Assembly: GCA_034231615.1 (NCBI GenBank)
Contig: CM067309.1
Coordinates: 26,497,661-26,561,660 of the forward strand
Reading direction: 5' to 3'
Source: Meghimatium bilineatum
Lineage: Eukaryota; Mollusca; Gastropoda; Stylommatophora; Philomycidae
Length of the DNA stretch: 64,000 nucleotides
Positions 1-64,000 of this stretch are shown in pieces. Position 1 is the first letter of the stretch. The number at the start of each line of letters is the position of its first letter. The translations under genes were made by a program, and so were the position numbers. The notes beneath the pieces were generated by a model. The model was not told the origin of the DNA and made no database searches. It worked only from the letters and a program-made list of their open reading frames with translations.

Positions 1-235
1 AAGAGTCATCATCATCATCAGTCATTTTTTCGTGCCTTTTCCCATATGGCGTTGAAAATGTCTGCCCGATCCATTGCTCCACAAACAGCCATAGTAGCAG
101 CATGTGCAGCCAACCTATCTGTTCTGTCATTACCCTGGACTCCTGCATGTCCCGGCAAAAATAAAAGTCACTTTATGCACACAGGAATTCTTCACTGCAC
201 CCAGCCACCATTCCCGAATGCACTGTACTAAGGGT
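1..235 (-). mobile_element. LINE family B fragment, RNase H region
   Basis: Read on the minus strand this is the RNase H end of a family B LINE. It shows a degenerate VTFIF..GT stretch (for VPGH), a GND.TDRLAAHAA block (for GNERADQLA) and GAMDRADI. The same order occurs in the better preserved copy at 30090-30200. A GAT-rich tract lies at the window edge, so the copy may continue outside. Several stops and frame breaks make it non-coding. Confidence 0.75.
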
Positions 236-376
236 TAAGTAACATTTTCTCTTTTTTTTCTGAAGTAACATTATCTATCATTTTTACCTGTAATAACATT
301 ATTTCATCATTTTTTAAAATTATTATCCTATCAGTTTCTGATAGGTTTCTCAAACAAGTTTCTGATTTCTAAATTC

Positions 377-505
377 CTGCAGAAGATGGATGTATCGAAC
401 CATTGGCGCAAATAAAATGGCAACTCAAAGCATTTCCATTTTTTTGGACAATCTAGTAGGACCATTATCCTGCTACAAGAAAAATCCAGCAAGAATTTGA
501 AAATC
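377..505 (+). mobile_element. GAA-SINE copy (diverged)
   Basis: This is a diverged copy of the ~159-bp repeat best defined at 7044-7202. Shared blocks in order are GAAGATGGATGT, ATTGGCGCAAATAAAATGGC, GCATTTCCATT, CTAGTAGGACCATT and CCTGCTACAAGA. The copy decays toward its 3' end and has no clear target duplication. Confidence 0.65.
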
Positions 506-597
506 TTTCTTTTCTTTCATTCTTTTCGCTTTATACCCCTTTGTGCCTTGCAGGTCAGTGTTAGAAGAGTTCTCTGGAGATGGCTTTTTTGTGTGCT

Positions 598-1120
598 TCA
601 TATATGTTTGTTTTCATTGACTCTTTTATTTCTGTAATCCATTGTTTGCAAGGTCTGCACCTGGCTTTGTATCCATCTTGTCTGTAAAGTAATGCTTTTT
701 GAGGGGCATTGTCTGATGGTAGTCTGGAAGCATGCAAAAAACCACTTAATCTGTTGTCTTCTGATGTAATACAGGATTGGCATTGTGTTTGTTAGTCTGA
801 TGTTTTCGTTCCTGATTCTGTCTCTTATTATTACTCTGAGGATTCTACATAGACAAGTCATTTCTGTTGTAACATGTTTTCCTTTAGATTCTGTTCTTAG
901 TGTCCACTTCTGACATTGGTAGCATAGTGATGGTATGATGATCATTTTATATAAGTGCATTTTTGGTATTCAAGCTCACATATTTGTTTTTGAAAATAGG
1001 AGATATCTGCTCCAAGATCCGGTATGCTATGTTGCATCTATGTTGGATTTCTTTAGTGTTTTTCCCATTCTATGATATGATGCTTCTAAGATAGGTGAAT
1101 TCTTTCACCTGTTTAAGTTT
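598..1120 (-). pseudogene. LINE family E reverse transcriptase, C-terminal part
   Basis: On the minus strand an interrupted frame reads VKEFTYLRSII, then KNTKEIQHRCNIAYRILEQ, then a 120-residue open part with VTTEMTCLCRILRV, RDRIRNENIR and RRQQIKWF. This is the C-terminal region after the RT domain in many LINEs. A related copy lies on the plus strand at 60900-61610. There is no RT active site here, so this is a 5'-truncated relic. Confidence 0.75.
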
Positions 1121-1238
1121 GAGAATGAAATACTAAAAATGAATGTAAGCCTTGCTTCCAATGTAAAACTTAACTCCAGCATTTGCTTACTGACTGTTTA
1201 CTATTACAAATGATCATGTCCAAAGATGTCAAACTTAC

Positions 1239-1345
1239 GTAAGGGGAAGATCTGTTGCATTGTCATTATCTCTCAAAATCACAGTAGCAATAGTAACACC
1301 AGAGAAGCCAAGACTTGAAGCAGAAACAGCACAGGTAATGGTTAT
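1239..1345 (-). CDS. Candidate internal exon of an unidentified host gene
   Basis: On the minus strand a 107-bp open stretch begins after a splice acceptor (TTCATTATATTTAG) and ends at the consensus donor GTAAGT. It starts in phase 0, codes for 35 residues (ITITCAVSASSLGF.. ..ATVILRDNDNATDLPL) and leaves two bases of the next codon. The exon at 7374-7531 on the same strand ends in phase 0, so the two join in frame across an intron of about 6 kb filled with LINE and SINE fragments. The peptide looks like an extracellular beta-rich segment, but I do not recognise the family. It is too short to be certain. Confidence 0.5.
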
Positions 1346-1448
1346 CTAAATATAATGAAATGCTGTTACAAGAATAATATATCACTATGGTTCTATTTAA
1401 CTATTCACTGATGGTATAATAGTTATTCATATTGTGATAGCCCTTCAA

Positions 1449-1548
1449 GTAGTCAACAGCTTCATTCAGACGTACATTCATATGAGAAACTAGTCAACAA
1501 CTTCATTTAGACATACATTTACATGACAAACTAGTCAACAGCTTCATT
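1449..1548. repeat. 41-bp minisatellite, about 2.4 units
   Basis: Direct repeats of about 41 bp with the core ACTAGTCAACAGCTTCATT followed by AGACATACATT and CATGA. The same unit recurs at 5893-6010. The array ends where the next element begins (GGTTGGTTG). Confidence 0.75.
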
Positions 1549-1625
1549 GGTTGGTTGTTGATCCAGCGGTCTATGGGCACATACCCTTTGATCCAAAACC
1601 ATTGTGTGATATATGCTTGTTTTTG
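1549..1625 (-). mobile_element. 3' end of a (CAAC)n-tailed retroposon
   Basis: The minus strand carries GCCCATAGACCGCTGGATCA followed by ACAACCAACC, matching the last ~55 bp of the complete 601-bp element at 9651-10251. The sequence further from the tail (up to about 1855) does not obviously match that element. It may belong to a relative that shares only the 3' end. Confidence 0.55.
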
Positions 1626-1859
1626 TGAGCTGTCGTTTTGTTCTATATAATGTGCTCAATTTATCTGGCCTTGGAGGGAGAAGCATTTTCCTGATGTCAT
1701 CCAGGGCTGGAATTTAAAAAAGATGGTGGTCAACAGTTTCATAGGGATGAGTGCACAGTTAGCACCCTGGAGTGTGTTGCGGTTGCATTCTGTTCAGGTG
1801 ATTGCTAAGCTGTACAGGTAAGCAAACTTGGCACAACATCATCATATTCGCACAAGACG

Positions 1860-3526
1860 TGTTCGAATGTTTTGATGCACGAATAGACGTGCGTGGCTGC
1901 AATAGACCTGGAAGACACTTACAACAGAGTGCCCTGATGAAAATGATGCTGTAGCTCCAAGTAAGTCCTTTTATAGACAGGTGCATTGTTTGTGATCATT
2001 TTTCAGAGACAGGTGGTTCTTAAGTGTGGGGTTGGTCATTGGCACCAACAGTCATAAGCCCAGGACTACCACAAGTGTCACCTCTGCCCCCAGTATTATT
2101 TAATGTGTATACAGTTCAAATTACAAGCTGTCAGATTGCAGGACCAGGGAGATTTATTTCCTATGCTGATGACATCTTGGTATATAGGCAGACCAGAGAT
2201 AGAGAAACAAGCGCCAGGAATTTGAAGAGGGAGCTTGATCGTATAAGGGAGTGGTGCAGTGATTCTAGAGCTTTTGTTAATTCATCAAAGGCATTGATAA
2301 CATGGTTTTCCCAGAATAATCACACAGTAAATATGTCCACGCCGTCAGCTACCTTGAGCAGGGATGTCCTCGAGAGAACCAGCACACAATGAAGTACTTG
2401 GAGGTTATGTTGGACCCAAGTCTGAGTTTAAAAGATCATGTTGACCACATCATTGTAAAGGCTTATAAAGGTCTTGCGGCGATGAAAGTTATAGCTGCTG
2501 CTCAGTGTGAAAAGAGGTTGCTATTTCTGCTGTATAAGGGATTGGTGGTGGTGGTGGTGGTAAAGTATGTGCTGGATATTCTAACTCAAACAGAATGATT
2601 AGATAGAACCTATAATGAGGCAATGCAAATCATACTGGGGTGTACGAGAGATATGTTGGCACAGGCTATGTGATTCTTACTAGATTGCCCAACTGCAGAG
2701 CAAAGAATACATTTGTGCAGGGCCCTACCTACAAATCACCGTTGATAAAGAGCACCCTCTACACCCTGAAATTCTCAAAGTGAAAGGCAGTTGACTTAAG
2801 AGAGGAAAGTCGTCGATGGGGCGTGTGTAGGACATTATACAAAGTGTGTGCAGGTTGGAGGATGTGCTGCCTGGTGAGGAATGGAGTTGGGCACCCATAG
2901 AGTGTCAGACAGCGTTCAAAGTATTAATAACACTCAATATAGAATGCAAGGAATGGTGTCCAACAGTCATGGAGTCAGAGGTGCAGGCTCTGATCTGCAA
3001 GAATTCCAGGGAAGGTGATATGATTATATAAAAAGATGGGTCGGTTGTGAGATGTATCAGGAGTGCCTGGGTCTTCATGGCTCAAAGGTGGGGGAACACC
3101 ATCAAAGAAGAATATGGTGCTTTCTCTCAGAAGACAAGAAGCATGACAATGGAGATATTAACAGTAACCAAAGCTTTGAAAAGGGTGTGCTTGCAGATTG
3201 TGACGCATGCAATGTGTGACTCGATGAGCATAATTGTAAAAGTCAAGAAATAGTAGCTGAATGCTTTGAAGAATTCCTGTGTGCGGAAAGTGACTTTAAT
3301 TTTTGTGCCGGGACATGCAGGATTCTAGGATATTGAGAGAGCAGATATTTTGGCTGCACACGTGTGGTGTCACTAAAAAGAAGCGATTTCATGGGCAAGA
3401 AAGAATGATGGTCAATCAATGGCATACTGGGACTATCAATCAATGTGTAATGGAGGATACATTCAAGGAGAGATCTTGTGGACTTGTCAGGAGTGCAGTG
3501 ATGCTGATCCAATGACTAACTAACTA
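1860..3526 (+). pseudogene. LINE family B, RT and RNase H relic
   Basis: Frames with stops and shifts contain RT motif A as VAAIDLEDTYNRV (~1885), then PTVISPGLPQVSPLPPVLFN, then the active-site block FISYADDILVY (~2157), thumb-like sequence, and a degenerate RNase H: KDGSVVRCIRSAW (for YTDGS), MTMEILTVTKAL and CDSMSIIVKV. The end is (ACTA)n, as in the other family B copies. It abuts the 3' end of a family C LINE running the other way. A (GGT)n slippage lies near 2545. It is 5'-truncated and non-functional. Confidence 0.85.
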
Positions 3527-5463
3527 GCATGATGATGTTCCTCCTTCGCAAGCAAAGATGAGCATGGCATGAAAAACAATAAAATGTGATGAACAAGTAG
3601 AAAAACAACAAAACATTTGTGATTGTCTAATTTGGTTTGTGAGTTCGTAGATGTCTGATGAGTCAGATTCATGCCAGGAAAGTTCTATTGAAGTGCTTAC
3701 AAGAGTTTAGAGGGTTTGGAGTAGGGGAGTTTTCAGATTTGTCCTTCCGCTTTCGTTGCTTGTAATTTGCCTACAGTGATCGGGGTGTGCCAAAATAAGC
3801 AAACAAGAGCTGTAGTCTCCCAGGAGCTAGGATCAATGCTGCAGTGCTTGAAAGAGTTTTTTAAGTGATCCTTGAAGCGCTTTTTCTGCCTGCCGCTTGA
3901 ACGTTTACCATCGCACATCTCCCCATAGAATAATCTCTTTGGAAGACGTTTGTCTGTCATACGGACGATGTGGCCAGTCCAGCGGAGTTGGGACCTAATC
4001 AGCAGGGCATGGATGCTTTGCATACAGGACTTTTGAAGGATTTCCGTTTCTGGTACACGATCCTGCCAACGTATCCCATGAGATTTCTTAGGCACCAAAG
4101 GTGAAAAGAGTTAAGCTGCAGAGCGTGTTTTGCATAGATAGTCCGGGATGACACAGCATAGAGCAGTGTTGGTAGAACCACTGCACGGTACACGTCCAAC
4201 TTAGTTAACAAACTGAGACCACACTTGATCCAAATGTTGGCACGAAGACTCCCGAATGCCGCACTGGCGCGAGCAATACGCAGGGCAACATCCTTGTCAA
4301 TTGTAGCAGTTTGCAATAGGGTGCTGCCGAGATATACAAACTTATTTGCAGTGTTGAATTTTTGTCCCTTTACTGTGATCACTGGCTCTGTGTAGGAGAC
4401 ACCTGGAGCTGGTTAATACATTACTAATGTCTTCGCTGTGCTGATGGTGAGACCGAACACATCACAGGCCAATGAAAAGAGGTCTATGCTGTCCTGCATG
4501 TCATTAAGACTGGTAGCGCTTAGTGCACAATCGACGGCAAACATGAGGTCGCAAACAATGTCCATCTTAGTTTTGGTCTTGGCCCTCAATCTACTAAGAT
4601 AAATCTACTCCATCAGCTTGCTAGCGAAAGCAAATTCCCGTACTGTTATTCCAGAAGGCATCATTTAACATGGCAGAGAACACCAGGTTGAAGAGCGTGG
4701 GAGCCAGGATGCAACCTTATTTGACACTGTTAGTTATTGGAAACGGGTTTGAGTGTGCGCAGTCATTTTGAACACAGGCTGTCAAACCATCATGGAACTG
4801 GTGAACCATGTTGGTGAATATTTCAGGACATTGAAATTTGGCCATAATCTTCCATAGTCCTTCGTGATTTACAGTGTCAAATGCCTTAGTTAAGTCGACA
4901 AATGTGGTGTAGAGACCAATGTTCTGTACGTGACACTTTTCCTGTAGTTGTCTGACAGTGAATATCATGTCAGCCGTACCTCTGCCCTGTCGGAAACCAC
5001 ATTGGCTCTCTGGAAGGAGACCTGTCTCAAAATGGACTTACAGTCTGGTTTACAGGACCCTAGCCAGAATATTGCCTGCTATAGAGAGCAGGGATATGCC
5101 TCGGTAGTTGTCACAAGCTAGGCGATTTCCTTTTCTCTTGTATAGATGTATGATGGAAGCATCCTTAAAGTCTTGTGGTATTGCTTTCAGGTTCCACATC
5201 GTCTGGAAGAGTTCTGTGAGTTTAGCAGTCATAAAAGGGCCACTGACGGCATAAACTTCGGCTGGAATCGAATCTGGACCTGGCGCTTTTCCTACAGACA
5301 AATTTGAGACTGTTTTCTCCACCTCCTCAAGACAAGCGGGCTCAGGTAACGAATGATTGATTGGTATTTGCATGATGCATTCAATCGCTGTGTCATTGAT
5401 GATGGAGGGGCAGTTTAGTACATTTTCAAAAAGTTAAGCCCAACGTATGAGAATTTCCTAGAA
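3527..5463 (-). pseudogene. LINE family C, reverse transcriptase relic with 3' UTR
   Basis: The minus strand encodes an RT without an RNase H domain. In order: GKAPGPDSIPAEVY, the finger block NYRGISLLSI, GFRQGRGTADMIF, motif A FVDLTKAFDTVN, motif C degraded to FAVDCAL (for FADD), VYLGSTLL, and the C-terminal LRWTGHIVRM, GKRSSGRQKKRFKD and SWE blocks. Stops and frame breaks separate the pieces. The 3' UTR (about 3527-3730) ends in (CAT)n on the coding strand and recurs at 7215-7330 and 19520-19660. The loss of the catalytic Asp pair confirms it is dead. Confidence 0.85.
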
Positions 5464-5880
5464 GCTGGAAAATGATACTCTGGTCTTTCCGACAAGAATT
5501 TTGATTTAAACTGTGTGCATGGCTGTTTTTGTATATCGTTGTTATTATTGTGCTCCCTTCTTTGCTAGTCTGTCTGCCTTGTCATTTCCAGGCGTGTTTG
5601 AGAATCCACTGCATAACAATGCTGATTTCATAAGATATAAGCAGTTGGTTGGCATGGTGATATATTTCAATTAGCTCAGGTTTACAATGTCATCACACTG
5701 TAATGCTTTAAGAGAGGACATATAATCTGTAAAAAAAATCATGTTTTGAACTTCTGATGAAAAGGCATCAAATATGGTCTTCAGGTTGTACAAGGCAACT
5801 TCTAGTGATGTTATTTCAGCTTCATAGTTAGAACATATCTCACCACATGCATCAACAACTCATCAGATGTTGTGTCTGGA
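5463..5880 (-). pseudogene. LINE family K RNase H relic
   Basis: On the minus strand an RNase H-like order is readable: SNYEAEITSLEVALYNL (Glu motif), FFTDYMSSLKALQ (Asp motif) and TPGNDKADRLAKKGA (final Asp motif). Stops interrupt it. No RT is joined to it, because family C begins directly at its 3' side. The family differs from A and B in its motif spellings. Confidence 0.6.
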
Positions 5881-5892
5881 TATTCTACATTT

Positions 5893-6010
5893 ATACATAC
5901 AATCACATGAGAAATTAGTCAAAAGTTTCATTTAGACATACAATCACATGAGGGAACTAGTTATCAGCTTCATTCAGATGGACATTCACATGGGAAAACT
6001 AGTCAACTGA
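5893..6010. repeat. 41-bp minisatellite, about 2.7 units
   Basis: Repeats of CTAGTCAAxxGxTTCATTxAGACATAC and ATCACATGAG, the same unit and orientation as at 1449-1548, 4.4 kb away. Confidence 0.75.
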
Positions 6011-6300
6011 AATGAATATTGCCAAAGACTTTCAATTCATTGGATGTTGCTGTTTTTTCTTCATTTGTTCTAAAATTCCTGCTGGCTAGAAGAATGTAGA
6101 ACAGAGAACACAATGTGTTGTGTCATGGTTTACAGTGTTGCTGCAATATTTGCATCTTTCAGGCTGGCACATTTGACTTTGAATGGCTCGGGGTCACTAT
6201 GACCTAGTGAACTTCAGCTCCTTATTTAGCTTCCCCTTATTACAAACATAGCATGTCACAGCTCTACCATTCTTTTATTCCCTTGTGGAACTCCTGTATG
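6011..6300 (-). pseudogene. Zinc-knuckle-like coding remnant
   Basis: The minus strand reads VTCYVCNKG and then CQPERCKYCSNTVNHDTTHC, a Cys/His spacing (C-x2-C-x5-H-x4-C) close to the zinc knuckles of retroelement gag or ORF1 proteins. Two stops lie between the parts. It may come from a LINE ORF1 or an LTR element; the identity is open. Confidence 0.3.
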
Positions 6301-6330
6301 AAAATACTGCTGGATGTTGGACATTTACGA

Positions 6331-7330
6331 GGATGTTGCCCTGCATATTGCTCGCACCAGTACAGCATTCTGTAGCCTTCGTGCCAATGTCTGGATCAGG
6401 CTTGGTCTCAGTTTGACAACAAAGTTTGAAGTCTATCCCGCAGTGGTTCTACCAACACTGCTGTATGCTGCATCATCCTGAACTGTCTATGCAAGACACG
6501 CTTGACAGCTCAACTCTTTCCACCTTCTGTGCCTAAGAAATCTCACAGGAGTATGTTGATATGATCAAATACCAGACACGGAAAGTCTTTAAAAAGTCCC
6601 ATATGCAAAGCATCCATGCCTTGTTGATTAGGTCCCAACTCCGCTGGATTGGCCATATCGTCTGTATGCCAGACAAGCACCTTCCAAAGAGATTGTTCTA
6701 TGGCGACCTGTTCATTGGTAAACGTTCAAGAGGAGTTCAGAAAAACAGCGCTTCAAGGATTACTTGAATAACTCCCTCAAACATTGTAGCATTGATCCCA
6801 GCCTCTGGGAGACCATGGCTCTTGATCACTCAGCTTGGCACACTCAGATCACTGCTGGCATCACAAAATTTGAACAGGAAAGAACACTGCTGGAAATCTA
6901 ATAGAGGCAAAAACGGAAGGAAAGATCTGAAAACATTCTTACTCTGGACCCTCTGTGTGCATACACACACAGCAACAGATCTTTCCTAGTATGAATCGGT
7001 ACTCCTTGGGTATCTACGAACTCACAAACCTAAACCAAAATAGCTGCTGAAGACGGATGTGTCTTCACTGCCACAAATAAAACGGCAACACAACGCATTT
7101 CCATTCTCTGGACTACATGGTGCTGGAAATATAGTAGGACCATGGTCCTGCTACAAGAGAAATTCAACAGGAGTTTGAGAATGTATGCTGAAGAAGAAGA
7201 AGAAACCAAAATAGACGAACACCAATGTTTGTGGATTTTTTTTCACTATTTTTCATCCTATATGTTTATTATTTTTCACGCTATGCTCATCTTTGCTTGT
7301 TTTGTGAGGAGGAATATCATCATCATTGCT
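6331..7330 (+). pseudogene. LINE family C, C-terminal fragment and 3' UTR
   Basis: The plus strand repeats the C-terminal blocks of family C (CSLRANVWIRLGLSL, VYPAVVLPTLLYA, LRWIGHIVCM, KRLFYGDL and GKRSRG) with several frame breaks. The matching 3' UTR follows (GGGTATCTACGAACTCACAAA, then GCTCATCTTTGC.. and ATCATCATC). The UTR is split by the SINE at 7044-7202. Confidence 0.8.
7032..7214 (+). mobile_element. GAA-SINE reference copy with 12-bp target duplication
   Basis: A 159-bp insertion (7044-7202) is flanked by the exact 12-bp direct repeat AAACCAAAATAG (7032-7043 and 7203-7214). It lies inside a family C 3' UTR whose uninterrupted form is seen at 3527-3665. It starts CTGCTGAAGACGGATG and ends TGAGAATGTATGCTGAAG followed by (GAA)n. 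I see no pol III A or B box and no coding frame, so it is SINE-like by size, target duplication and copy number rather than by a tRNA head. Other copies: 377-505, 44897-45037, 47180-47312, 62387-62532, 62886-63030, and perhaps 49858-49908. Confidence 0.8.
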
Positions 7331-7373
7331 GTTCTAAAAGCAAGCTGTATAGCTTTTTTATGAAAAGACTTAC

Positions 7374-7531
7374 ATTGTCAATCTTGGGCACAGTCTGTGA
7401 TCGGTTGTTTCCACTAAACACTAGAGCATACACAGGCAATATTTTTCCCTGAAGGTCACTGATTGAAAACACATAATCTTGTGTCATTGGTTGACCAGTT
7501 GGATCATAGACACCAATGAAAATCTTGCCCT
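7374..7531 (-). CDS. Candidate internal exon of an unidentified host gene
   Basis: A 158-bp minus-strand stretch has a good acceptor (TGATTTATTACAG) and the donor GTAAGT. After two bases completing a split codon it is open for 52 residues: GKIFIGVYDPTGQPMTQDYV.. ..LVFSGNNRSQTVPKIDN. It ends in phase 0, matching the phase-0 start of the exon at 1239-1345 on the same strand. Unlike the transposon relics around it, it has no stop or frame break. I do not recognise the protein; the composition suggests an extracellular beta-sandwich. Upstream exons would lie at higher coordinates; none is convincing in the window. Confidence 0.6.
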
Positions 7532-7904
7532 CTGTAATAAATCACATCATCAATTATATAGCTATGGTATATAACAGGAAGATGAGTTAAAGATATGCTA
7601 CATTTATCAGAGTGAACCTTGCTCAAATGATCACTTAATATCAATGGTTTCACAGTTTCATTGAATAAAAATTATTCACACATCAAGCAAAATGGCAATT
7701 GTTTATTATTGGAAGAAGCAATATGAATTTAACATACTCAGCATTGTACTGATGACACTTCTATTTGGGATTTTCTTCAGTCATGATTGAGGATATAAAT
7801 TATACAAATAACAGTATGGTTTACATTTTTTGCCAGATTGTCAGTCTTAATAAAAAAAATGCAACATGTGATATATCTTTTTCCAAGAATAATAACAAAC
7901 ACAT

Positions 7905-8070
7905 GTTTAAAGCTAGACCACATCTTCCTTGGAACAAACACATGTTGAAAGCTAGACCACTTCTTCCTTAGAATAAACACTGTTGAAAGCTAGACCACTT
8001 CTTCCTTGGACAATCGCATGTTGACAGCTAGACCACTTCTTCCTTGGAACAAACACGTTGAAAGCTAGAC
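7905..8070. repeat. 38-bp tandem repeat, left part
   Basis: About 4.5 units of roughly 36-39 bp with the core GTTGAAAGCTAGACCACTTC and TTCCTTGGAACAAACAC. The array continues at 10632-10722 beyond the hAT element, which is inserted within one unit. Confidence 0.85.
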
Positions 8071-8412
8071 TAGGTATGTCAAACATGCGGCCCTTTGCAA
8101 GCACGTGTACAGCCCGCACAAAGGATACTGCAATTGTCTCATTTAATGGCGAAAATTGCAGTTTTAATACTTTAAACTGGATGTATAAAACAAAAATCTG
8201 GAACGGTGCCACGTATCAGAAAATAATACAGCGATTTTAAGCTAGTAAGGGTTTTCTATCTATGAAAATTGGCAACATTGACCGGAAGTAGCAGACAGGT
8301 TGTTATTTCCATGTTAAATTTTAAAACAATAATAAATTGTATCTTGTGGAATCGTGCCGGTAATTATATTATTTGTTTTTATGAAGTATTGCATAAACTG
8401 ACACCATTTAAA

Positions 8413-10420
8413 ATGGCTACAGCACCTTCAGCTAAGAAAAGGACACTTGATGAAGAAAGGTGAATATTTCAAGAAAAATGGGAACTAAAGTATTTTTGTA
8501 CAATGTTAAATGGAAAGATACATTGTTTAGTATGTAATAACAGCATTGCCACGACAGAAGAGTACAACTTAAAAAGGTATTATGAAACCAACCATCAATC
8601 CTGTGATAAATATGAGGGCTTAATGTGTGTTTCACCACTCAAGGAATTGAAGGCTAACTTGATACAGCAACAGACATGTTTTACAAAAATAGATCAAGGC
8701 AATGTCGCAACTATTACTGAAAACTATGAACTTAGCCGAATGGTCGCCATGAGTGAGAAATCTTACAGTGAAGGAAACATTGTAAAGCATTGCCTTGTAA
8801 AAACGGCTGACATTGTGTCTCCACAGAAAGCACAGTTATTTAAGGATTTTCGTTAACCAGGAAGACTTTTGCTGGAGGGACTGATGAAATGGCAAATGAT
8901 TTGAAACAACAGTTGAAGGCTCCATCATCCAAATTTGAACATTTTTTATTCCTATTGATGAGACCGTTGACATCACTGGAATAGCACAGCTTGAAGTTTT
9001 TATTAGGACCTGTGACAGTGAATTTAATATTTATGAAGAACTGATTGAACTAATCCCAATATGACACTACAGCGAGCAAAGGCATCTTTGAAAAATTTGA
9101 GCAGATTCTGCATGACTATGATTTTGATTTGAGTAAACTTGTATGTTGATCTACTGACGGTTCTGCGAATATGGTTGGCAGACATAATGGTGATGCTGCT
9201 AAGTTGCGAACAAAAATTGAGAACTCGTATCTAGATTCATCATTTGCACATTTCCACTGTATTTTCACAATTTCACATCAGCAAAATTTGTGTTCAAAGA
9301 CTTTAAAATTGAATCATGTGCTTAGTGTGGTCACAAAAACAGTGAACTTTATCAAATGCAATGCTCTCAACCATTATGAATTCAGTCAGTTGTTAGAAGA
9401 CATGGATAGTCAGTTCACCGATGTTCCATTCTACACAGCAGTCCGTTAGTTGTCGTGTCACAAAGTGCTGAAAAGATTTTATTTCCTGAGACCAGAAATT
9501 ACTTTATTTTTGGAAATGAAAGGCAAAAACAATGATGAAATAAAAGATGAAAGTTGGATCCAGGATCTAGCGTTTGCTGTGGATCATGGCAATGTTCGGT
9601 TCCACCTACGTGTGTGAACAGATATTTTCTTTCATGAAATTAACAAAAACGAATGTGGTTGCGTATGTGGGTCTCACCAGACATACCACCCATGCAACAG
9701 AAAACCTTAGTGGATGACATGCCGTTATATTGAGGTTATCTTCTTAGAGAAGCTTCATGGCACATCATCTATACAATTATGCCTTTATTTTGTTGTTGAA
9801 ATGTGTTTCATGTTTACTTGAATATATATGTATGCACCCTCTGTTGTTGGGAGGGAGCCAGGGATGTACTGTGCAGTACTGGGGAGGAGGAAACTGACAG
9901 CACTGTTTTTTCTTATGGCTGAAACCCATCATAGAGGCACAGTGACTCAGGACGTGACAATCCTTTTGACTTGAACATATGGTTGCATGCCTGGAGCAAT
10001 AGAGAAGTTCGGCATAACCAGTAGTCAACTAGTGGCGAGGAATGAGCACAGTGAACCCTATCTTGGCTACAGTGGCTAGGAGCAGTGCATAGGTTGAAAC
10101 CTACCTTCCTGGAGGTGTGACAGTTATTCTCTGGCTCTGTCCAGGGGTGGGCCGAAAATCCAGACTTCCCAGCAATATAATGCCATTTAATGGCATTAGG
10201 TCAAAGAGCATGAGCCCATGGACCGCTGGATCAGCAACCAACCAACCAACCAAATTAACAAAAACTTCTTAGAGAACAAGGCTGACCGATGAACACTGAT
10301 CGGAACACAATCTGAACATGAAAGGTCAAAACTGCAAATACATTTCAGCCAGATATACGAAAAATTGTGATGAAAAAGAGGCATTAAACCTCAGGACAAA
10401 ATACTGATTAAAGAGTAAAA
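8413..10420 (+). pseudogene. hAT transposase, GTF2IRD2/ZBED-like, internally deleted
   Basis: Pieces in order: MATAPSAKKRTLDEER, a stop at 8461, a BED-type finger (CLVCNN.. ..LKRYYETNH, with Tyr where the first zinc His is expected), FTKIDQGNV.., KSYSEGNIVKHCL, the STDGSANMVGRHNG block, FHCIFTISHQQNLCSKTLK, TAVR followed by a stop where Trp is expected, LSCHKVLKRF, then a jump near 9580 to FGSTYVCEQIFSFMKLTKT. The last exon-like block resumes after the nested insertion with RTRLTDEH. The order matches the hAT transposase family that gave rise to GTF2IRD2. The jump removes part of the catalytic and helical region. It is non-functional. Confidence 0.8.
9637..10265 (+). mobile_element. 601-bp (CAAC)n-tailed retroposon with 14-bp target duplication
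   Basis: The element (9651-10251) is bounded by the exact 14-bp direct repeat AAATTAACAAAAAC (9637-9650 and 10252-10265) and ends in (CAAC)n. It splits the hAT transposase frame, which reads KLTKTS-RTRLTDEH once the insert is skipped. No coding frame is convincing. A perfect hairpin (AATGCCAT/ATGGCATT, 10179-10197) lies about 55 nt before the tail. The last ~55 bp match the minus strand at 1549-1625, and weakly 42905-42935 on the plus strand. It is probably a SINE or the truncated end of a larger LINE. Confidence 0.75.
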
Positions 10421-10631
10421 ATAATTGAATGTTCTTAAATAAATGTTGGATTACAATTTTTATATTTGGCATTGTGGGGCGTTAGCCTAAAAAGCTGTTG
10501 CAGTAGGTGTGCAAATTAATTAAATATAATTCAATAAGATTACAGTGTTTCTCAGATTTTTTGGTGTGGCCTGCCAGTATACTCAAAGTATCTTATGTGG
10601 CTCATGGTACTTTTTTAGTTTGACATGCCTA

Positions 10632-10722
10632 AGCTAGACCATTTCTTCCTTGGAACAAACACACGTTGAAAGATAGATCACTTCTTCCTTGGAACAAACA
10701 TGTTTACAGCTAGACCACTTTT
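10632..10722. repeat. 38-bp tandem repeat, right part
   Basis: About 2.3 further units of the repeat at 7905-8070 (AGCTAGACCATTTCTTCCTT, AGATAGATCACTTCTTCC, ACAGCTAGACCACTT). It ends in AT-rich sequence. Confidence 0.8.
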
Positions 10723-10773
10723 TGTTTATTGCTAATTATTTATTTTTAACATTATGTTAGTTAATATTTAATA

Positions 10774-10848
10774 CCCCATCGAGGCCAGCTCCTTGGCATG
10801 GAGATGGGGCTTAGTCCAGCCAGCAGAGGCTGGAAACTAAGACTGGCC
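10774..10848 (+). ncRNA. HDV-like self-cleaving ribozyme at the LINE-A 5' end (predicted)
   Basis: The first 75 nt fold into the nested double pseudoknot of hepatitis delta-like ribozymes. P1 (7 bp): 10774-10780 with 10803-10809. P2 (6 bp): 10783-10788 with 10843-10848. P3 (3 bp): 10790-10792 with 10800-10802. P4 (6 bp): 10816-10821 with 10828-10833. J4/2 contains ACTAAGA (10836-10842), with C10837 at the place of the catalytic cytosine of HDV-type ribozymes. Cleavage would fall just before C10774, exactly at the boundary with the target duplication. The copy at 58471 keeps the fold and swaps the P3 pair T-A to A-T. This is read by hand; no folding program or assay was run. Confidence 0.8.
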
Positions 10849-10969
10849 GGGCCCTCCCACATTCGGGCAGGACCACAGTCTTGCCTAGCAAGTAAAGGTG
10901 CTGAAGTCAGCGAAATTTGGCCAGAAGGCGCACCGCAACAATCAGAATGTCATGCATTATCGCACATGA

Positions 10970-11850
10970 ATGTTTATATCTGCATTACCCTGTTATGGTG
11001 CTAACCCTGTGACGACTCACCAGGCAGGAGTAGCAGCGGGCCCTATACCTCGAAAGGGCCCACCCCATACGACTGGAGGTCCTCTTCGATTGCCTTGTGG
11101 AGCCAGGAGGCACAAGAGTAATATCACTGACCAACAAATATTACCAACCAATGAGACATCACTTACAATAATGCACTGGAATGCTGAGGGTGTCAATAGC
11201 AAAATAGATGACTTTAGCAAGAAATTAGAATTAGAAAACACCCTTCTTAAGGAACAGGTCAGCATTTGTTGCATACAAGAGACACCTCAGCAAAGATGAA
11301 GCCTTTAAAATTGCAGGTTATCAGTGCTTTAGAGCTGATCGAATAGACAGAAGAAAAGGAGGTATACTAACTCTAGTCAAAAAATAATATCAGCGCACAT
11401 CAAACTGAGCTATACATAGAAGGAGCAGAATACCAGGTCCTTCAGCTAAAGACCAAGAACACAGACTTCCACCTACTAAATTATTATTGACCAGCCCTGG
11501 ACACAGGCCTTTCCCTGGACACATTACCGTACAGAGGAAGACTGATAGTATGTGGAGATTTTAATAGTCACTCATAAAGCTGGGGTTATGACCACATAGA
11601 TAAAAGAGGAGAAGAACTTGAAAGCTGGCAAGATGACAAATGTCTTCTATTGCTTAGTAAGCCAAAAGATCCTCCAACATACTACTCAAGAGCATGGCAA
11701 ACCACTTCCACGCAAGACTTGGCATTGTACTCAGCAGACCTAACCTAGGAAATCAATAGAACAGTGGGGAAGCAACTTGGAGGTAGCGACCATCGACCAG
11801 TCCTTCTTAGTATTAAAAATGAACTCACATGAAATGAATGTAGCCTTCCA
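10970..11850 (+). pseudogene. LINE-A endonuclease domain (APE type), broken
   Basis: An open stretch from Met at 10970 reaches TIMHWNAEGVNSKIDDF and CCIQET (the Asn and Glu motifs of AP endonuclease-like domains), then shifts frame near 11280. Later frames keep YRGRLIVCGDFNSHS (the GDFN motif, ~11530-11575), GEELESWQDDK and GGSDHRPVLLSI (the SDH motif, ~11780). So the catalytic motif order is complete although the frame is broken. It would nick the target DNA for priming of reverse transcription. Confidence 0.85.
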
Positions 11851-11922
11851 AGATGGAATTATAAAAAAGCAAATTGGGGACTATTTAAACACCGCAGTAG
11901 TGTTTTAGCTGGACAAATAGAT

Positions 11923-13481
11923 ATGGAAGGAAAAGACATTAACGCCATAGTCAAAGAGTTCAATAAATGTATTCATCAAGCTGCCAAGGAAGCAATACCA
12001 AGAGGTGCATGCAAACAATACAAGCCATACTGGAGTGAACAACTAGAACTACTGCAAGAAGAATTAGAAAAAGCACAGACGGAAGTGGAAAATAACCCAA
12101 GCCAGGAACATCACAACAAACATCAACACGCAAAAGCTAAATTCCAAAGAGCCAAACTAGAAGCTAGAAGAAAGAGCTGGAAAGAGAAAACAGAATCCTT
12201 AAATTTTGAAAAGGATGGAAGAACACTGTGGAAACTGGTTAAACAACTAAATGATGAGGGAAAAGGAAGAAGCACAAACATAACACTCATACAGAATGGC
12301 ATAATGATTACAGGAAAGCAAGAAGTAGATAATTTCGCTAGGATATTTGCTCAAGACTGCAATATTGAAATTAGTCCAGAGAAACAGCGTACAGTGCGGA
12401 GCAACCAAAAAAGTACAATGGAACATGCTCAGACTAGAAATCAGTGATGAAACAGCGCAGATGAAATTATGGATACATTGTTCACGTATAGTAATTGGAA
12501 TTAGCGGTCTCTAAACTAAAGCTAAATAAGTCACCAGGTATTGATGAAATATCAAATGAAACGATAAAGAATCTAGGAACAACAGCCAGAAGGAAACTAT
12601 TGGACATCCTAAATATTAGCTGGACTGCTGGAAAAATCTCACAAATCTGGAGAGAATCAATTATGGTCCCTTTGCTTAAACCTAGAAAAGATGGAACAAC
12701 ACCAACTAGCTACAGACCAATTAGTCTTACAAGTTGCATGTGCAAAACAATGGACCAGGGACTAAAATTTCACCTGGAAAGTAGAAAATTCATTGCACCA
12801 CAGCAGGCAGGTTTCAGGCAATGCTACTCCACAGAGCATCAAACCACATACCTCTCACAGGAAATTGAGGATGCTTTCCAAGACAAAAAATCAGTTTTAG
12901 TGGCATGGATTGATTTACAGAAGGCCTTTGATAAAGTATGGAAAGAAGGATTGCTTCAAAAAATGAGAAACTACAAGATATGTGGAAATATGTATAGATG
13001 GACGAAAGCCTTTCTTCACAATAGAAGAGCCAGAGTACAAGTAAATGGCAAAAAAAGTAGGAAAGTATTACTACGACATGGAGTGCCTCAGGGAGGTGTT
13101 CTATCACCCACTCTTTTTCTCATATTTATCAATTATCTAATGGAAGAAATACTCCGTGGAACTAGAGCAGCACTATATGCAGATGACTTAGTTCTATGGT
13201 GCACACATGAGAGTGCCATGGTTGCCACAAAAATGCTTCACAGAGCCATGGACATTTTGACTAATTGGGCTGACAAATGGTGTGTAAGTATCAATATAGA
13301 GAAGTCAGCAACAACCCTTTTTACACTTTCACCAAAACAAAGAGCAAGAAACATCTATGTAAATAAAACTGTCTTAAAGGTAGATGACCAACCCACATAT
13401 CTTGGTGTGACATTTGATGCCGAAATGACATGGAAACATCATATCAGCAACGCAGAAACAGCAAGGCCAGAAGGAATATAG
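11923..13481 (+). pseudogene. LINE-A reverse transcriptase region
   Basis: Two long frames, 11923-12447 (174 residues, linker rich in Lys/Glu) and 12495-13481 (328 residues, RT), are separated by a break. The RT part shows NKSPGIDEISNE, SYRPISLTSCMCK, QQAGFRQCYSTEHQT, motif A AWIDLQKAFDKVW, VPQGGVLSPTLFLIF, the active site ALYADDLVLW (~13170-13200) and PTYLGVTFDAE. The YADD site is intact. A further break at 13481 leads to a thumb-like segment (RNIAILRKLSGTTWGANERI.. HLEYGSTAWS) that runs to about 13657. Confidence 0.92.
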
Positions 13482-13773
13482 CTATACTAAGAAAACTGAG
13501 TGGGACAACTTGGGGAGCTAATGAAAGAATTCTAAACAATGTATACCAACAAGCCATTCGACCACACTTGGAATATGGTTCTACAGCATGGAGTTCATCA
13601 TCAAACACTACACTACAAAACCTAGATAGAGTACAGAACCAATTACAGGCGCAATGAGATCCACACCAATCATAGACATGCCGAATATCGAAGGAATGCA
13701 GTCATTGAAATAGCGTAGAGATGCTAAAATTATAATTCATGGAGAAAAGTTTCTTTCCTACAATAGTCACCCA

Positions 13774-14565
13774 ATGAAGGAAAGATTCCAGAATTTGTCA
13801 CAAGGACGGCTTAAAAGAAGCAGCTTCATACAGCAGGCCAAGCGTCTACGTAGACAGGTATCAGATCTGCCAGAGGTAACAATACCACTGATACCTCAAC
13901 CAGAACACACCCCATGGGAAAAATGGACATGCCTACCAGTGACCATCCAAACAACAGTAGCAGGTGTGCATGGGGATGAACATCAGAATAATCTGCAGAA
14001 AATAGTAGCAGCTCTCAGTTTCCTTGATGATGTTTACCCAAGTGATCTATGGACCAGAGTATATACAGATGGATCAGCACAGAATGCAGTAAAAAATGGA
14101 GGAAGTGGTGTATATGTAGAATACCCAGATGGCACCACTGATACCACTTGTATACCAACAGGGAATTACTGCAACAACTATGACTCTGAAGTCAAAGCTA
14201 TTTATACAGCTGCAGAGAAACTGTTAACATTGGACAGGACCTCACACCCTATTGTAATACTTACAGATGCAAGGTCAGTACTAGAGGCATTACAATCCAT
14301 AAAACTTCCAGAGTTAAAAGAGGTATTGTCCATAGTACAAAATAGGTGTAGAGTTATACTGCAATGGATTCCATCACACTGTGGAATAGCAGGAAATGAG
14401 AGAGCTAATCAACTCGTCAAGGAAGGTGCTAACATGCAACAACCAGATGTACCAATCAGCTATCACCATAAGAAATCCATGATAAAGATACAACGAAAGC
14501 CTAACTTACCTCCACGGGACGACTACCACCTACTTAACAGACAAGAACAGGTCATCATATTTTGA
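13774..14565 (+). pseudogene. LINE-A RNase H domain
   Basis: A 263-residue open frame carries an RNase H1-like domain. The catalytic acids appear as VYTDGSAQNAV (Asp), NNYDSEVKAIYTA (Glu) and ILTDARSVLEAL (Asp). The final motif reads PSHCGIAGNERANQL, with Asn where the family has Asp (GNEKADQL in the copies at 38845 and 63090). The frame ends at a stop (~14563) and resumes after it. The domain would remove RNA from the cDNA hybrid. The Asp-to-Asn change and the flanking breaks argue that it is inactive. Confidence 0.92.
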
Positions 14566-14598
14566 CTGAGAACTGGACACAATAGACTAAACAGCCAT

Positions 14599-14877
14599 AT
14601 GTATACAAAATTTAAAATTGGCACAACAGCAAAGTGTAATTGTGGACAAGCCAACCAGACTTCAGAACATATCCTTCAAGAATGTGCAAACTATGACACA
14701 TTAAGATGCACATACTGGCCTTCTGATACATCAATGAATGTTAAACTTTATGGTACAAAACAAGAAATGGGCACATACTGGCCTTCTGATACATCAATGA
14801 ATGTTAAACTTTATGGTACAAAACAAGAAATGGAAAACACTGTCCAATTTATACAAGAAACAACATTGCAGATATAG
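14599..14877 (+). pseudogene. LINE-A C-terminal Cys/His tail with 63-bp duplication
   Basis: The 92-residue frame contains CNCGQANQTSEHILQEC, a C-x-C..H..C motif found after RNase H in I-like LINEs. The segment YWPSDTSMNVKLYGTKQEM is present twice because of an almost exact 63-bp tandem duplication (14708-14770 and 14771-14833). Copies at 39230 and 63200 have it once, so the duplication is private to this copy. Confidence 0.9.
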
Positions 14878-15009
14878 ACATTATTAGCGAACGAAAGAAG
14901 AAGAAAAAGAAGTATTTAATAGTATACTTTTCACTTTATGTAGTATTTTTCAAGTGATATAATGGGATTTGTACAACTAATCAAGAACACAAATACAGCT
15001 AATCACAAC

Positions 15010-15760
15010 ACTTATATTTAAATGCGCAAAAATACAAAAAGCATGTCAACAGATATAACAACACAACAACCACAAATCAGAATAAAAAATACCGAGACAG
15101 AGTGTGTGGATAAATTTGAATACTTAGGAGCAAACATTAACAGTGCAGGAGACTGCATAGCAAAGATAAGAAAGAGATTGGCAATGGCATATTGTAAAAT
15201 AGCATGTTTTAAAAACATATGAAAAAAAAAAAATAGAAATGCAACTGCTAATGCTGAGAACTTTTATTTTTCCGGTTGCAACATACAGCTGTGAAACATA
15301 GACCCTAAATAAAACAGCGGCAAAGAGGATCAACACCTTTGAGATTAAATACTACAGAAAGATACTTAGTATATCATGGAAGGAAAATAAAAGAGAAACT
15401 CAGATATTATAAAACAGATATAGACATGTTTCAAGTGAACGAAAGAAGAAGATATAAACACATTAAAGATTCCAGAATGTTGGTTACTAAACACAATAGC
15501 AAAAAGAAAACTACACCTGTTAGGTCATATAAAGAGACACAACTATTCAGAAAGACAAATAATGAAGGGCAGAGCACCTGGTAGGAGAAAGGGCAGACAA
15601 AGAAAATAATGGGCTGACAACAAAAAAGATAACATGAATATGTCATTGGAAAACGCAAGCCCAAGACAGAGAAGGGTTCGGGGAGTTCAATGGGAAGACA
15701 ACATTTGGGAGAGTGACTTAAGACATGTTGTTTACGATCAGAAAACAACAATGGCAACCA
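15010..15760 (+). pseudogene. LINE family F, C-terminal RT relic
   Basis: Frames with shifts read VDKFEYLGANINSAGDC, RKRLAMAYCKIACF, FIFPVATYSCET, KRINTFEIKYYRKIL, LLNTIAKRKLHLLGHIKRH, GRRKGRQRK, and NMSLENASPRQRRV. This is the segment after the RT active site of an RTE-like element. A 40-bp piece of LINE A is inserted at 15414-15453. Related copies lie at 52440-52910 (plus) and 58905-59230 (minus). Confidence 0.8.
15414..15453 (+). mobile_element. 40-bp LINE-A 3' end insertion
   Basis: ACAGATATAGACATGTTTCA, then AGTGAACGAAAGAAGAAG, is the exact 3' end of family A, also seen at 39410-39451. It interrupts the LINE F frame between RETQIL and the WLLNTI block. TATAAA on both sides suggests a 6-bp target duplication. 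It is an extreme 5' truncation. Confidence 0.75.
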
Positions 15761-15929
15761 CCATTACCGGCAGGGCTAAATTTAGAATTTGTATTTACAT
15801 AGAAACAATAAAGGATATCAATTTTATCTACATGACCATGTGTGAATCTGACGAGAACAGCCGTTACGGTAATGAATATATAGCGACCGATTTCTGGTCA
15901 ATTTTGATCAATTAATATCAATTTTGAGT

Positions 15930-16370
15930 TTTTAATTCTCAGCAATAGAAGAAAATTTTCTGAGTTAGGGACGCCCAGGATGTTATGTCGATGTTGACAT
16001 TCTTCATAGACACTTTGAGAGAGTCCTTGAAGTGGTTCTTCTATCAACTTCTACCTGCAAGCTATTTTCCCCCTTAGGTAGCTCACCATACATCAGCTTT
16101 TTTGGGATGCATTTGTCAGACACGCACACATGTTGGTCGATCTCAATTGGGTTCTTTTCAGCATTGTATAAACGCTGGAATATTAGTTCTAGTGAGGACT
16201 TCAGTATTAGTTACTTTATCTTGCCATTCTATTATCTGATAAATAAGTAAATACAGAATGTGTGGAAATTAAAACACTGTGGCATCTCTGATGTGCACTG
16301 TCCAGGTTTCAGAAGCATAAAGCAAGATAGTGAGCACAATATAGCTGTCACCAATAAAATTGTAAGATGG
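15930..16370 (-). pseudogene. LINE family C-like C-terminal fragment
   Basis: The minus strand gives LTILLYASETWTVH, EWQDKVTNTEVLTRTNIPAF, HPKKLMYGELPKGENS and ITSWAS-like blocks broken by stops. These match the order of the C-terminal part of family C (LLYAVSSRTIYA, RWQDRVPETEIL, KRLFYGEM), but the sequence is clearly diverged, so it is a sister family. Confidence 0.65.
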
Positions 16371-16879
16371 AAAAATAACTTGTAATAATATTATTTCTCA
16401 GAATTCAGAGCACTGTCGATAATGAGTTCATATTCTTCATCATAGGTTGTTAAAATACATATCAATATTTCATTATTCTTATCAGGGCCTATAACTTTTG
16501 TAAAAGGGCTACTTAACTCATTCCAGACCAATACACAATATAAATTTCTACAGGACCAATTGCCAAATTATCGGTTTTGATTTTCGGTCGATCATATATT
16601 GAACAGTTATATTTCATTTTGGCGTGTACATGTTTTTATGTTAACTCCATAACATCCTAGATACGTTCACTTCCATTTTAATATCTTAGAATGAAGCGTG
16701 TGTTTTAAAAAAGTGATTTTTATAAACTTTATTTCTTTATTTCTGAAAAAATTACAACACCAACCCCTTCCAGATACAGTGCAAAACATGCTATAGCTAT
16801 GTTTCTGAGCTTGCTAATTAGTGAATTGGATACTGATGATTAGATAGTGAGTTTGTTTGTTTATTTGTTTTGCGTTAGC
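16371..16879. other. Unassigned AT-rich spacer
   Basis: I see no coding frame, repeat or transposon end here; only low-complexity AT-rich sequence. Confidence 0.5.
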
Positions 16880-17940
16880 TCCATTGTTACCATCACGGAT
16901 ATCCGTGCGATTTCCGCCGGGAGCATGATTACGTTGTGCCACCGTTATGCGCCTTGTAAGCCTAGCACATCCGATTTCGGCATGCCTTGACAATTCGGGT
17001 GGGCTACCCTTAGCCTGTGACAGCCTCTATATCTGTTTCCAGGCACGCGTAGTGGCGACTCTTCGCCCAGACGATTTTTGCACTCGTCTGACTCGCACAA
17101 GGTGTTCCACTGTCTATGAACTTGCCTCGTGTAATTGGACGTGCTGTGCCTGTGCTCATTGGGTACTGAACCGTTTCTCATCCGTGAGCCTAGTTCCTTA
17201 AGGGGAAGAACTCAACAGAGGAGTTGGACCCTGGCTCTTTCACCCGCTTAGCCGAGGTGTCATTCACCGACATCGTGTACCCCGTGTTCGAGTTCGAGTC
17301 TCACACCACGCGTTTGAGAGCAAGGCGTTCTCGAGCTGAGCATCTTTGTCCCAATAGCGCCTGAGCCCATCAGGCACTGAACCCTTTCTCTCTGCAAGTG
17401 TACTTCCGGTATAGGAAACCTTGACAGTAGAGTTGGGCCAGGACTACCATCGTTGTCCCTTTCTTGCCTAAGCCCATCGGGTACAGAACCCTTTCTCTTC
17501 GCGAGCATATTTCCGGTTTAGGAAGGCTCGACATTAGAGTTGGATTAGGTCTTCTTGCTTTACCAAACGCCAATGAATGGGTCTGGGTCTCTGCCAGTAA
17601 GGAACACAGGTAACTAGAAGCTCGTCTCGAGCTGACGGAGCTTGTAGTTCCCCTTTCCTAGGGACTTTTCACTTTCTATTTGCAGTTCGCGCTGCCCTCT
17701 AGCGCTGTTCTGCCCTTTCATTGTTTCATTGTACTCGGTATGAAATCTATTTGTCTCTCGCCGTGCATATACCTTTACGTGCATTTTACATTGGACGCCC
17801 CTCCAATGTTCGGACTGGACTGACTAGCTTCACTGTATGTCGACAGTGTCGCTATATGTGGTGATGCTGGTGGTGTCGGAGATATTTCTGTCTCTTGTGC
17901 AGTCAAATCTCTTTCCATCTGCTACCTCCACATTCTCGGA
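16880..17940. repeat. GC-rich island with degenerate internal repeats
   Basis: This ~1-kb block is visibly richer in G+C and CpG than its surroundings. Three imperfect repeats start near 17147, 17361 and 17466, each with GCCTxxGCxCATxxGGxACxGAACC then TTTCTC and a TTCCGGTxTAGGAA-like stretch. On the minus strand the repeats align as peptides (ERVQCLMGSG, ERVLYPMGLG, ETVQYPMSTG), but no long frame exists. A 14-bp palindrome CACGGATATCCGTG lies at 16894-16907. It could be a satellite or the non-coding end of a larger element. Origin unknown. Confidence 0.55.
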
Positions 17941-18095
17941 CACGATCCCCAAATGATTTGGCCAGAATCAGCTCGAGCCGCTGTATTTCTGTTTCCAGGG
18001 TGCACCGCGTGGAGGTACATTTGGGATCTTGGTTATCTGCTAACCCTGGGTCCGCCTAGAGCAATGCGTTCCCTTTGCACCCCCCAGATAGTGAG
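17860..18095 (-). repeat. Dispersed repeat R1, copy 1
   Basis: The minus strand matches 55508-55745 (plus) over about 230 bp: GGTGCAAAGGG, CCCAGGGTTAGCAGATAAC, AAGATCC, GTACCT, GGTGCACCCTG, AAACAGAAATA and GTAGATGGAA-like blocks in the same order. The two copies have opposite orientations 37 kb apart. The class is unknown; it borders the GC-rich island on one side and the piggyBac relic on the other. Confidence 0.7.
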
Positions 18096-18189
18096 TGATT
18101 GTAGGCCTAAAGTGGACTTGCCAAAAAATAAGAAATCAAAGCAGTCTGGCTTAGGTTTTATTTAAAATTTAGCAATTCTTGCATCAGAT

Positions 18190-19330
18190 CAAGGAATGTC
18201 AGTTCCTCTGAAGAAGCATCCAATAGTAGTGATGAATCTACTGATTCAGAGGATTGAACAGGTACTTCTAGGCCTACTAATGCTACAGGTAGGTCTATGA
18301 ATAAAAATTAAACAAATGGACAACCTAGGCCTAAGATTAATGCTGTGGCGTGAAGCCCTGGAAGAAGAGAGTGTAGAAGTACCAGGTATCTAACTTCAGC
18401 CACATATATTCTGGCAGAAAACTTGACCTTCCAGCCTCACCTCTCCAGTGTTTGCTATTCTTTATGACAGAACCAATAATTGGCAATTTAATAACAAATG
18501 TCAATGCTCAGCAGAAATTGAAAATGAGTATACCCCGAAGGAAATATTCTACCTGTTATAAATGGACTCCACTTCACTGAAATATTTTTAGAAAGTTTCT
18601 CATCACCCTGAAAAACATGGGTTTGGACCCCAAACATTCTATAAAAGAATTTCGTTCCATAAAAAGACCCTGGTTTGGATCAATTTTCAACAGGACTAAA
18701 TATTAATTGATTTACAAATCAATACTTCATGTGGTTGGTGCACAAGGGTCATAAGGTAAAATAGAGCCATTCATAAATGAATTAATTGTGAGCTTTCAGA
18801 ATGCATTCTATCCTTCTGAAAAAATATGCATAGATGAGATGGTTATAGGTCACAAGAGCAAGTTTAGGCATTTTAAAAATACCTTATAAAGTCATATGGA
18901 CTTTGCGACTCCATTAGAGGATATGTTTTCAACATGATGGTATATTTTGGTGCCGACACAACCTACAGGCTGCAAACTGACACAAAGTCTACCCATGCTG
19001 TCAAAATCTTTGACAAACTACTAGAAGGCATCACAGAACTTTTGTTTGCTGACAGGTATTATTCTTCATTACCTCTTGTCCAGTTTCTGCGGCAGAGAAA
19101 CCAACATTATACTGGAACTCTCAATGCGAACAGACAAAGGTTTTCTTTCCACCAGAAATAAAGAATAAGAAAATAATTATCAATGAACCAAAATGGTTTA
19201 TAAATCATGAAGATAAAGTTATGAGTGTCAGCTGGAGAGAAAAGAAATCTAAGAAGCCTTGCCAACTGGTAACATGTGAAATTAGAATTGAGGGTAGGAA
19301 TGAAGTCCGAAAAACATCATCCATTCATAG
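18190..19330 (+). pseudogene. piggyBac-like transposase relic
   Basis: Interrupted plus-strand frames follow the piggyBac (DDE_Tnp_1_7) order: EYTPKEIFYLL, NAFYPSEKICIDEMVIGHKSKF (the IDEM catalytic block, ~18810-18870), a 75-residue open part with LLEGITELLFADRYYSSLPL (for FTDNFYTS) and HYTGTLNANRQ, then VMSVSWREKKSKKPCQLVTC (for the WRDKK..KP block). At FADRYYSS the catalytic Asp is kept. Stops and shifts are frequent, and no TTAA-flanked terminal repeats were found. Confidence 0.8.
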
Positions 19331-19469
19331 TTAAAATATGTCAATATATGGATGTGATAGATGATTGTCTATTATGGGAACCACACAAGAAAGATAGTCG
19401 TGGTGGAAAGAAGTATTTATGTGGTGTTAGAAATAACACAACTGAACGCCCACATTTTATAGATACTGA

Positions 19470-19505
<36 letters not shown>
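19470..19505. repeat. (TA)n microsatellite
   Basis: An uninterrupted TA tract of about 36 bp between the piggyBac relic and a family C LINE 3' UTR. Confidence 0.95.
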
Positions 19506-19506
<1 letters not shown>

Positions 19507-19519
19507 CAATAGAACTTTC

Positions 19520-19660
19520 CGTGCACGAATTGGCCTCATCGGGCATCTACGAACTCACAAATCAAATTAGATAATTACCAATTTTAATTTTTTTTTCATC
19601 GCATTTATTATTTTTTTATGCCATCCTCATCTTCGCTTGCGAAGGAGGAACATCATCATA
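19520..19660 (+). mobile_element. LINE family C 3' UTR fragment
   Basis: GAATTGGCCTCATCGGGCAT, CTACGAACTCACAAATCAAA and GCCATCCTCATCTTCGCTTG, ending in ATCATCAT, match the family C 3' UTR seen reversed at 3527-3665. No coding part is attached: a strongly 5'-truncated copy. Confidence 0.75.
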
Positions 19661-19683
19661 TATATACATATATATATACATTC

Positions 19684-20227
19684 ATTTTCCTTTTGTGCTG
19701 AAGTTAGCACATAGGGCAGATCTCTTCAATTCTGTCTGTTCAAAGCTATTCTGTGCAGTTCTTGAATAGTATGAATATTGATTGTTTTACTTTCTCTAAG
19801 TATTGTTCTTCTGAGTGTTTCTTTTGGTCTACCCCTATCTCTTTTGCCTTTAGGTATCCATTCAAGAGATTGGTGGTGTATTCTATTGATGTCTGCGTGT
19901 AGGACATGCCGATGTAGAACCAACAGCGTTTTCTGATAACATCTGTGATGAAATTTTGATGTGTCTCTTCTCTGATTTTATCATTCAATTTGAATTCACT
20001 CCAATGGGTGTTAGTTATCCTACGAAGACATTTGTTCTCAAAACTCAGTAATTTCTTTTCTGAAGATAAAGAGCTTTTCCAGCTCTCAGATCAATATGAT
20101 AGCACCGGAATAACGCAGGAATTAAATAAGCTTATTTTCGTGCATGTGCTGATTGACTTTGACCTCCAGATATTAGACAGTCTGTTAAAGGCACTTGATG
20201 CTAGTGCAAAGCGAGTTATAATTTCTT
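19684..20227 (-). pseudogene. LINE family D, 3' end
   Basis: The minus strand is closely similar to 54320-54866 (plus): SNEFKLNDKIREETHQNF, ITDVIRKRCW, HHQSLEWIPKGKRDRGRPKE, TLRRTILRES and a stop followed by ATGAATG and (TA)n. Only scattered substitutions and small indels separate the two copies, so family D moved recently. It sits next to TA tracts at 19655-19682, as the 53-55 kb copies do. Confidence 0.85.
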
Positions 20228-20439
20228 TAATAAAGTAAATGTGTTAGGTAAACTGTCCAAAAAAAACTGTCAATACTGCATTTTACCAATTCAGGCGTTG
20301 CAGGGAGGGGATTGAATAGCTGTGTGATAAAGGCCGCATGCTCTTGCTGTCGCCACGTCATGTACAGGGTGAGTTCTTTAATTTACCCTCAGACAGAAAA
20401 AAACCCAGTCCTTACCAGGGATTGAACTCTAGACCTCCA
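20228..20439. other. Unassigned segment with a tRNA B-box-like motif
   Basis: No coding frame is visible. On the minus strand GTCTAGAGTTCAATCCCTGG resembles a pol III B box, but no matching A box or tRNA fold was found, so a SINE origin is only possible. Confidence 0.25.
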
Positions 20440-21190
20440 TTCCTCACTGCATTCTGTGCTGACCCATATATCTTGTGTATATACCTGATCCAGGAAACTG
20501 TGGGTGACTGTCCTTCATTGCACACTGTTCTGTTCGTCCTCGCTTAGTATTCCTTTCACATGGGCCTGAATGTATATTGGCATTTCATGCCTTTCACTCC
20601 AAGGGATTTGTTCTGGTACAGAACTTAAGGGGCTGTCAACTTCAAGCAGGTCTGTAAGTTGTCTACGGAGTCGTTTAGCTTGGTGGAACAAGCTGTTTCT
20701 TTCGCAGTCACCCCATTGCTAGATTTTGGAATCTTTCCTTCATTGGATGACTTAGCATACATTGAAACTTTTCTGCTTGAATTAGTACTTTTGTGTCTCT
20801 GCGTTTGCCAAGTGTTTGCATTCTTCCCATTTTCTGCATCTCTACTATGGGTGTTGATTTCATTGTTCCCAACATTATCCTAAGTTCCTGATTTTGCACT
20901 TTATCTAGATCTTGTAATGTGGTGTTTGATGCAGGACACCATGCAGCTGAACCATATTCCAAGTGTGGTCTTATGCCTTGCTGGTAAACTTTATGGAGTA
21001 TATTCCCACTGGCTCCCCATGTGGTTCCACTTAGTTTTCTCAGGATAGCTAACTTCCTCCTGGCTTTTGTTGTTGCTTTGTTCAAGTGTTGTTTCCATTT
21101 CAGCTGATCATCAAAAGTAACTCTGAGGTATGTGGGTTAGAATTGGAATGAACTGACTTGTTACACAAATCCGTCTGGACTTTACGATGT
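20440..21190 (-). pseudogene. LINE family A fragment (thumb to RNase H start)
   Basis: The minus strand carries the region between RT and RNase H: KATTKARRKLAILRKLSGTT, YQQGIRPHLEYGSAAW, LQDLDKVQNQELRIMLGTMK, TPIVEMQ, MLSHPMKERFQNLA, then GILSEDEQNSVQ-like and QNAV.NGG sequence at the beginning of RNase H. The 125-residue part 20708-21085 is open. It repairs what the 10774 copy has lost here (ELRIMLGAMRSTPI is frameshifted there). Both ends are truncated. Confidence 0.85.
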
Positions 21191-21261
21191 TAGTTGATCA
21201 ACGGAATATATATATTATTATATAGGCATGTATATATAGGCCCTATATATAAATATATATA

Positions 21262-22301
21262 TAGGCATTAGCACAAAGGAGCTCTTTGGTATCCAAAAAA
21301 AAAATCTAATTATGTCCCTTGAAGAAAATGGTCACTAGTCTTTTTCCTGACCATGCAAGTAGGCAGTGACCACGTTTTAATTAAATTTCCAGTGTCCCTG
21401 ATACTATTTGGCATATAGAAGTGGACATTTTTGTGACTTCAAGTCTTTTCTGTACACAGTTGGGCATCTATCTGACAAAAACAGCGGATATTGTTTGAGT
21501 AACTTGTATTTTAACACTAGGTATTGTCACTTATTGTGTATTTTCATTATCCATTTTGAATCTACTATTGCCTGCAACTTTATTTACTGTCTAAATGTTA
21601 TATTAGCCATTTATATACTATAGTTATATACCAAGTATGAAGGACATTATATGAGCAGCACTCACTCATCCAATGTTTTAAAAAGGTTCACCATGTCCAT
21701 GCTGCATGTCCGCCATATTATTTTTCACAGACATATTGGTTAACAAGAAATACAATTGCCATCTTTTTAAAATATTAAATGCATATGAAAATTATGTCAA
21801 TGTGATCCACAGATTCGTCTTGTCTTCCCGAACACAGAAATGTATAGTTTGTAACATATTTTATCATAAATAACTGAAATGTTTAATAATTAGGCTATTC
21901 AATTCAGTTTTACTTATGTAAATTAACCGCCATTTTGAATATTAATTAGATTTAATTTAATTTGAAAATTAGCAAAATGTACTCCCCAGATTCGTCTTTT
22001 CTTCCCGAACACAGAAATGTATAGTTATTCTATTTTTTATCATTAATAACTCATTTGTCATGAATTATTGGCTCGGCTACAAATCTTGGTCACAACTTTG
22101 TGCACTAATCAGCTTATATTTCCTTATATGTTCCATGTAAATTATTTTAATGCAAAATTAATTTTTTTAAATTCATAACTTTTTTCAGAATTGACGTACA
22201 AACTTGGTTGATGTACCAATGAATTGCAATTTTCAAGGGCTATCTAACTGTGGTATTTATAATGATGTAAAACCATTTTGAAAATTGTGTGCTAATGTCT
22301 A
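21262..22301. mobile_element. AT-rich element with 14-bp inverted ends (candidate non-autonomous DNA transposon)
   Basis: TAGGCATTAGCACA (21262-21275) and TGTGCTAATGTCTA (22288-22301) are inverted with one mismatch. A third, direct copy of the end motif lies at 22317-22330. The interior holds two direct repeats of about 175 bp (CCATTTTGAATATTAATTAG.. CAGATTCGTCTT.. CCCGAACACAGAAATGTATA). The interior matches 34850-35450. No protein is encoded. Confidence 0.5.
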
Positions 22302-22330
22302 ATATATATTATATATTAGGCATTAGCACA

Positions 22331-22749
22331 AAATTTGGTTTGAAATATATATATAATATTTATATATATATCATATTGGAATCCATATCAATGATATCAT
22401 AAATCATACCAATCAATATCTCTTCCCCGCAAGAAAAAGTTTTAAAATGTCCGTTTTCTTCGAGTTGTCACAGCAAATCTTACATTTACTAATTTAGTTT
22501 ATTAAAGGCGAGATTGTAAGAGAAAAAATTACGCACCAGGAAATTGGCAGCCCACAGTTGCAAAAAATACAGACATGCTTAGAAGTAAAAGCATGGATAA
22601 CTCTATAATGATCATTATGAAATATATTATATAAACAATTGGCATATCATATATGAGGCGCCATATCTAAACAGAAACAGTTATCGTTTGACAACCAGTG
22701 TTGCCAACTCGCTTTGTTAAAAACACTGATATTTGTTTAATACAAATCT
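22331..22749. other. Unassigned spacer
   Basis: AT-rich sequence with no coding frame or recognised repeat apart from short TA tracts near 22340-22375. Confidence 0.4.
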
Positions 22750-23745
22750 GCTTGCTTCGGGGCTACCTACGAATCAACGTCGATAAAAAAAAACATCATC
22801 TACACCCTGAAACTCTCAAAGTGAAAGGCAGTAGACTTAAGAGAGGAAAGTAGTGGAGGGGGCGCGCAGATGATATTATACAGAGGGTGTACAGATTAGA
22901 AGATGTGCTACCTATGCGGAATGGAGTCGTGCTCCCTTAGATTGTCCGACAGCCTTCAAAGTAATAATAACACTCAATAGAGAATGCAGGGAATGATGTT
23001 CGACAGTGGTGGAGTCGGATGTACTCGCTCTATTCGTTGAAAATTCCAGGGCAGGGAAAATAATATGATTGTATATACAGATGGGTCGGTTGAGAGACAC
23101 ATCAGAAGTTCCTAGGCCTCCACGGCTCAAAGGTTGGGGGGGGGGGCATAAGAGAGAAAAGTGGTGCATTCGCTTAGACGACAAGCTGTATGACAATGGA
23201 GATTTTGGCAGTAACCTAAGCTTTGCAATGGGTCTGCTCGCAGACTATCTGCGAGCATGCCTGTATACTCAGTGACTCGATAAGCATGATTGTGTAAGTT
23301 CAGACGGGATACATTCGGGAACAGTGGCTGGATGCAGTAAAGAATTCCTGTATGCGTAAAGTGACTTTCATTTTTGTGCCGGGACATGCGAGAGTCTGGG
23401 GTAATGAGATAGCAGATAGGTTGGCCGCACACGTTGCTACTATGGATGTTGCTGGAGCAATGGATCGAGCAGACATTTTGAACCCCCTACGGGAAGACTC
23501 ACGAGCAAATGACTGTATAAGTGATGATGACTCTTGTTCCATGACTAGAATAAAGGAATTTGGTTTGAAATGTGGTGTCGCTAGAAAGGAGCGGTTTCGT
23601 GTCAAGACAGAATGATGGTCAATCAACTGCGTACTGGGACCGTCAGTTAATGTGTAATGGCAGCTACGCTCAAGGAGAGATCTGATAACCTATGGACTTG
23701 TCCGGAGTGCAGTAACGATGATCCAACGACTAACTAACTAACTAA
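22750..23745 (+). pseudogene. LINE family B, RNase H copy
   Basis: The plus strand keeps the order of the 29422-30479 copy with several breaks: an LHPETLKVKGSRLKR-like start, VYRLEDVLPMR, YTDGSVERHIRS, MTMEILAVT, VTFIFVPGHARVWGNEIADR (~23370-23425), GAMDRADILNPLRED and a MTRIKEFGLKCGVARKERF block. The tail is (CTAA)n at 23727-23745. A G7 run near 23138 marks one frameshift. Non-functional. Confidence 0.85.
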
Positions 23746-24069
23746 TATCCTACATAAAAAAGCACTCAAAAGCATTAAAAATGTAAAAAAAAAACTAACC
23801 ACTTTTTCATTTAAATGTTACAAGTACCACATAGTTGTTTATAGACATATAGATATTAAAATTAATGTACTTCTAAATATGAGAAATCATAGACATACAA
23901 TAATTTCTCATTTCATGTATATATTTTCTACATTATTAGTGTTGTCAACACATTCTTATCAAAGGCAAACTCAGTGACAATTCATACCAAAAATGCACAC
24001 ACACACACACAAATCACGTTAAAATATTTTGTTTAAAAAGGTGCTTACTGTAAAAAAAAATATAATTAA
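23746..24069. other. Unassigned spacer
   Basis: AT-rich, with a short (CA)n tract at 23995-24012; nothing else seen. Confidence 0.5.
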
Positions 24070-25320
24070 ATTTCACATTAAAATCCCTCAATCAATCTGG
24101 CGTCATTCCAAGTGGCGTCAGCGATCATACATCTCCACAATTCTCTGTCTCGTCTGTTGTTAATAAGTTCAGTTGGTAACTTCTTTTTGTGCCACAGTGA
24201 CAACCCATCCAGAAATGTATTTCTTTGTCTTCCTCTGTTACTTTTCCCATTGATCTTTCCAGTGGTTACTAAAATGTTCAAGTTTGATTTTTGTCATCAC
24301 AAGCCCTAAAAATCTTGATTGTTTGTTTCTAATTTTCGCTATAATTTTGCCGTTTTACTCCAGCATCTCTGAGAATGTCTACATAGTTTTCATGTCTACA
24401 TGGATGTCCATGTGATTCTCATTATTCTTCTTATAAACCACATCTTAGTTGCCTCCGGCTTATCTTTGGGCACTTTTGTTTCCTATCAATGTGTTGCTTC
24501 CATAAAGAAGGATTGGCTCGGTATAACATCCTATCACTCGTGTATGCATTGATGTTACTCCATTGAATAGAATGTTTCTAATTTTTTAATGCTGATTTGG
24601 CATGTGATATCCTGTTCTTGATCTCATTGGAGCACCTGCCATCTGGTGTTAAAATCCTGCCAAGTTACTTGGCTGGATCCGCTTAATTTAATTTTGCATA
24701 ATTAATAGTAATACTTCATTTTGGCGGTGTTAATTTTTAAAAAACAATCATTACTTCTGTTTTGTTTTTGTTTAGAATGAGGCATCTCTTTTCACTTTTT
24801 TGTACTACCATGTCTAACAGAGCTGAAGTTCTTTTTTGCTCCCTTCAATCAGAACTGTATGGGCCGTTGTATAAACTGTATTAAAGTGTTACACTTATTT
24901 TAGTGCCGGGCATGTGGGTGTTCGAGGCAATGAAAAAGCTGATTAACTGGCGTCATGTGCGATTGTGGCACGAGGCAATGGATCGAGCGGACGTTTTGAA
25001 CTCCTTAAGAGATATGGCACGCGAGAGTGAGACTAGTGTGGATGATGATTCCTTTTCAATGGTCATTATTAAAGATCAGGGATTGAGATGCGGTGTTGCA
25101 AGACGTGAACATTTTGGAGGGCGCAGAAGAATGATGGTCAACCAGCATATGACTGGTACTTCAGTAGAAGTGTAATGGCGGATGCACTCAGGGAGAGATC
25201 GGATCAACTATGGACTTATCCAGTTTGCAGTGATGATGATCCGACGACTAACTAACTAACTGTATGGTCAGCATATTTTACGTTATTCAGATTGTAACCT
25301 CCAAGTCCTATTCCTGTCAT
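24070..25320 (-). pseudogene. LINE family L reverse transcriptase relic, split by a family B insertion
   Basis: Minus strand: GIGLGGYNLNNVKYADHTV (RT motif C with Asp-to-His change) lies at 25268-25320, and the frame continues at 24862 with LIEGSKKELQ, LNKNKTEVMIVFKK, GRILTPDGRCSNEIKNRI, then GRQRNTFLDG and RDRELWRCMI near 24080-24240. The YADHTV/LIEGSKKE join across the inserted LINE B shows the two parts were one gene. Confidence 0.75.
24853..25267 (+). mobile_element. LINE family B, 5'-truncated insertion with 10-bp target duplication
   Basis: The insertion (24863-25257) is flanked by AACTGTATGG at 24853-24862 and 25258-25267. It encodes VPGMWVFEAMKKLINW-like sequence (a degenerate GHVGVRGNE), RADVLNSLRDMARESETSVD, IKDQGLRCGVARREHFGGRR and MMVNQ, and ends in (CTAA)n. 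It interrupts the RT of LINE L. Confidence 0.85.
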
Positions 25321-26750
25321 GCTTAAAATATCTCACTATTAGGTAATATTATAGTAGGCACATTTCACGACAATACAATTATTGTATTATTGATGACACG
25401 AAGTGCTATAACACATATTGTAAATCTACAATACCTGTGAGTGTAAAAGATATTGAGAGATGATGAGATAACATAACACAAGAAAGCTAAACAATCATTC
25501 CATGAACAAACACAACTTTCACTCTCAATACTCTCAACATTGATGTGAAAGCAACATAAGCAGACATATCTTTTTTCGTAGCTGAACATTGTGTTATAGT
25601 GTGATATAGGGGACCTACTATCCTCTACCGCTTCTATAAAAACGACACTCCTGCTCTAGAAGAAATCTACCCTTGTCACACTACGCTTCTGCGGACTGAA
25701 AACTACCGGAGGTACGAGTTAATTGAATCAGTGATCTCATTATGGAATTCCCTACCTCTCTGGGAGTGTCTGGAAACATAATATATGTGAGAGTTTGCTG
25801 AACGGTCAGAAATACAAATTTCAAGTAGAGAGTTTCACATACATTTTAGGGTGTCATCGGGAAAATTACAGGTCATTTTAAAAGCCATACATATGGATGG
25901 CCCGGAGTTCATTAAAACATGGAAACACCTGGACGAGCTGGAGAGTTGGAACAAAAGATTCAGATGCTTAAGCGAAGTTTCCCATAGTACATTTTTACAA
26001 ACATCAGGAATTCAATCAAGAGAACTGACAGACCCGGGACACACTAGAAGGAGAAAGTTAAATGCAGATTCGACTTACAGAAGGGAACGCATAAATTAAC
26101 ACGATTCAGAATCCATTAGCTATTCTATTCGGATGACGGAGTTTGCAGGAATGTTGAAATGCAAGACGCCAGAATATAAAGGTGAAAGAATTAATCAAAA
26201 TGGAAATTAGTTGTTGCTAGTCGTTTCGTGAAATGAGGAAACCCTCTGATAGGAGTTTTAAGATAGAGAAGGGGAGGTATTAGAAGTAAGATTGACACAA
26301 GACTAAATAGTTGTTGGCTTGTGTAAGAAGACTATCTCGAAAAGACCAATGAAGTGCTTGGACACACAAAACGGGGGAGGGACAAAAATGTTGCGCTAGA
26401 AGAAGGGATGTTCTCTAGTTTTTCGGGGGTTCCTACTTGAGTTTTCAGAGAACTACGTGGTCTGGGATTGCTGATCCAAGCAGTGAAAGGTGGCTCACTG
26501 CAAGACGGAGACTAGCAGACTTCGAGACGTCAGAAGTCAAGAAGCTAGGACTTGCTCACTGGAGAGTCCACAGTTTGCTTAGACCGTCGTAGCGAGAGTC
26601 TAAAAGTTTCCCCGACGAAACACTAGACATTGTTCTGCAGTCGAGAAGTTTATTACAGTTAGGTGGACAAGATTTTGAAATCCAAGAGGTCCACAGGTTA
26701 AGGAGGAATTGGAAGATTTCACTGCTGAACTGGAAGACTGTCTTACATTA
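25321..26750. other. Unassigned region
   Basis: No transposase, RT or splice-bounded exon could be supported. The largest frame (25851-26099, 82 residues) shows no recognisable motif. The part 26260-27070 is less AT-rich and might be a long terminal repeat, since AATAAA occurs near 27041, but I found no second copy in the window. Confidence 0.3.
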
Positions 26751-26972
26751 ACCAAAACATTATCTTGCTGAATTTGAGGAATCAATATTGTCTTGCGGAA
26801 TTGAAGTTTATATTGTTGCTTAACCAAAAGATTATCTTGCTGAATTTGGGGTGAATGACTTGCTGAATGACTTGCGGAATTGAAGTTTATATTTTTGCTT
26901 AACCAAAAGATTATCTTGCTGAATTTGAGGAATCAAGATTGTCTTGCGGAATTAAAGTTTATATTGATTATT
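26751..26972. repeat. Three tandem units of 71-79 bp
   Basis: Units begin ACCAAAAxATTATCTTGCTG at 26751, 26823 and 26902, and contain TCTTGCGGAATTGAAGTTTA. The middle unit has a small internal expansion (GAATGACTTGCT). Confidence 0.85.
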
Positions 26973-27179
26973 GAACGTGATGATTATAATTGCTTGATGT
27001 TGTGCTCAGAGTGTAGATGTTGTGGACTGTTCAATCAGTAATAAAGTCACATATATATGTATATAATACACATGTGATGGTTTTCACGTTGGAGTATCTT
27101 TTAGTAGAAGTTCATTCATCAATGTCATAAGGAGTGCATTGGATGAACGTACAAGTTATTCTTCATTACATATCACACC

Positions 27180-28300
27180 CCCCCCCCTGTCATAATTGTT
27201 CCCTAAGGGTAGTCGATCATTTAAGTGAACTATGTACGGTACACTTTGGTGACAGTAAAGGATACAAGAACCTAAAACCTAGAAGATCTAAGTGTAGTTC
27301 AGTTATTTCAAATGTTATTGCACCTTATTTCCAAAAATGACTTGATATCTGATATTTAAACAGCAAATTCAGCTTATTAATTGATGAAACCAATGCTATT
27401 TCTGCAACTAAGCTACTTGGTATAGTAATAAGATACTTTTCCGTGAAAAGAAAACTGTTTAGTGTTACTTTTTTAGACTTTGTTAAACTGTGTGACTGTA
27501 GCGCTGAAGCAATATACCAGGCCTGCAATATACAATGCGCTGAAAGAATATTTGAAGAATAATGGACTTCATTTGCAAAGACTAGTTGCACTAGGCACTG
27601 ATAATGCATCTGTCATGACAGGTGTGTAACCAATGGAATCTACGCACAATTAAAACCTGAAATTCCTGTTCTGATCCTAGTTAGATGCGTGTGCCATTCT
27701 CTTCAACAAGCTGTGCCACACGCTACAGCCGAGACTACTAGACTACATGCTAGACTACTTCATATGAGTCTAGAGTTCATGATTAGAGAAACATACAACT
27801 GGTTTTCTCGCGCACCACTTTGTGAAACAAAGAACAGTGAGATTTTTGCATTAATAGATGATGGGAAACACCCACATAAGCTTATTAAACCAAGTTAAAC
27901 AAGATGAAAATCTATTGAATCTGCCATTCTCAGAATATTGCTGCAGTGACTTGAGCTCAAAACTCTTTTTAATATAGCGGGGAATGCTCGAGCGCTGTTA
28001 AACAGCAGAACTTCTATATTCTATGTTTTGTGACATGAACAACTATGTTTTTCTCATTTCTCAAACATATTCTTAGAGAAGTTCAAAGCGTGAATAAAAA
28101 GTGTGAAACAAAAATACAAGATTCAACAAAACTACTCAACGATCTTGTCCATCTCACTGATTCTATCAGTTCAAAGAGTGTTATTCCTGGGGAAAATATT
28201 ACACAGACTGGTGCTTTTGAAGATTGTTTATATCCTTTTTCTCTATCTGGGTTATGAGTTTGAAAAAAAAATGGCAACCTACAAATTTCTGAATGAGTAA
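27180..28300 (+). pseudogene. hAT transposase relic (SCAND3/ZNF862-like)
   Basis: Broken plus-strand frames read SLRVVDHLSELCTVHFGDSK, SVISNVIAPYFQK, LIDETNAISATKLLGI (catalytic Asp block), LVRCVCHSLQQAVPHATAET, MIRETYNWFSR, and ILREVQSVNKKCETK with TKLLNDLVHLT. This order follows the hAT transposases related to SCAND3 and ZNF862. Stops occur in most blocks. It is a different hAT lineage from the one at 8071. Confidence 0.75.
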
Positions 28301-28394
28301 GAAATTCGTGGAAGAACACCACTGTTCTTGTCAAATTCCGGCGACCTCCCAAGGATCCTGAAGCGGTGATAAATATATCCTACTTGAAGCGGAT

Positions 28395-28952
28395 CCAGGC
28401 CGTACCTACCTAAAGGTTATGTGTGTATGTCCTTGTCCCCCACTCATGGGTTGTATGTTTGACATGCCTCAGTGCCTTGCTTTTGTCTCCTGTAAAACGG
28501 CCCCCATGGATGACGAAGAGATGCGAGCCAGCGGACATTGCACCTTTGACCTCCTGTAGCTGTCCTCCTAGTGGCGGGGAATGCCGGAGGTGCCACCACT
28601 GCCGATGGACCCACAAATCTGACGTACGGGTGATGCGCTGGTGGGTCGTTAAATGGTTTGCCCCTGGCAGGACGTGACGATCCTGGATCACTGCTACACT
28701 GGAACGCCTCTCTTCGGGGACCAGAAATGCATCCATAAAACCCCCATACAAAATCATTATCCCTAGTCAAATAGCTCGTAAAGTGAATTTGTAATTTAAA
28801 ATTGATTTCTATCTTTGTTAAATGTGGATACAATCGATAACAATAATAAACTTGTAAAATTTTACTCGGATTTAAAAAAAATCAATTTCGGAGGGGTGGG
28901 GTCAAAATCTTCACCGCACCGGGCAGCACTTACCTTAGGTACGCCGCTGCTA
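28395..28952. mobile_element. Possible non-autonomous hAT-like element
   Basis: CAGGCCGTACCTACCTAAAGG at the left and, on the opposite strand at the right, CAGCGGCGTACCTAAGGTAAG resemble hAT inverted ends. The interior (28420-28740) is GC-richer than the flanks and non-coding. I see no 8-bp flanking duplication, so this is tentative. Confidence 0.35.
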
Positions 28953-29098
28953 TGCATAAATGGGAAATGCACATCATAATTAAAGATAAGGCTGGAGTTG
29001 GCTTGTGCTGCTATTTCATGAATAAATTTAATTTTGAAAAGCAACATCAGTATTATAGTGAAAATCAAACTTTAGGCCCCTATAACTTATTAGTGCTT

Positions 29099-29411
29099 TC
29101 TAGTAGTAGTAATAATAACAATAAACCCATAACCCGTCAGGGTCGTAGGAGTGTCAAAATGAGACCTTTGATGCAGAAAGATCTCCACTCATCTCTATCT
29201 TCTATCCTCCTGATGAGTTTTACCATCCATGGAAACTTCACAACCTGTCCATTCTTTAATATAATACAATTTAATATAATTTTAATATAATGTCTTCTGT
29301 TCATCTCGTCTTCTTACACTCTCCACCATACCTTCAAGAACATCTTTTGTCATCGAGGAATGTCTCATCATGTGCCGGTATAATCGGAGTTTACGAAGTT
29401 TAAAGATTATC
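29099..29411 (-). pseudogene. LINE family J, C-terminal fragment
   Basis: Minus strand: KLRKLRLYRHMMRHSSMTKD and VLEGMVESVRR, followed by a region ending in ATT/ACT repeats. A cleaner copy lies at 60550-60800 (minus) and a diverged one at 45735-45970 (minus). The family B LINE inserted at 29422 truncates it. Confidence 0.6.
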
Positions 29412-30489
29412 AACAGTTCTACAAGAGACACATCGACAAGAGCTATGCGATACCTACTTGACTGCCCAACAGCTGAGCATAGATTACAGTATTGCCGTGC
29501 ACGGGCGTACCTTCAAATACATGCAGATAAGGAACACCCGTTGCATTCCGAAATACAGAAAGTTAAAGGCAGCAGACTAAGAGAGGAAGGTCGTGGATGG
29601 GACGTGCTGAAGATGTAATACAAAGCGTGTGCCGATTACAGGATGTGGCAGTTGGTGCGGAATGGATAGGTCTACCCACAGATTTCGAAACTTGTTTGAG
29701 AGTAGTAATATCACTTAGCAGGGAATGCAGAGAATGGTGTCCCACAGCTGTGGAGAAAGAAGTGCAGACTTTAATCAGTGAGAATACCAAAGAGGGGGAT
29801 GTGATTATATACACTGATGGATCTGTAATTAGGCATGTTCGCAGTGCTTGGGCCTTTACAGCTCAGTGCGCAGGTAAAACGATCAAGGAGGAAAGTGGTG
29901 CCTTTGCGGTCACTACGAGTAGTATGACCATGGAGACTATGGCGGTGACCAAGGCATTTGAGTGGCTACGCACACAGAAAGTAACGCAGGTATGCATCTT
30001 GAGTGACTCTATGAGTATGATTAAGAAGGTACAAGTGGGTCTCGTTCGCGAACAGTGGATTGAGGCCTTGAGAAATGCGAGCTTGAAGGCGGTTACATTT
30101 ATTTTCGTGCCGGGACATGTGGGCGTTCGAGGCAATGAAAGAGCGGATCAACTGGCATCGTGTGCGATTGTGGCAAAGGGCGATGGGGCAATGGATCGCG
30201 CTGACGTTTTGAACTCCTTAAGAGATATAACACGCGAGAGTGAGACGAATGTGGATGATGATTCCTTTTCAATGGCTAGGATTAAAGATCAGGGATTGAG
30301 ATGCGGTGTTGCTAGAGGTGAACATTTTGGAGGGCGCAGAAGAATGATGGTCAACCAGCATAGGACCGGTACTGTCAACAGAAGTGTGATGGCGGATACA
30401 CTCAAGGAGAGATCGGAGCAACTATGGATGTGTCCAGTTTGCAGTGATGATGATCCGACGACTAACTAACTAACTAACTAACAGTTCTA
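29412..30489 (+). mobile_element. LINE family B, best copy, with 10-bp target duplication
   Basis: The insertion (29422-30479, 1058 bp) lies between exact repeats AACAGTTCTA (29412-29421 and 30480-30489) and ends in a (CTAA)n tail. It is 5'-truncated upstream of RNase H (starting near the DCPTAEHRLQYCRARAYLQI block), so the RT is absent. Confidence 0.92.
29597..30469 (+). CDS. LINE family B RNase H domain, open frame in a truncated element
   Basis: A 290-residue frame contains a complete RNase H set: IIYTDGSVIRHVRSAW (Asp), SSMTMETMAVTKAFEWL (Glu), CILSDSMSMIKKV (Asp) and VPGHVGVRGNERADQLAS (His and Asp). It continues with GAMDRADVLNSLRD, LRCGVARGEHFGGRRRMMVN and a C-terminal CPVCSDDDPTTN. 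The Met at 29597 is internal to the original ORF, so this is an accidental start. The intact frame suggests a recent insertion. Without EN or RT it cannot move itself. Confidence 0.8.
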   Translation: MGRAEDVIQSVCRLQDVAVGAEWIGLPTDFETCLRVVISLSRECREWCPTAVEKEVQTLISENTKEGDVIIYTDGSVIRHVRSAWAFTAQCAGKTIKEESGAFAVTTSSMTMETMAVTKAFEWLRTQKVTQVCILSDSMSMIKKVQVGLVREQWIEALRNASLKAVTFIFVPGHVGVRGNERADQLASCAIVAKGDGAMDRADVLNSLRDITRESETNVDDDSFSMARIKDQGLRCGVARGEHFGGRRRMMVNQHRTGTVNRSVMADTLKERSEQLWMCPVCSDDDPTTN

Positions 30490-30745
30490 TTGCATTATGT
30501 AGTTGTGAAAGCTGGGCACTTGTTGACAATGAATTCTGCGTATCCCCAATATAAAATCTATGACAAATCGGTTAATGTTCGTAAGAAATAAATAGGGGTG
30601 TATACATGTCCGCAAGAAGCACTACTTTCAATAGTGAAACGATTAAAATATGCATAGTTTGAACATGTATTCCGGCACGATCCTTTGTACAAAACGATAA
30701 TGGCCTACTACAAGAACAGCAAGATATGGAAGAAGCAGGATGTGG
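30490..30745 (+). pseudogene. LINE remnant, J-like C-terminus
   Basis: Plus-strand fragments SIALCSCESWALVDNEFC and VKRLKYA-stop-FEHVFRHDPLYKTIM resemble the GCESW and KWFGHVxRHDPL blocks after the RT of RTE-like LINEs. Very decayed. Confidence 0.4.
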
Positions 30746-30950
30746 GGGGAGGGGCTAAGTCTATTGTTTTGGTTAACTGTCTGATGTTATCGTTTCTAAT
30801 TCTATCACCGCATTGCCTGCCAATAAGCCGGCTCTCTCGCTTCCTCTGAACCCGGCAGTATATCCATGTAATGCTCTGGACGATTGAGGTATTCAATAAA
30901 TCAAACCATACCTTTCTCAGCATGCATTTTTCTATCTTGTTCAGCATGCT
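30746..30950 (-). pseudogene. LINE family E fragment
   Basis: The minus strand has CGDRIRNDNIRQLTKTID, the same block as DRIRNDNIRQITKTIP at 61290 in the family E copy. A G-rich run and stops interrupt it. Confidence 0.55.
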
Positions 30951-31019
30951 TTGTGAGTTTGTATTACGAAATGTGTTGAAGTATCAGTTATCAACAAATT
31001 TAGTGCTACTATAACTCTT

Positions 31020-31500
31020 TCTGTCTCCATCCTCATGCTCGAAGTGACAGCGGAGTTATTATTCCTCTAGGGCCGCAGACGGCAGATAGGGCGGATGTCA
31101 TAGATTTCTATGTCTCTCGTTTCATTGCAATTTTCTTTAGATCTTCATTGTTTCTGATACCGATGGTGAAACGTCCCCTTGTAATAGTCCTACGTAAAGT
31201 TTCTTTTGGTCTTCCTCGTTTTCTCTTGCCTTTTTGTGACTACATCAAAGCTTGACAGGGGAGTCTTTCAGTATCCATTCGTAGTGCGTGTCCGATGGTA
31301 ATTCCAGCGACGCTCTCTAATATAGGTAGATACATATTCTTGTTTTGATTCTTGTTTGACAACTGTGTTTGATTTGAAGTCTGTCCAACGTATGTTCAAT
31401 AGCCTTCTAAGACATTTATTTTCAAAGGTGTTTAGTCTTTGCAGCGGAGTACGCATATGATTTCTCAACCAACTCACGCCGTTTCTGTATGCCACAAAAC
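31020..31500 (-). pseudogene. LINE family D relative, C-terminal part
   Basis: Minus strand: LQRLNTFENKCLRRLLNIRW, TDFKSNTVVKQESK and a GRPKETLRRTITRG-like block. It resembles the element at 53150-53590 (KRLNTVENKCLRTILNVKW) more than the D copy at 54 kb. Confidence 0.65.
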
Positions 31501-31794
31501 CCCAACCGCATTTATTTATATTTCTGTTAACCTAGCCGCCTGTGTATAGGGGCCTATAATTATGTTGTGTGCTTTCGATTGTAACTGGGCGAGCTCATGC
31601 ACCTGGTCCTTAACACCCGTTAATATCCGACACGCTTTATCTAGTTGTATTATTACCTTGGTCGATGATTTTTTTCAGTGTCTACCTCCCCACATTCACT
31701 GCCCTTTCCTATTTCTTCTAATTCCGATAGACCTACTCTTCTCAGTCTTCAGCCTCTGCCGTCAATGATCTGCTGTGCTTGATTCGTTTTACCT

Positions 31795-31860
31795 TTAACT
31801 CATCTAGACGTTGGCGTAATGGGAGATAAAGAAGACTACGTTCTGGAAAGAATATGTCAT
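31795..31860 (+). mobile_element. LINE family F 3' end fragment
   Basis: GAAGACTACGTTCTGGAAAG, then AATATGTCATCGTA, matches the 3' end of the family F copy at 52868-52905 (AACTACGTTCTGGAAAGAAT, ATGTGACCTGATG). Only about 65 bp are present. Confidence 0.55.
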
Positions 31861-33386
31861 CGTATAGGCCTATATCAAGTGACATATTCATTGCAGAACG
31901 TTGTCTTCATCGTGGATACTCTGAACACTGTTCAGGGCAAGCATTGGCCGGAGGCAAATGTGCATACATTCTTCGATGTCGCTGGTTCTTGATTTTCCTC
32001 ATCTTCTATCACTGGCACTCTGCACACAAGAATCAGTCTTTCGATTCCATCATGTCGCTTTACATGTCAAAAATACTGTTGCTTCATTCTTATGATGGTA
32101 TTTTGAAGCCACGCCTCTATTTTCAGGTAGTTGACTTTATTCGTTTCGTTATCTTGCTAGTTTAGTATTTTGAATATGCCTGTTTATAATGACGACAGCT
32201 TTCAATAACGAAGAATCAGCGGACGGATTGCTGCAGACACATTTTAAGTAGTCTATAGACATTCATGTATTTTTATTTAAGCATTTCCTTCTTCATTTAG
32301 TACAATATAACTCTGTATTTTAATTCTGTATGCCTCTTCTTTTTTCAGGTCTATTCACATTCTGATGTTTTTCATTGTGTTTCTGTGTGTGTGTCAGTTT
32401 CTCACGTTTCAGTAGAGACCAGTGAGTGAGTAATTAATAATTATAACTGAGTATAGTATAATATATATAACTATAAGTATAAGTAAGTTATAGTTATAGA
32501 TAGTAATTAATCTAGTTAAATAACATAGTAAATACAAGCGTATTGTCAGATTGTAATTCCCAACTATGAATCTTGTTCACACTTAGTGAACTAGGGAAAA
32601 TCACGGTTTTACAAACCTGTTTTTTCTTACATGAATTTTTATCTATGGTGACAATTCTCCAATTTGTGTTTATAAATTTTTGTACATGGGGCATCCATGT
32701 ACGGAAAATTTTTCTTAGGCTATCTTGTGACCAGGGTTTACATTTAGTGATGTTATGTTTGCAACTAGATTTATTGGTAAAATTTTCTTTTCTACGGTCA
32801 CTGCGCTATAAATAGCACACTGTTTTCATGTTTAACCTTTAGCAAGCTGTGTTTACAAATTAAAAAAAACTTCCCCCTGCCACTGAATTCTTTTTTGAGA
32901 ATTTTTGTTATTGATTGTGGCTGTTTTAAAAATTCAATAACTTTTTTGTTGTTAGAGATAATTAATTAATATTTGTACATATAAATAAAGAATTGAATAC
33001 TGCGTATATTGGTGTAATTTTTTTACGTGTGTGTGTGATACCAGACGTATTAGAAAGTAGTAAAGATTATTTTTCACCAAAAAATAAAGAAATTATAACA
33101 GACTAAAGGAAAAAAATTATTAATAAATTACTTATTTATGGTTTTTATATTTTCTGAAGTGGGAACCCTGTAAAATAAACCTAATTCAAATAGTATTTAT
33201 GTGGTTTCATTGCAAATCATCATAATGTCACTGGTAAGAATGAATGAACCTCATAGATTTGCCATAAATCGTTATCTGAAAGACAGACCTAGTCATTTTT
33301 TATCGCTCCAACACAGTCGATATTCACCATCTAAATCATGAAAGCAGCGTGATCAATACTATATTCTATTATAAAAATCAACTTAC
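31861..33386. other. Unassigned AT-rich region
   Basis: No gene could be supported. A TATA-containing hairpin GCGCTATAAATAGCAC (near 32803) recurs as GTGCTATAAATAGCAC near 34169 with similar flanks, so this part shares a repeat with the MITE candidate at 34146. Confidence 0.35.
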
Positions 33387-33780
33387 CTCTCAAAACACAT
33401 CTAACACACTAACGTTATCACCTAGGCCTATATGTCCATCAACTTCATCGAAAGCTACGCCAATCATGGCTATATGCCAAAGGGACATGCGAATTTTCAA
33501 CTTTTCCATCTTTCAAAATGTCGATATCCATGCTTCTGAAAGACTCAGTGTCACTAAAATTACCTCTGTCTAAAGTGGAAATGAATAGGCTTCATCTGCG
33601 CATGTCCCAGTTTATGTGCATTACCAAATAAGGCTGTGCTACGTCATATAAACACGCCTTGTTTATAGGTGGCCCCAGACACCTTTCGTCAAAACTAAGA
33701 TGATCCGCACCACCCTTAGCTTGCTAAAGGTTAAGCAGATGACGTCATGTAGTTCCGCGAGAAAACCAATCAACACATCA
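33387..33780 (-). promoter_or_regulatory. Possible minus-strand promoter and first exon
   Basis: Read on the minus strand: ATTGG (inverted CCAAT) and the palindromic CRE TGACGTCA near 33740, a CTATAAACA TATA-like box near 33665, then ATG at 33509 opening a 39-codon frame (MEKLKIRMSLWHIAMIG.., stop at 33390-33392), directly followed by a consensus donor GTAAGT (33381-33386). The spacing is promoter-like. The stop just before the donor means it would be a short ORF or a 5' leader. It could feed the exons at 7374 and 1239, but this is not shown. Confidence 0.25.
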
Positions 33781-34145
33781 CATCACCGCCAAGAGATTGT
33801 ATGCCGTTGTGCTATAAATCATACCGATTCACCCTTACACGAGAATTCTTAGAGAATTAATTATTAATTCTAAACACTGATTCTAACCCTTCTTCCCCTT
33901 CCTAAAAACATCTATAAACTAATTCTAATCCTTTTAACTCCCCCTTTACCAAAAGCTATCGTACAAGATTGTCATTCCGCCGGGACCATCATTCATATCA
34001 TGTTAGGAAATACCTCAAAACTAGGTCAAATTTCACTGTGATCGTAGAAACGAAAGATGCGCTGATTTATTAAGTTATGTAACATTTTTTAGCAAGTAAA
34101 ATGGTTATGTCACCTTATGAGAATAAACCTAAACCAAATAGGTAA

Positions 34146-34525
34146 AACTACGGATCAGCTCTTCACTGTGCTATAAATAGCACACACTGTTTACATTTTT
34201 AACTAGAAGACGTGTCGGATTTCCGTGTAACACCAATGAAATTAATGAATGCTGTATAAAAGTAATGGATGCTGTGACGTCACATCTCCCGACGCAAACA
34301 ATATCAACCACATTTATAATTATAACTTTTATATAATTCATTTTTTAATTTATAACTGATCCTAACCCTTACCCCACTCCCTAATCTAAATGCTAATACC
34401 AAATTAGTATTTTATTTCAAATAACATACTTTAATTTTAACTATAACTTCTGCAAGCACACTGAAAAGGTTAGATAATACCTCGAAACTAGAACAAAGGT
34501 CACAGTGAAGAGCTGATATGTAGTT
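34146..34525. mobile_element. MITE candidate with 25-bp inverted ends
   Basis: ATCAGCTCTTCACTGTG at 34154-34170 is perfectly inverted at 34501-34517. Extending to AACTAC gives 25-bp arms (34146-34170, 34501-34525) with two mismatches. The 380-bp element has no coding capacity and includes a GTGCTATAAATAGCAC hairpin. No clear target duplication was seen. Confidence 0.55.
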
Positions 34526-34849
34526 CAGCCAACCAAATATATTAATATCAATAAAAGCATATAACAAAAGAATATCTGGATGTAAAGCCAAAGGTAGATC
34601 AAGAAAATGATGGATAGAAAACATCAAGTTAGCCTTGAACAAACATGGACTAAATACAACCACAGCGACACATCTGTCATCTTAACAACATCTTAAGCTC
34701 CCACCCCTACACTTAATGGCAAGTGTGAACAAGATCAACCATCATTCACCTGGGGACAGACAATAGTAACAATTTTTCTTTTTATAAATGTAACTTTTAA
34801 GAGTGCAAGACTGTGCAGAAAACAGCAGTTAATTTAAAAAAAACATCAT

Positions 34850-35450
34850 TTGTTTTAATTATGCAAATTAGCCACCATTTTGAATATTAATTGATTGTAC
34901 ATGCAGCTGATAATCACAGCAGTATGATTAACAGATGCTTCCTGTATTTGCGAATACAAAAATATATAGTTTCTGTGGTATTTTATTATATTTAATGGAT
35001 ATATAATTTATTTTCATTATATTTATGTTAATTAACCACCATTTTGAATATCAATTAGTTCTATGTCCATCTGAAAATTATAGAAATGTGATCAACAGAT
35101 GCATCTTGTCTTTGCGAACACAAAAATATATAGTTTGTGTGTTGTATTATTGAAAATAACTAAGGTATTTCAGAAATTATCAACGCTGCTACATTTTGTG
35201 TTATATTTTCTTATATGTTTCATGTAAATTATTTTGATGTCAAATTAATTATGAAAAAATTCATAACTTTTTCCAGGATGGACACACATACTATCATTGA
35301 ATTGCAAATTTTCAAGGACTATCTAACTATAGTATTTTTAATGATGTAACATCATTGTATCTCCATTGACACCCGTAAAGGGTAAAAGAGGAAGGAAAGA
35401 AGAAGAATGATGTAACATTATTTTGAAAATTTTGTCCAAATACTTCTGTA
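34850..35450. repeat. AT-rich dispersed repeat, second copy
   Basis: This matches the interior of 21262-22301: CCACCATTTTGAATATTAAT, AACAGATGCxTCxTGTxTTTGCGAA, and ATTGCAAxTTTTCAAGG followed by ACTATCTAACTxTxGTATTT. It also shows the two internal ~175-bp repeats. It carries a 53-bp insertion (35353-35405) that is absent from the 22.2-kb copy. Confidence 0.7.
35340..35418 (+). mobile_element. 53-bp (GAA)n-tailed insertion with 13-bp target duplication
   Basis: AATGATGTAACAT occurs at 35340-35352 and 35406-35418. The 53 bp between end in GGAAAGAAGAAG. The paralogous repeat at 22260-22275 has a single AATGATGTAA followed by the continuing flank, i.e. an empty site. The insert contains CACCCGTAAAGGGTAAAAGA and is probably the extreme 3' end of a LINE not otherwise seen here. 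Confidence 0.75.
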
Positions 35451-38148
35451 TACTTTAATTTATGAATTTACAAGCATAATGCTTCTTTGTACTATGGAGA
35501 TGTAAAGATCTTTAATATACATTTGTTTTGCAAAATAAAATATTATTTCGAACAAATAATCATAATACCGGTAATCCGTTGTATTCCGGACACAGTTTTT
35601 CCTATCAGTGATATGCTTATCATTTTATTTACTTATTTCATCACAAATATGTTGTATAATAGTATCAATTGATACACATTCAAAGATTCTTGAAACGTTT
35701 ACAAACACGTGCGCTGCAGATATCATCTTAATTATCTATATCCTCAGAATCAGTACTATTATCACAATGCAATTGAACACTTTCTAAAGCACTTCATGCT
35801 ATTAATGCTAGAATTATCAGAAAAACTTTCTTTCAAATGTGTATACTGTAAAGATTCGATTATAAACCCATCCGATTGTAGGTCGAGAACCTGATTATAC
35901 CTTCCCGAAAGTGGCGAAAGTCTAAGATCCGACTATAGAACGACATCCCCAACTTAACAATGCCGGCAATAATGAACTTCATCATCATAAGAAAGAACAA
36001 ACATGCTAAATGGAAATTAACACAAACTTTCACAACTATAAGAAAATGGCATTCCTTTCATTTGCCTCACTCACATAACTTGAATGAAAGAATCAAGGAA
36101 TGAATAGACTACTGTATTCCGGGAACAATACATCTAAAACTGCGGCTGACTTTCCTATCCACGCCTGTAGACGGTTTATGACGTGGCGAGACTTTGGAAC
36201 AACAGATCATACTTTCCTGAACAAATTGTTTGTGTTGGGTCCTGACGTTATGATGCAGAACTGTGCTAGTGTAGTAATTACTACTGGGCATATAACTATT
36301 TTGCTACAGAGTTCTCACAAAAATACAGCAGACAGTGATGTCTAAGTGGTAAACGATGAATGGCCAGACAAACGGGCACCACCAGATCATGTTTGTTTTT
36401 AAAAGTGACCTGTATGTCTACCTTATACGGTAATATAAAATGAGTGAGGTTTAAACTTGGTGGTATGTGTCATGTTTGGAACCAGTTTTCTGAGGCACAG
36501 CTCAGAAGAGTTTCACTATTGATTTCTCTTCTCCCCCATCCCTCTCCCTCCAAAACTGCCTAAGTGGCAAAGATTTTGGATGTAAAAAAAGTGACGAGTT
36601 TGCGCAAGACCATCGTATGTAGAAGACCTCTGTACAGAATTACTTAGGACTTCATTCTTTATGTTTCTGATTATTGTCTTAGTCACTATTTATATACTTG
36701 GAGTCGCATGTTAAAAATAGGCAAGGCCGACCAGCAACATGCACGGAAATACTCAAAATCTGCCTTTGAGGTTTTGTTTACATTTTCTGTACACATGTCT
36801 TATAGCACAGTAGATGGTCAGTAACTGTGTAACATTTGCTTTACCAACATGAAAGTGTGTGACATAGAATTCCTTTGTTTAGACTACTGGTAGTTTGTGT
36901 GTTTCCTGGATGCAAACAAGACTAGGCCTAGATGATAAATGTGTGTTACTGCTAGATCAGCTTAAGCTATTTCATTTGTTTTTTCACAGACCATTACCGT
37001 ATTTCGGTCAATAAATAATATTAGATACTGGTATATTATAGCCCTAGGCGTTTTATCCTGGCTTTAATTTATTGACAAAAATGGGCAAGTCATGGCTTTT
37101 TGTCTTTTTTGGGGGGGTTTTTTCAACCGGTAAGTTTTTTTCCCTCTGTTACCTTCATTTGACATATTTTTCTAAACATTTGCCTGTACTCGTTTATAAG
37201 ACGAGGAGCCTAAAGCAATCTCTGATTTTATTCCAAAACTTCTTGGCTTATACGTGCACAAGACAGTAAGTTTCCAATTCATTGAGTCTAGGCCTACGCT
37301 TCACCATATTTTTAGGTTAAGGAAAGATAGCTACACAAAAAAAGGCCATCTGTGTCAACATACAGAAGTAGAAATTACGCTTACAAGCATGTACAATTAC
37401 ACAATCTAAAAAATGACCTTTAGACAGTTTGAACTAGCCAACCAGAACATTTTAACACTTTGAGGTACTTTCAGTAATAAATTATATGCATACATAGCCC
37501 ATTCTCCATAAGTTATCCGCAAAATGGAGGTAATTTTTCATCGGTTAATCTCTTAGGGTGGTAATAATTAATGTCACGCTGTAGATTTCAGAAATTAAAG
37601 TATATTGACTCAGACAATAATGTTTGTAAATGTCCCTATGTCATGAAAATGTTTTTCTTTGTATTGTGTCCTAACTAAAAGAGGTTAAATGCTACATTTC
37701 TAGGGGAATGAGAACTATGATGTGTCAGTGGGGTTAATAACAGAAATAGCTTACAAACTCTTGATGTTTGATCTATTTCACAATTTTGATTTTATAACTC
37801 CAATCTTACTAGAAGCACATTTCACATCCATACTATCATGAGGTAATATAAGCACATTAAGAACTACATCTTCCAGATTTTGGTAAGGATGTTCAATGCC
37901 TGTGTGACGCTATTTCTGCATACAAAGTGTATCAAGGTACAGTTGCAAAAGTGGAATTTTATTAAAGAATTGAAATAAAATAGAAATCATTGATTGACTT
38001 CCTGTCAATCAAGGTTTCTCTCTATTACACAAATTGACATGCAATCCTCTACCTAGGAGACTGATAGAAAATCCCATTAATAAAGTTACCCAAAAATGGA
38101 AAATCTATATCTCTCCTAACCCTATCAACATTGTAAGGAAATTTACAT
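35451..38148. other. Unassigned region
   Basis: No transposon relic was recognised. The frame 36100-36345 (81 residues) has no motif. At 37081 ATGGGCAAGTCATGG opens MGKSWLFVFFGGVFSTG, which looks like a signal peptide and runs into GTAAG near 37130. It might be a first exon, but no downstream exon was found. Confidence 0.3.
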
Positions 38149-40135
38149 TACAGTCATTCCTCGCTACTTCACGGTTCATTTATTGCGGCTTTAGTACATC
38201 GCAGATTGTTCAAAAATATTCATCAAAATTGAGGAATTATGACGCGCAAGCTGCCAGCACGCCTGCAAAAGGCAGAGTGTGCCCACACAATTCAAAATAC
38301 ACGTCTCTGATTGGCTGGCTAGCATCCCACCATTTGATATCCCTCCCGACTCGGGAATCTCGCAAGCTGATTGGCCTAGATGTTTCCCCCACCTTCGCTC
38401 TCATACCCAGCGAAGACGACCGCACTCATTCAAATAAATGTTTGAGTGATGCTTAGTCTCAAGGTGTGCTAATTTTTGCTGTTCTCGTGTATCTTTTTGT
38501 GCAAAATAGTGTTTTTCTTCTTGTGATGCCCATGAAAATGGCTCCTAAATGTCCTCTACCCTCTAAATCCTCTAGTGAAGAAGAAGAGAAAAATGATGAC
38601 ATTGAACGAGAAAGTTAATTTATTGGACATACTTAAAGTAGGCCATTGCTATGCATCTGTTGTATGCCATTACAGATTGAACGAATCAACGGTTCGCTAC
38701 ATAAAAAAAAAAAAGATGAAGTGAATATCCGTAAAAGTGTCTCGATATCGTTCTCCAAGGACACTAAGCGAGTTGTGACTTTTCGTAATAAGCGAATTGT
38801 GAAAATGGAGAATGCCTTATCAGTGTGGATATCAGACTGTTGGGGACCTACAGCCTGTGGTATTCCTGACAGATGCAAGGTCAGTGCTTCAAGCTCTCCA
38901 GTCTGGAAAACTAACAGACTTAAAAAAACTACTTAGCGGATTGTCTTACCAGTATAGGGTAACCATGCAGTGGATACCCTCTCACTGTGGAATACCAGGA
39001 AATGAAAAAACAGACCACTGGCTAAGGAAGGTGCTGCCGAAGACCAACCAGATACACCAATCACCTACCATCAGAAAAAACAGATGATAAAGTCAATAAG
39101 AAAGCCACAAACACCAACACAAGATGACTATCACAATATGAACAGATCAGAACAAGTTATAATTCTACGTCTCAGAACAGGACACAACCGACTCCGCAGT
39201 CACATGTATACAAAGTTCAAGATTGGCAACATGGCCATGTGTACATGTGGACAGGCAGCACAGAGTGCCAAACATATACTTCAAGAGTGTTCTGAGCATG
39301 AAACGCTGAGGCAGACATATTGGCCAGAGGAAACAACACTGGAATCAAAGCTCTATGGGACACTGTATAAACTACAAAAGACAGTGAGTTTTATTAAGGA
39401 GACAGAATTACAGATATAGACATGTTTCAAGTGAACGAAAGAAGAAGAAGAAGACTGTTGGGAAAAGAATGTTAGTCTTGATACCAATATGATTTAGACT
39501 AAAGCCAAAGCCTTGTATGATAGCCTCGTTCCTGAAGGAGAGTTGAACGAAGACAATGAAAATGAACCTCAGCCTAGTACCAGTGCCTCGAGTGATCCTA
39601 CCCCACGAGAAAAATATGGTTTTGTTGCCAGCAAGGGCTGGTTCGAGAAATTCAAGAGGAGATTTGGCCTTTGCAGCTTTCCTTTGTACTGGGAGACCTC
39701 CTCGGCAGACCAAGAGGCAGCTCTTCATTACGCTGAGGAAGATAATTGATAATTGAGTTATAAAAGAAAAGTTGTTATAAGAATAAAAGAGTTATAAAAA
39801 CATATTTACAGTATGTACACTTTAGTTACATCTATGTATGTTACACATGCACGTATCATATTTATATTATTTAAACATTATTTTATGTATGTAATATACA
39901 TACATAAAATATTATTTATACTATTAATATTTTATTTACATGTTTGAAACTATTCATTAATGTCCTAATGATAACTTATGCACTTATATGGTTTCATATA
40001 CATGTATTGATATATTATACATACACAAAAAATGTACGTGTGTTAAAAATGAGAGGATGATACTACTTTGCGGTTTTTCACTTATCGCGGCTGGTTCTGG
40101 TCCCTATTAACCGCGATAACTTAGGGATGACTGTA
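38149..40135 (+). mobile_element. Tigger/pogo-like DNA transposon, internally deleted
   Basis: The inverted ends CAGTCATTCCTCGCTACTTC (38151) and, on the opposite strand, CAGTCATCCCTAAGTTATCG (40133) are flanked by TA on both sides, as expected of the Tc1/mariner superfamily. The coding remnant reads TLNEKVNLLDILKVGHCYAS, RLNESTVRYIKKKKDEV, KMENALSVWI and, after a nested LINE, TKAKALYDSLVPEGEL, SKGWFEKFKRRFGLCSF and SADQEAALHYAEEDN: the two DNA-binding halves (CENP-B type HTH) of a Tigger transposase. The DDE catalytic domain is missing, so this is a non-autonomous remnant. Confidence 0.85.
38834..39462 (+). mobile_element. LINE family A insertion in Tigger, 11-bp target duplication
   Basis: The insertion (38845-39451) sits between AGACTGTTGGG repeats (38834-38844, 39452-39462). 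It starts inside RNase H (PVVFLTDARSVLQALQSGKL, QWIPSHCGIPGNEKTD), then shifts frame, continues as RSEQVIILRLRTGHNRLRSH, CTCGQAAQSAKHILQECSEH and KTVSFIKETELQI, and ends with (GAA)n. Skipping it restores the Tigger frame (VWISDCWEKNVSLD). Confidence 0.92.
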
Positions 40136-40849
40136 TATAGATATGAGTGTACTTATTTATTCTGATCCCTGGTTTGCCTTGATCCCCTCTGCACAAGAGT
40201 CTCTGTAATTGGATGGTTTCAGTTCATTTCTTCACAATTAGATTGAAAGCTTGTTAATTCAATATTTCTTTGCTTCAAAGCGTACAATAAACTTGTTGGC
40301 TGCTTGAAGAAAATGATAGTAATTTGACTCCGATTTATTCCAGGATTATTCTCAACACATAGTTGACTAGTAGATTCTCATGAGACTAGTGATAATCTCA
40401 TAATTCAATTGAATATTAGGCACCAACCTTTTGGAGCACAAGTGTGGTATTGAGTGAGTGATGGTGAGCCCCAATCGTCACTCATACCCTGTCGTCGTTA
40501 TATGCATGAATAATATACTAACACATAATTACATATTTTACTCACAACTGAATGGAAATTGATTCTATTCAACAAAGGTGTGAAGTGAGTCCATGTCTCT
40601 GGATCTCGACTTCCAATCTAGTGCTAATGCTGACAGGCTATGTCAGAAAAATATACAAAGTAGATTGACACAGTAATTCATATGCTTAGTTGATTTCAAC
40701 TCAACAATAGTGAACAACGATGATACTGTGTATAGTCGAACTTTCATGAGTGAGCTTTCGTATTGATGGCTCAACTTTCTTCATAAGTTCAGTACCATCA
40801 TTGATATTATCTTCATCCTCTTGGAGTAATTTAAATAAAGCTTGTCGTA

Positions 40850-41520
40850 CAATGGTGAGTTAAGGGCCACTGTTCCCTCTGAATTGGTTGTCGTGTAGTG
40901 TATGTTTCGTAGCCATTACTCTAAAGATATCTTGGTATAGCACTCAGGCTTCCAATAATGAAGTCAGCAAAACACTGGTCTGTGTTCTGACCTATTTAAT
41001 TCAATGTTCATTGGCACACAATGGTGGTTTAAGGGCCACAGTTCCTTCTGATTTGATTGTCGTGTAGTGGAAGTTTCATAGCCACTACTCAGAAGATATA
41101 TTGGTCTAACACTCAGACTTCAATAATGAAGTCAGCAAAACACTAGGTCTATCCTCTTGACTTTATAGATATAATATTTGTTGTATCACAATGGTAGGTT
41201 GAGAGCCACTTTCCTCTCTGGTTTGATTGACATGTAGTGTTGATTGCTTGGCCATTACTCCAAAGACACATTGGATTAGCATCTAGACTCCAATAATAAA
41301 GTCTACAAAACATTAGGTCTGTCTTCTGATCTTGTAGATATAATATTAATCGTATCACAATGGTAGGTTGAGAGCCACTAACATGTAGTGGTGGTTGCTT
41401 GGCCACTACTCCAAAGACACATTGGATTAGCCTTCAGGCTTCCAATAACAAAGCCGTACTGCAAACGATCTGCATTCTGACTTCTCAGATATAATCAGAC
41501 GATATTCAACATAGCACAAT
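40850..41520. repeat. Four tandem units of about 170 bp
   Basis: Unit starts (AATGGTGAGTTAAGGGCCAC-like) fall at about 40851, 41020, 41190 and 41359; the fourth has a ~20-bp deletion. Each contains GTCGTGTAGTG or ACATGTAGTG, GCCATTACTC and CAATAATGAAGTC-like blocks. The length is typical of a nucleosome-sized satellite. Confidence 0.85.
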
Positions 41521-42117
41521 AGTGTTACACTCATTTTAGTGCAACATAAGTTCAAAGTCATTACAATTATGCATCACAACGTAGTGGGATGCTATCTTAT
41601 GTCACTACAAATGCTCAGACTGTCTGGAGACAAAATATGGCTAAGTATGCCGGCTGGAATCAAACCATCACACTCTCCCTACCTTTGATGTAACACATGA
41701 AAAATGAAATAAAACTTATAGAATCCCTTGCATACTGATAAGTTGTGCGACTTCTGTGATTAAAGCCATGACAAATATATTGACTGTACGGTTTTTACTC
41801 CTTGTCTCAACGAAGTACAGATTCAAACTCTTGATTTCTTCTCTCCAGCAGGAGATATATTTCCTTCCTACCTTCAGACGATTTCAAACATGGTAGTCCT
41901 TGCCCTGAATCTGATTGGATATATGTATCTTACATCAGACCCTAATAATCTTTCTAATTTGGTTGAGAATTTCCTGCACATGATTTCTACAAGTGTGTGG
42001 GCACTATTTTCACACCATAACATCCTGTTATTTAGTTCAACCCGCCTTATTTTCTCCAATTTACAAGGTCAGTCAGTTTTATTTTTGCAAACTATTGCCT
42101 TGACCCAATTCATACAC
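41521..42117. other. Unassigned region
   Basis: No supported gene. On the minus strand 41874-42059 is an open 61-residue frame (KIRRVELNNRMLWCENSAHT..) without a motif I recognise; it might be a LINE remnant. Confidence 0.25.
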
Positions 42118-42388
42118 TGTAGTAGGCTTAGTTCTCTTCATTGTGAAATTGTTGTGCAGTGCCACATAATCATATTAATCAACACTTGATAATTTGATAA
42201 TTGTCATTTTCACTTAGTCTCCGTGATTTCAGTAGGTGTCTAATTTGTATTAATTATATTTTTGTATTAATTTTTTTCTTTACAGTTGAACTTCAGAGCT
42301 GTAGTAGGCTTAGTTCTCTTCATTGTGAAATTGTTGTGCAGTGCCACATAATCATATTAATCAACATTGGATAATTCGATAATCGTCA
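42118..42388. repeat. Direct duplication of ~88 bp, 183 bp apart
   Basis: GTAGTAGGCTTAGTTCTCTT.. ..AATCATATTAATCAACA occurs at 42118-42206 and 42301-42388, almost identical apart from a few changes. A pyrimidine-rich tract ending TTTCTTTACAG (near 42286) precedes the second copy and could be a splice acceptor for the ORF at 42411. Confidence 0.8.
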
Positions 42389-42410
42389 TCTGATCTGAAG
42401 CTGTATCACT

Positions 42411-42599
42411 ATGCTCCCTAAGGGTCATGCTGGAAAAGAAGTTACACAGACATTCTCTGCTTATTTGCCAGCATTTGAAGATATCTTTGATGAAGAATCT
42501 TTTTATATTTTTGCATTTTGTTTAACTATTGGTGCATTTGTCATTGCTTTTCTAGCATCTCGGCATATGAAAATCAAAGATGCTGGGCACTTGGAATAA
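42411..42599 (+). CDS. Small single-pass membrane protein ORF, unidentified
   Basis: A 62-codon frame begins MLPKGHAGKEVTQTFSAYLP, continues with an acidic stretch EDIFDEESF and one hydrophobic segment (about residues 31-50, YIFAFCLTIGAFVIAFLAS), and ends RHMKIKDAGHLE. The composition is natural for a short membrane protein and contains no transposon motif. The last 36 bp are repeated directly after the stop (42600-42634). A possible acceptor lies at 42286 and a polyadenylation signal (AATAAA) near 42963. It may be a last exon or a retrocopy. I do not recognise it. Confidence 0.4.
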   Translation: MLPKGHAGKEVTQTFSAYLPAFEDIFDEESFYIFAFCLTIGAFVIAFLASRHMKIKDAGHLE

Positions 42600-42634
42600 G
42601 ATATGAAAATCAAAGATGCTGGACACTTGGATAC

Positions 42635-43049
42635 CAAATGGTTCAACGTTGGATATCTAAAATGTCTAATATCAGAACATATTCAATTAAAACATGAGTG
42701 AGCACAGAATCAAGGTGATATACAGAAGTAGTATTTGACTGGGACATGAGTCTGTTTCCATCATACAAACTCTATTTGTCTAACCTCTAGGGTGAAACCA
42801 TGGTTTCACAAGGATCTCTTTCTGCAGGAATATGTATTTTTTATGTATTTTTGACTGATCTCATACTGTATATGAGGGTGCTTCAAATTGAAAATTTTTT
42901 GTAAGTGCTTGAGCTTATGGACCATTCAATCAACCAACTAATTAAAAAAAAAGGAGGTGAAAAATAAAGCTACAGGTTAAAAATTAGTAAACAAATTTGA
43001 AACAATGTCAATAACAACATTTTGTATATATTATAAGCACGTTTTTAAA
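42635..43049. other. Unassigned spacer
   Basis: Mostly AT-rich. GAGCTTATGGACCATTCAAT, CAACCAACTAA (42903-42935) resembles the end of the (CAAC)n retroposon, on the plus strand. Confidence 0.3.
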
Positions 43050-43330
43050 GTCTCATTCTATTTAGTTGATATTACTCTATTGAGTTCATTCTATTTAGTT
43101 GATATTACTCTATTGAGTTGATACATTTCTATCCAGTTTATACATATTTCTGTATTGGAGTTGATACATTTCCATCTAGTTTATACATGGTTCATTCTGT
43201 TCAGTTGATATTACTCTATTGAGTTGATACATTTCCATTCAGATTTTACATAGTTCTCTCATTCTATTCAGTTGATATTAATCTATCAAGCTGATACATT
43301 TCAATCAAGTTTATACACAGTTCTATTTTC
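43050..43330. repeat. Minisatellite built on TTGATA units
   Basis: Imperfect repeats of TTCTATTTAGTTGATATTAC, TCTATTGAGTTGATACATTT and CCATCCAGTTTATACATGGTT in changing combinations. A related tract (ATTCCACTGAACTGATACTT) lies at 44080-44215. Confidence 0.75.
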
Positions 43331-43599
43331 TATCATTAATATCTTTATTACCGTAACACTTTCTCTGCCACAGATATGACAAAAGGCAATGAAGCACAAA
43401 GTCCATTTCACTGCAATTATTTTTGTCATCTGTGAATATGACCTCTTTTTGTGAGAAATCTGGCTGACCCTACACTGATTATTCTTCTTGTTATTACAGT
43501 GCTGTACTTCCAAAATGTCATTCCAATATGGTGTTGCCCTTGATTGAATCAACTTATCACAGACACTCAGCATAATGATTATTTCTAAAAATAGAGCTG

Positions 43600-44060
43600 C
43601 TCACTCATATAAAAAGACAGATGAAACACTTTGAATGCATCATGAGAAGAGGAAATATTGCAGAGCACCTCATAACAACAAGCATGTTGAAGAGTAAGAG
43701 TATTAGGAAAAGACCAAGTAAGAAGGGTAGGAGGAGACCATGTAAGAGGTTTACGAGAAGGCCGATAAGAGGGTAGAAGATCAAGTAAGAGGGATTGGGG
43801 AAGGCCAAGTAAAACAAGTAAGAGGGGTAGGAGAAGACATAGTAAGAAGGGTAGGGGAAGACATCAGGAGAAGAGGAAATATTGAGGAGCACATTGTAAC
43901 AACAGATGTGTTGAAGAGTAAGAGGGGTAGAGAAAGAATAAGAGAGATGCCAGACACCTTGGCATTGTGGAACATTAGTACAGGAAATTATTGGCAGTGC
44001 ATGAGACAAAGTGATGGACATGTATGTTAAATGGCATGGACTATAAAAAATGTATATCAT
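43600..44060 (+). pseudogene. LINE family H, C-terminal relic with an internal minisatellite
   Basis: The plus strand gives KRQMKHFECIMRRGNIAEHL, ITTSMLKSKS, then an expanded run of Arg/Lys-rich codons (RKRPSKKGRRRPCKRF), and later TPWHCGTLVQEIIGSA. This is the GHIMRR..GRRxxGRPR segment of an RTE-like LINE in which the GRRRPR-coding DNA (43690-43880) has been tandemly duplicated. A relative lies at 57050-57830. Confidence 0.6.
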
Positions 44061-44079
44061 TCACCATCAAGTGTGTATA

Positions 44080-44215
44080 TTCATTACATTGAGTTGATAA
44101 TTTATTCCACTGAACTGATACTTTATTCCATTAATGATAATTCATTCCACTGAAAATTAATTCCATTGAGTTGATACTGAACTGATACTTCATTCCACTG
44201 AACTGATGTGTCACT
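44080..44215. repeat. Minisatellite related to 43050-43330
   Basis: Repeats of ATTCCACTGAACTGATACTT and variants. Confidence 0.65.
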
Positions 44216-44727
44216 GGATTTATTTGATACATTTTACACAAGTGACTTAATGTCATAATGATGAATAAAACAGAATAAAATCAAGATATGTGTTTCATAT
44301 TCAATGTTGACTTCTGGCATAAACTTCTGATCAGCGTGTCGATTAGGTTTTAGCCAATCAGTCAACTCCTTGTCAGAAATTTATTGATAATAGGTAATGC
44401 AGTAACATTCTATACTAGTTGGTGGAGAAATAAATCTCAGGTAACAAAAAACAATTGATGCTTTGACCAAAAGGCCCTTGTCAAATATCAAACAAAATAT
44501 GCATAACTAACAACAAATTGACTATACTGATGTTCCTGTTATTATTTTGTGCATCATAGGTGCGACTATTTGTTCATGTTGTGTACTTGATAAAGATGTT
44601 TGGGTGAAATTTTGGTTGGTAGCCTGTAACACTATGTCTTTACATTCTATTTCTTTAAACTTGTCTGAAAGTTGAATTTAAAAAAAGCAATCAACTGTTT
44701 CAGTAAATTCTATTGCCAAAAAGATAT

Positions 44728-44905
44728 AAAGCCCATCATGTACACATTATGATAACTGATATATGAAAATTTCCCTTACTATAACATCCACCCGTTACAC
44801 ATCATGGCCACTGATATAACAAAGTGACAATTTCGGATTGCAACATTCACCCTGTACACATCATGGCCACTGATATAACAGCAAAAATTTCTTACTAAGA
44901 CTGAT
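44728..44905. repeat. Three tandem units of about 66 bp
   Basis: Each unit contains TACACATxATGGCCACTGATAT, AACA and an AATTTC-TTACTATAACAT-like block, with starts near 44728, 44795 and 44855. Confidence 0.7.
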
Positions 44906-45037
44906 GTGTTGGGCCATTAGCACAATTAAAATGGCGACAGCATATTTCCATTCTCTGGACTACATCTTCCTGGAAATTTAGTTCGATTTTGTTCATTGTC
45001 CTGCTACAGGAGAGAACAAGCGGGAGTTTGAGAATGA
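44897..45037 (+). mobile_element. GAA-SINE copy
   Basis: Shares AAGACTGATGTGTTGGGCCA, AATTAAAATGGCGACA, TTTCCATTCTCTGGACTACA, TTGTCCTGCTACAGGAGA and GGGAGTTTGAGAATGA with the reference copy at 7044. The end lacks a clear (GAA)n. Confidence 0.75.
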
Positions 45038-45734
45038 GCACAGAACTGGTTTGATTTGATTACAAAGCACAGGCTGTTTTTTTTTGTATGTTGAAAGTAG
45101 ATGTCTTACACCCCACCCCCCCCCCCCCCCCCCCCCGAGTAGAAGGCTCATCCAACAGGCATTGCACCAAGCCAAAAGGTGAAGCCTCCTGGATATGAAA
45201 GAAAGCTCATAATCTCCCCCCCCCCCTCTCCCATTGCACATAAGAAGTAAGAACTAATTCATAATTTATGTGGTTCACAAACAAGTAGATGTCTCCTGAT
45301 GCTTTTATTTTTTAATCTATGCACACTAACATTTCTGTTTACAGTATCTGTATTTTATTCATATATAAATGATTTGTTATGGATGTGGTGTTTTGTGTTA
45401 TTAATATTTGTGTGGTTTGATGTTCGTATGTACAAGTTTTACAATATTATTTAAGAATTTTGGACAATGGGGTTCACGTTCAGCTCACTTGGCATCAATT
45501 CTTCTGTGAATCTCCCTAGGATTATCACTTGGCATGTGATCATCAATTCCTTCTGTGAATCTCCCTAGGATTATCTCAACATGAAAACTTAATCAATGAA
45601 ACTCAATTAAAAAAAAACCTTTGACGACATCTATTCTTTTAATCTTGGCTTCCTCTACAACAATACTTCACATACTATGAATATAGAATACATAGCAACC
45701 ATTCATTAAATATTCACGATCTATATAACCAGTA
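45038..45734. other. Spacer with poly-C tracts and a 50-bp duplication
   Basis: Runs of C occur at 45111-45136 and near 45218-45227. CTTCTGTGAATCTCCCTAGG with ATTATC occurs twice (about 45500 and 45550). TTTGTGTGGTTTGATGTTCG at 45408 is a single unit of the 22-bp array found 2 kb downstream. No gene seen. Confidence 0.6.
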
Positions 45735-45970
45735 CCCTTCAGGGTCATAGGAGTACCACATTGGATGCTTCAGTACACAGAGTCCTCCAGCGATTTCTAT
45801 CTTCAATGATGCGCATGAGTGAGGAAAAATCTTGTCCTATGCATTCTTTGATATTGTCTGTCCATGTCTTTATTTGCGCCCCCTCCCGATTCTCCCTCCT
45901 TCAACGGTTGCCTTCAGTATTGTTTTTGACAAGGAATCATGTCTGCATACATGCCCAAACCATGCTAGTT
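45735..45970 (-). pseudogene. LINE family J-like C-terminal fragment
   Basis: Minus strand: LAWFGHVCRHDSLSKTILKA, TVEGGRREG, KTWTDNIKECIGQDF and RIIEDRNRWRTL, the conserved order at the end of RTE-like LINE proteins. The frame is nearly continuous. No RT domain is attached. Confidence 0.75.
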
Positions 45971-46090
45971 TAATATGCAATATTCACATTTGAATTGAAT
46001 CTCTGGTCTGTTGGTTGAATGACAACTAGTTTAATTTGCAATATTCACATTAACAATTGAATCTGTGGGTCTGTCGGATAACAAATTCCC
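45971..46090. repeat. Tandem duplication of ~60 bp
   Basis: CTAGTTTAATxTGCAATATT, CACATT and AATTGAATCT are repeated with few changes. Confidence 0.75.
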
Positions 46091-47179
46091 AATTTCATGT
46101 TAACCCGCCAATGATCTTAATCAGGTTCAGCCTATAGAATTTCATTACGACCTGTCTAGTCAATTTATCTTCTGATTGGTCGATGCACAATGTTAGTAAC
46201 TAAAATCAGGCCTATCCATGAACGATGAATACACAATGTTCAGTCACTTGTCCTGATTAATCTAATAGTTAAAAATTGACAATCAACAGATCTTTGATTT
46301 ATGAAATATAAAGTTCAGTTTTTCTATCATTTCAATTCATCCAATTGTTAGTCGCTCTCCCAGTACAATAAAACCTTCAGTTGGCTTGAGTAAACCAGAT
46401 ATCTCCTTAGTTCTGGATTAGGGAATTGCTCATCTCACGCAACTTGAGTGAGATCTCTATACACCCGGTATAGGCATCAGGCAAACCTCGGCCACCGCTC
46501 CATCTGCTGCACACTGTAACCTTCAAAAGTGGCAAACAGTATAGGTCAAACAAACCTCTATAAAGACTTCAATCGCTGCATCAGTAATCTTACAACGATG
46601 TAAATAATAAACTTCAAAATATATAGGTATCTTCACCTTTTATCCACAGTGAATTATTACCTGACACTAATCATTTATCTACATATATTGATCTACGGGC
46701 ACATGATGATGATTGAAGGTCCCAATTCCAATTTAAATCCACAATGGCACACTTCAATTAAGACGTAGACTTCACTCTACAATCTCCAGTAGGACTTCGA
46801 TTGATGGACTCCCTTCCAAATTGTCTAAAAACGAACTATATCACCGTCTGGATGACTTGTTTTGTTCTCATTTTTACTAGACATCACTGACACATCCATA
46901 TTCTTTCTATAATCAGTCCGTTCAATATTCTATTTTGAGCTACTTTTCTGTTTTAACAGCAGTTTTTCTCTCATAAATAATTTTTTATTCAGTCCAAATT
47001 GTTCACTCTTCTCAAGGCTGTTTGAACATTTCCCCCCTTTTAATCGTACTTTCCAGATGCAAAACAATCTGTTGTTGACCTAATTTTGTCTGTCTACCTA
47101 TTACACAGTTACTCTATTATCTCATGTAACCATTGTTCTACTCAACAACGACCTTGCCAATTTCATTCTTAAACTCGCA
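46091..47179. other. Unassigned AT-rich region
   Basis: No coding frame, transposon end or tandem repeat could be supported in this stretch. Confidence 0.4.
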
Positions 47180-47312
47180 CTGAATCTCCCTTGTAGCAGG
47201 ACCATTGTCCTACTAGATGTCCAGCAGGATGTAGTCCAGAGATGGAAATGCATTGTGTCGCTGTTTTATTTGTGCCAATGCCCTGACACATCCATCTTCG
47301 GTGGGCAATTTA
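47180..47312 (-). mobile_element. GAA-SINE copy
   Basis: The minus strand reads GAAGATGGATGTGTCAGGGC, ATTGGCACAAATAAAACAGC, GCATTTCCATCTCTGGACTA, CATCCTGCTGGACATCTAGT, AGGACAATGGTCCTGCTACA and GCGAGTTTAAGAATGA, co-linear with the copy at 7044. Together the copies define a well-conserved core. Confidence 0.8.
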
Positions 47313-47454
47313 ATTCAATAACGAAGACCTTATTGTCCAGTTCCAAGTACATTCTAGAACAGTTAGTTCCCTTAATTATGTCTTTTACTAATTCATAAAT
47401 TGCATCCATTGGACTACAATTGTTCTATATTGTTACACATATTTGTTTGGTTTT

Positions 47455-47960
47455 ATGTACATGTTTGTGTGATTTGATGTTCATGTTTGTGTGATTTGAT
47501 GTTCATGTTTGTGTGATTTGATGTTCATGTTTGTGTGATTTGATGTTCATGTTTGTGTGATTTGATGTTCATGTTTGTGTGATTTGATATTTATATTTGT
47601 GTGATTTGATGTTCATGTTTGTGTGATTTGATGTTCATGTTTGTGTGATTTGATGTTCATGTTTGTGTGATTTGATATTTATATTTGCGTGGTTTGATGT
47701 TCATGTTTGTGTGGTTTGATGTTCATGTTTGTGTGATTTGATGTACATGTTTGTGTGATTTGATGTACATGTTTGTGTGATTTGATGTACATGTTTGTGT
47801 GATTTGATATTTATATTTGTGTGATTTGATATTTATATTTGTGTGGTTTGATGTTCATGTTTGTGTGGTTTTATGTTCATATTTGTGTGGTTTTATGTAC
47901 ATGTTTGTGTGGTTTGATGTTCATGTTTGTGTGGTTTTTTGTTCATATTTGTGTGGTTTG
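47455..47960. repeat. 22-bp minisatellite, about 23 units
   Basis: Unit GTTTGTGTGATTTGATGTTC+AT with variants in the last six bases (GTTCAT, GTACAT, ATTTATAT) and GTGATTT/GTGGTTT alternation. The variants are not randomly mixed: similar units are adjacent, as expected from local slippage. No coding. Confidence 0.95.
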
Positions 47961-48129
47961 ATGTAAAGAGTAAGAAATGAGATATCTGACAGAAGCAGTA
48001 ATAAAATGAGATGACATCAAGAATTTCTTGGGGAATACTATTCCTTATGAAAAATATAGAACAGCAAACAATAACAAGGCTATGAAAACTTGAAAACAAT
48101 TAGGAATTTCTATTTATAACATTTGAAAC

Positions 48130-48375
48130 AAGTATCATCTTCCAGAATTCAACATCAAAGTAGATGAGCCTGAAGCAAGCGAACATATTCAAATATTTGG
48201 ATACATTAACAACACCATATGGAAGATGTATTAAAGAAGTCAAATGTAGAATTGCACAGACAAAGGGAATATTTCACAAGGTGTTACCCTAGGTGTTAAC
48301 TAGTAAGAAACTCTGTTCACTTGTATATCCACCTATGCCTTTGAAACACCTTTCACAGCTAAAAGTTGGTTTATT
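48130..48375 (+). pseudogene. LINE family H fragment
   Basis: Plus strand: EASEHIQIFGYINN (for FKYLG), TPYGRCIKEVKCRIAQAKGI, FHKVLP and LTSKKLCSLVYPPMPL in shifting frames. It matches 57080-57290 block by block. Confidence 0.6.
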
Positions 48376-48464
48376 TTGCCTAAGAAAGATATTTTGGTAC
48401 AGTCTGTTTATTTGTAATTGTTAAAATGTAGAATTTTTTGTTATATAGTTTTAGTCAAAATTTG

Positions 48465-49634
48465 TTAGTCAAACTCAATTTTTATTGAAATTTTTCTTAA
48501 GATCTGTTTATGAATTTTATCTTTTAGTTTTATCATGTTTCTGGTAATTTTCTCAGTAGATTCCAGCTTCAGATAGCCAGGAACTGTTGCCAGGGTACTA
48601 GAAATGGCAACACTAGTACTAACAGCTGCAGCGACAGATAAAGATAATGCAATAATAATCAAAATTCCACAAGCAGAAGTGACCACTAATCCACCTACAT
48701 TACAGTGCACTCTCTCTTTAATTCTCTTGCTTTTTCTATTTTCTCAGCCAGAATTCTCTCAGTTTCATCTACCAGTTCCTCCATTTCCTTAAGCTCGCCG
48801 TAACCTTTCTCCTGTTCTTTAATTTCTCAGATCATTGATATGTGCTTGAATACTCTCTTTATGACTTTCTGAAGAACTCTCAGAAAACTTCTCCAACTCG
48901 CCAGCAAGAAGAGCAACTTTCTCTTGGATTTCTCTCTTGAGTTGAGGAGCTTTAAGTTCAACAATCATCTTCTCACGAGCTTGTTCAGTGAGTTGAAAAC
49001 ATTGACTGGTATATCTACCATTCCTTTCTTGTAGACTATGTGTATGTTTAATTATTTCTTGAATCTGTTCCAGTTGTTTATTTTCATCCTTCTCTCTATT
49101 ATTTAACAGCACAGCCCAACCCTCACAATCTTCATACAATTTTAGGAAAGGTCCTTTCTGTGTGCAGCATCACTCGTGAAAACTGATAGGTTGTGGTTGA
49201 TCTTCCATTTCCATCTGAAATAAATCTCCACAAGTCATGACAATAATAACATGCTTGAGAAACTCGTTACCAAAAATTGCTTTCATAGAATCAAATGCAG
49301 CTTTGTCCTCTGTGGTGAATAGATGACTGAATCTGATGACAAACAGAAAAGCATCAACACCTTCAAAGCACATAGCAAGAGCTGTTTCCATGTCGTATCA
49401 TTGTTACCTTATCCTCTACAATGTCCATGTCAGTGTCCTCCATGTCCAGTCCATCAACAACCTGTAACATATAACTTTCAAAAAGTCTGAAACTAGATTT
49501 GACATCTTTGACCTGTGATGTCAAGTTGACAGACGTTTTTAAAAAAACCTGGTCTATCTAGTAAAGTGTTTCCTGTTGCACTTTTTCCATGATTTCTTTT
49601 CCCCATTATCAAGAAACAGCTTGATTTCCTCCAT
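48465..49634 (-). pseudogene. GIMAP/AIG1-family GTPase pseudogene
   Basis: The minus strand follows the AIG1-type GTPase order. The start MEEIKLFL shifts frame into IMGKRNHGKSATGNTLLD (G1, a P-loop GxxxxGKS), then VKDVKSSF and LQVVDGLDMEDTDMD (the DxxG/G3 region), a shift, the GIMAP conserved box ALAMCFEGVDAFLFVIRFSH, LFTTEDKAAFDSMKAIFG and VIIVMTCGDLF (G4), a TGA after QPISFHE, then CEGWAVLLNN (G5) and a coiled-coil helix. A C-terminal hydrophobic stretch (ACGILIIIALSLSVAAAV) may have been a membrane anchor. At least three lesions show it is a pseudogene unless some are unrecognised introns. GIMAP genes act in immunity-related membrane biology and are expanded in molluscs. Confidence 0.85.
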
Positions 49635-49639
49635 CTTTA

Positions 49640-50059
49640 TCTGATTCTGTGGATAGATATAACAAAATTATCATTTGAAGCAGAGAAAATGATGACTACC
49701 AAAGTAAGATAACACACCATTTGCTTTGAAACAAAAAGATGAATCTTAAAAAAAAGTACCCATCAAAGTGGAAAGACTACCTGGCACACAATAAGTGGCA
49801 TGCCAAAAATTGTTGACATCGATGTCCAGTTGTAGATCACGACACAAAGTATTCCATTCATGGGACTACATCCTGTAACTAACCAAGAGTTTGAGAACGA
49901 ACGAAGATGAAGCCATTGTTAAGTTGACTTGCTCTGCTTTCTCTATTGGTCATGATTGTCATAAGGGATGACTAAGAAGGGTTCGGTTACTTATACATTA
50001 CAAAAAAATATACACAGTCAAAACTGTTAAAAACGAATTAGGTATGTTGATTACCGGTA
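49640..50059. other. Spacer with a partial GAA-SINE-like piece
   Basis: At 49858-49908 GGACTACATCCTG and GAGTTTGAGAACGAACGAAG resemble the centre and end of the SINE-like repeat with the middle missing. Nothing else is recognised. Confidence 0.4.
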
Positions 50060-50405
50060 TCCTCTTCGCACACCGGACAAGTCCATAGGTGCTCAGATCT
50101 CCGCTTTAATAAATCTCTCAGGTTATAACGGCTGATGGTTCCGTTTCTGTGTTGGTTTACTGCTCTTTTTGAAATCTTTGTCAGGGGTTCTCTTCAGCTA
50201 CGCCCATCCTCCCAGTTCGCACATTCTCGATATTGACTCATGCTCATTCATCTCAAAATCGTTTGATCGTGAGGACTTACGAAGAGCAATGAGTATGTCT
50301 GCTCGGTCCATAGGCTGATCATCTGTTGTGGTGGAGAGGCTAGCTAGTTGGTCGGCCTGTTCGTTTCCCTTCATGCCCGCATGTCCGGGGACGAATATGC
50401 TGTAC
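50060..50405 (-). pseudogene. LINE family B-like RNase H fragment
   Basis: The minus strand reads SIFVPGHAGMKGNEQADQLA, SLSTTTDDQPMDRADILIAL, SISRMCELGGWA and CPVC-like sequence at the end (GQVCEED region). It is diverged from the other B copies, especially after DRADIL. Confidence 0.7.
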
Positions 50406-50664
50406 TAAATTACAAATATAGATTTGGTTAGGTGCATTGTGCCTCTTATGTCCTTTCAACCGGGCACATTAGTCTAATTTGGTTATATAAAAGAAATAGT
50501 GGAGATTATGGTTCTGGTAATCCAGCCACCATGACCTCCAGCTTAATTAATAATAGTATTATACAGGGTGTCTATAAAATATAAAATCACTGTGCACGGA
50601 ATTTACAATGAAATAGATGTGCTCAATATAATATTAGTGAAAGACGTGTATTACTATGGCCCAA

Positions 50665-51825
50665 TGTACAGCACAACTCAGTAGATTGATGTTACTGCGA
50701 CTCAGTAAATTGATGTTACCGTGACTCAGTAGATTGATGTTACCACGAATTAGTAGAGTGATGTTACCACGAATCAGTAGAGTGATGTTACAGCGAGTCA
50801 GTAGAGTGATGTTACCACGACTCAGTAGAGTGATGTTACAGCGAGTCAGTAGAGTGCTGTTACCACGACTCAGTAGAGTGATGTTACAGCTACTCAGTAG
50901 ATTGATGTTACCACGAATCAGTAGAGTGATGCTACAGCGAATCAGTAGAGTGCTGTTACCACGACTCAGTTGAGTGATGTTACAGTTACAGCGACTCAGT
51001 AGAGTGATGTTACAGCGACTCATTAGAGTGATGTTACCGCGACTCAGTAGAGTGATGTTACAATGACTCAGTAGAGTGATGCTACCGCGACTCAGTAGAG
51101 TGATGTTACCGTGACTCAGTAGAGTGATGTTACAGCGACTCAGTAGATTGATGTTACCACGAATCAGTAGAGTGATGTTACAGCGAATCAGTAGAGTGCT
51201 GTTACCGTGACTCAGTAGAGTGATGTTACAGCGAATCAGTAGAGTGCTGTTACCACGGCTCAGTTGAGTGATGTTACAGCGACTCAGTAGAGTGATGTTA
51301 CCAGAACTCAGTAGAGTGATGTTACAGCGAATCAGTAGAGTGCTGTTACAATGACTCAGTAGAGTGATGCTACCGCGACTCAGTAGAGTGATGTTACCGT
51401 GACTCAGTAGAGTGATGTTACAGCGACTCAGTAGATTGATGTTACCACGAATCAGTAGAGTGATGTTACAGCGAATCAGTAGAGTGCTGTTACCGTGACT
51501 CAGTAGAGTGATGTTACAGCGAATCAGTAGAGTGCTGTTACCACGGCTCAGTTGAGTGATGTTACAGCGACTCAGTAGAGTGATGTTACCAGAACTCAGT
51601 AGAGTGATGTTACCGCCACTCAGCAGAGTGATGTTACAACGACTCAGTAAAGTGATGTTATCGCGACTCAATACATTGATGTTACAGCGACTCAGTAAAG
51701 TGATGTTATCGCGACTCAATACATTGATGTTACAACGACTCAGTAAAGTGATGTTATCGCGACTCAATAGATTGATGTTACAGCGACTCAGTAGTGATGT
51801 TACAGTGACTCAGTAGAGTGATGTT
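50665..51825. repeat. 24-bp minisatellite, about 48 units, with a 288-bp higher-order repeat
   Basis: The unit is GCGACTCAGTAGAGTGATGT+TACC with variants at the first six and the middle positions. A block of 12 units (51061-51348) is followed by a copy starting at 51349 that is identical for about 11 units (264 bp). Because 24 is a multiple of three, long open frames appear on both strands (a 377-residue one on the minus strand made of NITLLSRC/NITLLSRG repeats), but they have no features of a protein beyond the repeat. Confidence 0.95.
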
Positions 51826-52042
51826 ATTAAGATTACTGCCGTATCATTCACATTTAAGTCCAATAGAATTTGTTTTGGTTAAAATTCAGGGAGCAGTGGC
51901 AAAAGAAAGTAATACCTTCAAACTGAATGATGTTCAGAAAATTGCATATACTATGCTCTCCGCCATTGACAAAGAATTCTGGATATAATGTAAGGACAAT
52001 ATATTGTAAATGGAAGAAGAATATTGGCAGAAGGATGGGTAA
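51826..52042 (+). pseudogene. DDE-superfamily (mariner-like) transposase C-terminus
   Basis: A frame with two stops reads LRLLPYHSHLSPIEFVLVKI, QGAVAKESNTFKLNDVQKIA, SAIDKEFWI and MEEEYWQKDG. This is the end of DDE_3-type transposases, with the LPPYHxxLNPIE block that carries the last catalytic residue. It starts exactly where the 24-bp array stops. At 50564 a possible left end CAGGGTGTCTATAAA follows TA, so the array may have grown inside this transposon. No right inverted end was found. Confidence 0.7.
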
Positions 52043-52439
52043 CGCTTAATTCCACCAACTACAATTATCGATCATTACAATTCATCGGATTATGAATAGA
52101 AAAATAAGAAGGTCTGGATAAGTCCGAAAAGAAGTATGATTTAGATAACATCAAGATAATATTGAACAAATATGAAAACAACACAGCCAAAGTGACACAT
52201 CCATCATTGTAAAGACATGTGAGATATATAATATATACCCTTGCTGAACAACAAGATCATCTCATTAAACGTGGTTTGCTTGTGCGATTTGGCCATTTGA
52301 TGAGAAATGAATTTTTCTCTATTCATTGAAAATGAATTTTTCTCTAAAACAATCCTGTAGAGCAAAGTAGAAGGGGTAAGGAAAAAGGTGACAAACATAA
52401 GGTCTGAACAGATAATATTAAAGGCTAAACATTTTTACG

Positions 52440-52910
52440 GCAGGGTATACGAACCAAGTTGTGTTTACTACGAACATGTGTGTTTCCTGTGGTGATATAT
52501 GGATATGAAGCATGGACACTAAATAAAACAGTCGCCAAGAGAATAACATCATTTGAATTAAAGTGCTATAGAAGAGTTTTTAGAATACCATGGATAGCAA
52601 GGAAAACAAACCAGGAGGTGTTACGAACAATTAACGCCCAGGAAGGCTGGCTTCTGAACACCATATTAAAGAAAAGGCGATTATTTTTCAGTCAAATTAA
52701 GAGACACAACGGCGTGGAGATAGTTACTGGAGGGGATGATAGAAGGCAACAGGTGCAAAGTCCGCCCAAGACGCCGTCTTGACAAAAGACATTCAAGAAT
52801 GCCTGCGCATGTCACTGGAAGTGTCAGGCAAATTGGCTCAAGACCTCTGAGAATTTAAGAGATCTATAGGGAAAACTACGTTCTGGAAAGAATATGTGAC
52901 CTGATGATGA
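52440..52910 (+). pseudogene. LINE family F, C-terminal part
   Basis: A 107-residue open part reads LLRTCVFPVVIYGYEAWTLN, KRITSFELKCYRRVFRIPWI, KTNQEVLRTINAQEGWLLNT and KKRRLFFSQIKRHNGVE, then breaks. The 3' end GAAAACTACGTTCTGGAAAG, AATATGTGACCTGATGATG follows. It is the cleanest copy of this segment in the window. Confidence 0.8.
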
Positions 52911-53117
52911 ACAATAAATGAATGATACGCCTATACCAACAATTACAGTAAAATGTCTTTGCCATTCTACATAATGTGGCAATGTCAATGTCTGATATCG
53001 GTAGATCCCACTAAGATGTGGTGAATCTATGAGTACACATTTAATCTGGAAAAGGCACACGCACTAGAGGGCAGCCACATGTGAAACGTGTATACGCGTT
53101 GTGTATGTGAAACGATA

Positions 53118-53636
53118 TAGTGGTTATATATATATATATATAAATATGCCAACATTATCGCTATTCTATCATATGGATGCGAAAGTTGGAAAGCCACAGA
53201 TAAGAGACTAAACACCGTTGAAAACAAATGCCTACGTACCATTCTGAATGTTAAGTGGAGTGACTTTAAATCTAACACTACTATAGGAGAGGACAGCAAA
53301 CAAACCAATATACCTTCCTTCATTAGGCAAAGACGGACTTACATTGGCCATGCTCTCAGAATTAACAGCCTAAGAATTCCCCATCAGTCACTAGATTGGG
53401 TGCCACCAGGAGTAAGGAGAAGAGGGAGACCTAGAGAAACTCTATGAAGAAACATTAATAGAGAAGGCATGTCAATGAACAAACAACACCCAAAAACTGA
53501 AAGACCTGGCAACACAAAGACAGAAATGGAAAGCTATGGTTTCTACATTATGCCCCGCCTATGGCTCTGGAGGAACATAACATATATAGGACCTATAATT
53601 TATATAAGAGTATATATATATATATATATAAGATTA
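53118..53636 (+). pseudogene. LINE family D relative between two TA tracts
   Basis: TA tracts lie at 53125-53142 and 53609-53632. Between them, broken frames read IIAILSYGCESWKA, KRLNTVENKCLRTILNVKWS, DFKSNTTIGEDSKQTNI, RQRRTYIGHALRINSL and GRPRETL. Only the C-terminal quarter of the element is present. Confidence 0.75.
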
Positions 53637-54866
53637 AAGTCATCCTTAGACAAAAGACTTCGAGAAGAGCAGTCAGGCTTTGGACCAGGTCGTTCCTGCC
53701 TTGACCATATATTCACTCTTAGAACAATAATAGAAGAATGTCTAGAATTTAGATCTAATCTCATAATAAACTTCATTGATTTTCAAAAAACCTTAGACAG
53801 CATCCATTGACCATCATTTGTGGAATTTTAAAAATATATGGATTCCAAAATAAATATATAAATGTGATAAAATCATTCTATACCAACTCAAAATGCTGTG
53901 TTAGAACAGAAAAAGTCAATTCAGAATGGTTCCCTGTGATTACTGGTGTTAAACAAGGCTGCCCTATGTCACCATTACTATTAAATATCGCAATTGACTG
54001 TGCTATGAGAAAAAGCACATCCAACACAAATTTAGGAATCAAATGGATAAATAAAACAACATTAGAAGACCTGGATTTTGCCGATGATCTTGCACTATTG
54101 AGTGAAAACCATTAAGATGCACAAACAAAAACTGATAGATTAAAACTTATTGCAGGACAAATAGGTCTCCAAATCAATTCAGCAAAAACAAAAATTATGG
54201 ACTTCACCAATCCACCTAACGAAATTACTTTAAATGGACAACAACTTGAAAAAGTACAGAAATTCTCCTATCTAGGAAGCAAATTAACACTTGACGGTGA
54301 TGTCATGCCAGAAATTACAACTCGCATTGCCCTAGCATCAAGTGCATTTAACAGACTGTCTAATATCTGGAAGTCAAAGTCAATCAGCACACGCACGAAA
54401 ATACGCTTATTTAATTCCTGCGTTATTCCGGTGCTATCATATGGATGTGAGAGCTGGAAAAGCTCTTTATCTTCAGAAAAGAAATTACTGAGTTTCGAGA
54501 ACAAATGTCTTCGTAGGATAACTAACACCCATTGGAGTGAATTCAAATCGAATGATAAAATCAGAGAAGAGACACATCAAAATTTCATCACAGATGTTAT
54601 CAGAAAACGCTGTTGGTCCTACATCGGGCATGTCCTAAGCGCAGACACCAACAGAATACACCACCAATCTCTTGAATGGATACCTACAGGCAAAAGAGCA
54701 AGGGGTAGACCAAAAGAAACACTCAGAAGAACAATACTTAGAGAAAGTAAAACAACCAATATTCATACTATTCAAGAACTTCACAGAATAGCTTTGAACA
54801 GACAGAATTGGAGAGATCTGACCTCTGCCCTATGCGCTAACTTCAGCGCAAAAGGAAAATGAATGA

Positions 54867-54945
<79 letters not shown>
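53636..54945 (+). pseudogene. LINE family D, RT copy ending in a long TA tract
   Basis: The copy starts in the RT fingers (LREEQSGFGPGRSCLDHIFT), has motif A as NFIDFQKTLDSIH with a stop after it (53808), VKQGCPMSPLLLNIAIDCAM, the active site DFADDLALLSE (~54078), a stop at 54113, and then a 221-residue open frame (54197-54862: YLGSKLTLDG, GCESWKSS, RRITNTHWSEFKSN, RPKETLRRTIL). The stop codon is followed by ATGAATG and (TA)n to 54945. It is very similar to 19684-20227. Confidence 0.85.
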
Positions 54946-54946
<1 letters not shown>

Positions 54947-55507
54947 CACATTTACTGCTGTTACCTACTTCTTGGTTGGGAATTAACTTTCAGATACTTT
55001 ACACTGGTTCACTGGTTGGTTCTATCTGTGTAGTGTGTAGCCAGTATAGGGCCTACTTGTAGAACAAATTAAACCAAATCTGCCCCAGTCAAGAAATGTG
55101 AATCAAACGGTATACAGCGATTTATAATAAACTTCTTTAATTCCTATTTTGAAACTTTTTATAGAATGATGGCTTTCTTGTAAAATTATTTTACATTACT
55201 ACACGCTTCGTGCGTCGATGCAAAGAATAACTTTCCGTCTGTTCGCTATAGATTCTTAGACTATTTCACTGATACAGTTTTGCACACTTACTAATTAAAT
55301 CTTCATGAATTTAACAAAAAATAAAAGAAATATTACAATTTATTAATTCGTTTCCTTTAAATTGGTAAATGACTCAAAAGTGTTAGTTAGACTATGTGTA
55401 CCATGTCGTGATAACACAATGATAACATTTGAGTGGTTAAACTTTTTCATCTAACTATTGTAAAAATAGTATTGCTAAAAATCTCAATTTTATGTTTCAA
55501 TTTGAGG
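54946..55507. other. Unassigned AT-rich spacer
   Basis: No gene or repeat recognised. Confidence 0.4.
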
Positions 55508-55745
55508 TGCAAAGGGTCTCGCATTCCTCTCGTGCGTACCCAGGGTTAGCAGATAACTAAGATCCTAAAAGTACCTACACGTGGTGCACCCTGAAAACAG
55601 AAATAGAGCTGCTCTTACTTTATTACTGGCCAAAACCTTTAGGCTCGTGTCTGTGGATCTAGAGGCTGTAGATGGAATGAGCGTTGCCTACAAAGAGACA
55701 AGCAATATCTCTGAGACGTCTACACCAACACACCCAGTAGAATGC
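55508..55745 (+). repeat. Dispersed repeat R1, copy 2
   Basis: Matches the minus strand of 17860-18095 (see that entry). An overlapping open frame (55581-55808, VHPENRNRAALTLLL..) is not kept in the other copy, so coding is unlikely. Confidence 0.7.
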
Positions 55746-55809
55746 AGAAACAGTGGAGTGGCGGCCAACGTCAATGTCCCGATATGGGTAGATCTCGCTA
55801 CGACATAAT

Positions 55810-57049
55810 GATCCTGGGCCGGCGCACTGAGTATTGACTGGAATATCCCCAATATTGTGATGCTACATAGGAATAAAAAATCAACTGTTGCCGTGACGTG
55901 TCAAATATCCCCATAGTATATTCTGCCAAAGAGAATAACTCATTGTTTTTCGTTCATCACATGATGATGATGATGACCATTTGCTGCATCCACTTTTAAA
56001 ATTCAGTTACAGTTATGTCCTTGTCTATACGTTCGTAGATGGCTAGTAAGCCTTAATTAAAAGTAGTAAGAAGTATCTTTGGCAGGCTATGATTTAGCAT
56101 ACGAACCAGATAACCTGAATCTATATCAGTGACGGACAACATGTTTGGACCACGGACCAGATTGGGTCTCTTTCTCAATTGGTGGTGAAATACTATTTTT
56201 TGCTAACTCTTTGAAGTTACTTAAGTTGTCTGAAGTTTTAATACACGACAAAGAGTCGCTGTCGCCATGAGCCAAACACATTTTCTATCACAAAAGGCTT
56301 GCAGTGTAAGTCTCCAGTGTTTGAAATCAAAAGAAATCTGGCGGCGATGAACTCTGTTTTCAGCTGGTAATAAATTGTGGTAATGGTTTAACTTAATAAT
56401 TTCCTTCTAGTCACTGAGATAGTTTGTGTTATCTCTGATATTTTCTGAGTTCAGTGGTCCGTGCATTTAATCATTTTAAATCAGCATTGTGGTCCATTAA
56501 AAAATAGCTTGGCGGGTCGAATTTAGTCCACTAGTATTTCACAGCTGATCTGCATGTTCTTGGTATGACACAATAAAATCGATGGAATAAGTCGGAAACG
56601 TTGGTCTTTTCACGTTGTCCATGCTTCTCGATGTATTTGTGGGGCCTATTATTTTAGCAGTTGTTGAACAGCGACTTAAGATACAGGATATTCTTTGACT
56701 ATTATTTATATTCACTGCAAGCTATTTCAGAAAGTAATACATAGAATTGATGTGTATTTAGTGAGAATTAAAAATTGAAAACAATATTGATACTCTTCAA
56801 AGAAACCAAAACAACAAGTTCACAGAGGAACAACATTGAAACTCTTCAACAATAGATTTTCTTCCATTTTCTTCCCTACTACATTTCCCTCTGTATTGAG
56901 CCGTAAATATCCAAGTACTGAGCACTTGTCATACCGCATACCGATCTGTTGCTATATATTCCTTTACTCATGCTTTAGACTATATGCTCCTATGGGGTTC
57001 AATTAATGCATTAAGAAACCAGAAGTATTGATAATATCATTGAATACAT
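55810..57049. other. Unassigned region
   Basis: No coding frame recognised. CAGTGACGGACAACATGTTT GG near 56130 resembles the outer end of some hAT elements, but no partner end or 8-bp duplication was found. Confidence 0.25.
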
Positions 57050-57830
57050 TTCCTCCAGAATGCAACATCAAAGAACATGGGATCAGACTGAAGCAAGTCA
57101 ACATCTTCAAATATGTAGACATTAATAACAACAGATGGACGGTGTATTAAAGAAGTCAAATCTGGAATTTACCAAGCAAATGCAAAATTTCACAAAATGA
57201 AAAACATCCTATGTAATATTTCTTTGTCAATTGAGGTGAGAAAGAGGGTTCTTATAAGTTATACAGAAACAATTCTGACGTATGGAAGTACATCTTTGAC
57301 ACTCAGAAAATAGTGAAAAATTATATTGCGGCAGCAGAGATGTGATTTTATAGAAGAATATTAGGAACATCATGGACAGATTAAAAAGCGTGAAAAGATA
57401 AAACAATACCTTGAAAGAAGTTAATTTAAAAAGAAAGCTGCTTATCCGCATCGGAAAGAGACAATTCACATATTTGTATATATCATGAGAAGATGCAGCA
57501 CATCGTAACAACAGACAAGCTGAAGAACAAGAGGAAAGATGCTTGACAATCTAGCATTGTGGCATGGGTTAACATCAAAAATGATTGACTGCACATAAAG
57601 TAGAAGGATGTAAACAGGTATAATTACTAACACCACACGACTATAACGAGAAATGATTGACAGCACATGAAAACAAAAAGAAGCTGTGTGTTGAAAGAAT
57701 TGATATTCGGCACGCCACTTGTCATGTATCACAATAAGAAATGATTGACAGTACACGAAATAAAATGCTGTGGGAAGACATGATCGCAACACGTCATGGA
57801 CTACAAGAATATATATGATATATGAGGTAC
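57050..57830 (+). pseudogene. LINE family H relic
   Basis: Decayed frames align with 48130-48375 and 43600-44060: GIRLKQVNIFKYVDINNN-like, GRCIKEVKSGIYQANAKFHK, LTYGSTSL, then GKRQFTYLYISxEDAAHRNN and QAEEQEER. Many stops. Confidence 0.5.
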
Positions 57831-58459
57831 GTACTGACGTCAAATGTAATGTGATTGGACTGTGATCTACTAAAGAACATAGTTTATCAAGTACATGTTT
57901 TTTGGTTGAACCGATTACGCTAGTAAAATAGCTGGGTAATAGATATTTAACCCACTGTCGCCATTAGCATTTCACTTGGGGATCACATGAAAACATAACG
58001 ATTGAATCAACACAGACTGTTGAGTTTGTGGTCTTAAATTCCGGAGTGGTTTATTTATTTAAAATAACGAACTCTAGACATTAATCACCGATCGCACGAT
58101 AGTTGTTGGAATATTCCGTTGTTATGGTAACGCTTTGATTATTGTTCAGATCGATATAATTGTATTCATCAAAATCTCACAACTCATCGAATACTATACT
58201 CTCTCGTCTCCAGTGGAATCTGTAAACAGCAACACTACATCAGATTTTCAATTACTCGTTCCTTTTTAAAAAATAAATCGGATATACTTCAACCAATTTT
58301 AACAAATGTTATTTAACACTCCCTCGCACATTCTGCCTACAACTACAACCACACCAGATATTAAATAACCTGGCATATGATAGAGTGCGCTTATCTTATT
58401 GCTCAATTAGAGATAGTGAAGTTCTAATCAGGACAATATATTCAGATTAGAACTTGATT
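57831..58459. other. Unassigned AT-rich spacer
   Basis: No gene or repeat recognised. Confidence 0.4.
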
Positions 58460-58723
58460 AGTTTACTTGTCCCCATAGAGGCCAGCACCTTGAAGAGGTG
58501 ATGGGGCTTAGTTCAGCCATCAGGGGCTGGAAACTAAGACTGGTCGGGCACTCCCACTCGAGCAGGACCATAGTCCAGCCCAAATAAGCAGAGGGCTGAA
58601 GACGGAGGCAACCAGCCAAAAGGTGCACAGGATGCCACGCACAAAACATGATTTTTATTAAGGAGACAGAATTACAGATATAGACATGTTTCAAGTGAAC
58701 GAAAGAAGAAGAAGTTTACTTGT
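58460..58723 (+). mobile_element. 242-bp miniature LINE-A derivative (ribozyme plus 3' end), 11-bp target duplication
   Basis: The element (58471-58712) lies between exact repeats AGTTTACTTGT (58460-58470, 58713-58723). Its first ~177 bp are the LINE-A 5' end, including the ribozyme and the GCAGGACCA.. CCAGCCAAAAGGTGCAC 5' UTR. Its last ~65 bp are the LINE-A 3' end (TTTTATTAAGGAGACAGAAT, TACAGATATAGACATGTTTC, AAGTGAACGAAAGAAGAA). All coding sequence is absent. The target duplication shows the deleted form itself was inserted by retrotransposition and is not a later deletion of a full copy. Confidence 0.9.
58471..58545 (+). ncRNA. HDV-like ribozyme, second copy (predicted)
   Basis: The same fold as 10774-10848. 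P1 58471-58477/58500-58506, with the innermost pair lost (A58477 opposite G58500). P2 58480-58485/58540-58545, with one G-T wobble. P3 58487-58489/58497-58499, in which the outer pair changed from T-A to A-T. P4 58513-58518/58525-58530, with one wobble. J4/2 ACTAAGA is unchanged, with the putative catalytic C at 58534. The weaker P1 may reduce activity. Confidence 0.75.
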
Positions 58724-58790
58724 GTTGCAAAGCGATTCAGTGCTGCTAGAACATACCTAGTTCAATTCCCGTCAGTTGTAAGAATTATTT
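58715..58790. repeat. Repeat with a pol III B-box-like motif, copy 1
   Basis: GCGATTCAGTGCTGCTAGAA, AGTTCAATTCCCGTCAGTTG matches 59290-59362 almost throughout. AGTTCAATTCC resembles a B box. No complete tRNA fold. It is the target of the miniature LINE-A insertion. Confidence 0.6.
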
Positions 58791-58904
58791 TCATTTATCC
58801 TCATGCTTCCTACTTGAATTTACTTGTATAAGATATTATTTGAAGCAACATTGTGCTGTCTCTATGTTATTTATGTTTACAAGAAGACCTATTGGCCCTT
58901 GTGT

Positions 58905-59230
58905 ATGATTATGCATTTTCTGTGTTTGTGTTCCTGGTCATGTGACGTATTCCTTCCAGAACATTGTCTTCCCAATGAACTCTCTGAAACTCTCTCTGTC
59001 TTGGGCGATGTGGCTTGCATTTTCTAGCGATGTATTCATATTATCTTTAATGTCGTCAGTCCATCGTCTTCTTGGTCTGCCCCTTCTCCTCTTCCCAGGT
59101 ACTCTTTCCACCATTTATAGAATACACTGGTGTTCCTGGGGATACTTTAATACTTGTACAGAATGTTCATTGATATTGTAATAGTCCTTGTTTCGATTGG
59201 TCTGTTCTCAGTGACTTGAGTACACAGGCT
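58905..59230 (-). pseudogene. LINE family F C-terminal fragment
   Basis: The minus strand carries VPGKRRRGRPRRRWTDDIKD, then NMNTSLENASHIAQ-like and RQCSGRNTSHD sequence, matching 15630-15730 (DNMNMSLENASPRQR). It lies between the two B-box-like repeats. Confidence 0.65.
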
Positions 59231-59289
59231 GAAAGTCTTGGCGAGACCACATCTTTTTTGAGGAAGTGGTTGGTCAAGTACGGAAAACC

Positions 59290-59362
59290 TGTTTACTTGC
59301 GATGTAAAGCGATTCGGTGCTGCTAGAACAGACCTGGTTCAATTCCCGTCAGTTGTAAGCAA
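59290..59362. repeat. Repeat with a pol III B-box-like motif, copy 2
   Basis: GCGATTCGGTGCTGCTAGAA, CAGACCTGGTTCAATTCCCG. The motif GGTTCAATTCC fits the B-box consensus better than copy 1. Possibly a decayed tRNA-derived SINE. Confidence 0.55.
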
Positions 59363-59884
59363 TATATTCAGAGGATACTTCGTTCAATGTTGATTTTGCT
59401 TCTTGTGTGGACTTTAGGCAAATATTTCTGCAGTGACATATTTCTCTAGCTAGTTTTATGATGGTTTGAAATAAAATTCATGTTTAATATATATATAAAT
59501 AACTTGCTTTAATTTAAATACTTCACGAGACTTTTCCGCTTAGAATAACAGTTAAGGAACACTTCACGTAATGATGTAAAGATGTGATGCAATAACCACA
59601 TGGGCAGTGCTAGGTTTTAGCACGCTAATATTTTTATAAGTTTTCACGCTAATTTTTCTTCACTATTGTATGAACTCTTCTTATTAGAAATGCATGTTTG
59701 ATAATGTCGACAAGAGTTTGTATGCAATGGGACTGTATTGACTGCCCTTTGCCTAGAGAAACAATGGATGAGAGTTTAATTCACTTAATTATTCGTGAAC
59801 GCTAGTATCATAATCACTTATCAGTTTAGCTATACTTATGCGATATTTATTAAATAATTATTATGAGAAATAAAGAACAGGCAA
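59363..59884. other. Unassigned AT-rich spacer
   Basis: No gene or repeat recognised. Confidence 0.4.
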
Positions 59885-60118
59885 ATAAAATATTTGGGAC
59901 ACATTAAAAGACAATGACACCTTATTGAAGACCTTACTTGAGGGTAAAGTCAAAGGGAAACGAGCAAGAGATAGACAGAGATACAAGTGGGAGAGTAACA
60001 TCAGAAAAATGAACATATTTCAGTCTAGCAGAGTGCACCACCAAAACAAGAGACAAGGGATGTTGGAGATCTGTTGCAGCAAATCTTCGTTGCGGAGACG
60101 GCAGTTGATGATGATGAT
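59885..60118 (+). pseudogene. LINE family G 3' end
   Basis: The plus strand reads KIFGTH.KTM, LLEGKVKGKRARDRQRYKWE, SNIRKMNIFQS and WRSVAANLRCGDGS followed by (GAT)n. A diverged copy lies reversed at 62135-62385. The tail motif WRxxVAxxRxGDG is typical of RTE-like LINE C-termini. Confidence 0.7.
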
Positions 60119-60549
60119 GGGCAATAGTAACCTTAAAAAAATTAGTTGCGTATCCTACTCAAGACGTAGCCAACAACCCAGCATTTGGGGGGGGGGGGCT
60201 GTATTGTTTTTTTGTAGGCAATATAAATATGTTAAGTAGTTTGCCGTTGCTTTCTGAACGGTCATCCTTTCCATACTTAATCAGTAGCCGACATATCGGT
60301 TCTTGTTTCCATACTTAATCAGTAGCTGACATATTGGTTCTTGTGCAGGATCAGTAGCCAATATCTCAGTTCTTGTTTCCACACTGAACTGATATTAAAT
60401 ATGTTTTTCAGAAACCCCAGTGTGGTAAGTAAAATGTACCATAATAACTGAAACATTTACTTATTTGGTGTACAGTTTTACTGCAGTCTTCCAGTCACGG
60501 AATCCCAGTAGAAAATGAATGATGATCACATGAATAAAAAAAACTTACT
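60119..60549. other. Spacer with a G-run and a ~60-bp duplication
   Basis: A G10 run lies at 60188. CCATACTTAATCAGTAGCxG, ACATATxGGTTCTTGT is repeated two to three times at 60265-60380. No gene recognised. Confidence 0.5.
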
Positions 60550-60800
60550 CATAATAGTAATAATAATAATAAACTCATAACCTGTCAGGGTCGTAGGGGT
60601 GTCCCAATGAGACATTTGGTGCATGTCTTCTTCTTGCTACCTCATCTTCTTACTCCCTCCACTGTGCCTTCAAGAACATCTTTTGTCATCGAGGTATGTC
60701 TCATCACGTATCTGTACCATCGAAGTTTACAAAGTTTCACAATTGTCAGTGGTTCTTGTTGCTCAGCTAATGAATTAATTTTATCATGATAGTACCTAAG
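60550..60800 (-). pseudogene. LINE family J, C-terminal fragment
   Basis: The minus strand reads KLCKLRWYRYVMRHTSMTKD, VLEGTVEG and a region ending in (ATT)n. It is a sibling of 29099-29411. Confidence 0.65.
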
Positions 60801-60899
60801 GTGTCTGGCATCATTCTTTCACTGCAGACACTATTGTGTAATGTCCAACTATTTCCAAGAAGCATTTTCTCATATCATCTTGTTTGTTACAGGGTTATC

Positions 60900-61610
60900 T
60901 GAAGGTTTTCACCAAGCTTGGATGGCTGAGAGTTGTCGACCACATCTATAAACGGTACCAACGAAGAAGATAACATAAAAGACAAATTGAACGAACTACT
61001 CATTGCAGACGACCAAGTACTAATAGCGACATCGGAAGAACAATTGCAAGACCATATGAACAGACTCAACTCAATGATACAAAATAGATGCAACAAAAAA
61101 TACCAGATCCTAGGACAGATGACACGTATTTTCAAGAACAAAAATGTAAACATAGACACTAAATTTGCATTATACAATACTATTATTATTCCATCACAAG
61201 AGCCAAACCTGGACAATGACAGCACAAGACAAAAGAAAAATAGTGACAACAGAAATGACATGTCTACGAAGAATACTCAGAGTGTCATTAAGAGATAGAA
61301 TTAGAAACGATAACATCAGACAGATAACCAAAACAATACCAGTATTGGAACACATCAAAAGACAACAGATCAAGTGGTTTTCACACGCTTCCAGACTACC
61401 GACAGATAGCATGCCACAAATGGCCATGACACATAGACATAACGGTTATAAAGCCAGAGGCAGACCATGTAAAAGATGGATCACAGAAATCAAAGAAGCC
61501 ACAGGAACAAGCTTACAAGCAGCGCACAAGAAGGCCATCTCCAGAGAACTCTTCCATCCCTGATGCCGCAAGGCAAACAATGCACCACAGCGTATAGATA
61601 GATAGTATTT
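60900..61610 (+). pseudogene. LINE family E, RT end
   Basis: Plus-strand frames: NELLIADDQVLIATSEEQLQ (RT motif C as IADDQ), DHMNRLNSM, then an internal deletion to QNRCNKKYQILGQMTRIFKN, TFALYNTIIIPSQ, a frameshift, and an open 132-residue end with VTTEMTCLRRILRVSLRDRI, RNDNIRQITKTIPVLEHIKR, RQQIKWFSHASRLPTD, ARGRPCKRWITEIKEATGTS. A short (GATA)n tail follows at 61590-61606. Confidence 0.8.
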
Positions 61611-62134
61611 CGGTTACACCATATGTGCTACACCCATCTCAACGAAGAGGCAACTGTCTGCCAAGAGTACCACTCATAACATGTAACTCCGCTGCTTCAA
61701 GTGATAATCCACATAAACTACGCCATTGAGACCCGCTATAAAATAGAATAAACTTTATACATTTATATGTAAGGATCCCCTATAAATATATAATTTTATT
61801 GAGTTGCCTCAAGAAAAGTAAAGAATGGTAGACTGTGGCCTGCCATGGATATTATAAGAGATGATTGAAGAGGGTTTAGCATGGAGTTAGCTACTCTATA
61901 CCTCTATGAGGTTAACAATAGCAACTGGAGGGAATACTAGCTTGTTACTCTTGTTCCCAGTGCCAGGTGGTGAAGTTTTACTTTCAGATTCAGACATTTA
62001 TGTGGCATTCTTTGTGATAAGTAGTTTTTTCAAGACCCATATAACTGATCTGCTCAATGTGACTGGATGGTACTATGTTACAAGCTGGGCATTCTGCCAC
62101 TCTGGAGTGGACTTTGATATGAATTCTTACAACC
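61611..62134. other. Unassigned spacer
   Basis: No gene or repeat recognised; the open frame 61906-62241 overlaps the minus-strand LINE G at its end and has no motif. Confidence 0.35.
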
Positions 62135-62385
62135 ACAAGCCTTGCTGCAGATCATCATCAAGTCCATGTCTACAGCGGTTAGCTGCAACAGACCTCCAAC
62201 TTTTGTGTAGGTGGTTCAATATGCTAGAGAGTAACCTGTAAATTTTGTGATGTTTCTCTCCCACTTGTATCTCTGCCCACCTCTTGCTCACCCCCCTCGA
62301 CTCTACCGTCAAGTAAGGAGGTCTTCAACAAGGTGCCATGTCTTTTAATATGTCCAAAATACTTTATTTGTTTCTTCATCTTAAG
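62135..62385 (-). pseudogene. LINE family G 3' end
   Basis: The minus strand reads KQIKYFGHIKRHGTLLKTSL, LDGRVEGG and WRSVAANRCRHGLDDDL, co-linear with 59885-60118, ending in a GAT-rich tail. A GAA-SINE in the same orientation abuts its 5' side. Confidence 0.65.
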
Positions 62386-62386
62386 T

Positions 62387-62532
62387 GTTCATTCTCAAAC
62401 TGCTGCTGAATTTCTCTTGTAGCAGGACAATTGTCCTCCTACATTTCCAGCAGGATATAGTCCAGAATGGAAATGCGATGTTTCACCGCGTTATCTGCAC
62501 CAATGACACGACATATTCGTTTTCGATGGGCT
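62387..62532 (-). mobile_element. GAA-SINE copy
   Basis: The minus strand shows GGTGCAGATAACGCGGTGAA, CATCGCATTTCCATTCTGGA, CTATATCCTGCTGGAAATGT, AGGAGGACAATTGTCCTGCT and CAGTTTGAGAATGAAC, co-linear with the copy at 7044. Confidence 0.75.
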
Positions 62533-62589
62533 TCATTTGTTTGATTTTTATTATTTTTATTTATGCTGTAGTTAAAATGCATAAAAGAT

Positions 62590-62655
62590 TCCCTTCCAGC
62601 AGTTCATTTTTGTGTATGCAGGTTCCCTTCCAGCAGTTCATACTTGTGTATGCAG
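62590..62655. repeat. Tandem duplication of ~33 bp
   Basis: TTCCCTTCCAGCAGTTCATx, TTTGTGTATGCAGG occurs twice in a row. Confidence 0.85.
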
Positions 62656-62885
62656 GTTTTATGATAGTGGAGGTCATGAGACAAGATAGTCACTCCCCCA
62701 TATCCAACCTCCCCAGTTGCCTTTTGTAACACAATGGACAGTTGACAGCACAGGAAGCAGAGCACAAGAAAGAAAGCACTGCTAACCATCCAGAATGTGA
62801 GAAAGAACATGGATGAAGAAGCTATTTTTGTTTCATCAAATATTTAAATAGTTAATAATCTCATCTAATCTATTTATTTACTGCT

Positions 62886-63030
62886 CTTGAAGACGGATGT
62901 ATTGGGACATTGGCGTAAATAAAATGACGACACAACACATTACAACTCTGAGCTCTACATTCTTCTGGAAATCTCGTAGGATCATTGTGCTGCAAGAGAT
63001 CCAGCGGGAGTTTGAGAATGAACGTTGAAG
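62886..63030 (+). mobile_element. GAA-SINE copy
   Basis: GAAGACGGATGTATTGGGAC, ATTGGCGTAAATAAAATGAC, CTTCTGGAAATCTCGTAGGA, CATTGTGCTGCAAGAGATCC and GGGAGTTTGAGAATGAACGT, then TGAAGAAAA. The 3' end keeps part of the GAA tail. Confidence 0.8.
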
Positions 63031-63089
63031 AAAACAAGATTGTTCTTTAGACTTTTTTGTAATAGAACTGGATCTGCGTAACAATTCAT

Positions 63090-64000
63090 AAGTAGCTTCT
63101 TCTTCTTCTTCTTTCGTTCACTTGAAACATGTCTATATCTGTAATTGTCTCCTTAATAAAACTCACTGTCTTTTGTAGTTCATACAGTGTCCCATAGAGT
63201 TTTGATTCCAGTGTTGTTTCCTCTGGCCAATATGTCTGCCTCAGCATTTCATGCTCAGAACACTCTTGAAGTATATGTTTGGCACTCTGTGCTGCCTGTC
63301 CACATGTACACATGGCCGTGTTCCAATCTTGAACTTTGTATACATGTGACTGCGGAGTCGGTTGTGTCCTGTTCTGAAACATAGAATTATAACTTGTTCT
63401 GATCTGTTCATAATGTGATAGTCATCTTGTGTTGGTGTTTGTGGCTTTCTTATTGACTTGATCATCTGTTTTTTCTGATGGTAGGTGATTGGTATATCTG
63501 GTTGGTCTTCGGCAGCACCTTCCTTAGCCAGTTGGTCTGCTTTTTCATTTCCTGGTATTCCACAGTGAGAGGGTATCCACTGCATGGTTACCCTATACTG
63601 GTAAGACAATTCGCTAAGTAGTTTTTTTAAGTCTGTTAGTTTTCCAGACTGGAGAGCTTGAAGCACTGACCTTGCATCTGTCAGGAATACCACAGGCTGT
63701 AGGCCAGAGTTGGAGTTCAGCAGTTTTTTAGCTGCCACACTAATTGCCTGGATTTCTGCATCATAATTATTGCAGAATTTTCCTGTCGGTGTTCTGATTG
63801 TATCTCTAGGCTTGTGTGGATATTCTATATATACACCTGCACCTCCATTCCTCACAGCATTCTGTGCTGACCCATCTGTGTACACTCTGACCCATATATC
63901 TTGTGGATATTCCTCATCCAGGAAACTGAGGGTGACTGTCATTCGCTGCACACTGTTCTGTTCGTCCTCGCTTAGTATTCCTTTCACATGGGTCTGAATG
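63090..64000 (-). pseudogene. LINE family A, 3' part, running off the window
   Basis: The minus strand gives the best family A RNase H: a 248-residue open frame (63241-63987) with VYTDGSAQNAVRNGGAGVYI, CNNYDAEIQAIS, VFLTDARSVLQALQSGKL, QWIPSHCGIPGNEKADQLAK (final Asp kept) and RSEQVIIL. A frameshift near 63300 precedes CTCGQAAQSAKHILQECSEH and the 3' end with (GAA)n at 63092-63107. The 5' part lies beyond the window end. Confidence 0.92.

What the first reader, a model, noticed from the sequence alone, without database searches (positions are those of the whole stretch)
10774..10848. HDV-like ribozyme at the exact 5' end of a LINE
The first 75 nt of LINE family A can form all four helices of the delta-type double pseudoknot: P1 7 bp, P2 6 bp, P3 3 bp and P4 6 bp. 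The P2-proximal joiner reads CTAAGA, close to the joiner of the antigenomic delta ribozyme, with a cytosine at the catalytic place. The predicted cleavage site coincides with the junction to the 9-bp target duplication, so the ribozyme would release the 5' end of the element from a read-through transcript. Such ribozymes are known from R2, RTE and trypanosome L1Tc/ingi elements. I know of no description for this family, but could not search.
Basis: partly seen in the sequence, partly recalled or inferred. Interest (0 to 1): 0.9.

Follow-up and report, generated by a model that had tools for sequence, protein, structure and literature searches.

The report
Self-cutting RNA at a retrotransposon's start
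A jumping gene in what looks like a snail genome, and many of its short deletion copies, begin exactly with a 75-base RNA that can fold like the self-cutting ribozyme of hepatitis delta virus, so it probably trims its own front end; similar devices are known in other jumping genes, and cutting itself is not yet shown here.

Summary
The delta-type fold is really there: P1 7 bp, P2 6, P3 3, P4 6, all Watson-Crick, at the first base of LINE A (10774-14912, 9-bp TSD). A strict descriptor finds one start site in 7.68 Mb of shuffled window. Sixty best-scoring genome loci, with 53 distinct flanks, join at the same base. A second LINE family and short deletion derivatives, 12 with 10-12-bp TSDs, share this 5' end. 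Between families, nt 1-75 are 89% identical, the next 55 nt 84%, then 64-70%. The eight differences in nt 1-75 break no pair (simulated p 0.005-0.02) and include one compensatory pair in P3. The candidate catalytic C is invariant in 17 of 17 distinct copies. It resembles the trypanosomatid L1Tc/ingi ribozyme, which also starts with C. Weak points: no Rfam hit, poor P1.1, a 6-nt J1/4 that can pair with J4/2, thin covariation, no cleavage data. The window copy has A at L3 position 25, where 27 of 30 family-A loci have G, so it may be impaired. Most likely a new, probably Ingi-type, member of the known class of LINE 5' HDV-like ribozymes.

The parts
10774..14912 (+). LINE family A copy (endonuclease, RT, RNase H; this copy frameshifted)
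   Evidence: 5' and 3' ends set by 9-bp TSD; Pfam RVT_1 and RNase_H; intact 1288-codon ORFs in genome copies L089 and L090 (Pfam on L089)
10765..10773 (.). 5' target-site duplication TATTTAATA
   Evidence: exact copy at 14913-14921
14913..14921 (.). 3' target-site duplication TATTTAATA
10774..10848 (+). HDV-like ribozyme candidate; predicted cleavage between 10773 and 10774
   Evidence: CM R1, built from this and other copies, finds only this and 58471 in the window
10774..10780 (+). P1 5' strand CCCCATC
   Evidence: pairs with 10803-10809
10783..10788 (+). P2 5' strand GGCCAG
   Evidence: pairs with 10843-10848
10790..10792 (+). P3 5' strand TCC
   Evidence: pairs with 10800-10802; first pair T-A in family A, A-T in family B
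10793..10799 (+). L3 TTGGCAT (family A majority TTGGCGT; 10798 is A here)
10800..10802 (+). P3 3' strand GGA
10803..10809 (+). P1 3' strand GATGGGG
10810..10815 (+). J1/4 CTTAGT, complementary to 10836-10841
10816..10821 (+). P4 5' strand CCAGCC
10828..10833 (+). P4 3' strand GGCTGG
10834..10842 (+). J4/2 AAACTAAGA with candidate catalytic C10837
   Evidence: columns 61-69 invariant in 17 distinct copies
10843..10848 (+). P2 3' strand CTGGCC
12495..13481 (+). RT reading frame of LINE A
   Evidence: PF00078 E 3.7e-37
13774..14565 (+). RNase H reading frame of LINE A
   Evidence: PF00075 E 1.1e-11
58471..58712 (+). Short internally deleted element with family-B ribozyme and the LINE 3' tail
   Evidence: TSD AGTTTACTTGT 58460-58470 and 58713-58723, the 3' border being ambiguous by a few bases
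58471..58545 (+). Second ribozyme copy (family B; C7 to A makes one P1 mismatch)
   Evidence: 86% identical over 87 nt; CM R1 108.2 bits (the model was built from it among others)

Best explanation
The first 75 nt of this LINE are an HDV-like self-cleaving ribozyme. A transcript that reads in from upstream host DNA, or starts upstream, folds the nested double pseudoknot as soon as P2's 3' strand is made. It cuts itself just 5' of the first C, and so gives an RNA whose 5' end is the exact element end with a 5'-OH. That RNA is translated (the ORF starts at nt 197 in intact copies) and is copied by target-primed reverse transcription. Deletion derivatives that keep the ribozyme and the 3' tail ride on the same machinery. 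Shown: location, pairing potential, raised conservation, exact 5' ends, derivatives. Inferred: cleavage, its site, the read-through source, use of the product.
For: Four Watson-Crick helices in delta order at the element's first base; 1 start site in 7.68 Mb of shuffles. Sixty loci (the 30 fetched of 40 best hits in each) have 53 distinct flanks, all joining at the same C, with no conserved base at -1; best-hit selection favours untruncated copies. Twelve of these 60, the window's own short element included, show 10-12-bp TSDs next to a GAA-rich tail, lengths 236-512 bp, all keeping the ribozyme; intact full-length copy L090 has a 12-bp TSD. Families A and B: 89.3% identity in nt 1-75 against 83.6, 63.6, 68.1 and 70.0% in the next four stretches; 8 differences, 4 in loops, 4 in helices, none breaking a pair, one compensatory pair. 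Pair 11-74 in P2 appears as G-C, G-U and A-U. Seventeen distinct copies: 98.4% of cells paired against 23-50% for slid controls. Candidate catalytic C invariant in 17 of 17. L1Tc nt 1-28, taken from the text of PMC4748587, share C1, CCC at the start of P1, P3 5' strand CACC (as in family B) and a 7-nt L3 U...CGU (as in family A); several trypanosomatid Pr77 ribozymes cleave in vitro at C1 (PMC4035085, passages).
Against: No Rfam match at gathering score, nor an HDV-type match up to E 10 on the element. P1.1 can offer only one G-C pair (L3 G22 or G23 with C37; next to it U-U, or in family A a G-U). J1/4 is 6 nt, against 0-2 in R2 (PMC3774820). The unconstrained minimum-energy fold pairs CTTAGT with ACTAAG and leaves P2 unformed. 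Covariation is thin: one pair changed on both sides, a count that 140 of 500 shuffles also reach, and 98.4% paired against a shuffled mean of 97.4%. In 20 old copies picked for P1 changes 15 of 40 cells are unpaired. The window copy has the L3 G-to-A change at a site where the same change stopped detectable cleavage in a Nasonia R2 ribozyme, though it does not fully stop HDV (PMC3774820). Six of 17 distinct copies have G instead of U at L3 position 20. Adequate predicted folding is no proof: two trypanosome SIDER copies that fold adequately did not cleave (PMC4035085).
Confidence: 0.78

Rival explanations
1. The exact 5' end is set by an internal RNA polymerase II promoter that starts transcription at C1, as described for L1Tc Pr77, with a downstream element CGTG; the fold is secondary or unused.
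For: L1Tc transcripts start at +1 and need CGTG at +25 to +28 (PMC4748587). The family-A majority has CGTG at +24 to +27. An internal promoter would also explain constant 5' ends and deletion derivatives.
Against: The window copy has CATG, and the family-B copies read have AGTG or AGAG there. A promoter does not explain retained pairing between families or the delta topology. In L1Tc promoter and ribozyme coexist, so this is not exclusive.
Confidence: 0.12
2. A conserved but non-catalytic 5'-UTR RNA fold (P1 hairpin plus extended P4), for instance for binding the element's protein or for translation.
For: It is the predicted minimum-energy fold; CTTAGT/ACTAAG is kept in both families, in 16 of 17 distinct copies (L046 differs).
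Against: It leaves the conserved GGCCAG/CTGGYC pair unexplained. The alternative hairpin inside P1 of family A is not kept in family B. P3 and P2 changes follow the delta pairing.
Confidence: 0.08
3. Chance complementarity in a G+C-rich 5' end.
For: A loose descriptor is satisfied at many places in the window.
Against: Strict descriptor 1 start in 7.68 Mb shuffled, position fixed by the TSD, second family pairs as well.
Confidence: 0.02

Closest known systems
L1TcRz / Pr77 hallmark of trypanosomatid L1Tc/ingi elements
   Same: At the exact 5' end of a LINE and of its short non-autonomous relatives; first base C; P1 begins CCC; P3 5' strand CACC (as in family B); 7-nt L3 ending CGU (as in family A); L1Tc letters 1-28 taken from paper text, cleavage of several relatives at C1 from passages of PMC4035085.
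   Different: P1 and P2 letters differ; joining region 2 nt here against 3 by my reading of L1Tc. L1Tc beyond nt 28 was not available from any call. Animal host; cleavage untested here.
R2 retrotransposon ribozyme and R2 SIDEs
   Same: Ribozyme at the LINE 5' end; short internally deleted elements keep ribozyme and 3' sequence (PMC3774820, passages).
   Different: R2 inserts in 28S rDNA and often cleaves upstream; J1/4 0-2 nt. Here dispersed targets, endonuclease of the APE type, J1/4 6 nt.
HDV antigenomic ribozyme
   Same: Nested double pseudoknot; joiner reads C-U-A-A-G (HDV features recalled).
   Different: P1 starts with C; P1.1 not C/G-rich; no peripheral domain.
RTE/Baggins, R4 and Dong ribozymes
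   Same: 5'-end cleavage in non-LTR elements (PMC3774820, passages).
   Different: Other LINE clades; sequences not compared here.

Membership tests
HDV-like ribozyme | P1, P2, P3, P4 able to form in nested double-pseudoknot order | tested here: met
   pairing kept in family B and in 98.4% of cells over 17 distinct copies
HDV-like ribozyme | Cytosine at the catalytic place in J4/2 | tested here: met
   C10837, invariant in 17 of 17 distinct copies
HDV-like ribozyme | U20 and G25 of L3 (reverse wobble; conserved G per PMC3774820) | tested here: inconclusive
   Family-A majority and 9 of 15 distinct B copies have both; the window copy has A25 (27 of 30 A loci have G); 6 of 17 distinct copies have G20
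HDV-like ribozyme | P1.1 mini-helix | tested here: inconclusive
   One G-C pair with C37 is possible, at best with a G-U beside it in family A (read)
HDV-like ribozyme | Score with public HDV-type covariance models | tested here: not met
   No match at gathering score nor HDV-type match up to E 10 on the element strand. I treat this as a detection limit, not a definition; that diverse LINE ribozymes lie outside these models is my assumption
HDV-like ribozyme | Mg-dependent self-cleavage 5' of P1 | not testable with these tools
   needs an in vitro assay
R2-type ribozyme | J1/4 of 0-2 nt | tested here: not met
   6 nt CTTAGT (range); not filed as R2-type
Ingi clade of LINEs | Single ORF with APE-type endonuclease, RT and RNase H | tested here: met
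   1288-aa ORF, PF03372/PF14529, PF00078, PF00075; Ingi and Nimb are nearly the only I-superfamily LINEs reported in molluscs (PMC10294476, passages); that this layout marks Ingi and that Nimb has two ORFs is recalled
Ingi clade of LINEs | RT phylogeny with Ingi references | not tested
   No named Ingi, L1Tc or Nimb RT was available

The most novel reading that the evidence does not exclude
The element is an animal Ingi LINE, and its 5' end is homologous to the trypanosomatid Pr77 hallmark: one 75-nt module that serves as ribozyme and as downstream promoter element (CGTG inside L3), kept since before animals and trypanosomatids parted. In the animal form, J1/4 has become complementary to J4/2, so the ribozyme can switch itself off after cleavage.
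Probability: 0.3. Interest if true: 0.75.

Novelty: new member of a known kind. Interest (0 to 1): 0.5.

Why it matters
If it cleaves, it adds a numerous and apparently recently active animal LINE lineage (40 near-identical scored copies of 1795 first-look candidates; two intact ORFs) to those that make their own 5' ends by a delta-type ribozyme, and gives a young system with autonomous and many-sized non-autonomous copies in which the rules for what a short parasite must keep can be read off. If homology with the trypanosomatid ribozyme holds, it bears on whether LINE ribozymes arose once or repeatedly.

Tried and rejected
Rfam at gathering score and at E up to 10 found no HDV-type match on the element. 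Family-B L088 gave a 16-bit drz-agam-1 match (an HDV-type family, recalled) on the strand opposite to the element, cut-off 37, taken as chance. The Rfam HDV model searched over the whole genome gave nothing, but its control rang nowhere either, so it says nothing.

Relatives outside this genome: viral contigs none; genome contigs six loci encoding a related RT, in which a loose descriptor showed nothing convincing.

The second-family copy running off the window's right end is 5'-truncated as far as similarity to A shows. Twenty copies picked for two changes in the 5' strand of P1 were decayed old insertions: of 40 cells 1 Watson-Crick, 23 wobble, 15 unpaired, 1 gap; 3 changed on both sides and still pair (L073, L076, L082).

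Further LINE families were sought by protein P0068 and by three more patterns (54, 91; 90, 94; 127, 129, 131, 133, 135, 138); none of these was answered. All unanswered calls (server busy): 4, 6, 19, 25, 30, 53, 54, 59, 61, 62, 67, 69, 71, 73, 75, 79, 81, 83, 86, 90, 91, 94, 95, 98, 101, 103, 106, 110, 114, 117, 119, 121, 123, 127, 129, 131, 133, 135, 138; genome searches answered: 16, 33, 39, 89. So wider covariation is not done.

Paper searches made: 12, 27, 28, 36, 49, 63, 82, 111, 112, 136; 49 and most of 82 were noise. For molluscs or gastropods: one search gave 2 papers (listing only), 112 none, 111 one bivalve survey whose text has no 'ribozyme'. The key papers on LINE ribozymes that I asked for by id are not held, so absence from print is not established.

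Full report
What is there. LINE A lies at 10774-14912 on the + strand, bounded by TATTTAATA at 10765-10773 and 14913-14921. Its first 75 bases hold P1 (7 bp), P2 (6), P3 (3) and P4 (6), all Watson-Crick, in the order of the delta ribozyme, with J4/2 AAACTAAGA and C10837. A strict descriptor of this kind found one start site in 60 dinucleotide shuffles of the window, both strands, 7.68 Mb; in the real window the visible part of the output shows 10774 and an AT repeat. A looser descriptor hits dozens of places, so only the strict, position-fixed form is informative.

Genome copies. The window lies in a 1.61-Gb genome in 32 contigs. By protein similarity it is a mollusc, probably a gastropod: the nearest named RT is from Bradybaena, 67% over 80% of the query. 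A 93-base query gave 1795 first-look candidates, of which the 40 best were scored, all at 99-100% identity. A query with the second window copy gave 1637 candidates, 40 scored. I read 60 loci, 30 from each search. They have 53 distinct upstream flanks; the repeats are L032/L037 and the seven loci L054-L060, apparently duplications. No base is conserved at -1 (most common base 55%), while +1 to +3 are C in all 53. Because these are the best-scoring copies, 5'-truncated ones are left out by selection; the point is that the homology stops at one base, not that every copy is complete. Positions -14 and -13 are T in 68% and 75%, as expected for the nick site if TSDs are about 12 bp long (inference).

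Autonomous and short elements. Two full-length A copies, L089 and L090, have an intact 1288-codon ORF starting at nt 197; L090 is 4099 bp with a 12-bp TSD. The L089 protein has an APE-type endonuclease, RT and RNase H. A second family (L045, L047/L088, L048), about 70% identical to A in DNA (L088) and 39-63% in protein over the matched stretches, carries the same ribozyme; L088 is 5013 bp with an 11-bp TSD. Short elements keep the ribozyme end and the GAA-rich 3' tail and drop the rest. Twelve of the 60 loci, L031 (the window's own copy) among them, show this with 10-12-bp TSDs, at lengths 236-249, 330-333, 401 and 509-512 bp; L005, derived from family A, shows a 7-bp one. The other loci gave no TSD or a spurious one within the 1.5 kb fetched (three were misoriented); for the family-A ones the 3' end presumably lies beyond it. 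The window's second copy, 58471-58712, is one of these short elements.

Selection on the structure. Between A (L089) and B (L088), nt 1-75 are 89.3% identical, nt 76-130 83.6%, 131-196 63.6%, 197-400 68.1%, 401-1100 70.0%. The eight differences in nt 1-75 comprise four in loops (L3, L4) and four in helices. Of these, T17/A29 to A17/T29 is a compensatory change in P3, and C43 to T and C74 to T turn G-C pairs into G-U. No pair is broken; random placement of eight changes achieves this with probability 0.005-0.02, by transition bias. In B-type copy L045 the P2 pair 11-74 becomes A-U. Over 17 distinct copies 98.4% of cells are paired, shuffled mean 97.4% with 4 of 500 shuffles reaching the observed value, slid controls 23-50%; but only one pair changes on both sides, which 140 of 500 shuffles equal. 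Twenty old copies chosen for two changes in P1's 5' strand show mostly decay: 15 of 40 cells unpaired, 23 wobble, 1 Watson-Crick, 1 gap, with 3 changed on both sides and still paired. Evidence from covariation alone is therefore modest; it is the sum of conservation, pairing retention between families and exact ends that carries the case.

Problems. L3 with J1/4 allows only one G-C pair for P1.1, at best with a G-U beside it in family A. J1/4 CTTAGT is complementary to ACTAAG in J4/2; this extended P4 is part of the predicted minimum-energy fold and would hide C10837. It should not coexist with a working J4/2, so either P2 displaces it or it is an off-state. A structural switch is proposed for L1Tc once downstream RNA is made (PMC4035085, passages), so an off-state has a precedent, but this is inference. 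The window copy has A at 10798 where the L3 G is expected. In a Nasonia R2 ribozyme a G-to-A change at the conserved L3 G left no detectable cleavage, though in HDV it does not abolish it (PMC3774820, section read). Adequate predicted folding is not proof: two trypanosome SIDER copies that fold adequately were inactive (PMC4035085, passages). Bench work should start from the majority sequence.

Comparison. L1Tc Pr77 letters 1-28 can be put together from the text of PMC4748587: primer for 1-15, mutants for 16-24, downstream element for 25-28 (passages and part of section 6). They give P1 starting with C, the P3 5' strand CACC found in family B, and L3 UCAACGU against UUGGCGU in family A. The CGTG promoter element of L1Tc at +25 to +28 corresponds to CGTG at +24 to +27 in the A majority. 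Several trypanosomatid members cleave in vitro at C1 (PMC4035085, passages). Because RNase-H-bearing I-superfamily LINEs reported in molluscs are Ingi or Nimb, apart from an unclassified clade in one cephalopod (PMC10294476, passages; that RNase H marks the I superfamily is recalled), and A has a single ORF, Ingi is my best guess; no tree with references could be made. Whether the likeness to L1Tc is descent or convergence is open: PMC3774820 argues that the limited active site can explain likeness by convergence (section read).

Verdict. Most likely a genuine HDV-like ribozyme at the 5' end of a probably Ingi-type animal LINE and its short deletion derivatives: a new member of a known kind, with cleavage still to be tested and with details (P1.1, J1/4) that depart from the textbook form.

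Noticed in passing
window 10798: L3 base A instead of the G found in 27 of 30 family-A loci read; the copy in the window may be catalytically impaired.
   Followed up: yes
window 14708-14833: A 63-bp exact tandem duplication inside the 3' part of LINE A.
   Followed up: no
window 38847-39404 and 63146-63703: 98-99% complementary inverted copies of a second RNase-H LINE family; both are 5'-truncated as far as similarity to A shows.
   Followed up: partly
window 50547-51900 (approx.): Long array of 24-bp repeats overlapping a 377-aa open frame on the minus strand.
   Followed up: no
window 47306-48052: Array of 22-bp repeats, mostly about 90% alike.
   Followed up: no
L054-L060 (contig C13): Seven copies with the same 20-nt upstream flank on one contig, in at least two clusters: apparently a segmental or tandem duplication that carries a ribozyme-bearing element.
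   Followed up: no
L062, L063: Contigs filed as a Bathymodiolus gill symbiont encode a LINE-type RT 30-32% identical to LINE A, probably host contamination.
   Followed up: partly
60 loci, positions -14 and -13: T-rich dinucleotide about 13 nt upstream of the 5' end, probably the endonuclease nick preference.
   Followed up: partly
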